This document shows, one piece after another, positions 1 to 64,000 of a stretch of DNA of 64,000 bases (its first letter is position 1; each line of letters opens with the position of its first letter). Location: NCBI GenBank assembly GCA_026708005.1, contig JAPOVR010000156.1, forward strand, positions 1 through 64,000, written 5' to 3'. Below the pieces are notes generated by a model, which was not told the origin of the DNA, ran no database searches, and saw nothing but the letters and a program-made list of their open reading frames with translations. This DNA is from Actinomycetes bacterium (GTDB lineage Bacteria; Actinomycetota; Thermoleophilia; Gaiellales; Gaiellaceae). Made by a program: the position numbers and the translations under genes.

Positions 1-1302
1 CCACCACAGCCAGAACCGCGGCAAACACAACGCCAACAAACGGTCTCACACCCCCCCTTCTAGCCGCCGCCACGGACAACACCCCAACAAACCCCGGCCA
101 ACCCCCAGGGCCACCGCCGCAACACCCCCGCTCCGACCAGGTCCCCCACCGCCTACAGCCACCCACCCCGGCCCCCGCTTCCCGGGTTTTCATGGCCCAA
201 CGGCCACCGAAACCCGACGAAACCGGTGCGAACTGGTGTAGGACCGGCGCCAAAACCCGGCAGAAACACGGCAGTAAACCCACAAACAGGTGCGGCCGCC
301 GGCCCCCCCGCCGCCCCGGCAGGCCACACACCCACGGCCAACGCCCCAGTAGCAGCAGCCGGAGGCACGCCAACCCAACAGGCCAAGCCGCCGCGGAAAC
401 ACCGACCAACACCGGGAAAACACAGCCACCCAGACCGCCAAACGGTTTTTAATGTCCCACTCCACCGCCCACCCAGCCACCCACACACACCCCCCAAAAA
501 CCTAGAAACCCCGGCGGCCTCCCCCGCGCGCGCGAGCGCGAGAGACCCGCTTTCCGGCCAGATTGCTCAGCTTGCTCGGGGCGGTCTGAGCAACCTGGGC
601 AAGCTCTCGGCAGGTGACCGTTTAGTTTCCGGTAAGTCCAATTACCGGACGCTATCCGCTCGATAGTCCCTACCTATCGGGCGCCAGACTCCCTCTGTTT
701 CGCCGTTGCTGGACGCGGCCGGGAGGAGCAGCCGGCGCGCGACGTTCGATCGTGCTCGCGAGCACGCGTGAGCGGCTCTCAAGCTCTCAGCTCGTGCTCG
801 GCGGCGGGCGCGACCCCCCGGGGGGTCAGGAATCGCCGACGGCGAGGCTTGAGTGCTCATATGCGCCCGTGGGATTTCTGCGCTACCCAGGGGCCTGGCC
901 TGATGTCAGTAGATACTGTAATTCTGCTCCTCCGGGGAGTTGGAGGAGATGTATTGGGCCTGGATTGGGGTTTTCTCTTCCCTGTTTTCTATCCTTCGTA
1001 ACGGGGAGACGGGGAGAGATAACCACCGGGTGGCGGGCACGGTGCCGGGAGGTGGTTGCGGCGTCGGGCGGGGCGGACTTCGCTCCTTGGTGGCGGCTGT
1101 TGGGGGCCGGGTCGCTCCCGCTGCTCGTGGTGCGTGGCTCGAGTCTCACGGGCCGGGTCGTACTCGTGGCCGGGTGGGGCGGCGGCGGCCCAGAAGAGGA
1201 GCTATGCCTCGGTCATGCCGTCCAGGCGCCCGTGTAGCCTCTCGGCCGGAGGGCCGTTTTGCGGAACAACGGCCGAACCGCCAGCAACAATGAGGCACGC
1301 GA
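1..1302. other. Region without a recognisable gene, left part of the element
   Basis: Open frames exist on both strands, but they translate to low-complexity Pro/Arg/Ala/Gly-rich sequence and overlap one another, as expected for random frames in very GC-rich DNA. The first 500 bases are C-rich and A-rich on the plus strand. The only ordered structure I see is the cluster of inverted repeats at 563-679. A minus-strand gene ending left of the window cannot be excluded. Confidence 0.5.
563..679. promoter_or_regulatory. Cluster of three inverted repeats, possible operator or origin region
   Basis: Three perfect inverted repeats occur within 117 bases: TTGCTCAG (563-570) with CTGAGCAA (586-593), TCCGGTAA (628-635) with TTACCGGA (642-649), and CGATAG (661-666) with CTATCG (674-679). 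The short, AT-containing arms stand out from the GC-rich flanks. In an integrative element such clusters commonly serve as repressor operators or replication initiator sites; which applies here cannot be told from sequence. Confidence 0.4.
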
Positions 1303-1617
1303 ATGACACGAGAAAACCCGGCAAAGGCAGCAACGATGGCCGCTGATCCGATGAGCGAACGCTCGGCATACATCGCTGGTGTTGGGGTCTCTGGCGGGCT
1401 CAGTGAGCTCGACGCCGCCCGACAGTTCGTCGTGGAGCTTCGGCTCGAACTTGACGCGCAGCAGCGCCGGCTTGATGGGGTGCCGCCGGGGTGTGTCTCT
1501 GTCTCCCCGCGGGCTCGTGCCTGGTCGAGTTCCCGGGCTGTCGCCGAGAGGGTCGTCCCGAGACATCGCGCCGCCCGCCGGACGTACACAGCGTTGGAAG
1601 CGGACCCTGGGGGTTAG
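1303..1617 (+). CDS. Hypothetical small protein in the mobile element
   Basis: This frame encodes 104 aa. Residues 30-60 look protein-like, with an amphipathic stretch containing SELDAARQFVVELRLELDAQ, while the C-terminal third is Arg/Ala-rich and could be non-coding. I recognise no family. The frame ends three bases before the next candidate start at 1621, which fits a short operon leading to the replication gene. The alternative is that this is a chance open frame in GC-rich DNA. Confidence 0.3.
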   Translation: MTRENPAKAATMAADPMSERSAYIAGVGVSGGLSELDAARQFVVELRLELDAQQRRLDGVPPGCVSVSPRARAWSSSRAVAERVVPRHRAARRTYTALEADPGG

Positions 1618-1620
1618 GCG

Positions 1621-2295
1621 GTGGTCATCCGCTACGACAGGAAGGCGTTCGCGGAACAGACGGAGCACCGGCGCCGCATCCACGCCAGACGGATAGAGAC
1701 GGCCGCGGGTTTGGGTCTTCAGGCGACCGCGAGGAGACTGGCGCGCAACTACCAGCTCACCTACGGCCGCCCGGTCAGGGTGCCGCCGCGGAGAGGTCGT
1801 GTCACTCTCCCGTCGGGGCGCCCCGGGGGCCGTCGGCTTCCGGCCGGGCGTGTCGGCTATCGATCTGGCCGTGCGATAGCGGGGCGGGGGCCTGCGGCTA
1901 GCCGGGGCGCCCGGGGTTCCCCGGTCCGTTCGGGCTCGGGCGATCCCGACCTACCGTCAGAACAACCGCCGGCCGGTGTAGCCCGCCACGGGCGGGCCCT
2001 ACAGCGGTGGCCGCGGCCTGGCCTGGGATCGCCACGCCAACACCATCTCCGGGAGCACGCCCCCGGCCAGAGTGTGAGGGGTTGTTCCCCGACAGGGGCC
2101 CCGCCGGGCCTCTGGGGCGAGGAGGCCGGGATGGTGTGCCGGGTGGGCGAGTGCCGTTCGCTCGCCCACCGTCTTGGCCCACGTCCCGTGGCTCTCCTTG
2201 GTGGCGGGGATGCCATCCGCCGGTGGGGGTCTGAGGACCGGGACGGCGGGGGCCTTGGCTGGGGCGGCTTCTGCTCGCAGCCTGGGGCCTCCTAG
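1621..2295 (+). CDS. Hypothetical protein upstream of the replication gene, possibly only its N-terminal third real
   Basis: A GTG start at 1621 opens a 224-aa frame. The first 60 residues are basic, helical and protein-like (RYDRKAFAEQTEHRRRIHAR, then ATARRLARNYQLTYGRP), as in small element-encoded DNA-associated proteins. Beyond residue 65 the translation becomes Arg/Gly/Pro-rich and looks non-coding, so the gene may be frameshifted, degraded or shorter. I looked in all three frames of 1800-2350 for the zinc-binding domain that usually precedes a Toprim primase and did not find one. Confidence 0.3.
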   Translation: MVIRYDRKAFAEQTEHRRRIHARRIETAAGLGLQATARRLARNYQLTYGRPVRVPPRRGRVTLPSGRPGGRRLPAGRVGYRSGRAIAGRGPAASRGARGSPVRSGSGDPDLPSEQPPAGVARHGRALQRWPRPGLGSPRQHHLREHAPGQSVRGCSPTGAPPGLWGEEAGMVCRVGECRSLAHRLGPRPVALLGGGDAIRRWGSEDRDGGGLGWGGFCSQPGAS

Positions 2296-2350
2296 AGAGA
2301 ACGGGAGATGTCGCTGGTGACGGCCCGACCGGGAGGCCAAGGGGCTTGCT

Positions 2351-4225
2351 GTGAGCCGCTGTGGGCACGTCTATGAGGATGCTTCGGGCAGGCCGGTGTT
2401 CCGTGTCGTCCGTCTCGATACCCCGGACGGGAAGCGCGTGTGGCAGGAACACCCCACCGGAAGCGGATGGGAGAAAGGCCTAGGCGGTGCCAAGCCCATC
2501 CTGTACCGGCTCCCCCAAGTTGTCTCTGTCGTCCAGGCTGGTCGGGCTGTCCATGTTGTCGAGGGGGAGAAGTGCGCGGACGCCCTCAACGATCTGGGGC
2601 TGGTGGCAACGACGAACCCGGGTGGGGCCGGCAAGTGGCAGGAGGAGTTCTCCGAGAACATGCTGGCGAACACAGACTGCGTGGTCTGGGCTGACTGCGA
2701 CAAGCCTGGCCGAGGCCACGCCAACCAGGTCGCCCAAAGCCTCGCCCGCGTTGGCTGCACCGTCCACATCGCCGACCTCGACACCGACAGGGACGACGGA
2801 TACGACATCGCCGACCGCCTGCGCTTCCTCCAAAGGGAAGACGTCACCGACGAGCAGCTCGCCGGGCACCTCCGGGACACGGTCGAAGATGTGCGCGCCC
2901 GGAAGCCCGTCTCCTACACCCCGGACACCCCCATCCCGGAGGTCGAGGGTTATGCGACCGGGCAGGGCCCAGACGACAGGCCGTTCGCGGTTCCTCTCGA
3001 CGAGTTCCTCGCAGAGAAGACAGACACCAAGCCGGCGCTGATCGGCACCGAAGAGGACACCGTGCTGCCGGCGGGCGGGCTGATGCTGCTCGCCGGCAGA
3101 AGCGGCGAAGGCAAAACCACGCTCGCGAACGAGCTCGCCTTCCACCTCGCGGCCGGAGCCGGCTACCTGGACCACCCCATTGAGCGGCCGCTGCGGGTGC
3201 TCCTGATCGAGAACGAAGGACCACAAGAGCCGTTCCGGCAGAAACTCGAACGCAAACACCGCAACTGGCGCCACCAGTCCCTCGACAAGAACCTCTACAT
3301 CCACACCCACAACTGGGCCGCGTTCAGACTCGACCAGCAGGAGGCGCGCAGCAGGCTCGCCGCGTTCACCGCCCACCACGGGATCGACGTTGTCATCGCC
3401 GACCCGCTCGGGTCGCTCGGCGACACCGGCGCGGGCTCCCCCAAAGAAGCCCAACCGTTCATCGAGCTGCTCAAACAGACAGGCCTCTACCAAACCGTCG
3501 CCTGGATCATCCTGCACCACCTCCGCAAACCAGGGGCCCAGACACGCGTCGGCGACGAGCTCGACGAGATCTCGGGGGCCTGGGTGCAACACGCCGACGC
3601 TGTCCTCACCCTCAAAGCGCGGAAGGGAAACCAGGCAAGACTCAGCTACCCGAAGCTCCGCTGGGGCAAGCAACGGCCGGCCGCGATCCTCAGCTTCGAC
3701 CCAGACACCGAGACCTTCACCCACTTTCACAACGAGACCGCCCCGGGCGAACGCGACCTCCGCGCTGAGCTCACAGGACTGCTTGCCGACGGGGTATGGC
3801 GGACAGCCAGACAGTGCCATGCCCCCAAGAGGAAGGGCGGGATCGGCGCTGGCCGGGCCGCCGTCGAACAGGCGCTCGAAGACAACCCCGATCTCTTCGA
3901 GCAGCGCCCCGGCAAAGAGCTAGGCAGACCCAAGGCGCCGGTCTGCTACTCGCTCGCGGAGCTGGCACGAGACCCCGTGCCACCTGTACCACCTGAGCCT
4001 CCTGACGGGCAGGCTGGTCGCGGCTGGCTCCGGCCCTCCCCCCTACGAGGGGGAAAGGGCCAAGCCAGCCAGCAACCCCTCCAGCCTGCAGATGGCACGG
4101 CTACCAACCACGCCCGTACCAGCCCCGCTGCCAACCAGCCCACAGACAGGGAACCAGACGACGCCGAGGAGTGGGCACAGCAAGAGCGAGCCGTGTTCCT
4201 GGAACACCAACGGGGGCAGCAGTGA
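2351..4225 (+). CDS. Replication protein: Toprim-like region plus RecA-type ATPase (primase/helicase-like)
   Basis: This 624-aa protein starts with GTG. Residues 1-55 resemble the region that leads into phage-type Toprim domains (FRVVRLDTPDGKRVW, LGGAKPILYRLP). Residues 65-160 carry Toprim features: VVEGEKCADAL, then VVWADCDKPG. The second half is a RecA/RepA-like ATPase with Walker A GRSGEGKTT near residue 249 and an acidic strand VVIADPLGSLGD near residue 345. The C-terminal 130 residues are proline-rich and poorly ordered. Such proteins start replication of integrative plasmids and prophages by unwinding and priming. The usual zinc finger in front of the Toprim is absent or lies in a broken upstream frame. 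It is followed by the excisionase and integrase. Confidence 0.85.
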   Translation: MSRCGHVYEDASGRPVFRVVRLDTPDGKRVWQEHPTGSGWEKGLGGAKPILYRLPQVVSVVQAGRAVHVVEGEKCADALNDLGLVATTNPGGAGKWQEEFSENMLANTDCVVWADCDKPGRGHANQVAQSLARVGCTVHIADLDTDRDDGYDIADRLRFLQREDVTDEQLAGHLRDTVEDVRARKPVSYTPDTPIPEVEGYATGQGPDDRPFAVPLDEFLAEKTDTKPALIGTEEDTVLPAGGLMLLAGRSGEGKTTLANELAFHLAAGAGYLDHPIERPLRVLLIENEGPQEPFRQKLERKHRNWRHQSLDKNLYIHTHNWAAFRLDQQEARSRLAAFTAHHGIDVVIADPLGSLGDTGAGSPKEAQPFIELLKQTGLYQTVAWIILHHLRKPGAQTRVGDELDEISGAWVQHADAVLTLKARKGNQARLSYPKLRWGKQRPAAILSFDPDTETFTHFHNETAPGERDLRAELTGLLADGVWRTARQCHAPKRKGGIGAGRAAVEQALEDNPDLFEQRPGKELGRPKAPVCYSLAELARDPVPPVPPEPPDGQAGRGWLRPSPLRGGKGQASQQPLQPADGTATNHARTSPAANQPTDREPDDAEEWAQQERAVFLEHQRGQQ

Positions 4226-4385
4226 GCCGACCTACGCCCCCTCGAGCGAACAGGGCCGCGTGCAGACGCGACCCCAACCCCGGCGGCTGGGAGACGCCAA
4301 AGGCGGCCGCAAGCGGCTTGCGCAGATCACCACAAGCCCTCCGGGGCCAGCCTTTCGACGCTTCGCCTGCCGGGATGGTGGCGGG

Positions 4386-4667
4386 ATGAGCGCTGGTCTT
4401 CTGACGACCCGTCAGGTCGGGGAGCTCCTTGGTTTGAGCCCGGCGACGGTGCTGAGGCGGTGGAGGAGAGGGGAGATCCCCGGCTACCGCCTCGGCTCTA
4501 ACGTGCTGCGGTTCGACCGGGCCGATATCGACGCGTACTTGGCTGCCTGTCGCCGGGGTGGACGAGAGGCACCTGCCAGGGAACCCCGAAGCGTCCACCC
4601 CGACCCGATAGTTTTGCACCTGCCAGGGAACACCACCGAAGAAGAGGAGGGCCCGCATGCCGAGTGA
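4386..4667 (+). CDS. Excisionase / helix-turn-helix DNA-binding protein
   Basis: This 93-aa protein starts at the ATG at 4386. Residues 5-50 form a MerR/AlpA-like winged helix of the type seen in excisionases: LTTRQVGELLGLSPATVLRR followed by GEIPGYRLGSNVLRF. This architecture binds DNA near attachment sites and directs integrase toward excision. Its stop codon lies inside the integrase gene, an 11-base overlap, so the two are probably translated together. The C-terminal 35 residues have no recognisable feature. Confidence in the fold is high; the excisionase role is inferred from position. Confidence 0.85.
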   Translation: MSAGLLTTRQVGELLGLSPATVLRRWRRGEIPGYRLGSNVLRFDRADIDAYLAACRRGGREAPAREPRSVHPDPIVLHLPGNTTEEEEGPHAE

Positions 4668-5760
4668 GCAGTTCGGCCAGCCGTACCGCACCGCCAGAGG
4701 CTGGGGTGTGCGCTACTACGACCGGGACGGTACCCGCCGCCGGAAGTCGGGGTTCCGTTCACGGTCGGAGGCGCTCACCTACTACCGGGACGTGATCCGA
4801 CCGCAGATCGACGGGCTTCAGGCCAGCCAGCCCGAGATCACGCTGCAGGCGTTCATCCTGAAATACCTTGAGGCTCACAGCGTTGGTCGGGAGGCATCGA
4901 CGATCCAGACGCTCCGCGAACGGCTCCGCCACGCCGAGAAAACATTCGGCCCACTCAGCCTCCAGGAGCTGGAACGCCGCGCCAGCGAGATCGCAGACTG
5001 GCGTCGCACGCTGCCGGAAGGCTCCCGCTACGGGGCCACCCAGGCGCTCCGCCAGACACTCGACACGGCCGTCCGCTGGGGCTATATCAGCCAGAACCCC
5101 GCCAAACTCGCCGGGCCAAACCCCCAGCCCAAACGAGCCGAGATCGAACCGTTCACCCCCCAACAGATCGACAACCTCGCCGCAGAACTCGGCCAGTGGG
5201 GGCCAATGATCAGGTTCGCGGCGGCCACCGGCCTTCGCCCCTGCGAGTGGATCGCGCTCCAACACCAAGACATCAACCGCCCCCAAGCGGCCACAACCGT
5301 CCAACGCAGCTTCACCCGCGGCGTCGCCAAACGCTACGGGAAAACCGCAAGGTCACGCCGCCGCGTCCCGCTCTCCAACCTTGCCCTCCAAGCGCTCGAC
5401 GAGCTACCACGGAGACTCAACACCCAGCTCGTGTTCCCCGCCCCCGGCGGCGGCAACAACGTCAAGGCCGGACACGGCAGCCACCTCGACCTGCACAACT
5501 GGCGCGCCCGCGAATGGAAACCCGCGCTTGAGGCCGCCGGCCTCCCCCAAAAGCGGATCTACGACCTCAGACACACCTTCGCCACCGACGCGCTCGCCGC
5601 CGGCATCCCGATTTTTGAGCTCAGCCGCTACATGGGCACAAGCGTCCAAATCATCGACGCGACCTACGGACACCTCGCCCACGGCACAGAAACCACCGCA
5701 AAAACCAAACTCGACGCCCTCGACCAACAACGTTTGGACCAAGAAAGGGCCATAAAATAA
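4657..5760 (+). CDS. int: Tyrosine site-specific integrase
   Basis: This 367-aa tyrosine recombinase integrates and excises the element. The N-terminal part (about 1-60) resembles an arm-binding domain, residues 60-150 the core-binding SAM-like domain, and 165-360 the catalytic domain. Visible catalytic residues are Arg194 in ATGLRPCEW, Arg305 in YDLRHTFAT and the nucleophile Tyr337 in ATYGHL. The first histidine of the HxxR box is tyrosine, a substitution common in actinophage integrases. It overlaps the excisionase gene and ends 57 bases before the tRNA-Val 3' end, which points to that tRNA as its target. It looks intact. Confidence 0.93.
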   Translation: MPSEQFGQPYRTARGWGVRYYDRDGTRRRKSGFRSRSEALTYYRDVIRPQIDGLQASQPEITLQAFILKYLEAHSVGREASTIQTLRERLRHAEKTFGPLSLQELERRASEIADWRRTLPEGSRYGATQALRQTLDTAVRWGYISQNPAKLAGPNPQPKRAEIEPFTPQQIDNLAAELGQWGPMIRFAAATGLRPCEWIALQHQDINRPQAATTVQRSFTRGVAKRYGKTARSRRRVPLSNLALQALDELPRRLNTQLVFPAPGGGNNVKAGHGSHLDLHNWRAREWKPALEAAGLPQKRIYDLRHTFATDALAAGIPIFELSRYMGTSVQIIDATYGHLAHGTETTAKTKLDALDQQRLDQERAIK

Positions 5761-5782
5761 CCCCGCCCCCCAACCCCACAGC

Positions 5783-5795
5783 AGGGAAAATCCCT
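5783..5795 (+). terminator. Small hairpin after the integrase, possible weak terminator or integrase arm site
   Basis: AGGGA and TCCCT flank a three-base AAA loop and are followed by an AT-rich run, 22 bases after the integrase stop. The stem is only 5 bp. It lies between integrase and tRNA, so it could equally be an integrase-binding site. Confidence 0.25.
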
Positions 5796-5817
5796 AATAA
5801 GCAGGAACTTTACGAAA

Positions 5818-5890
5818 TGGGCGGTACTGGGCTCGAACCAGTGACCCCCAGCTTGTCGAGCTGGTGCTCTCCCAACTGAGCTAACCGCCC
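5818..5890 (-). tRNA. tRNA-Val (anticodon GAC), presumed attachment site
   Basis: The minus strand folds into a full 73-base cloverleaf: acceptor stem GGGCGGT/ACCGCCC, D-arm GCTC/GAGC, anticodon stem CCAGC/GCTGG and T-arm ACTGG/CCAGT with loop TTCGAGC. The anticodon loop is TCGACAA, giving anticodon GAC (valine). Position 33 is C instead of the nearly universal U. The discriminator base is A and CCA is not encoded. The 3' end faces the integrase, so the element probably uses this gene's 3' half as attachment site and restores it on insertion. Confidence 0.93.
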
Positions 5891-6097
5891 TGGCCGGCGG
5901 ATTGTAGCGAAGGCGTTGCGGGGGTCGGACGAGGGTGAGCAACCGACCGTTCCCCTGAATGCCGGCCTTCGAGGCGTTGTCCGCAGTGAGCGCCCCCCCA
6001 GCCCTGCACGGTACCGGCGACATCGACCACCGCGACAGCACGGCGCTCCGCCCGTTTGGCAGGGCAACGCGCCGGGCGCGCTGCGTACACTCGGTCG

Positions 6098-7057
6098 GTG
6101 AACGCGATCGAGGTCGAGGCGCTCGAGAAGACCTACCCGAAGGGGATCCGCGCCCTCGACGGCGTCAGCTTCGCCGTGTGTGAAGGCGAGGTCTTCGGCC
6201 TGCTCGGGCCCAACGGCGCCGGCAAGTCGACGACCGTGAAGATCCTCGCGACGCTGACGACCGCCGACGCAGGGCGAGCGGTCGTTGCCGGGCGCGACGT
6301 GCGAGTAGACGCAAACGCGGTGCGCCAGGTGATCGGCTACGTGCCGCAGCAGTCGGGCGTCGACCGCGAGGCCACAGGACGCGAGAACCTCACGCTCCAG
6401 GGCCGGATTCAGGGCAGGCGCGGGCCGGCGCTGCGCCGGCGGGTGGAGGAGCTGCTCGAGCGGCTCGATCTCACCGCGGCCGCAGACCGCCTCGTCAAGA
6501 CGTACTCCGGCGGGATGAAGCGTCGGCTCGATATTGGCCTCGGCCTCGTTCACGACCCGGCGGTCGTGTACCTCGACGAGCCCACCACGGGGCTCGACCC
6601 GGAGGCGCGGGTCGCGATGTGGGCCGAGCTCGAGCGCCTCGTGCAAGAGGAGCGACTCACGGTGCTCCTGACGACGCACTACCTGGAGGAGGCGGAGCGG
6701 CTCACAGACCGCCTCGCGATCGTCAGCCGAGGTGCTGTCGTCGTCGAGGGAACACCGGACGCGCTGAAGAGCAGCCTGCGCGGCGATGCCGTGACGGTGG
6801 AGCTCGGCGAGAGAAGCGCGGAGGCGGCGGCGGGGATCGTCGCCGCGCTCGCTGGGGTCGAGGAAGCCCAAGCCCACGAGCGCGTGCTGCGGGCCCGCGT
6901 CGCCGACGGCCGCAAGGCGGTTCCCGAGATCCTCTCCGCCCTCGAGGCCGGCGGCATCGCGGTTGCGACCGTGACCGTCGCGCGCCCGTCGCTCGACGAC
7001 GTCTACATGCGCTTCACCGGCCGCGACTTCCGCGCTGAGGACGAAGCCTCCACGTGA
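6098..7057 (+). CDS. ABC exporter ATP-binding protein, DrrA-like
   Basis: This 319-aa ATPase powers a two-component ABC-2 exporter. Walker A GPNGAGKST lies at residues 37-45, the signature YSGGMKRR in the middle, and Walker B VVYLDEPTTG follows, with the LTTHYLEEAE switch-histidine region. The C-terminal extension of about 80 residues is typical of the daunorubicin-resistance (DrrA) subfamily. I chose the GTG at 6098, which gives the usual short N terminus before the first strand; an upstream in-frame start at 6056 adds 14 residues with no family support. Its stop overlaps the permease start by 4 bases. The substrate is unknown; drugs or lipids are usual for the family. Confidence 0.92.
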   Translation: MNAIEVEALEKTYPKGIRALDGVSFAVCEGEVFGLLGPNGAGKSTTVKILATLTTADAGRAVVAGRDVRVDANAVRQVIGYVPQQSGVDREATGRENLTLQGRIQGRRGPALRRRVEELLERLDLTAAADRLVKTYSGGMKRRLDIGLGLVHDPAVVYLDEPTTGLDPEARVAMWAELERLVQEERLTVLLTTHYLEEAERLTDRLAIVSRGAVVVEGTPDALKSSLRGDAVTVELGERSAEAAAGIVAALAGVEEAQAHERVLRARVADGRKAVPEILSALEAGGIAVATVTVARPSLDDVYMRFTGRDFRAEDEAST

Positions 7058-7830
7058 GGGCTACAGCCCTCGATACCTGGGCGATGCTAGGGCGCCAGGG
7101 GCGAGCGCTCATGCGCCAGCCGATCTGGATCGCGATCCTCATCGTCGAGCCGATCGTCTGGATTACGCTCTTCAGCCAGCTCTTTCGGCGCATCGTCGAG
7201 CTTCCGGGCTTCGAGACCGACTCGTACATCCAGTTTCTCACGCCGGGCATCGTCGTGATGGCCGCGTTCTTCTCGGCTTCGTGGAGCGGCTGGAACATGC
7301 TGATGGACCACGACCGAGGGGTGCTCGAGCGGTTTCTCGCAACCCGCGTGAGCCGCTTCGCGATCGTCGTGTCGCAGGTGCTGCGCTCGTCGATCATCGG
7401 TGTCATCAAGGCCCTGCTGCTCGTTGGGATCGCGCATGCGCTCGGCGCGCGCGTCACAGCGGGCTTCGCCGGGTGGCTGGTCCTGCTGCTGGCGGCGGCC
7501 CTCATTTCGAGTGTCTTCGCGGGCATCTCCCACACGATCGCGCTCGTTGTGCGCTCACAGGACACGCTGGTCGCCTTCGTCAGTTTCTACGCGCTGCCGC
7601 TGACGTTCTTCTCAACGAGCCTCATCGCAGAGGAGCTGATGCCGGTCTGGATGCAGTGGGCCGCCCGCTTCAACCCGGTGAACTGGGCTGTGATGGCAGC
7701 ACGTGAGACGATGAGTACGACGACCGACTGGAGCGCGATCGGCTTCTGGCTCGGCCTGCTCGTCGCCGGATCGGTCGCGACAGCGCTGCTTGCCACCCAC
7801 GCGTTTCGCAGCTACCAGCGCACCCTGTAG
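7054..7830 (+). CDS. ABC-2 type transporter permease, DrrB-like
   Basis: This 258-aa integral membrane protein starts with a GTG that overlaps the stop of the ATPase gene, indicating translational coupling. It has about six hydrophobic segments and the ABC-2 features FLTPGIVVMAAFF and FNPVNWAVMAARE near the last two helices. It pairs with the preceding DrrA-like ATPase to make a dimeric exporter. The next gene, pcrA, runs the other way, so the pair forms a complete two-gene operon. Confidence 0.92.
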   Translation: MRATALDTWAMLGRQGRALMRQPIWIAILIVEPIVWITLFSQLFRRIVELPGFETDSYIQFLTPGIVVMAAFFSASWSGWNMLMDHDRGVLERFLATRVSRFAIVVSQVLRSSIIGVIKALLLVGIAHALGARVTAGFAGWLVLLLAAALISSVFAGISHTIALVVRSQDTLVAFVSFYALPLTFFSTSLIAEELMPVWMQWAARFNPVNWAVMAARETMSTTTDWSAIGFWLGLLVAGSVATALLATHAFRSYQRTL

Positions 7831-7924
7831 CCAACGTGCCTGCGGGGCCGCGGCTGACGCCGACGTCTGTGCTCTCAGCGCTCCGGAGCCGCCGCGACGG
7901 GCCGCCCGCGGAGCTGTCTGCACC

Positions 7925-10081
7925 CTACGAGATCTTCTCGAGCGGGGCGTACTCGAGGATGAGCCGGCGCTCGGAGCTGTCAGCCGAGAAGCGCACGGTC
8001 ACGATGCCGCCGGGCTCGATCCGGGTGACGACCCCCTCACCGAGCGTGCCGTGCCGCACGGTGTTGCCGGTGGCGAGGTCGGGTACCTCCCTGGACGGCT
8101 TCCTCGCCAGGGAGCGGTGGCCGTACGAGCTCCACGAGGCGGAGCGGAGACGGTCGCGCTCGATCCCCTCCCCCAGCTCATCGAGGAAGCGGCTCGCCAG
8201 GCGCTGGCGGCTCCGGCTTCCCCAGAGCGATCGAGCCGACGCGTGGATGAGCGTGAGCAGCTCCTGCGCCCTTGTGACGCCGACGTAGAACAGCCGGCGT
8301 TCCTCCTCGACGCTCTGCTCCTCGATCGAGCGCTGGTGCGGGAAGATCCCCTCCTCCATGCCGGTAATAAATACCACGCGGAACTCCAGCCCCTTGGCGT
8401 TGTGCAACGTCATCAGGGTGACGAGGCTCTCGCGCTCCTCGAGGTCGTCGGAGGAGGACGTGAGCGAGACCTCCTGCAGGAACCGCTCCAGGCTCGGGTC
8501 GGGCTCGCGCTCGATGAACTCGTGCGCGACGCCCACGAGCTCCTGCAGGTTCTCGAGCCGGCCGCGGGCCTCGATCGTGCGCTCTGCCTCGAGCGCCTCG
8601 ACGTAGCCGGCCCGCTCGAGCACGCGCTCGAGCAGCTCAGGCACGGCGAGATCCTGGGCGGCGGAGGAAAGCGACTGCATGAGCGTGTGGAACGCCCCCA
8701 CCGAACGCAGGGGCGCTGCGCCCAGGCCGACCGCGTCGGCACGCGCCACCGCCTCGAGCAGCGAGATCCCCTGGGCGTCGGCGAAGGCACGAAGCCGGCC
8801 GAGCGTGGTGTCGCCGATGCCCCGCCGCGGGCGGTTGATGATGCGGCCAGCCGAGACGGCATCGGCGGGGTTCGCGAGCACGGCGAGGTAGGCGAAGGCA
8901 TCCTTGATCTCGGCCCGCTCGTAGAAGCGCGGCCCTCCGATGACCTGGTACGGAATCTGCTGCCGCGCCAGCAGGTCTTCGATCACCCGCGACTGGGCGT
9001 TCGTGCGGTAGAAGATCGCGATCTCGGAGCCGGTGAAGCCCGCCTCGATCAGGCGCACCACCTCGGACACGACCAGACGCGCCTCGGCGTGCTCGTCCTC
9101 GACCTCGATCACCCGCACAGGCTCGCCCTCACCGAGCTCGCTCCAGAGGTCCTTCGGCTTGCGCTCGGTGTTGTTGACGATGACCGCGTTCGCGGCCTGG
9201 AGGATGCGGTTCGTCGATCGGTAGTTCTGCGCGAGGGGGATCACCACGACGTCGCCGAAGTCGTGCTCGAACTCGAGGATGTTGCGGATGTCGGCGCCGC
9301 GAAACGCGTAGATGGACTGGTCGGGGTCGCCGACCGCGCACACGTTCTTCCGTTCCGCGGCCACGAGCTGGAGGAACCGGTACTGCGCCCGGTTCGTGTC
9401 CTGGTACTCGTCGACGAGCACGTACTGCCACGCCTTCTGCCAGTGCTCGAGCGCGTCGGGAAACTGCTCGAGCAGCTGCACGGTCAGCATCAGCATGTCG
9501 TCGAAATCGACGGCGTTGGACGCGACGAGGCGCTGTTGGTAGAGGTCGTAGACGTCGGCGGCGGTCAGATCGGAGAACGACCCAACCCGCTCGCGGTAGG
9601 CGTCAGGCCCGATCAGGCTGTTCTTCGCCATCGAGATCTGCGCGTGGATGCCCGCGGGCGCGAAGCGCTTCGGATCGCGCCCGAGCTCCTCCAGGCAGAC
9701 CCTGACCAGCCTAATCTGATCGGCCTGGTCGTAGATCGTGTAGCCGGGCTTGTAGCCGATGCGGCCTGCTTCCCTGCGCAGGATGCGGCCGCATGCGGCA
9801 TGGAAGGTCATCACCCACATGGTCTGGACGACGCCGCCGATCAGGTCCCAGAGGCGCTCGACCATCTCGTTGGCAGCGCGGTTCGTGAACGTGATCGCGA
9901 GGATCTCCTCGGCTCTCGCGCCACACGTCGTCACGAGATGCGCGACGCGATGGGTGAGAACCCGGGTCTTGCCCGAGCCGGCTCCCGCGACGACGAGCAC
10001 GGGCCCCTCGGTGGTGAGCACGGCCTCGCGCTGGGCTGGGTTGAGCTCGGCGAGGTACTCCTCAGGCGTGAGCACAGACAC
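7925..10081 (-). CDS. pcrA: ATP-dependent DNA helicase of the UvrD/PcrA family
   Basis: This 718-aa superfamily 1A helicase unwinds DNA in nucleotide excision repair and replication restart. The sequence begins with the Q-motif region LNPAQREAV and Walker A GAGSGKTR at residues 33-40. It continues with motif II VDEYQDTN, motif III GDPDQSIYAFRGAD, and motifs V and VI (TLHNAKGLEF, RRLFYVGVTRA). The last 50 residues form the small PcrA-type C-terminal domain (VRHGTLGEGVVTRIE). I start at the GTG at 10081; an ATG 14 codons upstream adds an arginine-rich stretch with no family match. A long antisense open frame across it is a GC-driven shadow. Confidence 0.95.
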   Translation of the reverse strand: MSVLTPEEYLAELNPAQREAVLTTEGPVLVVAGAGSGKTRVLTHRVAHLVTTCGARAEEILAITFTNRAANEMVERLWDLIGGVVQTMWVMTFHAACGRILRREAGRIGYKPGYTIYDQADQIRLVRVCLEELGRDPKRFAPAGIHAQISMAKNSLIGPDAYRERVGSFSDLTAADVYDLYQQRLVASNAVDFDDMLMLTVQLLEQFPDALEHWQKAWQYVLVDEYQDTNRAQYRFLQLVAAERKNVCAVGDPDQSIYAFRGADIRNILEFEHDFGDVVVIPLAQNYRSTNRILQAANAVIVNNTERKPKDLWSELGEGEPVRVIEVEDEHAEARLVVSEVVRLIEAGFTGSEIAIFYRTNAQSRVIEDLLARQQIPYQVIGGPRFYERAEIKDAFAYLAVLANPADAVSAGRIINRPRRGIGDTTLGRLRAFADAQGISLLEAVARADAVGLGAAPLRSVGAFHTLMQSLSSAAQDLAVPELLERVLERAGYVEALEAERTIEARGRLENLQELVGVAHEFIEREPDPSLERFLQEVSLTSSSDDLEERESLVTLMTLHNAKGLEFRVVFITGMEEGIFPHQRSIEEQSVEEERRLFYVGVTRAQELLTLIHASARSLWGSRSRQRLASRFLDELGEGIERDRLRSASWSSYGHRSLARKPSREVPDLATGNTVRHGTLGEGVVTRIEPGGIVTVRFSADSSERRLILEYAPLEKIS

Positions 10082-10189
10082 GCGGCGATGGTAACGGCGC
10101 AGCTCGCCGGCAGCGCGCCCCATCGTCCTGGCTCACGCGGACAGGGCGCGGCGGCCGCCGCGTCGACCCGCCGCCCTGAGAGCGAGTCG

Positions 10190-10924
10190 CTACCGGATTC
10201 TCTCGAGCGCTGGCTCGAGCCGAGTCTCGACCCACGCGCCCGCCGCTGACAGGGCGACGAGATCGGAGGACTTGAGGACAACGTCGACCTGGGGCCCGTC
10301 CGCCTTGAAACGAGGGTAGCTTCCCACCGTGACCGCCGGGTGGCACGCGGTCGCCTCCTCGAGGACCGCGACGATCTGCGCCTCGCTCGTCCGGTAGCTG
10401 CGGCGCCACGTCTCGATCGGATCGCTCTTGAAGCGCTGCTCGATCGAGATGAACATCGCCTCCATCTCCGCCGGCAGACCCGGGAAGACGTAGACGTTCT
10501 CCACGCGGAAGCCCGGAGCACCGCCCAGCGGGTTGTCAAGCGGCACGGCCCCGGCCGGCAGGTTCGCCCAACGCACCGCGTAGTCGCCCAGCCCGCGCTG
10601 TCCGAACCTCCGCCGCAGCGACTCGGCCAGATCCTCAACGACGCTCTGCCCAACGCCGAACGCGGCCGCGACCGCCTCCCGGGTGAGATCATCCGGTGTG
10701 CCACCGAGACCTCCGGTCACGAAGACGTGCTCGACGCGCGGACTGTGCTGGCCGAGGAACGAGGCGATCTCGTCGACGTCGTCACGCAGCGCGGCAAGCA
10801 GCCGTACCTCGATGCCGGCCTGAGCGAGACGGCGGGCAAGCCACGATCCGTTGGTGTTCTCGACGTCCCCGCAGATGATCTCGTTGCCTACGGTCAGGAT
10901 CGCAGCGGTGCCCGGCTCTCCCAT
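10190..10924 (-). CDS. CinA-family protein, molybdopterin-binding-like domain
   Basis: This 244-aa protein matches the N-terminal MoCF domain of CinA (competence/damage-inducible protein A). Conserved parts are ILTVGNEIICGDVENTNGSW at the start, VFVTGGLGGTPDDLTREAV and VFPGLPAEMEAMF. In CinA the domain hydrolyses ADP-ribose or related pyrophosphates; the C-terminal nicotinamide-nucleotide deamidase domain is missing here, so it is the short form. It lies upstream of pcrA on the same strand, 108 bases away, and may be cotranscribed. A precise substrate cannot be assigned. Confidence 0.88.
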   Translation of the reverse strand: MGEPGTAAILTVGNEIICGDVENTNGSWLARRLAQAGIEVRLLAALRDDVDEIASFLGQHSPRVEHVFVTGGLGGTPDDLTREAVAAAFGVGQSVVEDLAESLRRRFGQRGLGDYAVRWANLPAGAVPLDNPLGGAPGFRVENVYVFPGLPAEMEAMFISIEQRFKSDPIETWRRSYRTSEAQIVAVLEEATACHPAVTVGSYPRFKADGPQVDVVLKSSDLVALSAAGAWVETRLEPALERIR

Positions 10925-11073
10925 CGGATCGGAGTATAGGGAGGGTGCTCGCGAAGGCCTTGCGAGCCGCGAGTCAGGGCAGGGGTCGAGCGGAGAATGC
11001 GTCGCCCCACGACGACCAGTCCGCCCGCCGCCTGAGCTGGGGGCGCCCTCGAGAGCCGGCGCGATGCCCCCCG

Positions 11074-12000
11074 CTACCGGCTGAGCGGGAAGGGGCGCCC
11101 AGCAAGAGCCGGCAGCGCCTGGGCGGTCACCAACACCGGCGAGCGCGCGTCCCCGCGCCGGTAGCGGATGCTGCCGTCGGGCTGCTGCTGCGCCTTCAGG
11201 TAGCGCCGCGAGCGCGGGGGCTCCTTCCTGCCCGCCGCGCGGAAGGCCTGCATGACCCAGGCGGTCGACTGGGTGTCCGGCGCTCCGGCCGCGGCCAGCG
11301 GGAACCCCCCGTTCTCCCGGCGGTGCTTGGAGAGGTAGCGGATCGCGCGTCGGATCACCTTCGCCCGCGCCGGGACGCCGGCGGCTCGCAGCGCCTGGAT
11401 CGCAGCGGCCGTGTCGTTCGTGTCCGGCGCGCCGCTCGGATGCCAGGAGAAACCGCCGCTACGGTGCTGATGCCGCTTCAGAAACCTGACCGTCGCCTTC
11501 GGCACCGGCCGGCCCCCGGCGTGGAGCGCGAGGATTCCCCAGATCGTCGAGTTGAGGAAGGGCCCGATCCGCCCGCTCGCCACGTGATGCTCGTTCAGGT
11601 GCGCCAGCGGCGAGGCGACATCCTGGCCGAGCGAGGTCAGGGCGAGAATCCGAAGCTCGATGTCGGTTGCCTTGCACACCTGCCGGCCCGTGCAGTAGGG
11701 CCGTCTCATGAGGAAGTGCGCGGGCGTCGCTCCGCCGCGGCGAAGCCTCGCAACGTCCACGTCGGCCGCGTCGAGCGCGAGCACGACCCACGCCGTCAGC
11801 GTCGGATCCGATCGGCCCTCCGGCTCGGCAAACCCGCCGTCGCTCTGCTGGCGGTTCTCCAAGAACTCCACAGCCCGGGCAACCGCCTCCTTGTTCGAGG
11901 CGGCCGCGGCCGCCTCCGGTGTGAACGCCGCCAAGGCAGCGCCCGCACAGGCCACAGCCGCAATGAGCCCCAGCCAGCGCCGCATCCCGTGCGCACTCAC
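11074..12000 (-). CDS. Exported alpha/alpha-barrel repeat protein (prenyltransferase/terpene-cyclase fold), last gene of the B12-regulated operon
   Basis: This 308-aa protein starts at a GTG that overlaps the stop of the S-component gene (GTGA). Residues 6-35 form a signal peptide. The rest consists of repeated helix pairs with motifs QQSDGGFAEPEG, HRSGGFSWHP, APDTNDTAAAIQALRAAG, RRENGGFPLAAAGAPDTQST and QQPDGSIRYRRG, the pattern of the alpha6/alpha6 barrel in squalene cyclases and prenyltransferases. No catalytic aspartate-rich cyclase motif is seen. The N-terminal domain of vertebrate transcobalamin and intrinsic factor has the same fold. With two DUF4430 proteins in the same riboswitch-controlled operon, a role as extracellular cobalamin-capture domain is a reasonable inference. 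Confidence 0.85.
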   Translation of the reverse strand: MSAHGMRRWLGLIAAVACAGAALAAFTPEAAAAASNKEAVARAVEFLENRQQSDGGFAEPEGRSDPTLTAWVVLALDAADVDVARLRRGGATPAHFLMRRPYCTGRQVCKATDIELRILALTSLGQDVASPLAHLNEHHVASGRIGPFLNSTIWGILALHAGGRPVPKATVRFLKRHQHRSGGFSWHPSGAPDTNDTAAAIQALRAAGVPARAKVIRRAIRYLSKHRRENGGFPLAAAGAPDTQSTAWVMQAFRAAGRKEPPRSRRYLKAQQQPDGSIRYRRGDARSPVLVTAQALPALAGRPFPLSR

Positions 12001-12734
12001 TGCCAGACGACCTCCGTTCGCAGCCGGCGCCCGTGCCGATCGAGCAGGCGCCGTAATTCGGGCCCGATCGCGAGCGCGAAGATCACGTTGCCGATCGCAT
12101 GGGCCAGCACGAACGGCAGCCCGCGCGAGAGCTGCACCGTGAAGGAGCCCAGCGTATGCGGGTAGAAGCTGAACCACTGCCATACATCCATCAGGCCCGA
12201 GAACACCACCCCGAGGGCGAACGCGACCGCGGCGAAGGCATACCGGCGCACGACCACGTGGCGCAGCGCACCGCCGGCCGCCCCGCAGGCCGCCCAGCCG
12301 AGCATCTGCCACGGCGTCCAGATGCCCTGGCCCAGGAAGAAGTTCGAGACCAGCGCTGCGACTGCCCCGACCCCCATTCCAGCCCTGGGTCCAAGCGCGG
12401 CGCCCGTCGCGAGCACGATCACGGTCACAGGCTGCACGCCGGGCACGAAAGCGAAGAGCACGCGGCTCGCTGCAGCGACGCCGCCGAGCGCCGCGACCAG
12501 CGTGACCTCCTTCGCCGAGCCCTGCCCCGCGTCGAGCCACGCAGCGCCGGCCACGAGCAGCGCGACCGCCGCGAGCAGCAGCGAGAGCCCGGCTCGGCTC
12601 GGATCGAGAGCCGCCCACGCCGAGGCGGCCAACGTAGCCGCTGCTGCTGCCCCACCGAGAGCCGGAGCACGCGAGAGCACGGCTGTGCTGAGCCAGGGCC
12701 CAACCGGAGCGTGTCCAGACAGGCTCCTAGACAC
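11997..12734 (-). CDS. ECF transporter substrate-binding (S) component
   Basis: This 245-aa membrane protein has about six hydrophobic segments. Typical S-component stretches are GVQPVTVIVLATGAALG, NFFLGQGIWTPWQMLGWA and FALGVVFSGLMDVWQW. S components bind a vitamin and topple in the membrane when driven by the T/A1/A2 module. I place the start at the GTG at 12734, overlapping the ATPase stop by 8 bases. It lies between the ATPase gene and the barrel-protein gene in an operon headed by a cobalamin riboswitch, so cobalamin or a corrinoid is the likely substrate. Confidence 0.85.
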   Translation of the reverse strand: MSRSLSGHAPVGPWLSTAVLSRAPALGGAAAAATLAASAWAALDPSRAGLSLLLAAVALLVAGAAWLDAGQGSAKEVTLVAALGGVAAASRVLFAFVPGVQPVTVIVLATGAALGPRAGMGVGAVAALVSNFFLGQGIWTPWQMLGWAACGAAGGALRHVVVRRYAFAAVAFALGVVFSGLMDVWQWFSFYPHTLGSFTVQLSRGLPFVLAHAIGNVIFALAIGPELRRLLDRHGRRLRTEVVWQ

Positions 12735-14088
12735 GCGCAACCTCCCGTATGCCCAGCTGCACGCGCCGATGCGCCGGGAAGTCACGGTCGTGGGCCGCCA
12801 CGAGCACCGCGTTCCCTGCCGCCGCGTATTCGGCAAGCCAAGCCGCGAGCTCCTGCTTGCGCACGGGGTCGACGCCGCGGGTGGGCTCATCGAGCACGAG
12901 CAGGTCGGGCTCGGCAACCGCCACCGCAGCGATGCCGAGCCGCTCCCGCTCGCCGCTCGAGAGATCGCGCGGATGGCGCCGGGCCAAGTCGACCAAGCCA
13001 AAGGCGGCCAGCGAGCCGGCCGCGCGGGCCCGATCGCCGCCGACCGCAAGCGCGACCTCGTCATCGACGCGATCGCGCACGAGGTACCGCCCTGGATCCT
13101 GCGAGAGGTAGCCGGCACGACCCGCCCGCGTGGCGGAACCCGACTGGGCCGTTAGCAGACCGGCAGCGAGCTTGGCCAGCGTCGTCTTGCCGCAGCCGTT
13201 GGGGCCCTCGAGCGCCACGATCTCGCCGGCGCGCACCTGCAACGAGACGCCGCTCAGGACCGGCGGCCCATCGTGGTAGGCGAAGTCGACATCGAGCATG
13301 GTCAGCACCGGAGGCCCAGCGCTCGGTGCGTCGAGCCCAGGGATGGCCGGAGCTCCCGCGAACGGAGGACGCTCGGACGCAAGCCACGTCAGCGCCTGCG
13401 CATGCGGCGCGTCGAGCAGCAGGCGCCCGTTCTCCATGTAGAGGACCCGATCGGCGCACGCAAGCGCCCGGCCGACGCGCTGCTCGGAGATAACAGCCGC
13501 CGAGCCGAGGTCTGGGAGCGTCGCGAGGAGATCCTCCGCGCCAGCGGGATCGAGCTGCGAGGTCGGCTCGTCGAGCAGAATCAGGTGTGGGCGAAGTGCC
13601 ACCGCCGAGGCGAGGCACACCCGCTGGAGCTCCCCGCCTGAGAGCTCCGCGGCCCGGCGGCCGGCGAGATGCAGGGCCCCCACGAGCTCGAGCGCTTCCT
13701 CCACCCTGCGACGGATCTCGGCGGGAGGCGTACCGAGGTTCTCGAGCCCGAAGGCGACCTCGTTCGTGACCGCCGTCATGACGATCTGCTGCTCGGGGTC
13801 CTGGAAGACGCTCGCGACGGTTCCCGCCAGCTGGGCGGGACGGGTCCAACGCGTATCGCAGCCTCCGACCGTGACGGAGCCGCGAAACCGCCCGCCGTGG
13901 AAGTGCGGCACGAGGCCGGCGAGCGCCCGCAGGAGCGTCGACTTCCCGGAGCCAGACGGCCCGAGCACCGCAACCAGCTCGCCGGGCTCGAGCGTGAGGG
14001 AGACATCGGTCAGGGCGTCTCGTTCGGTACCGCCGTAGCGGTAGGTGAGCCCCTCCACCTGCGCGAGCGGCGGTCCGGCTACAGCCAC
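12727..14088 (-). CDS. ECF transporter ATPase, fused A1-A2 (two nucleotide-binding domains)
   Basis: This 453-aa protein carries two ABC domains. The first has Walker A GPSGSGKST near residue 43, signature LSGGELQR and Walker B LILLDEPTSQ. The second has Walker A GPNGCGKTT, signature LSSGERER and Walker B LLVLDEPTRG with switch histidine AAHDRD. In the first domain the position of the switch histidine reads VISEQRV, so it appears to be glutamine, suggesting unequal sites. The protein energises the ECF module with the T subunit encoded immediately upstream, whose gene overlaps by 10 bases. Regulation should come from the cobalamin riboswitch at the head of the operon. Confidence 0.93.
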   Translation of the reverse strand: MAVAGPPLAQVEGLTYRYGGTERDALTDVSLTLEPGELVAVLGPSGSGKSTLLRALAGLVPHFHGGRFRGSVTVGGCDTRWTRPAQLAGTVASVFQDPEQQIVMTAVTNEVAFGLENLGTPPAEIRRRVEEALELVGALHLAGRRAAELSGGELQRVCLASAVALRPHLILLDEPTSQLDPAGAEDLLATLPDLGSAAVISEQRVGRALACADRVLYMENGRLLLDAPHAQALTWLASERPPFAGAPAIPGLDAPSAGPPVLTMLDVDFAYHDGPPVLSGVSLQVRAGEIVALEGPNGCGKTTLAKLAAGLLTAQSGSATRAGRAGYLSQDPGRYLVRDRVDDEVALAVGGDRARAAGSLAAFGLVDLARRHPRDLSSGERERLGIAAVAVAEPDLLVLDEPTRGVDPVRKQELAAWLAEYAAAGNAVLVAAHDRDFPAHRRVQLGIREVARV

Positions 14089-14795
14089 AGGGCGGCTCCC
14101 GCTGCGACGGCGGCCGCCAGCGCGACCGTCGTCCAGTCGCGGGCGCGCCAGCGCGCCTGGGGCTGGCGCGTTCGGCCTGCGCGCCCGAAGCCGCGGGCCT
14201 CCATCGACTCGGCGAGATTGAGCGCGCGCTCCAGCGAGCCCGCCACGAGCGGCGAGAGGAGGCGCCCTCGTCCTCGCAGGCCTTCGACCGCCACGCCCCG
14301 GCCTCGAACGGCCTCGGCCAGCCCCACCGCATCGCGCTCCAGCGTCGGCATCAGGCGAATCGCGAGCGCCGCCATCAGCGCCGAGCGCCGGGCGCCAGCA
14401 ACCGCAGCCAGCAGGCGGTCATGATCGAGCAGGAGCGCGTACGCGGCGAAGGCGAATGCGACCGCGGCCAGCCGCGAGCCGTGCAGGGCTGCTGAGCTGA
14501 TCTCTTCGCGGGTCACATCGAGCGGACCGAGCATGGGCACGATCGGGCCGCTCCAGAGCACGTGCGAGCCGTGCACCGCCAGCACCGGCGAGAGCAGGAA
14601 GACGCCGAGACCCGAGACCAGCCCGCCGACGACATACGGCCAGCGCCGACGCGCCGGCGCACGCATGACGATTGCGAGCAGGAGCACGGCGATCGCGGCG
14701 GCCGTCGCGACCCGATTGCTGAGCAGCGCTGCGGCCGCGGCGCCCGCCAGGCCAAGCGCAGCTGCACCGGGAGCGAGACCGGGGGCAAGCCTCAT
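14079..14795 (-). CDS. ECF transporter transmembrane (T) component
   Basis: This 238-aa membrane protein has five or more hydrophobic segments and the cytoplasmic coupling helices that bind the ATPases. The hallmark Ala-Arg-Gly motifs are visible as EAVRGRGVAVEG and SMEARGFGRAG. EcfT couples ATP hydrolysis to movement of the S component. Its start overlaps the stop of the DUF4430 lipoprotein gene by 4 bases, and its end overlaps the ATPase gene, which marks a translationally coupled operon. Confidence 0.92.
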   Translation of the reverse strand: MRLAPGLAPGAAALGLAGAAAAALLSNRVATAAAIAVLLLAIVMRAPARRRWPYVVGGLVSGLGVFLLSPVLAVHGSHVLWSGPIVPMLGPLDVTREEISSAALHGSRLAAVAFAFAAYALLLDHDRLLAAVAGARRSALMAALAIRLMPTLERDAVGLAEAVRGRGVAVEGLRGRGRLLSPLVAGSLERALNLAESMEARGFGRAGRTRQPQARWRARDWTTVALAAAVAAGAALWL

Positions 14796-15754
14796 TCGAG
14801 GATCTCTCCCTCACCGTCGAAGCGAGCCGTGTACCGGAAGCGCACGACGGCCGGGTCGCGGGCGAGCCGCAGCGCCGCCGCCTCGACGGCGACCCGAGAG
14901 CCGTGCAGCCGGAAGGTCACCGGCGATCCGTTCCGACGGCCGATCTCGGCCTCGAACGTCGCGCCGGTCTCGGCGTCGTCGACTTCGAGGACAACCAGGT
15001 GCGGCTTGCCCAAACCGGAGCGGCCGACCAGCTCCCGCAGGGCAGCCGCAGCCGACGACAGCACCTCGGGCGCGCGCACCTCAACGGGCCGAGCTTGGCC
15101 CTCCCAGCCATGGATGAGCGGCTCGGGAAAGGCACCGACGGCCGCCGCCGGATGACCGGCGGGGTCGACCCAGCTGCGGAAGTCCCACCAGACGATGTCG
15201 CCTGCCCTCACCCGCACCTCCGCCGCGCCGAGATCGGGCTCGATGCCGTTGACGAGGAAGAACCAGTCCTCCTGGCCGACGAGATCTCCTTCGATCCCCT
15301 CGATCGACTGCACGTAGCGCCCGCCGTGGCGCGTCTCGATCTCGGCGACGCGGTCGAGCGCCTGGATGACCGTCAGGCCGGCGGGCACAGCGGCCTCGAC
15401 GACGAGCTCGCTTCCGCCATCGCGGGTCACCCAGAGCGTCGCTTCGTCAGCTGCCGGCTGAGGCTCTGGCGCGGGAACGGCCGAGGGCTCTGTCGCGGGG
15501 GTCGGCAGCCCGGCGGGCACAGGCTCGATGGGAGGCGCCGGCGGCTCTGAAGGCATCTCCGGCGCCCAGGACATCTCCGGCTCGGAAGGCACCTCCAGGG
15601 TGGGAGGCACGGGCGCGGGCTCCTGCGCCTCTCGCGAGAGCTGCTCCGCGCCGACCCCTGCTGGCGGCGGGCCGGCGCCATCGTGCGAGACGCCCCCGCA
15701 AGCCGCAGCCGCGAGCGACAGCGCGAGCCCGGCGAGTGCGGCGAGGCGCAGCAC
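14792..15754 (-). CDS. DUF4430 lipoprotein, probable extracellular corrinoid-binding subunit
   Basis: This 320-aa protein starts with GTG. It has a lipoprotein signal (SLAAAACGG, Cys near residue 19) and then a Pro/Glu/Ala-rich linker to about residue 100. A DUF4430 domain follows: VPAGLTVIQALDRVAEIET, GQEDWFFLVNGIEP and VRAGDIVWWDFRSW at roughly 130-190. The last 120 residues form an extra alpha/beta region of unknown type. DUF4430 corresponds to the beta domain of transcobalamin/intrinsic factor. Anchored outside the membrane and encoded directly before the T component, it likely hands ligand to the ECF transporter. Ligand identity is inferred from the riboswitch. Confidence 0.85.
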   Translation of the reverse strand: MLRLAALAGLALSLAAAACGGVSHDGAGPPPAGVGAEQLSREAQEPAPVPPTLEVPSEPEMSWAPEMPSEPPAPPIEPVPAGLPTPATEPSAVPAPEPQPAADEATLWVTRDGGSELVVEAAVPAGLTVIQALDRVAEIETRHGGRYVQSIEGIEGDLVGQEDWFFLVNGIEPDLGAAEVRVRAGDIVWWDFRSWVDPAGHPAAAVGAFPEPLIHGWEGQARPVEVRAPEVLSSAAAALRELVGRSGLGKPHLVVLEVDDAETGATFEAEIGRRNGSPVTFRLHGSRVAVEAAALRLARDPAVVRFRYTARFDGEGEILE

Positions 15755-15760
15755 CGCGCG

Positions 15761-16423
15761 CTAGCTGGCGATCAGCGTCTGCGAGCGGATTGCGCCACGC
15801 TTGACGACCTGCGCCGTGCGCCACGAGGCGGTGCACACGCGACCCTTCCGCGAGAAGATGCGCCGCCGCTCATCGAGCTTGAACTTCACGTCTTGGGCCT
15901 GCGTGCTCGTGCCAGCCGCGTCAACCTCGTAGGCAATCAGGCACCGGCCGTCCCAGACGATGTCAAGCGTCGGCGGCCCAGCGAAGGTCGTGGGGTCGAG
16001 CCTGGTCCAGTACCAGAGCACGGAGTCTCCGTCCTCCAGGACGACAGCCGAGGCTCCAACGTCGGGGGCACGCCCGTTTACCTTGAAGGACCACCCTCTC
16101 AGCCCTTTGCCAGCGTACCGCCCCACCTGGTTGACGAACGAGCCGAACGAGAACTGCTGGACGTTGTAGAAGAACTCGCCGCGCGCGCTCGCGGCTTCGA
16201 GCAGGCCGAGCGCTGTGGGCTGCGGAAGCTCGACGGGAGTGCCGTCCTCGGCGTGGATCACCCCCTGGAACGGTGTCAAGAGCGGTGCTGTCGAGCCGAA
16301 GATGGTGCGCGACTTTCCCTCCACCCGAACGTGAGCGGTGATCTCATCACCGGCAAGTGCCGCCGGTACCCCGAGAGCGGCCATCGCCAGACAGCTGATG
16401 GTGACAGTGAAGAAGTGACGCAC
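15761..16423 (-). CDS. Secreted DUF4430 protein, first gene of the cobalamin-riboswitch operon
   Basis: This 220-aa protein starts at a GTG preceded by the strong ribosome-binding site AAGGAGG. Residues 1-24 are a signal peptide with likely cleavage after AALA. A DUF4430 domain spans about 65-145: PTALGLLEAASARGEFFYNV, GLRGWSFKVNGRAP and VVLEDGDSVLWYW. The rest is beta-rich, with two cysteines, in CLIAYEV and KGRVCTASWR, that may form a disulfide. There is no lipobox, so it is free or held by a partner. It lies 30 bases after the riboswitch and is the most directly controlled gene. A role in capturing cobalamin outside the cell is inferred. Confidence 0.82.
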   Translation of the reverse strand: MRHFFTVTISCLAMAALGVPAALAGDEITAHVRVEGKSRTIFGSTAPLLTPFQGVIHAEDGTPVELPQPTALGLLEAASARGEFFYNVQQFSFGSFVNQVGRYAGKGLRGWSFKVNGRAPDVGASAVVLEDGDSVLWYWTRLDPTTFAGPPTLDIVWDGRCLIAYEVDAAGTSTQAQDVKFKLDERRRIFSRKGRVCTASWRTAQVVKRGAIRSQTLIAS

Positions 16424-16452
16424 GATTCCTCCTTCCGCGAGGGGTCGCGATG

Positions 16453-16596
16453 GGCGCGCGTCAGGTCTTCTGACTCAGGGCTCCCCTCCACACCGCCTTC
16501 CCGGCTGCTCGCCAGTGGCTTCGTGGCGCAGAGGCTTCTCCCCTCACAGCGGCGGGACCGTGCCGGACTCACACCGGCTTCCCACGACCGCGCGCC
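16453..16596 (-). promoter_or_regulatory. Cobalamin (AdoCbl) riboswitch
   Basis: Read on the minus strand, this contains the conserved core GTGAGTCCGGCACGGTCCCG with CCGCTGTGA, then GCCACTGG, CGGGAAGG, and a B12 box AGTCAGAAGACCTGAC at about 16461-16476. The ends pair in an 8-bp P1 helix, GGCGCGCG (16596-16589) with CGCGCGCC (16460-16453). It ends 30 bases before the start of the first DUF4430 gene, so ligand binding may control translation of the ribosome-binding site AAGGAGG as well as elongation. It assigns the downstream ECF operon to corrinoid uptake, since these riboswitches repress uptake and synthesis genes when B12 is plentiful. Confidence 0.93.
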
Positions 16597-16708
16597 TATG
16601 GATTTCGCACGAGCCTATCACGGCAATCGGCAGCGCGCCCCGGGCGCGGAGCGCGCCGGACACGCATTCCCTACGGGTATCGCGCGGCCGAGCGTCTAGG
16701 CTTGGCAC

Positions 16709-17122
16709 GTGGCCGCACAGCGCGTGTCCGCGTGGCTTCCGGTCATCGCGTGGGCGGCGGTGATCTTTGCCCTCTCCTCGATTCCCGGCCTCAACACCGG
16801 CCTGGGAACCTGGGATCTCGTGCTGCGCAAGCTGGCCCACGCCGCTGAGGCCGCGATCCTCGCGGTGCTCGTCCGGCGGGCCACGCGCAGCGAGCCCATC
16901 GCTCTCGTCGTTTCCGCGCTTTACTTCGCAACCGACGAGCTTCACCAGTCCTTCGTCCCCGGACGGGTCGGGTCGATCACCGACTGGGCAATCGACCTCG
17001 GGGGCATCGTCATCGCTCTTGCCTGCCTGCGGGCGTGGCGCCAGCGATCCTCGGCACGGCTTCCCCGCAGGAGTACGCAGCCAAAGCGGCCCGCCTCCCT
17101 CAACCCGAGCCGAGAGCGATGA
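16709..17122 (+). CDS. VanZ-like family membrane protein
   Basis: This 137-aa protein starts with GTG and has four hydrophobic segments. VanZ-family hallmarks are WAAVIFALSSIPG, LRKLAHAAEAAILAVL and ATDELHQSFVPGRVGSITDW. Its cellular function is unknown; VanZ itself raises teicoplanin resistance in enterococci, but most homologues are not resistance genes. The stop overlaps the start of the next gene (ATGA), so the two are translated together. The promoter region is shared with the divergent cobalamin operon. Confidence 0.88.
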   Translation: MAAQRVSAWLPVIAWAAVIFALSSIPGLNTGLGTWDLVLRKLAHAAEAAILAVLVRRATRSEPIALVVSALYFATDELHQSFVPGRVGSITDWAIDLGGIVIALACLRAWRQRSSARLPRRSTQPKRPASLNPSRER

Positions 17123-17604
17123 GCGTGCGAGCTGTTGCAATCGACCTCGACAGCGTGCTCGGCGATACGCGGCGGCTGTGGATGGCGTTCCTCGAGCACG
17201 CCTCCCGCCGGTTCCACTCGATCGCGCCGCTCCAGCCCGACGCGCTTCCGAACGACCGCTCGCTTGCCGCCGAGCAGCTCGATGTCTGGGCAACGGCGGG
17301 GGTCGGGGACTGGCGGCGCCAGCTCCACCGCTTCGCCGAGGATCACGCCCCGGTGTACCTGCGTCCAGACGCCGGCGCGATGGCAGCGCTGCGAGCACTG
17401 CACGAGACCGGCGTGCGGATCGGTGTCTACACGGACGCACCACAGGAGCTCGCAACGGTGTGCCTGGCACAGCTCGGCGCCTCGCGCCGGATCGCCGAGC
17501 TCTGCGCCGGTGCCGATGCGCGCGCGCGCCTGCTTACCGCACTCGGGCCCGGGGCCTCGGTCGCAGCGAGCCGTGCGCAGCTCGACGCGCTCCTTCCTCG
17601 CTAG
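17119..17604 (+). CDS. HAD-like hydrolase, function unknown
   Basis: This 161-aa protein starts at an ATG overlapping the VanZ-gene stop. Motif I of the haloacid-dehalogenase fold is visible as VAIDLDSVLGDT near residues 4-15, and motif II as RIGVYTDAPQE near 105. The small size suggests a compact phosphatase-like domain with only a short helical cap. The usual motif III/IV lysine and acidic pair are not clear after residue 120, so activity is uncertain. It could act on a small phosphorylated metabolite, but no substrate can be named. Confidence 0.7.
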   Translation: MSVRAVAIDLDSVLGDTRRLWMAFLEHASRRFHSIAPLQPDALPNDRSLAAEQLDVWATAGVGDWRRQLHRFAEDHAPVYLRPDAGAMAALRALHETGVRIGVYTDAPQELATVCLAQLGASRRIAELCAGADARARLLTALGPGASVAASRAQLDALLPR

Positions 17605-17637
17605 CAGCCGCTACGAGCGCCCCGCACTGCGGAGGGC

Positions 17638-18210
17638 TCAATGAGCCATCCGCGCGTCTCGAGCCTCCAGAGCCGAGGAACGGTCGCCCACGAGCTCGCC
17701 GAGCACCAACCGGTCGCCCGCCGCCACGCCCCAGCGGGCAAAGGCACCCTGATTCACCTCGAGCGCATGACGGTAGGGAACCGACGGCCGATAGCGAGGA
17801 AACGGGGCTTCCCGGCATGGGTCGAGGTCGAGGATCTCCAGCACCGTGCCGCTCGCGTCCAGCAGCGCCACCGACAGCGGAATCGTGGTGCCCTCCATGT
17901 GGAACGCGAGTTGGACGTCCGCCTCATGGACGAAGAGCATGCCGGCGTCGGGAGGAAGCGTCGCCCGGCCCATGAGCCCTGTCCGGCGCGCCTCCGCCGT
18001 CTCGGCGACCTCGACCGTCAGCACGAGCGGGCCGTCGCGGCTCTCGATGCGTACCTCGGCCGTCTTCAGCGCCGCCCCCGGCTGCGATGCGCCCGAGCTG
18101 CCACAGCTCGTAAGCAGCGCGGCAGCGGCGAGCGCAGCGGCCAGACCCGCTGCCCTGAGCAGAGGCGCGGGGAGGCGCGCTCCAAGCCTCTGGTTACGAT
18201 GGAGCCGCAT
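17638..18210 (-). CDS. DUF192 lipoprotein
   Basis: This 190-aa protein has a lipoprotein signal peptide (ALLTSCGSS, Cys near 36) and a DUF192 domain at about 55-170. Visible motifs are RRTGLMGRATLPPDAGMLFV, FHMEGTTIPLSVALLDASG and ALEVNQGAFARWGV. DUF192 proteins are small exported beta-barrel-like domains of unknown function. The start codon at 18210 overlaps that of the divergent small gene at 18209, leaving no room for separate promoters. One of the two starts may therefore be misplaced, but no later start here would keep the signal peptide. Confidence 0.85.
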   Translation of the reverse strand: MRLHRNQRLGARLPAPLLRAAGLAAALAAAALLTSCGSSGASQPGAALKTAEVRIESRDGPLVLTVEVAETAEARRTGLMGRATLPPDAGMLFVHEADVQLAFHMEGTTIPLSVALLDASGTVLEILDLDPCREAPFPRYRPSVPYRHALEVNQGAFARWGVAAGDRLVLGELVGDRSSALEARDARMAH

Positions 18211-18433
18211 GGATCAGCGAAAACCCCTCGACGATCGGCAGCTCGATGCAATCCTCGAGCGGCTCGATCGGATCGCCGAGGAGCTGAGCACGCTCAACAA
18301 GCAGCTCGACTCGGCCGACGGCATGCAGCGGGTGGCCCACGAGCTGAGATCGCTGAGCGAGAGCCTGCAGACGCTTGCCTACGCGGCCCTCGGCCAGTCG
18401 GCCGGCCCGCAAGTTCGGCGGCGCAGCGCCTAG
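18209..18433 (+). CDS. Small coiled-coil protein, unknown function
   Basis: This 74-aa frame is mostly helical with heptad-like hydrophobic spacing: QLDAILERLDRIAEELSTLN followed by RVAHELRSLSESLQTLAYAA. The composition is protein-like, unlike random frames nearby. I do not recognise a family. It would form a short coiled coil and may dimerise. It overlaps the start of the divergent DUF192 gene by two bases, so it is either expressed from a promoter inside that gene or starts at a later methionine. Confidence 0.5.
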   Translation: MDQRKPLDDRQLDAILERLDRIAEELSTLNKQLDSADGMQRVAHELRSLSESLQTLAYAALGQSAGPQVRRRSA

Positions 18434-18454
18434 CTCAGGCACAGCCCGCTGCGT

Positions 18455-20572
18455 CTACACCTCGTCGGGAGCGGCAGCACCCACAGCGGCCAACCCGTGG
18501 GCGCGCCTCCCCACCCTGAGCGGCTCGATCTCCACGCGGTTGTCATGGAAGGTCGGTGAGCCGCCCATGTCGGCGTCGCGCTGAGGCGTGGTGGCGTTGG
18601 CGTTGAAGCCACCGGGCAGCAGCTTGGCCCAGTGTGACTTGTAGAGGAACGCAACGCCGGGCGCCGCGGCATCATCGACGGTGACGACCGCCTCGAAGGA
18701 GCCGCGGTCGTTGCGCACGACGATCGCCTCCCCCTCTTCGAGCGATCGCACAGCAGCGTCGTCTGGGTGGACATGCACAGTGAGCGGCCCCGCCTTGCGA
18801 AGGTGCCATGGCGTCGAGGCAAACGTCGAGTTGAGGAAGAACCGACTGGCCGGGCAGAGGAGAACGAGCGGGTAGCGCTCGGCGAGCTCGCTGTCGACGA
18901 CCTCGTACGGCGGCACGTAGCCAACGAGCGGGTCGAGCCCGAGGCTGGCCAGCCCGTCGCTGCGCAGCTCCACCTTCCCCGAAGGTGACGGAAACCCTCC
19001 GTCGGCGAACGGCGCCGTGCCGGCCGGGTAGTCGACTGTGCGCTGCCAGCCGCGCTCCCGCAGCGTCTCGAGCGTAATGCCGGCGGCACGGCAGCCGTCG
19101 GTGTCGAGCAGCTGTCGCGCGATGTCTAGATCGGAGTCGAAGAACCGTGGGTGGTCAAGGCCAAGCGCCCGGGCCAGCCGGCGGAAGATCTCGGTGTTCG
19201 GAAGACACTCCCCGGGCGGGGCGACCGCGGGCTCGTTCCACGTCATGTAGAGGTGGCCGTAGGCCGTGTGGAGGTCGATGTGCTCAGGCTGCATGGTGGC
19301 GGGAAGCACGACGTCGGCGAAGTCGGCCGTGTCGGTCAGCCGGTGCTCGAGCACGACCGTGCACAGATCATCCCGGGCAAGGCCCTCATGCACCTGACGC
19401 TGAGCGGGATTCGACGCTCCGGGGTTCGCATTGAAGACGACGAGCGCTCGCACGGGCGGGTCATCGACGGTCAGGAGGGCCTCGCCGAGCCTCGACATGT
19501 TGATCGTCCGGGCCTGCCGGCGCGGCAGGTCGGACGGGTAGACGGTCTCCGTCGTGGCGACCGGGAAGTGGTCGCTCACGTTGCCCGCGACCCCGCCACC
19601 GACGTGGCGCCAGTCGCCGGTCACGGCCGAGATCGCCGAGATCGCGCGGACCGCCGCGCCGGCGCCACCGTGGCGCTGGAGGCCAAGGCCCATGCGGATC
19701 GCCGCCGGTCGCGTTGCCGCCAACCGTTGTCCAAGGCCCTCGAGCTGGGCGAGCGAGACCCCACACTCCTCGGCCGCACGAGCGGGCGGCCACTCGCGCA
19801 GGCGAGCCTCCAGCTCTGGCCAGCCCACCGCGTGCCGCTCGAGCCAGTCGCGGTCGGCGGCGCCCGCATCGAGAACAGCCCGCATCAACCCCAGGGCCAG
19901 CGCTCCGTCCGTTCCAGGGCGCAGCTTGACGTGCTCGTCAGAGTGATCGGCGGTTGCCGTGCGCAGCGGGTCGATGGTGACGATATGCCCCCCCGCCTCC
20001 CTGGCGGCGAGGATGAAGCGCCACTGGTGAACGTTGGAGTAGAGGAGGTTGCCGCCCCAGATCAGCACCAGCCGTGCGTAGGCAATATCCTCGGGATCGA
20101 GCCCGACCTTCGCGCCGTGAATCGCGGTCAGGGCAGCCGTGGAGGCGGCTGAGCAGATCGTCGTCCCGAGCTTGGAGGCCCCGAGGGCCGCGAAGAGGCG
20201 CGGACCGAGCGTCCACCCCTGCACCTGGCCCATCGTTCCCGCGTAGTAGTACGGCAGCACCGACTCGGGCCCGTCCTCGTCGATGGCCCGCTGGATGCCG
20301 CGCGCAGCGAGCTCGATTGCCTCCTCCCACGAGATGCGCTCGAACTGCCCGGCGCCCTTCGCACCAACGCGCCTCAGGGGATGGAGCAGCCGATCGGGCG
20401 CGTAGAGCGCATCGAGATAGCGGTTGACCTTGCCGCACAGCGCTCCGCGGGTGAACGGATGCTCACGATCGCCGCGCAGCGAGACGGCCCGCCCCAAGGC
20501 ATCAACCTCGATGTGCCAGGCGCACGTGTCAGGGCAGTCAAGCGGGCAGGCTCCAGCGACAGACCGGCTCAC
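18455..20572 (-). CDS. Molybdopterin-dependent oxidoreductase with [4Fe-4S] cluster
   Basis: This 705-aa protein belongs to the DMSO-reductase superfamily. Near the N terminus CPLDCPDTC and the later GALCGK supply four cysteines for a [4Fe-4S] cluster. The bis-MGD-binding domains follow (YYAGTMGQVQGW, LIWGGNLLYSNVHQW), and the C-terminal molydopterin-binding domain carries SRFFLNSTFAS and LYKSHWAKLLPGGFN. There is no Tat signal, so it is probably cytoplasmic. I start at the GTG at 20572; 28 upstream codons are arginine-rich without family match. It stands alone with no electron-transfer subunit beside it, so donor and substrate are unknown. Confidence 0.88.
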   Translation of the reverse strand: MSRSVAGACPLDCPDTCAWHIEVDALGRAVSLRGDREHPFTRGALCGKVNRYLDALYAPDRLLHPLRRVGAKGAGQFERISWEEAIELAARGIQRAIDEDGPESVLPYYYAGTMGQVQGWTLGPRLFAALGASKLGTTICSAASTAALTAIHGAKVGLDPEDIAYARLVLIWGGNLLYSNVHQWRFILAAREAGGHIVTIDPLRTATADHSDEHVKLRPGTDGALALGLMRAVLDAGAADRDWLERHAVGWPELEARLREWPPARAAEECGVSLAQLEGLGQRLAATRPAAIRMGLGLQRHGGAGAAVRAISAISAVTGDWRHVGGGVAGNVSDHFPVATTETVYPSDLPRRQARTINMSRLGEALLTVDDPPVRALVVFNANPGASNPAQRQVHEGLARDDLCTVVLEHRLTDTADFADVVLPATMQPEHIDLHTAYGHLYMTWNEPAVAPPGECLPNTEIFRRLARALGLDHPRFFDSDLDIARQLLDTDGCRAAGITLETLRERGWQRTVDYPAGTAPFADGGFPSPSGKVELRSDGLASLGLDPLVGYVPPYEVVDSELAERYPLVLLCPASRFFLNSTFASTPWHLRKAGPLTVHVHPDDAAVRSLEEGEAIVVRNDRGSFEAVVTVDDAAAPGVAFLYKSHWAKLLPGGFNANATTPQRDADMGGSPTFHDNRVEIEPLRVGRRAHGLAAVGAAAPDEV

Positions 20573-20692
20573 CTGGCCGACCGTAGCAGAACCGCCGCGA
20601 CAACCGGCGCTGCCGTGCCGCCGCGCCACCTTGGCCGGGAGGTGCGCCGGGGCCACGGCACACCGTATACCACCCGCGTTAGAGCGAGCCGC

Positions 20693-22726
20693 CTAGCCGT
20701 GAATCGCGATGACGAGAGGCACCATCAGAATCGCGACGACGTTGGCGATCTTGATCATCGGGTTGATCGCAGGGCCCGCGGTGTCCTTGTAGGGATCGCC
20801 GACCGTGTCGCCCGTCACGGCGGCTGCGTGAGCCTCCGAGCCCTTACCGCCGAAAAGCCCGTCTTCGATCAGCTTCTTCGCGTTGTCCCAGGCGCCGCCG
20901 CCTGCGGTCATGGCGATGGCGAGGAAGATGCCCGTCACGATCGTTCCAATCAGCAGCCCGCCCAACATCTGCGGCTTGATCATCGCAACGATGATGGGAA
21001 CGAGCACAGGGATCGCGCTCGGCAGGACCATGTTGCGGATGGCCTGGCGCGTGACGATGTCGACCGTCGTCCCGTATTCGGGCCGCTCTGTTCGGTCCAT
21101 GATCCCCGGGCGCTCGCGGAACTGGCGCCGCACCTCCTCGACAACCATGCCGCCCACGCGCCCCACTGCCTGCATGGCTAACGCCGAGAACAGGAACGGC
21201 ATGAGACCGCCGATGAACAGCCCAGCGATGACCCAGGCGTCCTCGAGCGCGTAGGCAACCTCCAGACCCATCTCGGCAAGCTGGCTGGTGAACCCGTCGA
21301 AGAGGATGAGCGCCGCGAGACCGGCCGAGCCGATCGCGTACCCCTTCGTGACGGCCTTCGTCGTGTTCCCGACCGCGTCGAGCGGGTCGGTGACGCCCCG
21401 CACCGACTCGTCGAGATCGGCCATCTCGGCGATCCCGCCCGCGTTATCGGTGACGGGACCGTAGGCGTCGAGCGCGACGATCATGCCCGTCATCGCCAGC
21501 TGCGCCATCACCGCGACGCCGATCCCGTACAGGCCGGCCAGCTCGTAGGCTGCGACAACCGCTGCCGCGATGACGATGACCGGCAGCGCGGTTGCCTGCA
21601 TGCCCGTTGCTAGACCCGCGATGATGTTGGTCGCGTGGCCGGTCGTTGACGCCTTCGCGATGTTCTTCGTCGGCGGCCAGCGAGTGCCGGTGTAGTACTC
21701 GGTCAAGAGCACGAGCGCGAAGGTCACGCCCAGGCCGATCAGCGCTGCGCCATAGAGCTCCCAGAAGGCGAACTCGATGTGGTCGAAGGCCATCGTGACC
21801 GGGATGAAGCCGGCCGCCGCGAGCACCGTCGACACGACGACGCCCTTGTACAGCGCGGCCATGATGCTCTGACCCTCGGTGGCCCGGACGAACAACGTGC
21901 CGATGACCGACGCGACGATCGCGACGCCGCCGATCGCCAGCGGGAAGATGACGATCTCCTCGGCGACGTTGAGCACGCCGATGAACATCACGGCAACGGC
22001 TGTCACCGCGTAGGTCTCAAACAGGTCAGCGGCCATGCCAGCGCAGTCGCCGACATTGTCGCCGACGTTGTCGGCGATGACGGCGGGGTTGCGGGGATCA
22101 TCCTCGGGAATTCCCGCCTCGACCTTGCCGACGAGGTCGGCGCCGACGTCTGCAGCCTTCGTGAAGATGCCGCCGCCGAGACGCGCGAACACCGAGATCA
22201 ACGAGCCTCCGAAGGCGAGCCCGATCAGAGCCTCGGTGGCATCGCGCGCAGACTGGTCGAACCAGCTCGTCAGGATGCCGTAGTAGGCAGCGACGCCGAA
22301 GAGACCCAGGCCCACGACCATGAGGCCGGTGACCGCGCCCGCGCCGAAGGCGACGCGCAACCCGGGTGCGATGCCCCCTTTGGCCGCCTCGGCGGTGCGG
22401 GTGTTCGAGCGCACCGCGACGTTCATTCCGATGAACCCAGCCCCGGCGGACAGAGCCGCGCCGATCAGGAAGCCCACGGCCACGCCCCAGCCGAGGTCGT
22501 TCCAGAAGCCGATGCCGAGGAAGAGGAGCACGGAAACGCCCGCGATGGTGATGTACTGGCGGCGCAGGTACGCAGACGCACCCTCCTGGATGGCCCGGGC
22601 GATGTCGCGCATGCGTTCTGTGCCCGCAGGCAGGCGCAGGAGCCAGACGGTCAGCCCCGCCGCCCAAGCAATACCAAAGCCCGCGCATAAGAGGGCGAAG
22701 AGGACGCTGTGATCTCTGAAGAACAT
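20693..22726 (-). CDS. hppA: Proton-translocating membrane pyrophosphatase
   Basis: This 677-aa enzyme has about 16 transmembrane helices and couples hydrolysis of pyrophosphate to proton export. The catalytic loop has [20 protein letters not shown] and [19 protein letters not shown]; the later [16 protein letters not shown] contains the lysine that marks K+-independent enzymes (K+-dependent forms have alanine there). ATYPICAL regions are not seen and the length is normal. The gene is a single transcription unit with a 244-base divergent spacer upstream. It would recover energy from biosynthetic pyrophosphate. Confidence 0.96.
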
Positions 22727-22970
22727 GGTCAGGCTCCCAGATTTCTCACGAGGTTGCTACCGACTTGGCCGCTCCATGCAACGATCACGGTTTCTGAGCC
22801 GAGGCACAACGGCCGCGAGTTTTATCACAATCTCCAGACGCGAGGTCGGAGGTGCCGGTGATCTCCGCGCCCGAGTCGCCCGCCTCGAGTAACGACCGGA
22901 CCGAGCCCGCGGAACGGCACCCAACGACCCCGACCGCACGGCCAAGCCCCCTCTCCTGTAATTTCCGAAT

Positions 22971-24242
22971 ATGTACTCGCGGCTCACACTGGCGTTCATC
23001 CTCGTCGCGGGTCTCGCCGTCGCCCTCGCTCTCGTCTTTATCCTCACCACCCGCGAAAGTGACTCGCCGCCGGCGGTTGTGCAGGAAGGCGGCTCCAGGA
23101 CCGAGACAGGGGGAACGACCGAGACAGCCGGGACGGCGCAGGTGCCACTGCCGGGCACAGCCGGACCCGACCAAGCCGACGAGCCTGAGACCGCCCCCGC
23201 GCCCGCCGGGGAGCCAGGCGTCGACGAGCCGGCTCCAGAGGGTCTCGCCGGCGAGGTGGACGGAGAGGTGAGGCTGCGCAGTGCCTCGAGCGAGGGCCGC
23301 GAGTACGACCCGTCCTGCATCAATAGAGTCCAACACGAGTACGACTGCTACGAGGTATATCTCCTCAGCATTCTCAAGGCGGGCGGCGGCACCGTCGCGT
23401 TGCAGGAGCTCCAGCGGCTCTCGGACGAGAACAGCTTCGTCCGCTCCGAGTGTCATCCGCTCACCCACTCGATCGGCCGCGCGGCGTGGGAGCAATACGG
23501 CTCCTACCAGGCCGCCGTTACGTACGAGGACGGCACGTGCTGGTCGGGGTACACCCACGGCGTCCTCGAGCGGCTCCTCTTCAAGTTCTCTGACGACGAT
23601 CTCATCGTCGAGATCAACAACGTGTGCGAGGAAGATCCTGTTCGCGGCTATGACTTCGACTATTACAACTGCGTCCACGGTCTGGGCCATGGCGTCAGCT
23701 GGCGGTTCGACAACGGCGTGTTCGAGGCTCTCCCGTTCTGCGATGCCCTCGAGGGCAACTGGGAGAAGCGGTCCTGCTACAGCGGGGTCTTCATGCAGAA
23801 CATCGTGGTCGATGGCGAGTTCCACAAGTCGCGGGAGCTCCGGTCAGACGAGCCGATGTACCCATGCACGGTCGTCGAGAAGAAGTACAAGCACACCTGC
23901 TACCTTATGCAGACGTCGTACGCTCTCCGGGTCGTCGACTACGACTACGCGAAGGGCTTCGAGCTGTGTGACACCGAGGCCGACCCCGGCTACGAGGCGA
24001 TCTGCTACCGCAGCATGGGCCGTGACATCAGCGGCAACAGCCACCGCGACCCCGAGCGCGTTGTCGAGCTCTGCAGCCTCGGGCGTCCCGACCGCCAGGG
24101 CGCCTGCTACGCCGGCGCCGCGAAGAACGCGGTCTTCAACGACCACGGGGTCGAGAAGGCCGACGCGCTCTGCGCGATCGTGCCTGAGCCGTACGTCGCC
24201 GACTGCGAGCAGGCCCGCGAAGAGGCGGCCCGCACCCTGTAG
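22971..24242 (+). CDS. Membrane-anchored, exported cysteine-rich repeat protein of unknown function
   Basis: This 423-aa protein starts with an N-terminal membrane anchor or signal (residues 7-27), then a Thr/Pro/Glu-rich linker to about 100. The outer domain has about 16 cysteines. They recur in a pattern of Cys, 10-20 residues, then Cys-aromatic: FELCDTEADPGYEAICYRSM, VELCSLGRPDRQGACYAG, CSYSGVF-like and TCYLMQTSY. Histidine motifs SECHPLTHSIGR and NCVHGLGHGV stand near the start of the domain. I do not know the family. The spacing suggests helical hairpins each closed by a disulfide, with a possible metal or haem site at the histidines. It is a single gene facing hppA. Confidence 0.8.
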   Translation: MYSRLTLAFILVAGLAVALALVFILTTRESDSPPAVVQEGGSRTETGGTTETAGTAQVPLPGTAGPDQADEPETAPAPAGEPGVDEPAPEGLAGEVDGEVRLRSASSEGREYDPSCINRVQHEYDCYEVYLLSILKAGGGTVALQELQRLSDENSFVRSECHPLTHSIGRAAWEQYGSYQAAVTYEDGTCWSGYTHGVLERLLFKFSDDDLIVEINNVCEEDPVRGYDFDYYNCVHGLGHGVSWRFDNGVFEALPFCDALEGNWEKRSCYSGVFMQNIVVDGEFHKSRELRSDEPMYPCTVVEKKYKHTCYLMQTSYALRVVDYDYAKGFELCDTEADPGYEAICYRSMGRDISGNSHRDPERVVELCSLGRPDRQGACYAGAAKNAVFNDHGVEKADALCAIVPEPYVADCEQAREEAARTL

Positions 24243-24299
24243 GGGCTCGTCGCACGACGGCGGGGCGACGACCAGGGCGCCAGCCCGTGCTCGCGGCGC

Positions 24300-25094
24300 T
24301 CAGCGGGCAGTCGCGAGCGCCGTGGCGCAGGCGCAGAGGCGCGGAGTCGCCGCAGCGCTCGGGATCGCGGCCATGAGCAGTGCACGCAGGCGCTCGATGT
24401 TCTGCGCGAACACCGCGTGGACGCTCTCGTAGGAGGCCGCGGGCGAGCCCTCGACGCCGACGTCGTAGTCGGTGACCACCGAGACGGTCGCGTAGCAGAG
24501 CTCGAGCTCGCGCGCGAGGTAGCCCTCTGGGTAGGCGGTCATGTTGATGACATCCCAGCCCATCGACTGGAACCAGCGCGACTCGGCGCGCGTCGAGAAA
24601 CGCGGCCCCTGGATGACCACAACCGTTCCGCCGTCGCGCACCGGGATGTCGAGCCCGCGCGCTGCCTCGACGAGCGAGCGGCGGAGATCGGCGCAGTAGG
24701 GGTCAGCGGCCGACACGTGCGTGACGGGCGCGTCGTCGCAGAACGTGTCGGCGCGTCCGCTCGTGCGATCGACGAACTGGTCGCAGACGACGAACTCGCC
24801 GAGCGCGAGATCTGCTCGAAGAGAGCCGCACGCGTTCGGGCCGATGATGCGCTGCACGCCGAGCTCACGCATTGTCCAGATGTTCGCGCGGTATGGGATT
24901 CGATGCGGCGCCAGCTCGTGAACCCGGCCGTGACGCGGGATGAACGCGACCCGCACCTCTCCGATACTCCCGACCGCAGGCGGCGCCGAGGGCGGCCCGT
25001 AGGGCGTCTCCACCTCGACCTCCTCGACGTCATCGACAAACTCGTAGAAGCCCGAGCCGCCGAGGACACCCACATCAGCTCGGGTTGCTCTCAC
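24300..25094 (-). CDS. 5'-methylthioadenosine phosphorylase-type nucleoside phosphorylase
   Basis: This 264-aa enzyme splits methylthioadenosine (or a related nucleoside) with phosphate in the methionine-salvage route. Family motifs are GVLGGSGFYEF at the start, IPRHGRVHELAPHRIPYRAN, VVVIQGPRFSTRAES and INMTAYPEGYLARE. VSVVTDYDVG supplies the aspartates that favour 6-aminopurines, so MTAP is more likely than methylthioinosine or guanosine phosphorylase. I choose the GTG at 25094, overlapping the previous gene by 20 bases; a longer frame upstream is an Arg/Pro-rich shadow of that gene. GTG at 25073 is possible too. Confidence 0.88.
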   Translation of the reverse strand: MRATRADVGVLGGSGFYEFVDDVEEVEVETPYGPPSAPPAVGSIGEVRVAFIPRHGRVHELAPHRIPYRANIWTMRELGVQRIIGPNACGSLRADLALGEFVVCDQFVDRTSGRADTFCDDAPVTHVSAADPYCADLRRSLVEAARGLDIPVRDGGTVVVIQGPRFSTRAESRWFQSMGWDVINMTAYPEGYLARELELCYATVSVVTDYDVGVEGSPAASYESVHAVFAQNIERLRALLMAAIPSAAATPRLCACATALATAR

Positions 25095-25536
25095 CAGTCT
25101 TGCCCGGGGCGGCCTCGCTCTCGGCGGCTTCGCCCGTGGCGGCTTCACCCGCAGCGGCTTCGTCCGATGCCGCATCCTCAGCCGGGCTGGGCTCCCCCTG
25201 CGCGCCGCTCGTCTCGGCCGGCTTAGTGTCAGCCGGCTTCGTCGACGACGCACCCGCGTAGGCGAGCTTGAGGCTCGAGACCGACGCGCGGAAGTCGCTG
25301 ACCAGCTGATCGGGGACGAACCGCTCGAGGACCGGTGTCAGTGCGTCCATCGACTCGATGGCAAGGCGCACTTGGTCGAGGTCTCGGTCCTCGGTAGTCT
25401 CCGGGGTCATGCCGAGGCGCCGGTACCCGACCTGCGAGATTGTCAGCAGCGACTGAACGAGCACGTCCTCGACCCGGAGCTTGCGCATCTCTTCCGCGAG
25501 CTCGCGAGCAAGCTGTTCGTCGTCGAGCTCAGCCAT
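25075..25536 (-). CDS. DUF1844-like protein
   Basis: This 153-aa protein has a helical N-terminal 95 residues that resemble DUF1844: VEDVLVQSLLTISQVGYRRL, DLDQVRLAIESMDALTPVLE and SDFRASVSSLKLAYAG. The last 55 residues are an Ala/Glu/Pro-rich tail that is probably disordered. DUF1844 has no known biochemical role and is often encoded near translation or metabolism genes. It overlaps the ligase gene upstream by 8 bases and the phosphorylase gene downstream. Confidence 0.75.
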   Translation of the reverse strand: MAELDDEQLARELAEEMRKLRVEDVLVQSLLTISQVGYRRLGMTPETTEDRDLDQVRLAIESMDALTPVLERFVPDQLVSDFRASVSSLKLAYAGASSTKPADTKPAETSGAQGEPSPAEDAASDEAAAGEAATGEAAESEAAPGKTGESNPS

Positions 25537-26710
25537 GTGCCGCCTCGAACGCCGCGTCGTGTGTGCGCGTCACCTGCTGCGCGTAGATCTCGGCCAGCGT
25601 CGCGCCAGCCTCGGAGGCTGCCAGCTGCCGCTCGGCCGCGTTCGCGCGGGGAATCTCGAGCTCTCTGCTCAGGCCAAGCTCCTCGGCGACCGGCAGCACC
25701 CACTCCACCAGCTCCTCGGCGGCCACGCGAGCCGGACGTACCCGCAGCTCATCCATGCGATTGAGATCGAGCAGCTCGCCCGTGAGACCGTAGCGGATCG
25801 CCCGCCAGAAGTTCTCCTCGATCAGACGGTCCGGGTGGATGGCCAGCTGCTCGCCCTCGTCGACGGCACGAGCAACCCGTGCGGTGAGCGCGTAGATCAG
25901 CGCCGCGAGCGCACGCGCCTCGGCAAGCTCCGGCTGCGCGTCGCAGATGCGCACCTCAACCGTGGGGAATGCCAGATGGAGCCTGATGCTCCACCAGAGC
26001 TGCGTGTGCTCGGTCATCGAGCCCGTTGCGTACAGGTAGCGGAGGAACCCTTCGTACTCCGCCCAGCTCGCAAAGGGATCGGGGATGCCGCAACGCGGAA
26101 ACATCTTGGTGAACGTCTGCGAGCGCGCGGAGTGGAGGTGGGTGACGCAGTTCTCGATGAACGGCGATGAGGCCGACACCGCAAGGAGGTCGGGCAGGTA
26201 GCTCCGGAGCGCGCTGCAGACCGCAACCGCGCGGTCGGCCCCCCTGATACCGATGTGGACGTGAAGCCCGAAGGTGTTGTTGCGCCAGGTGACGTAGCGC
26301 AGAAGCTCGTCGTTGCGTCGGTAGTGCGGGGTGTCGATGATTCGCTGGTCCTTCCATGAGCTCCATGGGTGGGTGCCCGTACCGCCAAGCGCGATACCGA
26401 GCCGGTCGACGACCTCGATCAGCTGACCCCGTCTCTCGGCGAGTTTGTCGGCGGCCTCCGCGAAGGTCTCGCAGCGCCCCGTCTTGATCTCCACCTCAGA
26501 CGCGATCAGCTCGCCGGCGAAGTCCTTCTGCAGCTCGGTCCCACGGACAGCTGCTTCGATCTCCTCGAAGCGGTTGACCATGTCGTGGGTGTCGGGGTCG
26601 AGGAGCGCAAACTCCTCCTCGATCGAGAGCGTGAAGTCTTGACCTGCCTCGAACTGCTCGTGCGAAAGCCGCAGCTGCTCCTCCGCGCTGAGCGTCTGCT
26701 CGTCACCCAT
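25529..26710 (-). CDS. Glutamate-cysteine ligase, GCS2 (YbdK) type
   Basis: This 393-aa carboxylate-amine ligase joins glutamate and cysteine, or a related pair, using ATP. GCS2 features are FTLSIEEEFALLDPDTHD at residues 26-43, SEVEIKTGRCETFAEA, GTGTHPWSSW, VTWRNNTFGLHVHIGIRGAD and the later TVEVRICDAQPELAEA. The length is normal. It is the first gene of a run with the DUF1844 protein and the MTAP-type enzyme. Actinobacteria usually make mycothiol, so the product may be gamma-glutamylcysteine or another amide. Confidence 0.9.
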   Translation of the reverse strand: MGDEQTLSAEEQLRLSHEQFEAGQDFTLSIEEEFALLDPDTHDMVNRFEEIEAAVRGTELQKDFAGELIASEVEIKTGRCETFAEAADKLAERRGQLIEVVDRLGIALGGTGTHPWSSWKDQRIIDTPHYRRNDELLRYVTWRNNTFGLHVHIGIRGADRAVAVCSALRSYLPDLLAVSASSPFIENCVTHLHSARSQTFTKMFPRCGIPDPFASWAEYEGFLRYLYATGSMTEHTQLWWSIRLHLAFPTVEVRICDAQPELAEARALAALIYALTARVARAVDEGEQLAIHPDRLIEENFWRAIRYGLTGELLDLNRMDELRVRPARVAAEELVEWVLPVAEELGLSRELEIPRANAAERQLAASEAGATLAEIYAQQVTRTHDAAFEAAHG

Positions 26711-26785
26711 ACGGACGAAAATACCAGGTACCAGCCCGGTTTACAGGCCCGCTACCTCGCTCAGGCCATCGTTTCGAACCGCTCT

Positions 26786-28033
26786 TCAGCGCGCAAGCAG
26801 CCGCTCGCCGACCTGTCGCCAGCTCCAGCGGCAGACTGCGGCGCGGCGGGCGGCCGCGCCGAGCTGGGATCGCATCTGCGGCGGGAGCGCGAGAACCTCC
26901 TCCAGCTTCGCAGCCAGGTCCGTGATGCTGCCGGTCTCGAAGCTCGCGAGTCGCCCATAGCCGGGCGGGTATTCGGCCTCGAGGCCCTCGGCGATGGCGA
27001 CGAGCCCCGAGTGACGCGCGACCAGGGGTGGCACGCCGCTCGCCGCAGCCTCCGCGGCCACCATGCCGAACGCCTCCGGAAAGATGGACGGCGTCACGGC
27101 GACGTCGGCGAGCGGCAGCAGCCGGGCTAGGTGACGGTGCCCGAGCGGCCCGCAGAAAAGCACGGGCATGCCGGCCGCCTGCTGCCCGAGTACCTCGCGC
27201 TCCTCGCCGAAGCCCACCACGACCGCGCGGACGCCAACACGGCGCACCGCCTCGATGAGCAGGTGCACGCCCTTCTCACGGCTGAGCTTTCCGACGAAGA
27301 TGACGGTCGGCGCGCCATCGGCGAAGAACGCGGTAAACCGCTCGGCGTTCCCGCGGTCGGGCTCGCGCTCACTTCGACTCGGCGGGTCGCGGTGCGATTC
27401 ATCGATCAGCGCCGCGAGGGCCTGATCACGGGGCTGAGGGCAAAACAGCTCGACATCGACGCCAGGAGGGACGATCTGCACGCGGCGGGTGTGCGGTCCG
27501 GGCCCGATCACATCGGCCAGCGCGCAGCGCACATGCTCGGAGCCGACGTACACCTCGCTGGCACCGGCAAGCGTCACGCGGGCCCAGCGGGTCAGCTCAT
27601 CGTTCCCCCGAATCGAGAACTCGAGCTCTGAGCCGTGGGCCTTGAGCGCGAACTGCTCACCGACCTGCACGCCGACCGGCGCCCCAAGCAGGACGTGGTT
27701 GACGAGGATGAAGTCGGCCGGCACGTGTTCGCGCATGGCGCGGGCGTTCGCCTCGACGACCCGCTCGCGCTCGGCAGGGGTCGTGTCCTGCAGCAGCTTG
27801 GACTTCACATCCTCGTAGCGATCCAGCACGAACACGGGCAGGATCGGGCCGATCTCGGGCCGCACAACGCGCGCACCGGCGAGGTCGTACCGGTCGGGAT
27901 GCGGCTCCTGACAGAACACGGTCACCTCGTAGCCGCAACGCGACCATTCCCGCGCCAGCGACCTCGTGTAGACGTTCGAGCCCGTTCCGCCGAGCAGGTA
28001 CCCGTGCCAGATCAGGATCTTCATGCGCGACAT
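26786..28033 (-). CDS. Glycosyltransferase family 4 protein
   Basis: This 415-aa GT-B fold enzyme has the N-terminal acceptor domain (KILIWHGYLLGGTGSNVYTR) and the C-terminal donor-binding domain. In the latter, VIFVGKLSREKGVHLLIEAV, VAVTPSIFPEAFGMVAAEAA and SGVPPLVARHSG give the EX7E motif of the family. It probably transfers a sugar from a nucleotide donor to a lipid or polysaccharide. I start at the ATG at 28033; 28024 is an equally good start. The upstream frame extension overlaps the divergent sigma-factor region. The substrate is unknown. Confidence 0.88.
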   Translation of the reverse strand: MSRMKILIWHGYLLGGTGSNVYTRSLAREWSRCGYEVTVFCQEPHPDRYDLAGARVVRPEIGPILPVFVLDRYEDVKSKLLQDTTPAERERVVEANARAMREHVPADFILVNHVLLGAPVGVQVGEQFALKAHGSELEFSIRGNDELTRWARVTLAGASEVYVGSEHVRCALADVIGPGPHTRRVQIVPPGVDVELFCPQPRDQALAALIDESHRDPPSRSEREPDRGNAERFTAFFADGAPTVIFVGKLSREKGVHLLIEAVRRVGVRAVVVGFGEEREVLGQQAAGMPVLFCGPLGHRHLARLLPLADVAVTPSIFPEAFGMVAAEAAASGVPPLVARHSGLVAIAEGLEAEYPPGYGRLASFETGSITDLAAKLEEVLALPPQMRSQLGAAARRAAVCRWSWRQVGERLLAR

Positions 28034-28088
28034 CCTCGCCGATGGCGCAGGGCGCGCCAACCGGTGACAGCGGCTGCGTGCGTCAGTA

Positions 28089-28649
28089 ATGATTGTCGAG
28101 GTGGACCGGGACACCCCACTCGTCACGCGGGCACGGCGCGGAGACGAGCGCGCCTTCGCCGAGCTCGTGGAGCGCTACCACCCGCGGCTGTTCACGCTGG
28201 CGGCGCGCGAGCTTGGGTCGAGCGCGGATGCCTAGCACGCCGTCCAGGAGCCGTTGATCCGTGCCTGGCGCGCGCTTCCCCGGTTCCGTGCGGATGCGCG
28301 CTTCGCGACGTGGCTCCACCGCATCACTGTCAACGCGATCCACGACCAGCGCGTCCGCGGCGCGCGTGGCGGCGGGGTGCCGCTCGACGATGTCGCCGAG
28401 CCCACCGACCCTCGTGAGCGTCTCGTCCAGCACGAGCTGTCAGGCGCCCTGCAAGGTGCCCTCGATGAGCTCGACGAGACGTACCGAACCGCGGTCGTTC
28501 TCTACGACGTCCTCGGGTGCCCGTACGCCGAGATCGCCAAGGTGCTCGGGATCGCCGAGGGTACCGTAAAGTCGAGGATATTCCGAGGCCACACCGAGCT
28601 AGCCCGTCATCTAGGAACCGCTGTGGGCACATCGGAGTCGAACAGCTAG
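28089..28649 (+). pseudogene. ECF-type sigma factor interrupted by an in-frame TAG codon
   Basis: Reading from the ATG at 28089, region 2 begins normally (ARRGDERAFAELVERYHPRL, FTLAARELGSSADA) and then meets TAG at 28233-28235. The same frame continues without another stop through HAVQEPLIRAWRALPRF, ATWLHRITVNAI and sigma region 4 (ETYRTAVVLYDVLGCPYAEI, AKVLGIAEGTVKSRIFRG) to 28649. The normal family sequence at the break is an acidic pair in DAxDAxQE, so TAG CAC probably replaces GAG GAC by two changes. A shortened product could start at 28254 but would lack most of region 2.1-2.2. The stop overlaps the anti-sigma start. It is a recent pseudogene, or a sequence error. Confidence 0.8.
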
Positions 28650-29562
28650 ATGACCGACCTGCATCCCAACGACATCGAGCTGCTCGAATGCTTCGAGGGC
28701 GACACCGATCCCACGACCGCGGAGACGATCCGCCAGCACCTGGAGAGCTGCGCACAATGCAGTGAGCTGGTCGCCCTGCTCGCGGCGGGCGCAGCGCGCT
28801 CACATCGTCTTCTCCGCTCGAGATGTCAGCGCGCTCACATCGTCTTCTCCGCTCGAGATGTCGCGCGAGCGCATCGCGCATACCCTCGATTCGCTGGGAC
28901 CACAGGAGCGAAGGCCCACGCCGCAATTGCTCCAGCCACGCCGCCTCGTCGCGGTCCTCGCGCCCGTTGCCGCCATCGCAGCGCTCGTGGCCATCTTCTC
29001 GACCGTCGACCTCGGCTCTGGAGATGAAGAGGCGGCCTCACCGCCGGCGGCCCTGGCGCCAGCCCCGGCCCCGGCACCTGCAGAGCCCCCAGCAGCGCCA
29101 CCACCACCAGCCGCGGCGCCTCCGCCACCGTCAGCTGCGGCCACGCCAGCTGAAACCGCGCCGGCCCCAGCGCCGCCCCCGCCAGCAACCCCTGCGCCGG
29201 CTGATGCCGCGTCGCCGCCGCCCGCGGCGCCGGAGCGCATCGTGCCGGAGCCCGGGCCGAAGTCCGAGGCGATGCCGATAGCAGCAGGCGAGGAGCAGAC
29301 GGTGCCACCGGACTCACCGGCCATGGATGAGGGTCTCGCGGGGTCCGATGCGGCCCTTTCGGCCGCGCGCCTCGGCGAGATCGTACGCGCGGTCGAGGGG
29401 CCTGCCGAGGCCGTCGTGCGCCTGCTGCGCGAGGCCGGCCTCAACGCGTCGATCAGCGAGGACGGGGCGGTCGAGGTGGCCTCGTCAGATCGCGCGGCGG
29501 TCGAGCACGCCGTCGCCCTGCTTGCCGACGGCGACATCGTCGTCGTGCTGGTCAATCCCTAG
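28650..29562 (+). pseudogene. Anti-sigma factor split by a frameshift at a 35-base tandem repeat
   Basis: The first frame (ATG 28650) encodes a zinc-binding anti-sigma domain with IRQHLESCAQCSELVALLAA (HxxxCxxC) and then runs out of register to 29027. The other half lies in a second frame: RERIAHTLDSLGP, a membrane segment RRLVAVLAPVAAIAALVAIF, a 100-residue Pro/Ala-rich spacer and an ordered C-terminal domain (LGEIVRAVEGPAEAVVRLLR, ending 29562). Between them lies a 35-base sequence in two tandem copies (28792-28861). Removing both copies joins the halves in frame as LLAAGARERIAHTLD. The partner sigma gene is directly upstream and also broken. Confidence 0.75.
28792..28861. repeat. Two tandem copies of a 35-base repeat inside the anti-sigma gene
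   Basis: The copies at 28792-28826 and 28827-28861 are identical and contain CACATCGTCTTCTCCGCTCG. Their unit length is not a multiple of three. With zero or three copies the zinc-finger and membrane halves of the anti-sigma gene would be in one frame; with one or two copies they are not. No third copy was seen elsewhere in the window. Confidence 0.9.
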
Positions 29563-30396
29563 CTCGCGAATCCAGCCGGCTGCTCGAATCGGGCAGGCCC
29601 TGTCGCCACCAGCCCAACTCTGCAGGGGCACCGTCCAGGCCTGCGACCGGCCGCTCGAATCGGGCAGCTCCGACCGCCGTGGCGGCCGCTAGTAGCCGGC
29701 AGAGCCGCCGCTGGTAGCCAGCAGAGCGAGGTTATCGGCCGGCAGGAACGCGGCCATCGGCCGGCAGGAGCGCGGGCATCGGCGAGCGGGGGGCGCCGCT
29801 GCCCCTGGGAGCGCAGTTGCCGCCAATTGCGGGATCAAGCCGGCCGCGAACTCCCAGCAGCGCCGCGCGGAGACTGCGGGTGGCCAGGTGAGCAGCCCCG
29901 CTCGGCAATCCCTGATCCTCGTGCGGGCGCGGGGCCGCCGAGCCGCCCCGAAGGCTGCGAAGGGCAGCCCCCCTCCCGGGAGAGGGTAGCCCAGAAAAGC
30001 GCGCAGCTTGCGCGCAGCTGGTGACAAGAGTGCTGACAAACCGTCACGAAACTGTCACCGGCTCTGCCCAGCCACGCCAGCTGGATGGGACACCGACACT
30101 CGGATGACCGCTGCTCCCCCGCCTTGCCCAGCCGTCCAGACAGGACGCAGGCCTTGGGACAACCGCAGCCGTCGCGGTTGCTCTCAGGTGAGGGCTGGCG
30201 GCAGCAGGAAGGGGGAAGGAGACACAGCCTTCGTCGTCCCTTCCCGCACGTATCGCTCCCCGATCACCGGCGAGCTTTGCCTGGGGCTCTCCGGAGTCGG
30301 CAGAGTCCGGAGTCGGCAGAGCACCGGTTCTCCCCAGCAGCGCCTCACCCAGCGCCCAGGCCCGGACGCGGTTGGCTGACAACGCTCGCCGGCCGC
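29563..30396. other. 834-base intergenic region between convergent genes, with repeats
   Basis: No convincing gene is present; translations on both strands are Arg/Pro/Gly-rich. It holds two copies of a motif with GCTCGAATCGGGCAG (near 29580 and 29653). It also holds a hairpin GGCTGC (29953-29958) / GCAGCC (29964-29969) that may terminate transcription from one side, and copy A of the dispersed intergenic element directly after it. Confidence 0.6.
29970..30055 (+). repeat. Dispersed intergenic element, copy A
   Basis: It contains GGGTAGCCCAGAAA, then GCGCGCAGCTTGCGCG, then spaced GTGACA/CTGACA/GTCAC motifs ending in CGTCACGAAACTGTCACC. It is closest to copy B. It lies between convergent genes, 340 bases from rex. 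Confidence 0.75.
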
Positions 30397-31107
30397 TCAG
30401 GCCAGCGAGAAGTAGAGCGCGTGGAGGAGCTCGGCGGCCGGGTTCGAGTTGTGGATCGTAACGTCCGGAGGCGCGTTCAAGAGCGCCTCCGAGTAGTTGA
30501 AGATGATGCGGACGCCGTTGGCAACCACATCGTCGGCGACCTGCTGAGCCGCTGCTGCGGGCACAGCGAGCACTCCGATCGTGATCGCCCGGTTGCGGAT
30601 GACCTGCTCGAGCTCGGAGTAGTCACTGACGACCGTCTGCCGAATCGGACGCCCGATCTTGGCCGGATCGATGTCGAACACCGCCTCGACATTGAACCCG
30701 TGGTCGGCAAAGGCGCCGGAGCTCGCCACCGCCTGTCCCAGGCGGCCGGCGCCAAACAGCGCGATGTTGTACTGACCCTGCGTGCGCAGAATCTTGCGAA
30801 TCTCGGCGATCAGGAGGTCGGTCGCGTAGCCGACCCCACGCTTGCCGAACTTGCCGAGGCTGGAAAGGTCGCGCCGTATCTGTGTTGCGTTGACGTTTGT
30901 GTACTCGCTGATCTCCTGCGAGGAGATGCGCTCCTTGCCCATCTTCTTCGCCTGCGTGAGCACCTGCAGATACCGGCTCAGGCGCGCCGCAACACCGACC
31001 GTCAACCGGTCGGTGACGCCCAGCTGATCCCGCCCGAATCGCGTGTCCACCGCCACAGCGCGCCGCTCAGCATACCCGCGAAGATACGCTGAGATCGCGG
31101 TAGACAC
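30397..31107 (-). CDS. rex: Redox-sensing transcriptional repressor Rex
   Basis: This 236-aa protein binds NADH and releases its operators when the NADH/NAD+ ratio rises, freeing fermentative and respiratory genes. The N-terminal winged helix has ISSQEISEYTNVNATQIRRD and LSSLGKFGKRGVGY. The Rossmann domain has IALFGAGRLGQAV with FDIDPAKIG, and the C-terminal swap helix NSNPAAELLHALYF. The start at the GTG at 31107 is uncertain; a GTG at 31056 gives a length closer to other Rex proteins. It is the last gene of the operon that carries TsaD and the selenoprotein, 24 bases after the latter. Confidence 0.95.
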   Translation of the reverse strand: MSTAISAYLRGYAERRAVAVDTRFGRDQLGVTDRLTVGVAARLSRYLQVLTQAKKMGKERISSQEISEYTNVNATQIRRDLSSLGKFGKRGVGYATDLLIAEIRKILRTQGQYNIALFGAGRLGQAVASSGAFADHGFNVEAVFDIDPAKIGRPIRQTVVSDYSELEQVIRNRAITIGVLAVPAAAAQQVADDVVANGVRIIFNYSEALLNAPPDVTIHNSNPAAELLHALYFSLA

Positions 31108-31131
31108 CGGCGCCCGCCGTCCCCTCTCCGA

Positions 31132-31374
31132 CTAGCCAGCCTCCCTCAGCCGGCGGATGAGCGCCGCCGCCTCAACGCGGAACCAGAACACCTCGACGCC
31201 ATCGACCAAGACGACAGGGATTCGATCTCGGTAGGCGATCTCGAGCTGCCTGGACGTCGCGATGTCGACCTCATCGAGGTCGAATGGCTCGTTGGCCTGT
31301 ACCTCTGCGAGCACGCGCCGCGCGCCCTCGCAGAGGTGTCAGCCCTCCGCGTGATAGAGAACGACGCGCCTCAC
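31132..31374 (-). CDS. Glutaredoxin-like (DUF836 type) selenoprotein with a UxLC active site
   Basis: From the GTG at 31374 the frame reads VRRVVLYHAEG, then TGA at 31341-31339, then HLCEGARRVLAEVQ and onward to a TAG at 31132, 80 residues in all. Glutaredoxin-like DUF836 proteins have LYxxxGCHLC here, so the TGA replaces exactly the first active-site cysteine and the second is kept. The remainder is a normal thioredoxin fold (FDLDEVDIATSRQLEIAYRD, the cis-proline loop RIPVVLVDG). A perfect 11-bp hairpin follows the TGA. I therefore read the TGA as selenocysteine. The alternative, an inactive gene restarting at GTG 31314, would lose the redox site. It lies between tsaD and rex. Confidence 0.8.
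31301..31337 (-). promoter_or_regulatory. Candidate bacterial SECIS hairpin
   Basis: One base after the in-frame TGA the transcript forms ACCUCUGCGAG (31337-31327) paired with CUCGCAGAGGU (31311-31301), 11 perfect pairs. The 15-base top GGCGCGCGGCGCGUG can add four more G-C/G-U pairs and leaves a small G-containing apical loop. The apical loop starts about 17-18 bases after the UGA. Bacterial SECIS elements are stem-loops in just this place, inside the coding region, that recruit SelB and Sec-tRNA. Confidence 0.75.
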
Positions 31375-31399
31375 CGTGCCGGCGCGGCGCCGCGCCCAC

Positions 31400-32368
31400 C
31401 TAGGCCGACGAATACGCATCGATGTCGCCGTAATGCGGGAAGCGGAGCTTCGGAACGTACCGAGCTGCAGAGCAGATCATCGCGCCGTTGTCCGTGCAGA
31501 GCTCAAGCGGCGTCAGGCTCACACCGAGGGGCTGCAGCTGCCGACGAAGCTCCGAGTTCGCTGCAACCCCTCCGACGAGCGCAAGCCGCTCGACTCCAAG
31601 CGCCTCGCCGGCGCGCTCCAACCCCCGCACAAGCGCGGTCACGATGGCACGTTCGTACGAGGCGGCCAGATCTGCGCGGCGACTCGCGAGCTGCTCGGCG
31701 GTGAGATCGCGCACCGCATAGAGAAGCGCGGTCTTGAGACCCGAGAACGAGAAGTCGTGCCCGGGCACGCGCGCCACCGGAAACCTGTATGCCTCGGGAT
31801 CGCCGTCGCGCGAAAGCCGGTCGAGGGCCGCCCCGCCTGGGTAGCCGAGACCCAGAAGCCGCGCACCCTTGTCGAAAGCCTCGCCGGCCGCATCGTCGAG
31901 CGTCGTCCCGATCCTGCGAAAGCGATCGCGCTCGCTCACGTCGAGCAGCAGCGTGTGGCCGCCGGTCGCAACGAGACATGCGAACCGCGGCTCTACAGCA
32001 TCGTCCCCCAGAAACAGCGAGGCGACATGGCCGTGCAGGTGGTCCACAGGCGCGAGAGGGAGCCCACGAGCCCACGCAAGTCCCTTCGCGAAGGCAAGGC
32101 CCACCAGCAACGCGCCGACGAGACCAGGGCCTTGGGTCACCGCGATCTCGTCGATGTCGTCGAGTGTGGTACCGGCCTCGAAGAGCGCCTCGCGCACAGC
32201 GGGCTCGATCAGCTCCAGATGCCGCCGCGAGGCAACCTCGGGAACGACGCCCCCGTAGCGCGCGTGCAGCTGGGCCTGGGAGGAGACGACGTTCGAGAGC
32301 ACCTGCCCGTCCTCGGTCATGCACGCGGCAGCGGTCTCGTCGCAGGAGGTCTCGATGCCGAGAATCAC
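31400..32368 (-). CDS. tsaD: tRNA threonylcarbamoyladenosine transferase subunit TsaD
   Basis: This 322-aa ASKHA-fold protein transfers the threonylcarbamoyl group to A37 of tRNAs that read ANN codons. Motifs are ILGIETSCDETAAACM at the start, VDHLHGHVASLFLG with the metal-binding HxxxH, LVATGGHTLLL, and the late LALVGGVAANSELRR. I start at the GTG at 32368, overlapping the rimI stop (GTGA); the longer upstream frame adds unsupported residues. It works with TsaB and TsaE, both encoded immediately upstream in the same operon. Confidence 0.95.
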   Translation of the reverse strand: MILGIETSCDETAAACMTEDGQVLSNVVSSQAQLHARYGGVVPEVASRRHLELIEPAVREALFEAGTTLDDIDEIAVTQGPGLVGALLVGLAFAKGLAWARGLPLAPVDHLHGHVASLFLGDDAVEPRFACLVATGGHTLLLDVSERDRFRRIGTTLDDAAGEAFDKGARLLGLGYPGGAALDRLSRDGDPEAYRFPVARVPGHDFSFSGLKTALLYAVRDLTAEQLASRRADLAASYERAIVTALVRGLERAGEALGVERLALVGGVAANSELRRQLQPLGVSLTPLELCTDNGAMICSAARYVPKLRFPHYGDIDAYSSA

Positions 32369-32868
32369 CGCGAGGGAGCAGTGTTCAACCGCCCAAATGG
32401 CTGCCCACGGGCCACCGTGCGCGGCGCGGGATCTTTCCACATAATGATCGCGTCCTCCCGGTTATCGGTGTAGTAGCCACGCCGGATGCCCCGCCGCGTG
32501 AATCCGAATCCCTCATAGAGGACGATGGCTCCCTCGTTCGATGGGCGCACTTCAAGCGTGCAGCCGGCCAGAGGATCGTCCTGAAGGCGCGCAAACAGCT
32601 CGTCAAGCAGCGTCGTGGCAATTCCCTGGCGCCGATAACCGACGTCGATCGCGAGGTTCATGATGTGCCAGGCACCGACAGCGCGCGACACGATCAGATA
32701 GCCGACAAGCCGGTCGCGCGTTGTGTCGAAGGCCCCGAGACACAACGAGGCACGCTTGGCGAGCTCGCTCGTGAACATCGTCCGCGACCAGGGCGTTGGG
32801 TAGCTCCGACGCTCGATGCGCTCCATCGATGGGAGGTCGTCCCTGGAGAGCAGCCGAAGCTCGATCAC
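32365..32868 (-). CDS. rimI: RimI-like N-alpha-acetyltransferase
   Basis: This 167-aa GNAT-fold protein acetylates the N terminus of ribosomal protein S18 in E. coli; related proteins act on other N termini. Visible features are LRLLSRDDLPSMERIERRSY, the acetyl-CoA loop VGYRRQGIATTLLDELF and the C-terminal EVRPSNEGAIVLYEGFGF. It overlaps tsaB upstream and tsaD downstream by 4 bases each. The association of rimI with the tsa genes is widespread in bacteria. Confidence 0.93.
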   Translation of the reverse strand: MIELRLLSRDDLPSMERIERRSYPTPWSRTMFTSELAKRASLCLGAFDTTRDRLVGYLIVSRAVGAWHIMNLAIDVGYRRQGIATTLLDELFARLQDDPLAGCTLEVRPSNEGAIVLYEGFGFTRRGIRRGYYTDNREDAIIMWKDPAPRTVARGQPFGRLNTAPSR

Positions 32869-33494
32869 CCGACCGGGAACTCCTTCCGAGTTCGCTCGGC
32901 ATCGGGCACGCGGAGGTACGCCGGCATTAGCGCCGACGCGTCTCCGAACTCGCTTGCGAGCGTGACGTGCAAGGCGGCATTGACGCGATGGCGCACATCG
33001 TCGGCGGGCGGGACAACAGCCCCTTGAGCTTCCAGCGTCTCCCGATACCTGATTGCCCCGTTGCCGACGTAGACCTCGCCCTCGCTGCTGCCCATGTCCC
33101 CAGGCCGCAGGCAGACGGGATCGGGTGCAAGAGCAAAGACCTCGCCGCGGCGCGCATCGATGAGCGGCCGGGCGCCGGGTGCCCCAGCTGCGAGGGCCTG
33201 CAGCGTCGAGACGCCTGCGACGGGAACACCAAGCGAGAATGCCAGCGACCGCGCCGTCGCCAGGCCGATGCGCAAGCTCGTGTAGCTGCCCGGCCCGGTG
33301 CCCGCAACGAGCGCCCCGATCGCGTCCGCGCCTAGCTCAGCCTCGTCGAGCAGCCGCTGGATGCCGGCGACGAGCGAGATCGGTCGGGCCGAGGTCTCGG
33401 CGAGCACCCGACCATCGCTCCTGGCGACCAGGGCCACAGAGGCATGCTGGGTGGCGGTGTCGAGCGCGAGTAGCGCTGATCCTGCCCTCATCAA
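32865..33494 (-). CDS. tsaB: tRNA threonylcarbamoyladenosine biosynthesis protein TsaB
   Basis: This 209-aa protein is an ASKHA-fold partner of TsaD needed for t6A formation. It starts LLALDTATQHASVALVA and continues with the conserved GTGPGSYTSLRIGLATARSL and IDARRGEVFALA. It lacks the metal ligands of TsaD, as expected for this scaffold subunit. It overlaps tsaE by 4 bases on its 5' side and rimI on its 3' side. Confidence 0.94.
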   Translation of the reverse strand: MMRAGSALLALDTATQHASVALVARSDGRVLAETSARPISLVAGIQRLLDEAELGADAIGALVAGTGPGSYTSLRIGLATARSLAFSLGVPVAGVSTLQALAAGAPGARPLIDARRGEVFALAPDPVCLRPGDMGSSEGEVYVGNGAIRYRETLEAQGAVVPPADDVRHRVNAALHVTLASEFGDASALMPAYLRVPDAERTRKEFPVG

Positions 33495-33952
33495 GCGACG
33501 AGCCTGTCCAGCTCCGCGCCGAGGTCGGCAAACGCCGGATCGGTGGCCTCGACGTCGATCAGCCGCCGGCAGGGGTCAAGATGTGCGAGCCTCACCTGGA
33601 CGCAGGCGGCTGGAAGCGTCCCCCGGCCCGCCGCAGGCCACTCGATGAACACGACCGCATCCTGAAGGAGCGGCTCGAGGTCGCCGAGCTCTGCGCGCGA
33701 GACGCGCTCGAGCCGGTAGAGATCCAGGTGCGAGACGGGCAGCCGCCCCTCGTAGCGGTGGCCGATTGTGTATGTCGGGCTGGTGATCGGGCCCTCAACG
33801 CCAAGCGCCCGGCACGCGCCTCGAATGAAGCTGGTCTTCCCGGAGCCCAGCTCGCCGGACACCTCGACGACATTGCCCACGATCAGCCTGCGCGCGAGCA
33901 ACGCCGCCGCGCGCTCGGTCGCCTCGACACTCGTTGAGACCACCTCTCCCAC
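33491..33952 (-). CDS. tsaE: tRNA threonylcarbamoyladenosine biosynthesis ATPase TsaE
   Basis: This 153-aa P-loop ATPase drives turnover of the TsaB-TsaD complex. Walker A is seen in VVEVSGELGSGKTSFIRGAC near residue 30, then SPTYTIGHRYEG and HLDLYRLE, then the VVFIEWPAAG strand. The length is normal. It is the first of the four tightly overlapping genes tsaE-tsaB-rimI-tsaD, and follows the uracil-DNA glycosylase by 45 bases. Confidence 0.94.
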   Translation of the reverse strand: MGEVVSTSVEATERAAALLARRLIVGNVVEVSGELGSGKTSFIRGACRALGVEGPITSPTYTIGHRYEGRLPVSHLDLYRLERVSRAELGDLEPLLQDAVVFIEWPAAGRGTLPAACVQVRLAHLDPCRRLIDVEATDPAFADLGAELDRLVA

Positions 33953-33997
33953 GCGTCGAAGGGTAGAGGAGCGCCGCTCAGCCGCGGTCTCCCGCGC

Positions 33998-34678
33998 CTA
34001 GAACAGATCGAGCTGCTCGTTGGAGAGCGCTGGCGCTACCTCGGACAGCGCTGCTCCCCCAGAGCTCGCCGGCACCATTCCGTCGTTGCAACCGTCGAGT
34101 AGCGCAGGAAGCCGGCTGAAATCCTCCTCGAGCGTCTTGCGCATCGCCGGGGTGTACAGAGCGGCGGCCGGGTGGAAGACCGGATAGAGCATGACGCTGC
34201 GCTCGCCGATTCGGGCCTCCTGCGGCCGACCGTGCACGCGTGTGATGCCGTCTGGCCGGCCGGAGAGGAGCTTGGTGGCGAAGTTACCGAGCGTTGCGAT
34301 CACGCGCGGCTCGATCAGCGCGACCTGCCGGAAGAGGATGCTCTCGCAGGCCTCGATCTCGTCGGGCATCGGGTCACGGTTCCCCGGGGGGCGGCACTTG
34401 AGGACGTTGGCAACGAAGACCGCCTCACGGGTCAGGCCGATGCCGGCCAGAAGCTCGTCGAGCAACTTCCCGGCTTGACCGACGAAGGGAAAGCCCTGCT
34501 TGTCTTCATGGAACCCTGGAGCCTCACCGACGAAAATCAGGTCGGCGGAGGGATCGCCCGATCCGAAGACGACCTGCGTGCGTCCCTGGGCTAGCCGGCA
34601 CCGGGTACAAACCGCGGCCTCCGCGGCGAGCTCAGCGAAGGCCGTCTCTCGCGTCAGCGTTTGCTCAGCCGCAGCCAC
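33998..34678 (-). CDS. Uracil-DNA glycosylase, family 4 (Fe-S type)
   Basis: This 226-aa enzyme removes uracil from DNA. The iron-sulfur cysteines are in [11 protein letters not shown] near residue 20 and [20 protein letters not shown]. Motif A is [20 protein letters not shown] and motif B is [13 protein letters not shown] start at the GTG at 34678, which overlaps the end of the FmdB-like gene by 14 bases; a longer frame upstream translates that gene's glycine/cysteine tail in another register. It opens the block that leads into the tsa genes. Confidence 0.93.
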
Positions 34679-34892
34679 AGCCCCCGCCGCAGCAGCCGCC
34701 GCCGCCGGACGGCATGCGAGGCTGCGCACCGAAGCTTGGCTCCCCGCTGGAGGCGCTCGTCGCAAAGACGCTCAGCAGGCGGCGTGTGTTGGTGGAGGCG
34801 CAGTCCGGGCACGGCGGCTCGTCCCCACCGTTCCTGATGAGCTCCTCGAAGTGCGACTCGCACGTCATGCACACGAACTCGTAGATCGGCAC
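34665..34892 (-). CDS. FmdB-family putative regulatory zinc-ribbon protein
   Basis: This 75-aa protein starts with GTG and the family sequence [18 protein letters not shown]. Two CxxC pairs (CMTC, CPDC) form a zinc ribbon. The end is Gly/Cys-rich ([14 protein letters not shown]), which is common in this family. FmdB was named from a methanogen formamidase locus; the bacterial relatives have no proven role. It is the first clear gene of the operon running to rex. Confidence 0.9.
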
Positions 34893-35035
34893 GCCGTCCA
34901 GTCTATGCACACTGACGGACACGACGCAAGCTGCGGCGCCGGCCTCAGTCACGGCACACCTTCGGCGCCCGAGAGTGCTTGGTGCACGGCAACGCACGGG
35001 CCGGCCGTTGGAGCGGCAGCTCACTGTTCCGGCCC

Positions 35036-35377
35036 CTAGCTCCCATGGCTCTTGCAGATCAGGTCCTCCCGTCGAAACGAGTTCTCCGAGATCGCTTGCA
35101 GCAACGGCCCCACGAACGTCGGGGCGATGCGGATGCAGCTGACGACCCGCGCCTTGATCGGGTCCGGCGGCTCGGGACGCCGCACGATCTGACAGAAGTC
35201 GATGGTCAGCTCGTGCTCACCGCTGTTGACAGCAGCGAAGTTCGCGTAGACACCCGCCTCGCACTCGGAGCTGATCTCAACCTCGATCTCCTGTCCTGGT
35301 GGTTCTTCAGGCAGCGGGGATCCCTTTGGCTTGCGAGCGCAGTGATCTTGTCGCAGCGTACATCGAACCACACCCAT
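35036..35377 (-). CDS. DUF3467-family protein
   Basis: This 113-aa protein carries a DUF3467 domain at about residues 30-105: [35 protein letters not shown] and the C-terminal [20 protein letters not shown]. These are small beta-rich proteins of unknown function. The first 25 residues are not typical, but no later ATG or GTG start is available. It lies 143 bases upstream of the fmdB-like gene and may be a separate transcript. Confidence 0.75.
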
Positions 35378-35502
35378 CCCTCAAGGTTCGAGCACAAGCC
35401 GTCAGGCCCCGATGCGCTGCGGCTCGGCCGCAGGCGCTCCCCGCCGCTCCCGTCGCATGGACGGGTGGAGGCGAGCGCCTCGCGCATCGACACAGGCGCT
35501 CG

Positions 35503-35531
35503 CAGACGCAGGCGCCTTGCGCATCTATAAT
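35503..35531 (+). promoter_or_regulatory. Probable sigma-70-type promoter for the pan operon
   Basis: A perfect TATAAT lies at 35526-35531, with a weak -35 (CAGACG, 35503-35508) at 17-base spacing. It is conspicuous in this GC-rich sequence. It precedes the leader frame at 35581 and panC. Confidence 0.6.
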
Positions 35532-35580
35532 GTCACCAGGTCCGTCGAGCCCGGTATCCCAAGGAGGAACTGGAGCCTGG

Positions 35581-35742
35581 ATGTTCACCGCAGCCGTCAT
35601 GGTTGGCGGCAGCCGCGCCGAGAGCACCGCCTCGGCCGGTGGCGCGCGCGCTGTTGCGCCGGTGGTTGCCGAGCATGCCCCGAGCTCTCGCGATGGCGCT
35701 CGCGCGCTCTGCCCTCACTGGCTGGTCGGCCAATGGAGGTGA
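35581..35742 (+). CDS. Possible 53-aa leader peptide overlapping panC
   Basis: An ATG at 35581 follows AAGGAGG by 13 bases and the TATAAT promoter by about 50. The frame encodes 53 residues (MFTAAVMVGGSRAESTASAG at the start) and its TGA at 35740 lies just inside panC, which starts at 35733 in another frame. The overlap would allow translational coupling. I recognise no family and the peptide may simply be a leader, or an open stretch in the untranslated region. The rest of 35378-35732 holds only the promoter. Confidence 0.4.
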   Translation: MFTAAVMVGGSRAESTASAGGARAVAPVVAEHAPSSRDGARALCPHWLVGQWR

Positions 35743-36554
35743 TCACCACCATCGCCGGGCTCCGCGAGGAGCTGTACCCACGGCGGGCGCACGCTCAGAT
35801 CGCGCTCGTCCCAACCATGGGCGCGTTGCATGCAGGTCATCTCGCGCTCATCGAGGCCGCCCGCACGCAGTGTGAGCTCGTCGTCATAAGCCTCTTCGTC
35901 AACCCAACCCAGTTCGGCTCCGCGGCCGATTTCGACTGCTACCCACGGACGCTCGAGCGCGACGGCCAAGCCGCCGAGGCCGCTGGGGTCGACTACCTGT
36001 TCGCTCCGAGCACTGAGGAGGTCTACCCTGCGGGCTTCCAGACGCAGGTCGAGGTCGCCGACGTCTCCCGTGGCATGGAGGGCGCTGCTCGACCCGGACA
36101 TTTCGGAGCCGTCGCGACCATCTGCTTGAAGCTCTTCAATATCGTGCAGCCCGACCGTGCGTACTTCGGGCGGAAGGACGCACAGCAGGCCGCCGTCGTC
36201 ATCCGGATGGTGCATGACCTCGACATCGACGTCGACGTCCGGATCGTGCCGACCGTGCGTGATACGGATGGCCTTGCGCTCAGCTCGCGCAACGTGCACC
36301 TGACGCAGCGGGAACGCCAGGCCGCCTTGGCTCTGCCCGAGGCCCTCGCTGCCGGCAGAGCAGCGCATGCGCTCGGCGGAGATCCGGTCGGCGCTGCTCG
36401 TGAGGCGCTGACCGAGGCTGTCGACGTCGTCATGGACTACGTCGACACGATGCGCCTGAACGGTCAATCTCTGCTCGCTGGCTCCATCACCGTCGGCTCC
36501 ACCCGACTCATCGACAACGTCATCCTCGACCCAGGAGCCCAGGAGGTTTTCTGA
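35733..36554 (+). CDS. panC: Pantothenate synthetase
   Basis: This 273-aa enzyme joins pantoate and beta-alanine with ATP. Family motifs are LVPTMGALHAGHLALIEAAR with the HxGH nucleotide-binding element, VVISLFVNPTQFGSAADFDC, and the KMSKS-like region [31 protein letters not shown] is also conserved. Length and ends are normal. The stop overlaps the panB start (TGATG), so panC and panB form a coupled operon for vitamin B5 synthesis. Confidence 0.95.
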   Translation: MEVITTIAGLREELYPRRAHAQIALVPTMGALHAGHLALIEAARTQCELVVISLFVNPTQFGSAADFDCYPRTLERDGQAAEAAGVDYLFAPSTEEVYPAGFQTQVEVADVSRGMEGAARPGHFGAVATICLKLFNIVQPDRAYFGRKDAQQAAVVIRMVHDLDIDVDVRIVPTVRDTDGLALSSRNVHLTQRERQAALALPEALAAGRAAHALGGDPVGAAREALTEAVDVVMDYVDTMRLNGQSLLAGSITVGSTRLIDNVILDPGAQEVF

Positions 36555-37441
36555 TGGGCAACGCCCGCGCAGAGCAGCAACGACAGACACTCACCGAGCT
36601 GCGCACCAAGGTGCAGCGGGGCGAGCGTCTGGTCATGGTCACGGCCTACGACTGCGGCGGCGGGCGGCTTGCAGACGAGGCCGACGTCGATCTCGTGCTC
36701 GTCGGCGACTCGGCCGCGATGACCGTCCTCGGCCTCGACTCGACCGTGCCGATCACGCTCGACGAGCTGATCGTGCTGGCAGGCGCGGCGAGGCGAGGCG
36801 CCCAGCGGCCGCTCGTGATCTGCGACATGCCCTTTGGCAGCTACGAGGTCTCCGACGCCGAGGCAGTCAGGAACGCCATACGGATTGTGAAGGAGACCGG
36901 CGTCGACATGGTCAAGCTCGAGGGCGCCAGCTCGACCGTCCAGCGCGTGCAGGCGATCGTCAGCGCCGGTGTGGCGGTCTGCGGCCACATTGGCCTCGTG
37001 CCCCAGTCCGCTGTTCTGCTCGGCGGCTATCGCACTCAGGGTCGCACAGCCCAGCGGGCGCTCGAGCTGATCGATGAGGCGCTCGCGCTCGAGGCCGCAG
37101 GCGCGAGCATGATCGTGCTCGAAGCCGTGCCTTCACCTGTCGCCGCCCGTATCACCGAGGCCCTCACGATCCCGACGATCGGCATCGGCGCCGGACCGAG
37201 CTGCGACGGCCAGGTGCTGGTCTATCACGACCTGCTGGGCCTGAGTGAGGGCCACCGCCCCCGTTTCGTCAAGCAGTACGCCGACGTCGGCGCTCAAACA
37301 CGCTCAGCGCTCGCGCGTTTCGCCGACGACGTACGCAGCGGCGCCTATCCGAGCTCCGAGCACGAGTACGCGATGCCGCAGGAGGAGCTCGCCCTGTTCG
37401 AGGACCGGCTCGATCCGCGCGCGAGCCGATCGCCCACCTAA
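36554..37441 (+). CDS. panB: 3-methyl-2-oxobutanoate hydroxymethyltransferase
   Basis: This 295-aa TIM-barrel enzyme makes ketopantoate from ketoisovalerate and methylene-tetrahydrofolate, the first step toward pantothenate. Motifs include MVTAYDCGGGRLADEADVDL, VLVGDSAAMTVLG, VKLEGASSTVQRV, CGHIGLVPQSAVLLGG and IGIGAGPSCDGQVLVYHDLL. The metal-binding Asp in VGDS and the Glu in KLEG are present. It directly follows panC and ends the operon; a long intergenic region follows. Confidence 0.95.
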   Translation: MGNARAEQQRQTLTELRTKVQRGERLVMVTAYDCGGGRLADEADVDLVLVGDSAAMTVLGLDSTVPITLDELIVLAGAARRGAQRPLVICDMPFGSYEVSDAEAVRNAIRIVKETGVDMVKLEGASSTVQRVQAIVSAGVAVCGHIGLVPQSAVLLGGYRTQGRTAQRALELIDEALALEAAGASMIVLEAVPSPVAARITEALTIPTIGIGAGPSCDGQVLVYHDLLGLSEGHRPRFVKQYADVGAQTRSALARFADDVRSGAYPSSEHEYAMPQEELALFEDRLDPRASRSPT

Positions 37442-38462
37442 CCGCGCGGCCGGACACGGGCGCGACGGGCGCTGGCTGAAGAACTCAGCCTCGCTGTCTT
37501 TCTGGCCGAAGCGACGGCAGCTGGTGGTGCGAGCTCGGACCTCGGCCAGCGCGGTGCGGTCAAGGGTGGGTCCGGCTGAAGCGACGGCAGCTCGTGGATC
37601 AGGGGCGCAGGGGCTCCGTGAACCGCGGGTGGTCGAGCCCAGTCAGCAGCTCCTCGCGGCGCCACGGGACACCCTCGCGGTGGCTGCGTCGGCGCGAGCC
37701 CTCCGCAGAGCACGGCAAGCGTGCGGGGTGCGCCGATGCCTGTGGTGGCCATGCCGGCCCGGGCCCTCCGCAGAACGACACCGCCGAGCGGCGCTCCCAG
37801 CGGGCCTCAGCCCGGCGGTCCCGAGCCGGGCCGGCGCCTGCAACAGCCCTAAGGGGCTGCCTGGGTGCGGGCTGGCTTGTCGTTCCAAATCGCCGAGCTG
37901 GGGCTCCCGCCTCCGACAGCCCTAAGGGGAGCCCGCCCCCCACCCACCACCCGGGGGTAGCCCAGAAATGCCCGCAGCTCTTGCGCGATCTGTCACAGAA
38001 GCGTCACGAGACCGCCACAGTTGCGCACAGGCGTGCCGCCGGCCGGGCACCCCTCTCACCGCCCTGGCACACGGACGGCGTACGGAGGAGCAACCCCATC
38101 GCTACCGGCCAGGAGCGGTGCCACCACCGCTAGACAGTCCGAGCACAAGGGAACGCCCGCCAAGCCCCACGCCCTGTCTCCTCTAGCCATGCCCGCCTCG
38201 ACAGGCCACACTGGGGCCGGCCGCATGCCTCCCTCCGGCTACGACGGTAACGAGAAAACCCGCACAAACCATGCGTGCTCACGCCGAGCGTGTCAGAGAT
38301 TTGCACCAGATCCCGCACCGCGCGCCCAAGCCAGCCGCGGTACCTCGCCTAGAGCGCTGCACGAAGCCATCCGACGGCAGCCGTGCCGCGTCGCCTCGGC
38401 CTCCCTGCCGCCTCAGCCTCCCCAGCCTGCAAGGAGACCCGATGGCCCGACGTGCTCTGCAC
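37442..38462. other. 1021-base intergenic region between convergent genes, with repeats and hairpins
   Basis: No gene is convincing on either strand. GAAGCGACGGCAGCT occurs twice (near 37507 and 37579). A hairpin CAGCCC/GGGCTG at 37844-37859 could be a terminator of panB, and a related CAGCCCTAAGGGG recurs at 37917. Copy B of the dispersed element follows at once. The last 300 bases before the convergent membrane-protein gene show nothing recognisable. Confidence 0.6.
37937..38015 (+). repeat. Dispersed intergenic element, copy B
   Basis: It starts with CCCCCACCCACCACCCGGGG, continues GGTAGCCCAGAAATG, GCAGCTCTTGCGCGA, and ends TGTCACAGAAGCGTCACGAG. It shares the front half with copy A and the back half with copy C. 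Confidence 0.75.
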
Positions 38463-39212
38463 CTACAGCTGGCGTACCGCGATGAGGAGTGCGACCAGCG
38501 CAAGCAGCGCCAATACTGCGAGCAGGACGGTGCCGATGGCTCGCACCCAGGTCCACCGGTAGGTGGTGTGGATGCCATACAGGAGCAGCCCGGCTGACCA
38601 CAGGATGAAGGCGATGCCGATGCCGTTGAAGGCAGCCGGGCCGATGCCGGTGTCGGCGCCGCCAGTCCTGAACGTATCGCTTCCGTAGATGGCGAGCCGA
38701 ACCGGCCACATAACCAGCGACAGCGCGATCGGAGCCATCGCGAACCCGAAGACGTGACGTGCGCGGATGGCGCTCGATTTCCGCTGCTTCTTGACGCTGG
38801 CTCCGCGCGTCCCCAGGTAGAGCACGGTACCGCCGATCCAGTAGCTCGCGATCCCGTAGAACGCGCCGCCGAGAAGTGCCCACACGACGATGAGGAGCCC
38901 GTCGAGCTCGGGATCGTCGAGAAGCCGTCCGGCGACGCTCGTCTGCAGAACCGTTGCGATTCCCGTGAGTAGCAGGATCGCGAGGATCGGTTCCTGACGT
39001 GCCGTGAGGGCCTCTTTCGACTCGTCCCGCAGTGCGACAAAGACAGGCCGCGGGCTGAAGAACACCATCGACACGCGCAGCCACCATTGCCGCTGAAGCT
39101 GTCGCTCACGCTGCTGTGGTGTCAGCTTGGCGTCCGGCTCGTCGACCCGTGGAGCCGCCCGGCGCGCTCGCCCCTCGGGAATCGCCGGCCGCTGAGGGGG
39201 TGCGCTGCTCAC
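38463..39212 (-). CDS. Yip1-like integral membrane protein, unknown function
   Basis: This 249-aa protein has a charged N-terminal 55 residues and five hydrophobic segments. The pattern FFSPRPVFVALRDE before the first segment, LLGGAFYGIASYWIGGTVLYLG and the run of five helices resemble the Yip1 family. Function in bacteria is unknown. I start at the GTG at 39212; a TTG nine codons upstream is also possible. It converges with panB. Confidence 0.75.
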   Translation of the reverse strand: MSSAPPQRPAIPEGRARRAAPRVDEPDAKLTPQQRERQLQRQWWLRVSMVFFSPRPVFVALRDESKEALTARQEPILAILLLTGIATVLQTSVAGRLLDDPELDGLLIVVWALLGGAFYGIASYWIGGTVLYLGTRGASVKKQRKSSAIRARHVFGFAMAPIALSLVMWPVRLAIYGSDTFRTGGADTGIGPAAFNGIGIAFILWSAGLLLYGIHTTYRWTWVRAIGTVLLAVLALLALVALLIAVRQL

Positions 39213-39310
39213 GCCGCTGACTCTAACGCTCCCGGGCAACCCTAACGCGCGCGTTCGCAGCGTGATAGGCCCGCAAGCGTGCGGATGACAAGCCGGCCGG
39301 TGCGCCGGTG

Positions 39311-42217
39311 TCAGGCGGCAGCCCTGGCACGGCTCGGTAGAAGCTCGCGCAGGAATTGGCCGGTGGAGCTCGCCTCGACCTCGGCGACCTCCTCCGGGGT
39401 TCCGGAGGCGACGAGCTCGCCCCCCTCCTCCCCACCCTCCGGGCCAAGATCGACGATCCAGTCGGCCTGCTTGATCACGTCGAGGTTGTGCTCGATGACC
39501 ATGACCGTATTGCCGGCTTCAACAAGCCGGTGCAGCACGTCAAGGAGCTTCTCGATGTCCGCGAAGTGGAGGCCCGTGGTCGGCTCGTCGAGGATGTAGA
39601 GCGTCTTCCCCGTCGCCACCTTGGAGAGCTCGGCCGAGAGCTTGACCCGCTGGGCTTCGCCACCGGAGAGGGTAGTCGCCGGCTGACCGAGCTCGATGTA
39701 ATCGAGCCCGACATCGTGCAGCGTCTGCAGCCGGCGACGGATCTTCGGGATCCGTGCGAAGAACGCGAGGGCGTCCTCGACCGACATCGCCAAGACGTCG
39801 GCGATCGACTTCCCCTTGAAGCTGACCTCAAGGGTCTCACGGTTGTACCGACGGCCCTGACAGGTCTCGCAGGGGACATAGACATCCGGGAGGAAGTGCA
39901 TCTCGATCTTGAGCGTGCCATCCCCCTTACAGGTCTCGCAGCGCCCACCGCGGACATTGAACGAGAAGCGCCCCGGTCGATAACCACGCACCTTCGCGTC
40001 GGGCGTCTGCGCGTAGAGCTCCCGGATGTGATCGAACAGCTTCGTGTAGGTCGCGGGATTCGAGCGGGGTGTTCGGCCGATCGGCGTCTGGTCGATGTCG
40101 ATGACCTTGTCGAACGCCTCGATGCCCTCGATCCGATCGTGGTCGCCGGGCTTGACGCGCACGCGGTGGAGCCGGTTCGCCAGCGACTTGTAGAGGATCT
40201 CGTTGACGAGCGTCGACTTCCCCGACCCAGAGACACCGGTGACGCAGATCAGCTTCCTGAGCGGAAACTCGACGCCGATTCCCTTGAGGTTGTGCATGCG
40301 AGCGCCGTGGAGCGAGAAGGTGCCCAGATCCTCGGTACGCCGCTCAGGCACCGGGATCGCGCGGCTCCCGGCAAGAAACTGGCCGGTAAGCGACGCGCGC
40401 TCCATCGCCACCTGCTTCGCCATTCCCTGAGCGACGACATGACCGCCGTGGGAGCCAGCGCCCGGCCCCATGTCGACGAGGTGGTCTGCTGCCCGCATCA
40501 TCTGCTCATCGTGCTCGACGACGATGATCGTGTTGCCGAGGTCGCGCAGGCTTTCGAGGGTCCTGATGAGCCGGCCGTTGTCGCGCTGGTGAAGCCCGAT
40601 CGACGGCTCATCGAGGATGTAGAGGACACCCACGAGCTGCGAGCCGATCTGAGTCGCCAGCCGCAGGCGCTGAGCCTCGCCCCCCGACAGCGTCGAGGCC
40701 GCGCGGTCCAGCGCCAAGTAGCCGACCCCGACGTTGTCGAGGAACTCGAGGCGCTCGCGAATCTCCCGCAGGATGCGCGAGCCGATGTGCTGGTCGCGCT
40801 CGCTGAGCCGTAGCTGATCGAGAGAGGCGATCGCCGCGCGCACCGAGAGCTGCGTGAACTCATGGATGTTCCGTTCACCGATCGTCACCGAGAGGATTTC
40901 GGGACGCAGCCGGGCGCCGCCGCAGGCGATGCACGGTCGCGTCGACATGTACTCCTCGATGCGCTCACGCTGCTGCGCCGAGTCGGTCTCCCGATACCGC
41001 CGCTCGAGGTTGTTGACGATACCCTCGAACGCCATCGTGTACGAGCGCCTTCGTCCCATCCGATTTCGGTACTGCACATAGACTTTGTCGTTTCCGGTCC
41101 CACGCAGAAACCGGTCCTGGTGGGCTAGAGGCATCTCTTGCCACGGCCGGCTTGTGTCGATCTCGTATCGGTCGGCGATGGCCTGGATCACCGCCTCGTA
41201 GAACGACGACCAGCCGACCGACCAAGGCACGAGCGCACCGTCATCGATCGCGAGGCTCGGATCGGGAACGAGGAGATCTGGGTCGATCTCCTGCTGCAGA
41301 CCGAGGCCCATGCAGCGTTGGCAGGCGCCGTGGGGGGAGTTGAACGAGAACACTCGGGGCTCGAGCTCCGGGAGCCCGGCGCCGTGCTTGGGGCAGGCGA
41401 ACCGCTCTGAGAAGGTGAGCGAGTCGCCAGCGCCCACCGCGAGCGGCAGCCTCTGTGCATTATCCTCGGCACCGGCTTGAAGCGGCTCGCTCGGGACACT
41501 GACGACGTCGATGGTGACAAGCTGGTCTGCGAGCCCGAGCGCCGTCTCGACCGAGTCAGTCAGCCGGTGTCGCAGATCGGGTTTCATCGTGAGCCGGTCA
41601 ACCACCACCTCGATCGTGTGCTTGAACTTCTTGTCGAGGTCGATGTCCTCCTCGAGCAGCCGCTGCTCACCATCGACCTTGACGCGCGTGAACCCGTCCG
41701 CGCGAAGATCCTCCAGCAGGTCGCGAAACTCGCCCTTGCGGTCGCGCACGACCGGAGCGTTGACGGTAAACCTCGTGCGCTGCGGCAGGGCGAGCACTTG
41801 GTCGACGATCGACTGCACGGTCTGTCCCGCGATCGGCGTGCCGCAGACCGGACAGTGGGGCTTGCCGATGCGCGCGTAGAGGAGCCGGAGGTAGTCGTAG
41901 ATCTCCGTCACGGTGCCGACCGTTGACCGGGGGTTGCGGGAGGTCGTCTTCTGATCGATCGAGATCGCCGGAGACAAGCCATCGATCGAGTCGACGTCGG
42001 GCTTCTCCATCATCTCGAGGAACTGGCGCGCGTAGGCGGATAGCGACTCGACGTACCGCCGCTGCCCCTCCGCATAGATCGTGTCGAAGGCGAGCGAGGA
42101 CTTCCCGGAGCCGGAGAGTCCGGTGATGCAGATCAGCGCGTTCCGCGGCAGCCGAACCGTGATGTCCTTCAGGTTGTGCTCGCGGGCGCCGTGAACAACG
42201 AGCTCGTCGACGACCAT
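39311..42217 (-). CDS. uvrA: Excinuclease ABC subunit A
   Basis: This 968-aa damage-recognition ATPase works with UvrB, encoded at 48-50 kb. It carries two ABC ATPase halves, with Walker A sequences [20 protein letters not shown] and [16 protein letters not shown], signatures [20 protein letters not shown] and [16 protein letters not shown]. Zinc modules are seen as CPKH with CQRC and as CETCKGDGT with [10 protein letters not shown] start at ATG 42217 ([15 protein letters not shown] after Met); 85 upstream codons are unsupported. It ends with the normal C-terminal tail. Confidence 0.96.
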
Positions 42218-42320
42218 CGGAGGCAGTCTAGTCTCGGGCTTTGACAGGATCCCGGGCTGCCCCAAGCCGCAAGAAGCCGTCGCGTGAGGCACCGCAAGCG
42301 GAGCCCAGGGAGAATGCCGT

Positions 42321-43340
42321 ATGCCCGTGACGCGACGAGAGATCAGCGGCCGGCTCGTTGATCCCGTCGATGGCGTCGTGTGCGGAGTCATCTCGGTTGC
42401 CGCTGATGGAGCGATCGGCGCGGTCGAGCAGCGCGCGATCGCCCCTGACGAGCTCGTGTTCCCTGGTTTCATCGATCTCCACGTCTACGAGACGTCACAG
42501 CTTGCCAAGCACGGGGTGACGGGGTACCTGGCAACGTGCGGCACGTCGCGCAGAGGTGTCGTCGAGTCCTTCCTCGCCTCCCTCCCCGATGACGGAGAGT
42601 GCCTGGGAGCCCACATCGAGGGCCCGTACCTCGCGCTCGGAGCCGCCGGCGCGCAGCGCCCCTTGCACATCCGGCCGGTCGACCTCGGCGAGCTGGCGGG
42701 CTGGCTGGAGACGGGGCTCGTTCGGATGCTCACGCTCGCCCCGGAGCTGCCGGGTGCAATCGAGGCCATCGAGATGATTGCCGCTGCAGGTGCGGTGCCT
42801 GCGCTCGGGCACACACTCGCGGAACCCGAGCTGGTTCAGCGCGCCGTCGCCGCCGGCGCGCGGTTCGCGACGCACCTCTGGAACGCGGCAGCTCCGCTTA
42901 CCGCACGCGCGCCGGGGCCGGTTGGAGCGCTCCTCGCGGACAGCCGCTTGACGCTCGGCCTGATTACGGATGGACGTCATCTGCACCCGCTGAGCGAAGA
43001 GCTCACCGTTCGCCTAGCGGGGCCCGAGCGGATCGCCCTCACGAGCGACCTCGTGGCATCGTCCGGCGCCGACGGCCGCCTGCTGGGAGGCGACCGCTGC
43101 GGTGCTGCCCTGACTGCCCGCATGGCCAGGTTCGGGCTTCAGGAAGCCGCCGGGATGGCGAGCCTCGTGCCGGCCGGCGTGCTCGGGCTGCATGACCGGG
43201 GCCGCCTTCAGCGGGGCTTCCGCGCCGATCTGGCGATCCTCGATCCCACATACCGACCGCTCGAGACGATCGTGGCAGGCGAGACCGTGTGGTCGTCCCG
43301 CGGCGGGGGCGTTCGACGATCAAGGGAGTGCGCCTCCTGA
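42321..43340 (+). CDS. nagA: N-acetylglucosamine-6-phosphate deacetylase-like amidohydrolase
   Basis: This 339-aa amidohydrolase-fold protein should remove acetate from GlcNAc-6-phosphate in amino-sugar recycling. The metal site is recognisable: the Glu in GAHIEGPYL, His in ALGHTLAEP, His in [11 protein letters not shown] and Asp in [10 protein letters not shown]. The usual first HxH of amidohydrolases reads FIDLHVYET, so its second His is Tyr; single-metal NagA enzymes such as that of E. coli also lack this pair. The gene is divergent from uvrA. No kinase or transporter for amino sugars lies next to it. Confidence 0.85.
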
Positions 43341-43521
43341 CCCAGGCGACCGACGCATTAGCCGCTGGGTGCGACGACCAGAGCACGTGGCCACCCCGGC
43401 CGCCGTTCAGTTTCGGCAACCCGGTTGTGCGTCAGTCGCAGTGCTCAGACATGTGGGCATCACCGACCGGCCGGCCGAACCAGACCAGCTGCCGGGCGAG
43501 GTCTGCGTCAGACCGCGGCGC

Positions 43522-43761
43522 TCAGGCTCGCCGCCAGCGGCCAAAGACGAGCCCGCCGAGTGCGAACCCGAGTCCGAACGTGCCGATCGCAAACGCACCG
43601 ATTGCAAGGGCCTTGCGGAAGGTGGACAGCCGCTCCCAGCGTCCGAGCGTGTCGCGCTCCTCTGGCGAGAGCGACTCGCCACGCCGCTGCTTGCGCGCAG
43701 CCGACCCGGCGTGCAGACCAAGGTAGACGTCGTCGACGATCTCTCCGGCTTCGTCAGTCAT
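43522..43761 (-). CDS. Small membrane protein, unknown function
   Basis: This 79-aa protein begins MTDEAGEIVDDVYLGLHAGS, has a charged middle part (KQRRGESLSPEERDTLGRWE) and ends in a hydrophobic segment LAIGAFAIGTFGLGFALGGL with a positive tail. It looks like a tail-anchored protein with a small cytoplasmic domain. No family is recognised. A longer version from 43818 adds 19 residues; the ATG at 43761 leaves an 80-base spacer to the divergent phosphoesterase gene. Confidence 0.55.
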   Translation of the reverse strand: MTDEAGEIVDDVYLGLHAGSAARKQRRGESLSPEERDTLGRWERLSTFRKALAIGAFAIGTFGLGFALGGLVFGRWRRA

Positions 43762-43841
43762 CCTCTTCTTAGTGTAGAGGCCGATCCCCCCAGATAGCGA
43801 GAACGAGATCGCAAGCACCGTCGGGGCTATAGTCGTGGGCC

Positions 43842-44651
43842 GTGGCTGCAGGACCCTTGCTTCACGTCTCGGATCTCCACATCGGCTCCTCCGACCAGGA
43901 TCTGGAGGACGTGGCTGGCGGCCTCGGCGTCCTGGTCTCGGAGATCAAACCGGCGCTCGTCGTCGCGAGTGGCGACCTCACCCACCGCAACACGCGTGCC
44001 CAGCACGAGCGCGCAGCGGCATTTCTCCGGTCGCTGGGCCCACCCGTCGCTGCGGTTCCCGGCAATCACGACGTGCCGATGCTCCCGCCCTGGCGCCTCA
44101 TCAATCCGTTCGACGTATTCGAGGAGCAGTGGGAGACGATCGAGCCCACACTCGAGTCGCGCGATCTCGTCCTGTGCGGCCTCAACTCGGTGCGGCCGTG
44201 GCTCTACCAGGAGGGCCTGCTAGGGGTGCACCAGCTCGAGCGCGTCGAGCAGACCATGTCCCGAGCGGGGCCCGGAGCACTGCGCGTCGTCGTCCTTCAC
44301 CACCATCTCACATCCGCGCCCTGGCGAGCGGCAAAGCGGCCGCTGCTGGGCCGCTCGCGTGCCCTATCCCGGCTGGCGAGGGCGGGCGTCGAGCTCGTGC
44401 TGTCAGGCCATGTGCATCAGGCGTCCGCCGCAGCAAGCCGTGAGTTTCACTGGCATACGGCTGAACGCCCTCTCGTCGTGGCGGCGGCCCCGGGCATCGG
44501 ACGGCCCCGAACCGGACGGCACACCGAGGTGCGCGGCCTCCAGGTGTGCCGCGCCGAGGAGACCGCCATCGAGCTCCGCGTCTATGCGTGGCTCGACGGC
44601 AACTTCAGCGTCGTCGCCGAGCACCGCTACCCGCGGCATCAAGACCCATAG
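43842..44651 (+). CDS. Metallophosphoesterase
   Basis: This 269-aa calcineurin-like phosphoesterase starts with GTG. The metal-binding motifs are complete: HVSDLHIGS at residue 8, VVASGDLTH, AAVPGNHDVP, VVVLHHHLTSAP and VLSGHVHQ. Family members cleave cyclic nucleotides, other phosphodiesters or phosphomonoesters. No signal peptide is seen, so it acts in the cytoplasm. The gene stands alone and the substrate is unknown. Confidence 0.92.
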   Translation: MAAGPLLHVSDLHIGSSDQDLEDVAGGLGVLVSEIKPALVVASGDLTHRNTRAQHERAAAFLRSLGPPVAAVPGNHDVPMLPPWRLINPFDVFEEQWETIEPTLESRDLVLCGLNSVRPWLYQEGLLGVHQLERVEQTMSRAGPGALRVVVLHHHLTSAPWRAAKRPLLGRSRALSRLARAGVELVLSGHVHQASAAASREFHWHTAERPLVVAAAPGIGRPRTGRHTEVRGLQVCRAEETAIELRVYAWLDGNFSVVAEHRYPRHQDP

Positions 44652-45383
44652 AAGCCAGCAGAGCTAGTCGGTCTGGCCGGCGCACCAGGGGAAACGACCG
44701 AGCCCCCAGGCCGCCGCGAAGCACCAGGCCGCCGCGAAGCCGCTGGCCGCCACGAAGCGCTCGCCGCCGAGCCGCTAGGTCGCTGCGAGGTCCGCCCGCC
44801 GCTGAGCCCCCGCACAATTACAGCCCGCCCCCACCCACCACCGGGGGAGGGTAACCCAACCTGGCACACAGATTCACTCAACTCCGACACAGAAGCGTCA
44901 CGAAACTGCACAACACACTCCACAGCCGCCCGACCACGCCGCATAGCCGCGCCGCACACCCCACCACGCGCACATCCCACCCGCGGCGCGCAGCCCCGCT
45001 GCACGCCTTTCACACGCAGAACTTCATAGGCAAGCCAGAGCCTCAGTCGCGGCGCACAGCCGCTCTGCCACACCCTCCACACCACAAGCCCGACCAGACG
45101 CCCACCGTGCCTCGCAGCCGCCCACCGCGCCGCGAACCCGTGCCGTCCGACACCCCCACCGCCCGACTGAGATGCAGCCTGATCGCCAACCCTGGTGGCT
45201 GCCCTGGCCAGGACCGCCTCTACGGGACCGCTCGCCCATTCCCGTTGACGCATTCCTGGGTCGCCCTCGCCGGATCGAACGCACTGGCCTCCCGAGCACA
45301 CCGGGCTTCCGTGCGACACGCGGTGCTTACACGCCAGCAGGCTGCTGCACCGGGGTGCCTGCACCGGGGAGGCGTTTCCCTGC
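44652..45383. other. 732-base intergenic region between convergent genes, with an 18-base tandem repeat
   Basis: No gene is convincing. Three imperfect 18-base units containing GGCCGCCGCGAAGC begin at 44708, 44726 and 44744. Copy C of the dispersed element follows at 44829. The remaining 470 bases are C-rich with many CAC/GCC runs and have no visible structure. Confidence 0.6.
44829..44908 (+). repeat. Dispersed intergenic element, copy C
   Basis: It starts CCCCACCCACCACCGGGGGA with GGGTAACCCA and ends GACACAGAAGCGTCACGAAA. The back half is nearly identical to copy B; the middle is diverged. Confidence 0.75.
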
Positions 45384-46883
45384 CTAGCCGCTCCGGGTTG
45401 CTTGGCTGACGGCGCGCTCACTCGTGCCGGCGCGCTGGCGAGGCGGTATCAGCTCGCCTTTGGCGACGCGCACCGCATTGGCTCCGAAGTCCTGGCGCGA
45501 GAGCAGCCGAACGAGCCGTAGGGAGTGCCGATCCGGGTCGAGCGCAGGGAGGCCGCTCTCTCGCAGGTAGGTCGGGATGAGCTGCCCGCCGGCCCACGAT
45601 CCGTCTCCGTTCAGCCGCACCTTGAGGATCGCGCCGTACTTCTGGTTGCCGGAGAGGTTGAACACCCTGTAGGCTCCGAAGTTCCCCAGGCTATAGGCGA
45701 TCAGACGGCCCTTGTACCACTCGAGGCCGCGCAGGACATGTGGCCCATGGCCGATGACGAGATCTGCCCCTGCATCCACGACCGCGCGGGCAAACCGCAC
45801 TGTGTCTCCGCGGTTGCTGCCAAGAAAGTACTCCACTCCCGGCCGAACATGGGCGTAGGCCGGGCCCTCGGCGCCGGCATGCATGGTGACGACCACGACG
45901 TGCGCCTTCTTCGCCGCCTTGCGGACGAGCGCGCGCGCAGCGGGGATATCGCGTAGGTCAGGCGACCGATGATCGGGCGAGAAGCCGACAATCGCGATGC
46001 GAACTCCGTTGGTCTTCTTCATGGTGATCTGCCCCCGGCGCCCCGTATGCGCGATCCCGACACCCTTCAGCGCCTTGACCGTCTGCCAGCGCCCGCTCGG
46101 TCCGTAGTCCCACGCGTGGTTGTTCGCGATGTTCATGACGGTGAAGCCAGCACGCTTCAGCCAGCGTGCGTGCGATGGCGGCATCTGAAACGCGAAACAC
46201 TGGCTGCGACGAACCGGCGTCGGCGCCTCGCCCTCGGCCCGCTCCTCATCCTCGGGTGCCTCGTCTGCATCCGCTACTGGCGGCCCAGAGGCGCAGTGGG
46301 AGACCCCGCCCTTCGAGAGCGTACCCTCGAGGTTGCCGAGCACGACATCACCCGCAAGTTCCGCCTCGACGGCCCTGAAGAACCGCGCACCGCCCTCGGC
46401 GCCCCCTGGCCTCGCTGTCGTCCCCATAACAATGTCACCAACCGCGGTGATCGTAATCTGGGCCCCAGGCGGCGCCGGGGCGAGTCTGGGTTGCCGCTGG
46501 TCCCGCGGCTGACCGTTTCGTGTCTGTCCTGCAGCAGGCTCCTTTGCAGCGGGCTTCTTCGCCTCTGGCTTCTGCTCCCTAGGCGTGGGCTCCGCTGCGA
46601 TGGGATGCGTCACGGCCGCGTCACAGACGGCCGCACCGGCCGTCTCGTCACGTTCCATAGCCGCATCGGCGACCTGATCACCTCGCGGCGCTGCGACAGA
46701 AGCAAGCCGTTCTGACGGTGCGCCAGGCGATGCGTCCTCTACCGCGCTCGATGGTGACGCGACAGACAGGCCGATGGGCTCGGCTCGGGAGAGCTTCAGC
46801 ACAAGCAGGCCGACCGACGCGGCCAGCAGGACGGGCAGCATCAACAGCACCACGACCCGCCTCGTGTCTCTCCAAGGCTTCAC
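45384..46883 (-). CDS. CapA-family protein (metallophosphatase-like), membrane anchored
   Basis: This 499-aa protein has an N-terminal membrane anchor (residues 8-27) and an Ala/Lys/Pro-rich spacer to about 140. A CapA/PGA_cap domain follows, a relative of calcineurin-like phosphoesterases: TITAVGDIVMG, DVVLGNLEGTLSK, VMNIANNHAWDYG, VVVVTMHAGAEG and VIGHGPHVLRGLEWYKGRLI. CapA homologues take part in poly-gamma-glutamate capsule export or cell-wall processing. An acidic insertion (DADEAPEDEERAEGE) sits after the second motif. No capB/C genes are near, so the substrate is open. Confidence 0.88.
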   Translation of the reverse strand: MKPWRDTRRVVVLLMLPVLLAASVGLLVLKLSRAEPIGLSVASPSSAVEDASPGAPSERLASVAAPRGDQVADAAMERDETAGAAVCDAAVTHPIAAEPTPREQKPEAKKPAAKEPAAGQTRNGQPRDQRQPRLAPAPPGAQITITAVGDIVMGTTARPGGAEGGARFFRAVEAELAGDVVLGNLEGTLSKGGVSHCASGPPVADADEAPEDEERAEGEAPTPVRRSQCFAFQMPPSHARWLKRAGFTVMNIANNHAWDYGPSGRWQTVKALKGVGIAHTGRRGQITMKKTNGVRIAIVGFSPDHRSPDLRDIPAARALVRKAAKKAHVVVVTMHAGAEGPAYAHVRPGVEYFLGSNRGDTVRFARAVVDAGADLVIGHGPHVLRGLEWYKGRLIAYSLGNFGAYRVFNLSGNQKYGAILKVRLNGDGSWAGGQLIPTYLRESGLPALDPDRHSLRLVRLLSRQDFGANAVRVAKGELIPPRQRAGTSERAVSQATRSG

Positions 46884-47059
46884 GGGACCGCTCGATGGTA
46901 CGCGAGCCGGGCCGCAGGCTCTCGGCTAGCGAGGACGTGGGAGCTAGGGGTGTGGGTCCGTTCGCGCCAAGACGCCGCCGCCGGCACCCAAGCCAGCGCT
47001 CGTGCACCCAAGCCGGCGCTCGGGATCGTCCTGTGAGCGTGGCATCGTGTGGGCGCACC

Positions 47060-47911
47060 ATGTTCGAGAACCCCATCGACTGGGCGCAGGACCACGGCGT
47101 TCGCATCGTCATCATCCTCGCGCTCGCCGTTGTCGCCCACGCTGCCGCGAAGCGTCTGATCCCCCGCACCGTCCGGCTGGGCATGGAGGCCCAGCGCGGT
47201 AAGGACGACCAGAGCTCAGAAGAGCACGATCGGCGTGTCGAGACCCTAAGCCGAGTCTTCCTCCGCACGCTCGACGTCGTGCTCCTCGTCGTCGTCGTCA
47301 TGCTCGTGCTCGCCGAGGTCGGCGTGTCGCTTGCGCCGCTGATCGCCAGCGTAAGCATCGTGGGCATCGCGATCGGCTTCGGGGCCCAGTCGCTCGTGCG
47401 GGATGCCCTCGCCGGCTCGTTCATCCTGCTCGAGGACCAGTTCCGGCGCGGCGACATCGTTTCGATCGCGGGCATCACCGGCCAAGTCGAGTCGTTCACG
47501 CTTCGCCGCACGGTCCTGCGGGATCTCGACGGCGCGGTGCATACCGTGCCGAACGGCGAGATCTCGGTCTCATCGAACAGGTCGCGCGGCTGGTCACGCG
47601 TGAACCTCAACGTCGGTGTCGGGTACGGAGAGAACCTCGAGCGCGTCCGGGAGGTACTCGATGCGGTTGGTAGCGAGCTCGCTGCCGACCCCGACTGGGA
47701 GCCGCTGATCGTCGAGGCTCCGAGCGTGCTCCGGGTCGACAGCTTCGGTGATTCCGCGGTCGAGGTCAAGGTGCTGGCAGTGACCGAGCCCGGAAAGCAG
47801 TGGCAGGTCACTGGCGAGCTTCGCCGACGCATCAAGGCGCGCTTCGATGCCGAGGGTATCGAGATCCCGTTTCCGCAGCGGGTCGTCACGATGCGCCGCG
47901 AGGCCGACTAG
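47060..47911 (+). CDS. MscS-type mechanosensitive ion channel
   Basis: This 283-aa channel opens on membrane tension to release solutes on osmotic downshock. There is one N-terminal hydrophobic segment, a charged loop, then the pore region VSIVGIAIGFGAQSLVRDAL and the conserved beta-domain LLEDQFRRGDIVSIAG with VPNGEISVSSNRSRGW. The C-terminal alpha/beta domain is complete. I start at ATG 47060; the 114 upstream codons of the same frame are a shadow of the capA-like gene. It is divergent from that gene. Confidence 0.93.
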   Translation: MFENPIDWAQDHGVRIVIILALAVVAHAAAKRLIPRTVRLGMEAQRGKDDQSSEEHDRRVETLSRVFLRTLDVVLLVVVVMLVLAEVGVSLAPLIASVSIVGIAIGFGAQSLVRDALAGSFILLEDQFRRGDIVSIAGITGQVESFTLRRTVLRDLDGAVHTVPNGEISVSSNRSRGWSRVNLNVGVGYGENLERVREVLDAVGSELAADPDWEPLIVEAPSVLRVDSFGDSAVEVKVLAVTEPGKQWQVTGELRRRIKARFDAEGIEIPFPQRVVTMRREAD

Positions 47912-48143
47912 GCGCCAGGCGCTACGACAGGCGTGTGCCTCTCCCCAGGCGAGGCGCTCCGGGCAGGCCACCCGGCGTGTCAGGCTCCCCTTCTGCGGGC
48001 CCTTGTCTAACACTGCCCAAAGCGACCGCGGCCGGGCGGGCCGTCCTCACGGCCGGCCGCTGAACCAGGGCTGGGCAACAGTCAGCACCGCGAGGTTGGC
48101 GCACCTTGGCGACCGTGCGCGGACAGGCCGCCCCGGCCCCTGC

Positions 48144-50186
48144 TCACTCCTCGGCCGCGGCCGCCCACGGGCCTGCGTGTGCCAGGGGCTCGTCCTCGAG
48201 GAACCTAATCTCCCTACGGAGCTCCTTGATCTCGTCGCGAAGCTTGGCGGCGTACTCGAACCGAAGCTCCTCGGCAGCGACGAGCATCTCCTCCTCGAGG
48301 GTGACGACGAGCCGATCGAGCTCAGCGCGGTCCATGCCCTCGACCTCAGCCTTGCCCCGGCGGCGCTTGCCGGGAACGTGGGGCTGCTCGAGCGAGAGGA
48401 ACTCGGCAATGTCCGAGACCCCCTTCTTGATGGACTCGGGCGTGATGCCGTGCTCCTCGTTATAGGCGATCTGGACGGCGCGGCGCCGGGCCGTCTCATC
48501 CATCGCGCCCTTGATCGCTTCCGTCAGCTTGTCCGCGTAGAGCACGACAGTGCCGTGGACATTGCGTGCGGCGCGGCCGATGGTCTGGACGAGCGCCGTC
48601 TGACCGCGCAAGAAGCCTTCCTTGTCGGCGTCGAGGATGGCGACGAGCGAGACCTCGGGCAGATCGAGGCCCTCGCGCAGGAGGTTGACACCAACGAGCA
48701 CGTCGTACTCGCCGAGGCGAAGCTCGCGGATGATGTGGATGCGCTCGAGCGTGTCGACCTCCGAGTGGAGATAGCGTGCGCGCACGCCTGCCTCGAGCAG
48801 GTAGTCGGTCAGATCCTCAGCCATCTTCTTCGTCAGAGTCGTCACGAGCACGCGCTCGCCAGCCGTCTCGCGCCGCTGGATCTCGTTGAGGAGGTCATCG
48901 ATCTGGTTCTTCGTCGGGCGCAGCTCGACATCGGGGTCGACGATGCCCGTCGGCCGGATGATCTGCTGTGCGATGACCTCGGAGTGCCTGAGCTCGAACG
49001 AGCCCGGGGTGGCCGAGACGAAGATCAGCTGCGGCACCAGCTCGCTGAACTCGTCGAAGCGCAGAGGTCTGTTATCCAACGCCGAGGGCAGCCGGAACCC
49101 GTACTCGACCAGGGTCTCCTTTCGCGACCGATCGCCCTCGTACATCCCGCCGAGCTGAGGAACGGTCTGGTGAGACTCATCGAGGAAGCAGACGAAGTCG
49201 CCGGGGAAGAAGTCGAGCAGACAGTGCGGCCGTGAGCCGCGAGGGCGCCCTTCGAGAAACCGCGAGTAGTTCTCGATGCCGTTGCAGTAGCCGAGCTCCT
49301 GCATCATCTCCATGTCGTACTCGGTGCGCTGCCGGACGCGGTGCGCCTCGAGGTGCTTCCCCTCCCTGTCGAACTGGGTGATCTGCTCATCGAGCTCGGC
49401 CCGGATCTCGCCGAGCGCTCGCTCGATCGTGGGCCTGTCGGTGACGTATTGCGTGGCCGGGAACACCGCCAGGTGATCAAGCCGCGCGTACACCTCCCCC
49501 GTGAGCGGATCGAAGTGGGTGATCTGCTCGACCTCGTCGCCGAAGAACGAGACCCGATATGCGGATTCGAGGTTGGCTGGCTGTATCTCGACCACGTCGC
49601 CGCGCACCCGGAAGCGGCCGCGGCCGAGGAACGAGTCGTTGCGCTGGTACTGGATCTCGACGAGCTTGCGGAGCATGCTGTCGCGCTCGATCTCCTCGTC
49701 CACGCTCAGAAGCACGGTGCGCCGCTTGTACTCCTCCGGCGAGCCGAGACCGTAGATGCACGAGACCGATGCCACGATCACGACGTCGCGGCGCTGGAAG
49801 AGCGCGCTCGTCGCAGAGTGGCGTAGCCGATCGATGTCGTCGTTGATCGACGCGTCCTTCTCGACGTAGAGATCCGCCTGGGGCACGTAGGCCTCGGGCT
49901 GGTAGTAGTCGTAGTACGAGACGAAGTACTCGACGGCGTTGTCGGGCAGGAACTCCCGGAACTCGTTGCACAGCTGAGCGGCCAGCGTCTTGTTGTGAGC
50001 GATCACAAGCGTGGGCCTCTCGAGCTTCTCGATGATCCACGCCATCGTGGCCGTCTTGCCGGTTCCGGTCGCTCCGAGCAGGGTCGCGTGCCGGTCACCA
50101 CGGGCGATCGCCTCGACGATCTGCGCGATGGCGGCTGGCTGGTCACCCGTCGGCTCATAGACGTCCGAGACCTTGAACGGCACCAC
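48144..50186 (-). CDS. uvrB: Excinuclease ABC subunit B
   Basis: This 680-aa helicase-like protein loads on DNA with UvrA, verifies damage and recruits UvrC. It starts [20 protein letters not shown], with Walker [18 protein letters not shown]. The damage-binding beta-hairpin region is [20 protein letters not shown], motif VI is [14 protein letters not shown], and the C-terminal UVR domain has [20 protein letters not shown]. The start is GTG at 50186 or 50183. It is followed upstream by coaE, rpsA and polA on the same strand. Confidence 0.97.
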
Positions 50187-50254
50187 GATCCCATCGTAGC
50201 CTGGCCCCGCGCACGGCACGCTCAGACCACGACTGCCCGCCGCGGCGGGCCTCG

Positions 50255-50848
50255 CTACGGCTCGATCTGCTCGATGACCTCCGCGACGAACGCGTCGAGA
50301 TCCTCGAGCGTCCCGTCGTTCACGTACGAGAAGTCCGCGCGCCGCAGCTTCTCCTCGTCAGGGATGAGCCGCCGCTCGCGCAGCGACACGTCTGGGTGAA
50401 CTACGCGAGCGGCGCGCACGCTGGGCGCAGCGGTGAGCCCGACGACGACATCGAAGCGCGCTTCGCTGCCGGTCTCGTATAGGAGGGGCACTTCGGTCAC
50501 GCACACGCGCGGTGCGTCGGGGTCCTCGGCGAGCAGCTCGCGCCAGCGCATGTACGCGGCGGAGACGAGCGGATGGAGAAGCTCTTCGAGCCAGGCGAGC
50601 TCGTCCTGGTTCGTAAAGACGATGTCGCCGACCTTGCCGCGGTCGATCTCACTCGCCTCATTGAGCACGCCCTCGCCGAAGCGCTCGACGATGGTGCGCT
50701 TCACGTCCTCGTCCTCGCGCAGGAGGTGGTGGACGATCTCGTCGCTTGACACAACCGCGGCGCCGTAGCGCTCGAACGCCGCGAGCGCCTCTGATTTGCC
50801 AGCGCTGATCCCGCCCGTAATCGCGACAGCGACCGGCCGAGGCACCAC
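50255..50848 (-). CDS. coaE: Dephospho-CoA kinase
   Basis: This 197-aa P-loop kinase makes the last step of coenzyme A synthesis. Walker A is in [20 protein letters not shown] at residues 9-28; [12 protein letters not shown] holds the catalytic Asp. The LID-like region [13 protein letters not shown] and the later [15 protein letters not shown] are conserved. The GTG start shares one base with the rpsA stop codon (TAGTG). It links functionally to panC-panB, which feed the same pathway. Confidence 0.95.
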
Positions 50849-52518
50849 TATCCCGGCGGGCCGCTCCCCGACGCGCCGCTCGCTGGCTCCTCCGGCGCGG
50901 CTGCCGCATCGGCCGAGGCGTCCGCGGCAGGCTTGGCCTCGACATCGACGGCAGGCTCGGCCGGGGCGTCTGAAGCGGGATCGGAGCTCGCCTCACCGGC
51001 TGCCGCCGGAGCTGGCTCACCGGGTGTCGCCGAGCCCTCTTGCGCGTCGGGCGCGCGGGGCTCAGCGCCCACGGCGCTCTCCGGAGCGGGCGCCTCGGGA
51101 GACGGCTGCCGCTCCGGCTCGGAGTCACCCGTCCCAGGCAGCTCGCTCGCTGGCTCAGCCTCCTCGCCGGCGGCGGCCGCATCGTGCCCAGGGGGCTCGG
51201 GTCGGTCGGGCTGCTCAGGCGCCGGGGGCTGCTCAGGCGCCGGCGCTGAGTCGGCTTCGTCCGCGGCCGCCGTTTCCTCATCAGCATCCGCGGCCGGCGC
51301 GACTTCGGCCGGCGCGACTTCGGGGGCAGGTGCGTCGGACTCTGCGGGCTTCTCGGGCGGGATCGGGGTCGGCGGGGCAATTCGCGGCTGAACCGGATCG
51401 CCCGGCTCGACCCGCTTGATCGAGAGGGAGAGGCGGCGCCGATCCGCGTCCATCTCGATGATCTTCACCTGGACATCGTCACCCTGGGCCACGATCTCAC
51501 GAGGGGTCTCGACGTGGTGCGGAGCGAGCTCGGAGATGTGCACAAGGCCCTCGACGCCTGGGAGGATCTCGACGAAGGCACCGAACGTGACCACCTTCGT
51601 CACACGTCCTTCCACGACGTCGAGCTCGTCGTAGGCATCGATGACCTGCTGCCACGGATCGGCCTGTGTCTGCTTCAAGCCGAGCGAGATCCGCTGCCGC
51701 TCGCGGTCGATGTCGAGCACCTTCACGGTCACCGTCTGACCGATCTCGAGGATCTCCGACGGGTGGTTCACATGGCTCCAGGAGAGCTCGGAGATGTGGA
51801 TGAGCCCGTCGATACCGTTGAGATCGACGAACGCGCCGAAGTCGACGATGTTGGAGATAGCGCCGTCGACGACATCTCCCGGAGACAGCCTGTCGAGGAT
51901 CGCCTGCCGGGCTTCCTTGCGCTCCTCCTCGAGCACGGCACGTCGGGACAAGACGACGTTGTTCCGGCTGCGATTGAGCTCGATGACCTTACAGCTGAGC
52001 GTGCGGCCGAGGAACTTCTCCAGGTGCTGAACCCGGCGGATGTCGACGAGCGACGCGGGGAGGAAACCCCGGACACCGAGGTCGAGAATCAGCCCGCCCT
52101 TGACCACTTCGATGACGCTTCCGTCAACCGGCTCGCCGCTCTCGCTTGCGACCTCGATGCGCTTCCAGGCCATCTCGAACCGCGCTCGCTTCTTCGAGAG
52201 GATCAGCCGGCCATCGGCGTCCTCCATGGTCATGACGAGAGCGTCGATCTCGTCGCCGAGCTTCACCTCGTCGAGCGCGTTGATGGAGCGCCGGATCGAC
52301 AGCTCGGAGACGGGAATGACGCCTTCCGACTTGTAGCCGACGTCGACGAGCACCTCGTCCTTGTCAACGCGGACGACCGTGCCGCGGACGACCTCCCCCT
52401 CGTTGATCACGGGAATCGTCGCGTCGTAGTCCGGAATCAACGTGCCGTCCGGGCTCGTAGTCCAGACGGAGGCGTCAGGATCGCCGGCGTCGCGCTCGGT
52501 CGAGGGGTTTTCCTGCAT
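50848..52518 (-). CDS. rpsA: 30S ribosomal protein S1
   Basis: This 556-aa protein has four S1 RNA-binding repeats between residues 35 and 370. The clearest are GTVVRVDKDEVLVDVGYKSE, DGAISNIVDFGAFVDLNGID and EGRVTKVVTFGAFVEILPGV with LVHISELA. It is the actinobacterial type with four repeats, not six. Residues 385-556 form a long Pro/Ala/Glu-rich tail with repeats such as PAPEVAPAEVAPA; I know no function for it. Start at ATG 52518. polA lies 86 bases upstream. Confidence 0.95.
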   Translation of the reverse strand: MQENPSTERDAGDPDASVWTTSPDGTLIPDYDATIPVINEGEVVRGTVVRVDKDEVLVDVGYKSEGVIPVSELSIRRSINALDEVKLGDEIDALVMTMEDADGRLILSKKRARFEMAWKRIEVASESGEPVDGSVIEVVKGGLILDLGVRGFLPASLVDIRRVQHLEKFLGRTLSCKVIELNRSRNNVVLSRRAVLEEERKEARQAILDRLSPGDVVDGAISNIVDFGAFVDLNGIDGLIHISELSWSHVNHPSEILEIGQTVTVKVLDIDRERQRISLGLKQTQADPWQQVIDAYDELDVVEGRVTKVVTFGAFVEILPGVEGLVHISELAPHHVETPREIVAQGDDVQVKIIEMDADRRRLSLSIKRVEPGDPVQPRIAPPTPIPPEKPAESDAPAPEVAPAEVAPAADADEETAAADEADSAPAPEQPPAPEQPDRPEPPGHDAAAAGEEAEPASELPGTGDSEPERQPSPEAPAPESAVGAEPRAPDAQEGSATPGEPAPAAAGEASSDPASDAPAEPAVDVEAKPAADASADAAAAPEEPASGASGSGPPG

Positions 52519-52604
52519 TTGCGGAAGCTGGAGTATAACTCGGCGGCAGGCAATTCTCTGCTCGCCCGCCCGGCATCGTCGGAGCAAGGCTCCGCTGGGG
52601 CTGC

Positions 52605-55199
52605 TTACGCCTTGGCCTCCGCCCAGTCCGAACCGATACTGATGTCGACACCGAGCGGCGGATCGAGCGCAAACGCTGCCTCCATCTCGTCCCGGACGAG
52701 CTCTCGGACCGCCAAGAGCTCGGTCTCTGGTACCTCGAGCAACAGCTCGTCGTGAACCTGGAGCACGAGCCGGGCGGCGCGGCCTTCCTGGCGCAGCCGG
52801 TTGTCGATTGCAACCATTGCGACCTTGATGAAATCCGCGCCTGAGCCCTGCATGATCGTATTGACCGCGAGACGTTCCCCCAGCGAGCGTGTTTGGCGAT
52901 TCGACGCGCGCAGCTCGGGAATCGGCCGACGCCGGCCGAGCAGGGTGCGCACCTCGCCCGCGTCGCGTGCCCCGACGATCGTCTGCGCTATGAACTCCTG
53001 GACGCGCGAGAAGCGGGCGAGGTAGGTGTCGATGTACGCCTGGGCCTCATCGCGGGAGATCTCGAGCTGCTCTGAGAGCCCGAACGCGCTGATGCCGTAG
53101 ATAATCCCGAAGTTGGTTGCCTTGGCGCGGTTTCGCTCATCTTTGGTGAGCTCGGCCTGCCGCTTGCCGAGCACCTCAGCGGCAGTCGCCGCGTGGATGT
53201 CGTCGCCCCGTGCGAACGCCTCCTTCAGCTTCGGCTCATTCGAGACGTGCGCGAGGATGCGCAGCTCGACCTGCGAGTAGTCGGCCGAGAGAAGCCTGTG
53301 TCCGTTCTCGGCGACGAACGCGCTCCTGATCGAGCGGCCGAGCTCGGTGCGAATCGGAATCGACTGTAGGTTCGGATTCGACGTCGAGAGCCGCCCGGTC
53401 GAGGCCACCGTCTGGTTGAACGTCGTGTGGAGGCGGCCGTCCTCGGCTGAGATCAGCTCGGGTAGCGGACCAAGGTAGGTGTTGAGCAGCTTCGAGTACT
53501 CGCGCCACTCCTCGATGACCGGGATGATCGGGTGAGCACCGCGGAGCGCCCGGAGTACGCGGGCATCCGTCGAGTAGCCGGTCTTCCCCTTCCTGCCGGG
53601 CTGGAGCCCGAGGCGATCGAACAGGATCCGGGCGACCTGCTGGGCCGATCCGAGCACGAACTCCTCGCCGGCATGCTCGTGCGCGCTGGCCTCGAGCTCC
53701 TCGACCCGATCGGCCAGCCGGGCCGTGATCTCGCCCATGCGATAGGTATCGATTCTCACGCCGGCCCACTCCATCTGGCGTAGCACCGGCGCGAGGGGCA
53801 GCTCGACGCTGCGGTACAGCGTCGTCAGCCGATGCTCGTCCAGCCGGGCCTCGAGCAGCGGTGCCAGCTCCAGCACGGTTGCAGCCCCCGTCACGAGCGC
53901 GGCCGTCTCTGCCTCCGTCGCCGGCTCAGGCCTCGCCTCGATGCCGTACTCGGCCGCGAGGTCGGTGAGCTCGTAGGTCGAGCGGCCCGGATCGATCAGG
54001 TACGCGCCGATCCCGGTGTCGGCCGCGAGCTCGGCGCCTGCTCGGGCAACGGATGCCGGCAGCGACTTGAAGCCGTGGCAGACGAGCTCGGCGTCCTTGA
54101 GCGCGCCGGCCAGCTCGGAGAGATCGTCGATGAGCACGACGTCGTGCGGGGAGGCCGCAACCGCGCCGCGATCACCCTCGACGACCGCCGCGAGACGCTT
54201 GGCGCCGTGCGGAACCTCACCCGCCACCCAGCGAACGACGCGCTCCGGTCCGGGCGCATGCTCCTGCGCCGGCAGCGCGGCGTCCAGCTCCTCGACCCGG
54301 CGCAGGAGGTTTCGAAACTCGAAGTGACGGAACAGCTCCTTGAGCCTCGACCGATCGGGCTCACCCACGACGAGCGCGGCCGGATCGACACCGAGCTCGA
54401 GGTCGCAACGGGCGGTGGCAAGCAGCTTCGACCGCAGCGCCTGGTTTGCGTGCTCTCGCAGCGTCGCCCGTCGCTTCTCCCCCTTCACGTCGTCGAGGTT
54501 GTCGAGAACCCCCTCGACCGATCCGAACGCCGCGATCAGCTCGGCGGCAGTCTTGTCTCCGATGCCGGGGACCCCCTCGATCTGGTCTGAGCTATCGCCC
54601 TTGAGGCCGATGAAGTCGGGGACCTTGGCAGGTTGGATTCCATAGCGGACCTCCACTCGGTCAGGCGTGTACACCTGGACGTCGGCGATGCCCCGCGGCG
54701 TCATCATCAGGCAGACGTTCTCAGAGCAGAGCTGAAAGGCATCGCGATCGGTCGAGACCACGCAGGTTCTGACCTCCGAGCCGTCGGCTTGCGTCGCCAG
54801 TGTCGCGATGACGTCGTCGGCCTCCCACCCCTCGAACTCGAGGTTGAGATAGCCGAAGGCCTCGACAAGCGGCCGAAAATGCGGGAACTGCTCCCGCAGG
54901 AGGTCGGGAGTGGGCTTTCGATCAGACTTGTAGGTCTCCGATACCTCGAGCCGGTGGACGGGGCGGGTGTCCCACGCGACGACAACGCCCTTTGGCCGGT
55001 AGTCGACGAGCAGCTTGAACAGCATGTTCGCGAAGCCAAGCAGCGCGTTGGTCGGGAAGCCCTCCGAGGTCGCGAGCTCCTCGGGCAACGCGAAGAACGC
55101 GCGGTAGGCGAGGTTGTTCCCGTCGACGAGGAAGAGCTCGCAGTCCCGCGCAGGGCCGTCATCGAGCTCGAGCTTCTCGCCGGTGACGGTCTTGACCAC
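52605..55199 (-). CDS. polA: DNA polymerase I
   Basis: This 864-aa repair polymerase removes RNA primers and fills gaps. The 5'-nuclease domain (1-300) is intact: LFLVDGNNLAYRAFFALP, VAWDTRPVHRLEVSETYKSD, VSTDRDAFQLCSENVCLMMT and GLKGDSSDQIEGVPGIGDKT. The middle domain corresponds to the 3'-5' exonuclease but lacks its acidic motifs, as in actinobacteria. The polymerase motifs are present: LLSADYSQVELRILAHVSNE, RNRAKATNFGIIYGISAFGL and LVLQVHDELLLEV. It starts with GTG at 55199. Confidence 0.97.
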   Translation of the reverse strand: MVKTVTGEKLELDDGPARDCELFLVDGNNLAYRAFFALPEELATSEGFPTNALLGFANMLFKLLVDYRPKGVVVAWDTRPVHRLEVSETYKSDRKPTPDLLREQFPHFRPLVEAFGYLNLEFEGWEADDVIATLATQADGSEVRTCVVSTDRDAFQLCSENVCLMMTPRGIADVQVYTPDRVEVRYGIQPAKVPDFIGLKGDSSDQIEGVPGIGDKTAAELIAAFGSVEGVLDNLDDVKGEKRRATLREHANQALRSKLLATARCDLELGVDPAALVVGEPDRSRLKELFRHFEFRNLLRRVEELDAALPAQEHAPGPERVVRWVAGEVPHGAKRLAAVVEGDRGAVAASPHDVVLIDDLSELAGALKDAELVCHGFKSLPASVARAGAELAADTGIGAYLIDPGRSTYELTDLAAEYGIEARPEPATEAETAALVTGAATVLELAPLLEARLDEHRLTTLYRSVELPLAPVLRQMEWAGVRIDTYRMGEITARLADRVEELEASAHEHAGEEFVLGSAQQVARILFDRLGLQPGRKGKTGYSTDARVLRALRGAHPIIPVIEEWREYSKLLNTYLGPLPELISAEDGRLHTTFNQTVASTGRLSTSNPNLQSIPIRTELGRSIRSAFVAENGHRLLSADYSQVELRILAHVSNEPKLKEAFARGDDIHAATAAEVLGKRQAELTKDERNRAKATNFGIIYGISAFGLSEQLEISRDEAQAYIDTYLARFSRVQEFIAQTIVGARDAGEVRTLLGRRRPIPELRASNRQTRSLGERLAVNTIMQGSGADFIKVAMVAIDNRLRQEGRAARLVLQVHDELLLEVPETELLAVRELVRDEMEAAFALDPPLGVDISIGSDWAEAKA

Positions 55200-55283
55200 G
55201 CAGCGAGTCTATGCCGCCGCGCGGTCCTGGGCGCTGCGCTCGGCGCGCCCGTGATGCGTGCCGGTTAGATCCGGGGACTTGTC

Positions 55284-56720
55284 CTAGGCGCCGACGGCGA
55301 CCGGTGGGACGCGATCTGCCCACGGGAACGCTTGCTCGAGCTGCTCCGCAACGCGAAACAGCGTCGCCTCGTCACCGTAGCGTCCAACGAGCTGGACGCC
55401 AACCGGTAGACCGCTGTCCGTCCAGGCGAGCGGCAGGCTCATCGCCGGCTGGCCGGTGATGTTGAACATCGCCGTGAACGGACAGTAGCGGTCGAAGAGC
55501 TTCCGCACCCAGCCATCGTGGTCGAGGGAGGGATCGTTCTGATCGAGCTCGCCAAGCCTCCACGGGATTCGCGCAACCGATGGCAGCACGAGAACGTCCA
55601 CGTCCTGGAAGAACGCGCCGATACCTCGACCGACGAGGTCGCAGTCCGCGTAGCCATTCAGCAGATCAGTGGCTGAGAGCGTCACGCCATGGCGCAGCAT
55701 CGCGAGCGAGCAGGCCTCGACCGTCTCCGGCCCTGCCTCGACACCCAGGGCACGCTCGGCGATCGCCGTGCGCTGAGCCATCCCCGCGGCCCAGGCCGTG
55801 ACGAGCGCGCGGTGCATGACCTCGTGATCGATCACCGGTGCTCCTCCCACGACCTCGTGCCCCTGCTCGTCGAGGGCGCTCGCGGCGGCCTCGACCGCCC
55901 GGCAACACTCCGCGTCAACCGGCTCCCCCGACCAGGCGTCCGTTGTCCAGGCAGCTCGAAGCCGCCTTGGATCGGCGTCGAGCTCGTCCACATATGGGCG
56001 CGCCGGTACTCCGATCTCGTACTTGTCCCCCACGCCCGGGCCGTGGATGGCGTCCAGCGCAGCGGCAACATCACGCAGCGTGCGCGCGAGGAGGAAGTCG
56101 TGGCCCATGCCGTGGAGAGCCTCCCACTGCCCGGGGCCAACCGGCGTACGCGATCGCGTCGGCTTCAGACCGACGAGCCCGCACAGCGACGCGGGAATCC
56201 TGATCGAGCCGCCGCCGTCGGTGGCATGGGCGACCGGGAGGGCCCTGGCGGCAACGAGGGCGGCCGCCCCGCCGCTTGAGCCGCCAACGCTGCGCTCAAG
56301 ATCCCATGGGCTCCTCGTCGGCCCGTGGACGAGCGGCTCTGTCGTTGCGTTGAACGCAAACTCGGGTGAGCGTGTGCGGGCAAGCACCCGAAAGCCAGCA
56401 GCCCGGAACCGTTGCATCAGGTGCGTGTCCGCTGCGCCGACGACGCCCTCGCCGGTGAGCCGGCTGCCGAGCTGCGTCCGCTGGCCCTCTGCGTGGGGCG
56501 CAACCTCCTTGAGCGCGAAGGGCACGCCCGCAAACGGCCCCTCCTCAGTGGCGGAGAACGCCGGCTCGATGAGCTCGCCGACGGTCGCGTGCAGCTGTGG
56601 CCCCACGGCATCGATCGCGTGTCGAGCCGCGGTCTCCACCTCGGCAGCGGACACATCCCCATTCCGGACAAGCGCAGCGAGACCGAAGGCATCCTGGGCT
56701 GCGTACTGACGCAGTTCCAT
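55284..56720 (-). CDS. Amidase-signature family hydrolase
   Basis: This 478-aa enzyme hydrolyses an amide. The catalytic triad region is clear: the Lys in GVPFALKEVAPHAEG, the glycine/serine signature VGGSSGGAAALVAAR, and the nucleophile serine in HATDGGGSIRIPASLCGLVG. The C-terminal part (FTAMFNITGQPAMSLPLAW) is typical of broad amidases and urethanases. I use the ATG at 56720, preceded by AAGGAG with good spacing. Substrate is not predictable; the catabolic genes at 57-64 kb suggest ureides or amides. Confidence 0.9.
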   Translation of the reverse strand: MELRQYAAQDAFGLAALVRNGDVSAAEVETAARHAIDAVGPQLHATVGELIEPAFSATEEGPFAGVPFALKEVAPHAEGQRTQLGSRLTGEGVVGAADTHLMQRFRAAGFRVLARTRSPEFAFNATTEPLVHGPTRSPWDLERSVGGSSGGAAALVAARALPVAHATDGGGSIRIPASLCGLVGLKPTRSRTPVGPGQWEALHGMGHDFLLARTLRDVAAALDAIHGPGVGDKYEIGVPARPYVDELDADPRRLRAAWTTDAWSGEPVDAECCRAVEAAASALDEQGHEVVGGAPVIDHEVMHRALVTAWAAGMAQRTAIAERALGVEAGPETVEACSLAMLRHGVTLSATDLLNGYADCDLVGRGIGAFFQDVDVLVLPSVARIPWRLGELDQNDPSLDHDGWVRKLFDRYCPFTAMFNITGQPAMSLPLAWTDSGLPVGVQLVGRYGDEATLFRVAEQLEQAFPWADRVPPVAVGA

Positions 56721-57533
56721 GCTCGAAGCTCCTTCTTGAGAGGTGTGGGTAAGCGTGTGTGGGCTCATATCCTCGCATGTAGGCGGCCCTTGCCGAGAAT
56801 CTGAGCCGACCGAGCCCTTGCCAGAGCATCGAGAAGCCGCCAGAGCGTGGCGCTTCTTCCGGGGCCGGGCCACCGCACGCTGTCCTGATTGGATCGCATG
56901 CTGGACGATCTGGCTCCTCTCGGGGCCGGGCTGCTACACGTGGCCAGATGGACGGCGGCCATCGAAAGGGACACCGCCACAGTGCGATGAGTGGCAGCGG
57001 CCCGTACCGCCACGCTTCGATCGGCTCGGACACCGCCGCGGTGCGCTCAGTGAAGGCGGCGGGGTGCGCTCGCTGCCCACCCATCGTTCACTGCCCGCCT
57101 ATCGTTCGCCGCCCGCGAGCCGCGCCGGGTCGCCGGCAACCCGACGCGCGGCCGTCAGAGAGCTCGCCGGCGCGGATGCACTTGAGGGGCGCTCGGGCAT
57201 CATCCCGACGCACGGTCGTCACAGAGAAGGCACGATCTGCGCGCCACCCGCCAAACCTCCACCACTACCCTGAAAGTGGGTGGAGACATGGGGGCCTATC
57301 CCAGGAGGACACGTCCGGCAGCGGGGCAAAGTACCGGGCAGTACGGCGCGCCACGGCGAGGCGATGACGAGGCGGCTCTTCCGGTGACCCGACAATGCGC
57401 CGGCTCGAGCACGCCGACCGGTTTCTCCCGTTTGTCCTGCGCGCCAGCACTGACCTGGGCGCTAACCCGAACGCGACGACCGAGCATCTGCCGGACAAGC
57501 CCGACAGGCCCGCCGTGAGCCGCGACCAGCCGC
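56721..57533. other. 813-base intergenic region with short repeats
   Basis: No gene is convincing on either strand. ACACCGCC followed by a CGGTGCG-like sequence recurs near 56970 and 57030. A 17-base unit, ATCGTTC with CCGCCCG, is tandemly repeated near 57083-57116. A diverged copy E of the dispersed element lies at 57218-57287. The promoter of the amidase gene should be in the first 100 bases. Confidence 0.55.
57218..57287 (-). repeat. Dispersed intergenic element, diverged copy E
   Basis: On the plus strand GTCACAGAGAAGG is followed by GCGCG, CTACCCT and GTGGGTGGAGA in the same order as in copy D. The GC-rich middle differs. Weaker than A-D. Confidence 0.45.
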
Positions 57534-58952
57534 CTAGCCGTCTGTGGGTTCCGGGAAGATCTTGCCGGGATTCATGATCCCGTCCGGATCGAACGTATCG
57601 CGGAGCGCGCGCATCAACGCAACGCTCTCAGCGCCGTGCTCAAGCTCGAGAAACTTGGTCTTGCCCACGCCGATGCCGTGCTCCCCCGTGCACGTTCCTC
57701 CCACGGCGATTGCCCGACGAATCATCCGCTCGTGCAGATGCTGGGCACGCCTGATCTCGGCCGGATCGTCGGGATCGAGCAAGAAGACCACATGGAAGTT
57801 GCCATCACCGACATGGCCCACGATCGCAGCCACAAGGCCGGACGCATCGATGTCCTCGCGCACGTCCCGCAGACACTCGGCCAGCTCTGAGATGGGAACG
57901 CACACGTCGGTCGACATTCCCGCGCAGCCCGGACGCAGTGCCTTCGCAGCCTCCCAGGCCAGGTGCCGTGCCTCCCAGAGCTTCGTCCGCTCCTCCTGCT
58001 GCACCGACCAAGTGAAGTCGCTGCCACCGAGCTCGCGTGCGATGCCCTCGACCTCCCGCGCCTGCTCGGCGACGGAGGCTTCGCTGCCATGGAACTCGAG
58101 AAAGAGCGTTGGCAGTGGCTCCTGCTTGAGCTCACAGAGCCTGCGAATGCCCTCCATCTGCACTTCATCGAGCAGCTCGACGCGAGCGATGGGGATCCCG
58201 AGCTGCACGGTGTTGATCGCCGCCTGCACTGCCGCGTCGACGCTCGGGAACGAGCACGTTGCCGCCGCGATCGACTCCGGGATGCCGTAGACCCGCAGCG
58301 TTGCCTCCGCGACGATGCCGAGCGTGCCTTCCGAGCCGACAAAGAGCCGAGTGAGGTCGTAGCCGGCCGAGGACTTCCGTGCCCGCGATGCGGTCGTGAT
58401 CACGTGTCCCTGCGCGGTGACGACCCGCAGCGAGAGGACGTTCTCCCGCATAGACCCATACCTGACCGTCGTCGTACCAGACGCGCCGGTTGCGACCATG
58501 CCACCGACCGTGGCGTCGGCGCCAGGGTCAACCGGGAAGAACACGCCATACTCGCCCAGGTGATCAGCGAGCTGCATGCGTGTGACACCGGCCTCGACGC
58601 TGACGTCGAGGGCCTCCAAGTCGAACCCCAAGATGCGGTTCATCCGCCCCATGTCCACCGAGATCCCCCCGTGGATCGCGGCGACATGCCCCTCCACCGA
58701 CGTGCCTGCCCCATGCGGGATAACGGGTGCTCCAAGCTCGCGGGCGAGCCCGATGACAGTGACGACCTCATCGATCGTCGTCGGGAAGACGACGATGTCA
58801 GGGGGAACCGATGGAATGTACGTCTCTCCCCCGCCGTGCTGCTCACGGAGAGCCGCGCTGCGCGAGACGCGATCGGGCGCGAGCGCCCGCGCAAGCTCTT
58901 CCGCGAGCACCTCGATGGTTGTCGGTGCGACGGCCATGTCTGCAGGTCGCAT
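57534..58952 (-). CDS. FAD-linked oxidase of the glycolate/D-lactate dehydrogenase (GlcD) family
   Basis: This 472-aa flavoprotein oxidises a 2-hydroxy acid, most likely D-lactate or glycolate. The FAD-binding PCMH domain shows VVFPTTIDEVVTVIGLAREL, IPHGAGTSVEGHVAAIHGGI, VDPGADATVGGMVATGASGT and YDLTRLFVGSEGTLGIVAEA. The C-terminal FAD-oxidase domain has HVGDGNFHVVFLL and TCTGEHGIGVGKTKFLELEH. No GlcE/GlcF partner is present. The start at ATG 58952 is one of two close options (also 58937). A small cytochrome c is encoded 100 bases upstream and might be its electron acceptor. Confidence 0.9.
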   Translation of the reverse strand: MRPADMAVAPTTIEVLAEELARALAPDRVSRSAALREQHGGGETYIPSVPPDIVVFPTTIDEVVTVIGLARELGAPVIPHGAGTSVEGHVAAIHGGISVDMGRMNRILGFDLEALDVSVEAGVTRMQLADHLGEYGVFFPVDPGADATVGGMVATGASGTTTVRYGSMRENVLSLRVVTAQGHVITTASRARKSSAGYDLTRLFVGSEGTLGIVAEATLRVYGIPESIAAATCSFPSVDAAVQAAINTVQLGIPIARVELLDEVQMEGIRRLCELKQEPLPTLFLEFHGSEASVAEQAREVEGIARELGGSDFTWSVQQEERTKLWEARHLAWEAAKALRPGCAGMSTDVCVPISELAECLRDVREDIDASGLVAAIVGHVGDGNFHVVFLLDPDDPAEIRRAQHLHERMIRRAIAVGGTCTGEHGIGVGKTKFLELEHGAESVALMRALRDTFDPDGIMNPGKIFPEPTDG

Positions 58953-59087
58953 CGGCCAGCAGCTGGCCCGATCGACCCCGCCCACAATAGCCCAGCCGGG
59001 AGGCGCGTACCCTGAGCCAAGCCCCGTCAGCCGCTGCGCCGGCAGCCAGAGTCGCCAAGCCAGGGCAGAGCAGGCCCGGCTCGACAG

Positions 59088-59468
59088 CTACCGCGTGACC
59101 GAGACGATGTAGGAGGCCACGTCGAGGATCTGCTGCTGCGTGAGCGTCCCGTCGTCGCCGAAGGCCGGCATCGACCCACTGCCGGTTGTGATCACGTTAA
59201 CCGCGCGCTCCAGCGACGGCTGCGACTGGTCGAGGTCTAGCCCGATCCCTCCGCTCGTGCCCGCGTCGGCGAGCGTGTGGCAGCTTCCACAGGCGCGATC
59301 GACGAAAATGTCCTTCCCCGCTACGGCATCGCCTCCTGCCAGCTCCGGTGGAGGTGGAGCCGGGCCTGCAGCCGGACCCATGTCGCTGCCGCAGGCAGAG
59401 ACCAACGCACCAAACCCGATCACGAGGCTGGCGAAGATCACGATCAGCCGCCGCCCGCGCATATCCAC
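59088..59468 (-). CDS. Small exported c-type cytochrome, lipoprotein
   Basis: This 126-aa protein has a lipoprotein signal (GALVSACGSD, Cys near 26), a Pro-rich linker and a single-haem cytochrome c domain with CGSCH (haem-binding) near residue 60 and the distal Met in GSGSMPAFGDDG. It carries electrons at the outer face of the membrane. It is a monohaem cytochrome of the cbb3/c6-like type. It precedes the FAD-linked oxidase gene on the same strand. Confidence 0.9.
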   Translation of the reverse strand: MDMRGRRLIVIFASLVIGFGALVSACGSDMGPAAGPAPPPPELAGGDAVAGKDIFVDRACGSCHTLADAGTSGGIGLDLDQSQPSLERAVNVITTGSGSMPAFGDDGTLTQQQILDVASYIVSVTR

Positions 59469-60053
59469 CTCCTCCGCCGGTTGCTCCCTGGGCGGGCATC
59501 AAACCTAGCGGACCGCCGAGGCCCGTATCCCACTCGCGCACAGGTGCTCCACGGCGCGCGCAGCCGAACCGCGAGCCGAGAAGACCCGCCAGAAGAGGCG
59601 CCGCACAGCCCGTATCCACCACGCGGCCAACCCCGGCAACCAGCGAGCTCGGGCGGTCCGCTACGGAAGACGCTTCAGCAGGCATTGTACAGGAGCGAGC
59701 GGCAAGGCGGTAGGCACGAGCCGCAAGACCACAGGTACAAGCGATGAGAGGGCCTCGAAGAATTGGCGCAGTCTCGTGACAGTGGTGACAGTGTTGTGAC
59801 AGAGTGAGCGAGCGCCGTGCGCCTTTCTCGGCTACCCTCCCCCCGGGTGGTGGATGGGTGCCGCCTATCAGAGCGGCTGGGTCAACGGCTGGGCGGCTCG
59901 GCCTCCCTAGCAAGCGGCTCCATGGCAAGCGGCCCCCCTGACAGGCAGCCGCCGCGGTTGCGGCGCGTGACAGCGGCTCGGAGCGCTTGCGCAGGACAAC
60001 ACGACCGCACCGGCCAGCCCGGCGAAAGCCTCCAACGAGAACCCCGCGAGCCA
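59469..60053. other. 585-base intergenic region with copy D of the dispersed element
   Basis: No gene is convincing. The cytochrome promoter should lie near 59480-59560. Repeated CGGCTGGG/GCGGCTCGG sequences and several TGACAG motifs occur at 59770-60000. Otherwise nothing is seen. Confidence 0.55.
59770..59858 (-). repeat. Dispersed intergenic element, copy D
   Basis: On the minus strand it reads CCACCACCCGGGGGGAGGGT, AGCCGAGAAAGGCGC, then TGTCACAACACTGTCACCAC and TGTCACGAGACTG. The order of blocks matches A, B and C, in reverse orientation on the chromosome. Confidence 0.7.
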
Positions 60054-60623
60054 CTACACCGAGAGGCCGCTCGTGTCGAACTCGAAGACGGTCCCGAAGC
60101 GCTCCTTGTAATCCACCCACTGCGTGCGTCCCCACTCGGGCTGCGGCTTGTCGATGAGCTCTGTGCTCGTGGCGTCGTCCGTCACCATGATGAAGTCGGC
60201 TCGCGGCGGACGGAGGGGAAACCGGCCAACGGCATGCCACGTGCCGGCCTTCATGACGTAACCGGCCCCTTCCTCGGCGACAAACGCACGCACCTCGTCG
60301 GCGTTGGGGATCGCGTCCACGTCCTCCGGGTCGGTTGGAGCGGCGACGGCCACAAGCTGGGCTCCGACGACGGGAATCACCGTCTGGGTGATGTGGAAGT
60401 GACGCTCCATCGTGCCGAAGCGCAGGCCGCCGTAGCCGGTCGTGAAGAAGAGAAGCTGCGCCGCGGCGTCCGTCTGGAAGTCGGCGATCCAGCCCTGGAG
60501 GCCGGCGATCGCGAGATCAGGCTCGCGCCGCTTGACGGCGAGAACCTCGCCAAAGGGCTCGAACGCCTCCTCCGTCAGTGCCTCGACGGTGAGCTTCTGC
60601 ACACTGGGCGTCTGATCCATCAC
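60054..60623 (-). CDS. Ureidoglycolate lyase (AllA)-like protein
   Basis: This 189-aa cupin-like protein resembles ureidoglycolate lyase, which releases urea and glyoxylate in allantoin breakdown. Family features are LTEEAFEPFGEVLAV at the start, LRFGTMERHFHITQTVIPVV, and KAGTWHAVGRFPLRPPRADF with the C-terminal metal-binding motif. The start overlaps the stop of the upstream oxidoreductase gene by 4 bases, so it belongs to the same operon. No allantoinase or allantoicase is visible in this window. Confidence 0.85.
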   Translation of the reverse strand: MMDQTPSVQKLTVEALTEEAFEPFGEVLAVKRREPDLAIAGLQGWIADFQTDAAAQLLFFTTGYGGLRFGTMERHFHITQTVIPVVGAQLVAVAAPTDPEDVDAIPNADEVRAFVAEEGAGYVMKAGTWHAVGRFPLRPPRADFIMVTDDATSTELIDKPQPEWGRTQWVDYKERFGTVFEFDTSGLSV

Positions 60624-62044
60624 TCCTCCTTCTCCTCGGCATTCTCACCGACAGGAACGAGCCCCGTGGGCGCGAGGCTCGCAAGGCGCCGGGTCACGTA
60701 CCCGGCTCGCGCGCCGGCGTCCTCGGCGTGCTCCTTCGCAGCCACCGCCCGCCGAACGAGGCGTCCGCCAAGGTACCGAACGGGCTCCGGCGGGAAGGCC
60801 CCAACTGGCCCGGCGGTGAGTCCTATGGATGACCACTCGTCTTGGCGGCCGAGCGCCAGCGATGCCAGTACCCGGCCGCCGAGGAAGCTCGGGCCAACTC
60901 CGTTGCCTGAATAGCCGACGCCGTAGACGATGTCCGCTCGGCCTCCTAGCCGACCGAAGAACGGCAGCCCGGTCGCCGAGCGGTCGATGGGGCCCGTCCA
61001 GCTGAGCGGCACGGCCACCTCCTCCAGCGTCGGGTAGAATGCCCGCAAGCTCGCAGTCGTCTCGGGCGCACGCGGAGAGGAACCTTCGAAGCGCCGGCCT
61101 ACCCGCCCGCGGAACGCAAGGGCGCCGCCGCCCTTCCCGAACGCGATGCGGCCGTCGAGCGTCGCCCGCCAGTAGTTGACGAGCATCCGCGAGTCGGAGA
61201 TGGCAACGCCGTCGCGAAGTCCTGCCCCCTCGAGCGCCTCGGGCGCCGGCTCGGTCGCGACGATGTCACTCGAGACGACCACGACGGCACGCCTCAGCTC
61301 GCGAATCCGAGTCGACCACGCGTTGAGCGCGAGCACGACGGATCGCGACGACACGGCCCCGTTGGCTGTACGAACGACCGGCCTCGGCGAGCGCTTGAGC
61401 GCAACCATCGGCGAGCACTCGAAGACCTGCACCCCTGCCTCAAGGACTACGCGCCGCAGCCCGTGCGCAAGCAGAGCGGGCTGCACGGTCGCGGCGGTCG
61501 GCTCGAAGACACCTGCGAGCTGGGCACTCGAGCCGGCGCGGCGGGCAACCTCCTCCGGCTCCAACTTGGTAAACGGTGCGACGCCGCACGCGCGGGCCGT
61601 CGCGAGCGTGGCGTTCCAGAGCCCGATCTGAGGCTCGCTCGTTGCCGTCCAGAGCCAGCCGTCGGCTCGGTAGTGGGCGTCGATGCCGCGCTGCTCACAG
61701 TACATCCCGATCTCAGCGACCGCGGCCGTCGAGGCCTGCCCGATCCGAACCGCCTCCTCGGTGCCATAGAGCTTCTTGAGCGTCGCGATCTTGGCCCACA
61801 GCGAGAGCACGAACCCGCCGTTGCGCCCGCTTGCACCGCTCCCGCAGGTCTCTGCCTCGACGAGCGCGACGTCGAGCGAAGGCTCGAGCTCCTTGAGGCG
61901 AATCGCGGTCCAGAGGCCGGTGAAGCCGCCGCCGACCACACAGACGTCGGCCTGCACCGTGCCCTCGAGCCGCTGCGCGCCCCCCGCGAGGGGTGGGGCC
62001 TCATCGAGCCAGAGGCTCTGCCCCGTCACCGTCCGCCGCTCCAA
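60620..62044 (-). CDS. FAD-dependent oxidoreductase of the DAO family
   Basis: This 474-aa flavoprotein has the N-terminal dinucleotide-binding motif VCVVGGGFTGLWTAIRLKEL near residue 34 and the second motif ETCGSGASGRNGGFVLSLWA. Together with the C-terminal YGVGYSGNGVGPSFLGGRVL these place it among sarcosine oxidase/gamma-glutamylputrescine oxidase-like enzymes. It would oxidise a secondary or primary amine such as sarcosine. It lies between the AllA-like and the N-carbamoylsarcosine-amidase-like genes. A start at 62029 is possible. Confidence 0.87.
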   Translation of the reverse strand: MERRTVTGQSLWLDEAPPLAGGAQRLEGTVQADVCVVGGGFTGLWTAIRLKELEPSLDVALVEAETCGSGASGRNGGFVLSLWAKIATLKKLYGTEEAVRIGQASTAAVAEIGMYCEQRGIDAHYRADGWLWTATSEPQIGLWNATLATARACGVAPFTKLEPEEVARRAGSSAQLAGVFEPTAATVQPALLAHGLRRVVLEAGVQVFECSPMVALKRSPRPVVRTANGAVSSRSVVLALNAWSTRIRELRRAVVVVSSDIVATEPAPEALEGAGLRDGVAISDSRMLVNYWRATLDGRIAFGKGGGALAFRGRVGRRFEGSSPRAPETTASLRAFYPTLEEVAVPLSWTGPIDRSATGLPFFGRLGGRADIVYGVGYSGNGVGPSFLGGRVLASLALGRQDEWSSIGLTAGPVGAFPPEPVRYLGGRLVRRAVAAKEHAEDAGARAGYVTRRLASLAPTGLVPVGENAEEKEE

Positions 62045-62060
62045 CGGACCGCAGCTTGTC

Positions 62061-62741
62061 CTATGCCGCCGTGATCCGCTGGCTGACCTGCGACAGGTAC
62101 TCGATCACGGTGTCTGCCCTCGTCACCTCCGCGTAGCGGCAGTGCACATCGCGCAGGTTAGACACATGCCGCTCCTCGCCCCAGTCACCGACGCAGTCTT
62201 CGGGAACCAGCGTCCTGTACCCGTGCGTGAAGGCATCGATCGTCGTCGCCCGGATACAGCCCGAGGTGGTGCAGCCCGTCACGATGACCGTGTCGCGCTG
62301 GTGCGCAGCGAGCAAGGACGGCAGCGGCGTGCCCGCGAAGATCGACGGCCAGTTCTTGACGAGGAGAATGTCCGACTCGTCCCACACCCGACCATCGACC
62401 TGGACGGATTTGCTGCCCTTGACGAGCTCGCGCATGCGCGGGATCTTGATCGTCCACATGCCGACATCGGTGCCGTCCTCGCGGAACGCAACGACCGTCT
62501 GGAACACCGGCACGCCGGCCGAGCGGGCGGCCGCGAGCACCCTGGCCGTGTTGGTGACGCCGCGGTCGATGAGAGGCGACGGGTCGTGGTCCCACTCCTC
62601 GGAGAGCTCGGCCTCGCGAGGCTGGGTGAAGGCGCACTGGAAGTCGACCACGAGCACGGCAGGCCGCTCTCCCGGCTCGATCGGGTTCTCGCCGAAGCCG
62701 TAGCTCAGCCACTCATCGTCTGCGCGAAACTCGACGGCCAT
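62061..62741 (-). CDS. Isochorismatase-fold cysteine hydrolase, N-carbamoylsarcosine amidase-like
   Basis: This 226-aa enzyme carries the complete triad of the family: Asp in VLVVDFQCAF near residue 34, Lys in DILLVKNWPS near 128, and Cys in VTGCTTSGCIRATTIDAF near 155. The sequence around the cysteine is that of N-carbamoylsarcosine amidohydrolases, which release ammonia and CO2 to give sarcosine. It heads the minus-strand operon of the DAO and AllA-like genes and is divergent from hyuA. Confidence 0.9.
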   Translation of the reverse strand: MAVEFRADDEWLSYGFGENPIEPGERPAVLVVDFQCAFTQPREAELSEEWDHDPSPLIDRGVTNTARVLAAARSAGVPVFQTVVAFREDGTDVGMWTIKIPRMRELVKGSKSVQVDGRVWDESDILLVKNWPSIFAGTPLPSLLAAHQRDTVIVTGCTTSGCIRATTIDAFTHGYRTLVPEDCVGDWGEERHVSNLRDVHCRYAEVTRADTVIEYLSQVSQRITAA

Positions 62742-62833
62742 CGCTGCCTCCTTGACGGTCCCGTTGGAGTCTACGCTGCATCGGGGCCCGTGCCCGCGCT
62801 CCGGCCTCCGTGCTTCGCCTACAGTTGACGGCC

Positions 62834-64000
62834 ATGAGACGGGTAGGAGTCGACGTCGGAGGGACGTTCACCGACCTCATCCTCGTGGATGAGGACAGCG
62901 GTCGGATCACGGTCGACAAAGTTCCGTCCACTCCTGATGACCCCGCTCGGGGTGTGGTTGAGGGAATCGACGGCCTCTGCGACAGGAGCAGCACCGCGCT
63001 CGGCGAGATCGACGGTGTCCTCCACGGCACGACGGTCGCAACGAACATCGTCCTCACCCACACCGGCGCAGAGGTCGGGATGATCACCACAGAGGGCTTC
63101 CGCGACATCATCCACATCGCGCGTCACCGAAAGCCCTACAGCTTCTCGCTCCAGCAGGAGCTTCCCTGGCAGTCGCGCCCGCTCGTGAAGCGACGGCACC
63201 GGCTCACGGTCGCCGAGCGGGTAACCGTTCCCGACGGCGATGTCTTGGTGGGGCTCGACGAGACAGAGGTACGCGAGCGGGTGCGGACACTGCGGGATGC
63301 CGGGGTTGAAGCCGTCGCGGTCTGCCTGCTGCACTCGTACCTCAACCCCGTGCACGAGCAGAGGATCAAGCAGATCGTGGAGGAGGAGTTTCCGGGCGCG
63401 TACCTCTCCGTCTCGAGCGAGGTCCTGCCTCTCTACCGGGAGTTCGAGCGGTTCTCGACCGTCTGCCTCAACGCGTACGTCGGCCCGAAGGTCGCGCGCT
63501 ACCTCGAGCGCTTCGACGACGCCCTCCGATCGCAGGGCTTCCAGCGCGAGGTGCAGCTCATGCAGTCCTCGGGAGGAATGACCACGGTTGAGTCCGGTAC
63601 ACAGCGGCCGGTCACGCTCATGATGTCTGGCCCGGTCGCAGGTCTCGTCGGCGGGATCTGGGCCGGGCGGCAAGCGGGGTTCGAGAACGTGATCACGCTC
63701 GACATGGGCGGCACGTCAGCGGACATCGGGGTCGCCCCACAGGGTCGGCTTGGTATGCGCCACCTGCTCGACACGAAGGTCGGCGACTACCAGGCGATGG
63801 TGCCGATGGTCGACATCGACACGATCGGTGCCGGCGGCGGCTCGATCGCCTATGTCGATGAGGGCGGCGTGTTCCGGGTCGGACCGCAGTCGGCCGGAGC
63901 CGATCCCGGGCCGGCCTGCTACGGCCGCGGCGGACCCGAGCCAACCTCGACCGATGCGCAGCTTCTGCTCGGAAGGCTACACCCCGACCGCGGCCTGCTC
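62834..64000 (+). CDS. hyuA: Hydantoinase/oxoprolinase subunit A, 5' part (runs off the window)
   Basis: From ATG 62834 the frame stays open through the window edge, 389 codons. N-terminal features are RVGVDVGGTFTDLILVDEDS (ATP-binding ASKHA motif), GVLHGTTVATNIVLTHTGAE, VGMITTEGFRDIIHIARHRK, LMQSSGGMTTVESGTQ and ITLDMGGTSADIGV. These belong to the HyuA subunit of ATP-dependent hydantoinases, N-methylhydantoinase and oxoprolinase. HyuB should follow right of the window. It is divergent from the N-carbamoylsarcosine-amidase-like gene, 92 bases away. Confidence 0.9.
   Translation, partial: MRRVGVDVGGTFTDLILVDEDSGRITVDKVPSTPDDPARGVVEGIDGLCDRSSTALGEIDGVLHGTTVATNIVLTHTGAEVGMITTEGFRDIIHIARHRKPYSFSLQQELPWQSRPLVKRRHRLTVAERVTVPDGDVLVGLDETEVRERVRTLRDAGVEAVAVCLLHSYLNPVHEQRIKQIVEEEFPGAYLSVSSEVLPLYREFERFSTVCLNAYVGPKVARYLERFDDALRSQGFQREVQLMQSSGGMTTVESGTQRPVTLMMSGPVAGLVGGIWAGRQAGFENVITLDMGGTSADIGVAPQGRLGMRHLLDTKVGDYQAMVPMVDIDTIGAGGGSIAYVDEGGVFRVGPQSAGADPGPACYGRGGPEPTSTDAQLLLGRLHPDRGLL

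Follow-up and report, generated by a model that had tools for sequence, protein, structure and literature searches.

The window, a 64,000-nucleotide stretch of actinobacterial DNA, holds between tsaD and rex a short reading frame interrupted by a TGA, which raises the question of whether this codon marks a broken gene or is read as selenocysteine (Sec). An earlier note on this DNA proposed an unannotated selenoprotein. This proposal is supported by the presence of selA, selB, selC and selD in the same genome and by a TGA column common to three species. From these sequence comparisons, we consider it highly probable (about 0.9) that the frame encodes an 80-residue selenoprotein, in which the UGA at codon 12 is read as Sec via a stem-loop.

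A frame with a single TGA beside rex

The tsaD gene, the 80-codon frame and rex all lie on the minus strand (Table 1). The frame contains a single in-frame TGA, which replaces the first Cys of a CHLC motif, and the predicted read-through product begins MRRVVLYHAEGUHLCEGARRVL. The earlier note had placed this frame correctly, and the strand is now assigned as minus. GC content by codon position is coding-like both upstream (0.82/0.36/0.82) and downstream (0.76/0.40/0.84) of the TGA. The frame is present in one copy in the window genome. As had been anticipated, gene finder output for the locus would be only the 60 residues after the TGA, an ORF confirmed here to open at GTG 31314, 24 bases past the UGA. 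Annotation pipelines would clip the gene in this way and lose its active site.

Table 1 Features of the tsaD–rex locus (feature, position in the window, strand, remarks)
tsaD	31400-32440	minus	Pfam; next gene upstream of the 80-codon frame
Predicted selenoprotein gene, 80 codons	31374-31132	minus	GTG start, TAG stop; DUF836/Glrx-like, thioredoxin-fold; U-H-L-C motif (Sec12, Cys15)
In-frame TGA, codon 12, predicted to be read as Sec	31341-31339	minus	column is Cys in other aligned homologues
SECIS-like stem-loop	31337-31301	minus	11-bp stem, G.G mismatch, 5-bp upper stem, CGG loop
Apical core CGAG-N-GCGCG-NGG-CGCGU-N-CUCG	31308-31330	minus	common to all three UGA-bearing copies
rex, redox-sensing repressor	30397-31107	minus	Pfam; next gene downstream of the 80-codon frame

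We compared the read-through protein to domain families and known structures. It matches the DUF836/Glrx-like family PF05768 (E of 2.4e-17, 63.5 bits, gathering cut-off 26), whereas its score against the classical glutaredoxin family PF00462 is 17.9 bits, below the Pfam gathering cut-off of 22.9. Thus, the description "glutaredoxin-like" given to it earlier is right for the Glrx-like domain of PF05768 but does not extend to the classical family. The sister proteins from G174 and G261, two species of another genus in the same family, pass PF00462 at 30.1 and 28.6 bits, and PF05768 scores higher for both. AlphaFold2 models the read-through protein as a thioredoxin fold (pLDDT 90.5), in which helix 1 opens with the U/C motif. 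Foldseek matched this model to thioredoxins and to the DUF836-like structures 2fgx, 1wjk and 1ttz, as well as to Corynebacterium glutamicum mycoredoxin-3 (8pr6), all of which have a similar fold.

Family knowledge suggests that the 80 residues form a thiol-disulfide oxidoreductase of the DUF836/Glrx-like type. Its active site would be U-H-L-C, and it probably belongs to the thiol redox system of the cell. We propose that SelB, together with Sec-tRNA(Sec), would decode the UGA at codon 12 as Sec, with the stem-loop one base past the UGA directing the insertion. Sec12, at the start of helix 1, would attack the disulfides of a substrate, and Cys15 would resolve the resulting selenenyl-sulfide. 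The protein may also be functionally linked to Rex.

The predicted Sec codon among homologues

Homologues of the frame are present in 280 of the 399 genomes of the class, and in 88 of the 103 of the family. The codon aligned to the TGA was read among the matches listed, from which 51 distinct gap-free loci entered the comparison. All 51 of these other loci carry TGC or TGT, while TGA is found in the window, G174 and G261, at exactly the same codon. This is the Cys/Sec exchange that had been suggested as a check, and the occurrence of the TGA in two other species places the column beyond chance. A scan of the 399 class genomes for a GUxLC pattern returned these three as the only true cases, and the same scan of 396 genomes across the phylum gave no true case besides the window itself; the remaining hits in both sets were chance frames without the domain. 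Three further homologues do contain stops, G394 (TGA), G209 (TAA) and G287 (TAG), but each has Cys at the site and these stops are therefore not at the Sec codon.

Apart from the TGA, all three copies that carry it keep an intact frame. TGA decay elsewhere in the gene, named beforehand as evidence that would count against Sec, was not seen: in the loci read, the domain contains no further stop. In each of the three species, the residues ahead of the TGA still resemble those of Cys homologues. With few exceptions among the loci tested, the rex gene adjoins the homologue, whereas tsaD was seen beside it in some of them only, in part owing to the shortness of the stretches. The Cys DUF836 proteins of the class whose genes neighbour rex thus share family and gene order with the window protein, and those that were aligned differ from it in having Cys at the Sec position.

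A protein tree of Rex with 48 rows groups the three UGA carriers in a single clade (support 100/98, 200/200 bootstrap trees). Downstream of the TGA, G174 and G261 differ with a dN of 0.21 and a dS of 1.00, a dN/dS of about 0.21. Comparison of these sister copies with the window gives a dN/dS of about 0.53–0.55, values that are only rough because dS is high. The shared TGA codon, the single clade and the dN/dS of about 0.21 together point to one old Cys-to-Sec switch kept under selection, rather than to a nonsense mutation or an assembly error. The simplest history to which the sequences point is one switch in the common ancestor of the three carriers, retained through a deep split.

Selenocysteine machinery and a candidate SECIS

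The assembly of the window genome (3.72 Mb, 92.7% completeness) contains all four genes that the earlier note had said to look for, as identified with NCBIfam, Infernal and ARAGORN. One contig (C14) carries an intact selA-selB-selC cluster, with selA (TIGR00474, 529 bits), selB (TIGR00475, with the SelB C-terminal winged helix PF09107) and, directly after them, a tRNA-Sec gene that is above the Rfam cut-off and is called tRNA-SeC (TCA) by ARAGORN. The selD gene (325 bits) lies on contig C56.

The two sister assemblies gave a different result. Neither G174 (82% complete) nor G261 (81% complete) yielded selB over the cut-off or a tRNA-Sec, and their best selC-like matches are tRNA-Ser and tRNA-Leu. 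The selD gene was found in both, but it is not diagnostic because selD without selB is common in the family, where selD is over the cut-off in 88 and selB in 61 of 103 genomes. We estimate the chance of joint absence through incompleteness at a few percent if the two are independent (0.18 x 0.19), and higher if the region assembles badly. Some fairly complete genomes of the family (such as G057, 93%) keep selD without selB or selC, and selD may therefore have another use.

We looked within the window genome for other selenoproteins. Its FdhA, encoded at 35103-37211 of C14 about 20 kb from selABC, has Cys rather than Sec at the active site (RLCHASS) and its SelD is also a Cys form, so neither could serve as a known selenoprotein for SECIS comparison. 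A molybdopterin oxidoreductase-like gene at 23451-24886 of contig C48 has an in-frame TGA, apparently in place of Trp, together with a change of frame; it looks decayed or mis-assembled and was set aside for the same comparison. When the window and other loci of the genome, about 34 kb in all for the latter, were scanned for read-through frames, no second convincing selenoprotein emerged. In a 2006 survey, either FdhA or SelD was a selenoprotein in every Sec-using genome (PMC1794560). The window genome, which is incomplete, differs from this in that its SelD and its FdhA, which is over the family cut-off, are both Cys forms, and the Sec trait would therefore depend on less common selenoproteins, the DUF836 protein among them.

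The 11-bp stem that starts one base past the TGA, as described previously, is part of a stem-loop with an MFE of -39.7 kcal/mol (z of -4.85 against dinucleotide shuffles). Its lower stem, below the core shared by the three copies, is perfect only in the window. The bSECIS model has a loop of 3–9 nt with G in the first two bases, an upper stem of 4–16 bp, a distance of 16–37 nt from the UGA and an MFE of at most -7.5 (PMC13188914). The three UGA copies agree with all of these constraints, with a core MFE of about -11 to -14 and a CGG/AGG loop whose first base is 19 nt past the UGA and whose second and third bases are G. An Rfam scan of the hairpin region gave no match.

We also compared the hairpin to synonymous recodings of the same peptide. 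Against this null, the 9-bp core has P of 0.06–0.09, the full pair count P of 0.018 for the window copy but only about 0.12 for the other two, and the MFE P of 0.03–0.13 (0.033 in the window). The same pairing of the 9-bp core occurs in two Cys homologues. Since the peptide CE(S/G)ARRVL in a GC-rich genome nearly dictates the helix, the hairpin is weak evidence by itself, and with synonymous-codon P values of 0.02–0.13 we do not treat it as the main proof. The earlier argument from the hairpin was thus overstated, because the helix recurs almost unchanged in close Cys homologues, while its geometry and its fit to bSECIS stand. The structure is compatible with a SECIS but is no proof of one.

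Alternative readings and relation to known selenoproteins

The TGA could be a nonsense mutation or a wrong base call in a broken gene, from which only the 60-residue C-terminal piece could be made. Changes of this type do occur in the assembly, as in the C48 oxidoreductase gene with its TGA and frame shift, but here the same TGA stands in three assemblies from two genera that form one clade, in frames that are otherwise open through the domain and under purifying selection after the TGA. We regard this reading as very improbable, in agreement with the initial judgement that a random nonsense mutation was unlikely. Hardly more credible is an intact gene whose UGA is read without Sec, for instance through a near-cognate tRNA that supplies Trp or Cys, or an intact gene in a clade where the codon has been reassigned. 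The selB and selC genes missing from the G174 and G261 assemblies would favor this, but the window genome has the complete Sec machinery, and the site needs a thiol or selenol, being Cys in all other aligned homologues. Furthermore, rex in the window ends in TGA, and so TGA still acts as a stop in this genome.

Translation could instead restart past the UGA, giving a purposely truncated protein without the first active-site residue, for example a regulator. The GTG that opens the 60-residue ORF provides a start for such a product, but that product would lack the entire U-H-L-C motif along with strand 1 and part of helix 1, and the similarity to Cys homologues before the TGA, maintained in all three species, also makes this a slim prospect. 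Sec at codon 12 is the reading that we prefer.

Comparison of the predicted selenoprotein with known families indicates its closest counterparts. A Sec-containing glutaredoxin of PF00462 with a UxxC motif has been listed (PMC13188914, PMC1088965). It is likewise a small thioredoxin-fold protein with UxxC decoded from UGA and a downstream SECIS, whereas the window protein instead matches PF05768 and is linked to rex. The Uxx-star glutaredoxin-like selenoproteins (NF041212, NF047338) show weak similarity over the Grx-like core (E of 0.0004–0.01). The window protein scores 16–20 bits against NCBIfam cut-offs of 66–97 and is therefore no member of these families. An inventory from 2026, which covers 119 families of prokaryotic selenoproteins, has Grx under PF00462 and does not contain PF05768/DUF836. 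Searches of the literature returned nothing relevant on selenocysteine in DUF836 proteins or on selenoproteins of Thermoleophilia. Judged from this published inventory, the protein looks like a new selenoprotein family, of the familiar kind of UxxC thioredoxin-fold selenoproteins. The fuller proposal is that Cys was exchanged for Sec a single time, beside rex in a Thermoleophilia-like lineage, and that this gave rise to a new family, the Sec form of DUF836. It is tentative, and we put it somewhat short of an even chance.

The locus adds a predicted selenoprotein family in an actinobacterial lineage, with a Cys-to-Sec switch that can be traced and has close outgroups of the Cys form. A thiol oxidoreductase predicted to depend on selenium here sits next to the NADH-sensing repressor rex. 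Downstream of rex, an apparently non-coding stretch (29685-30321) contains several short tandem repeats with units of 22, 22, 11 and 16 bp. A further tandem repeat (28792-28867, 35-bp unit, 2.2 copies, 97%) lies past a sigma-factor-like ORF and may alter the frame in which a possible anti-sigma gene is read.
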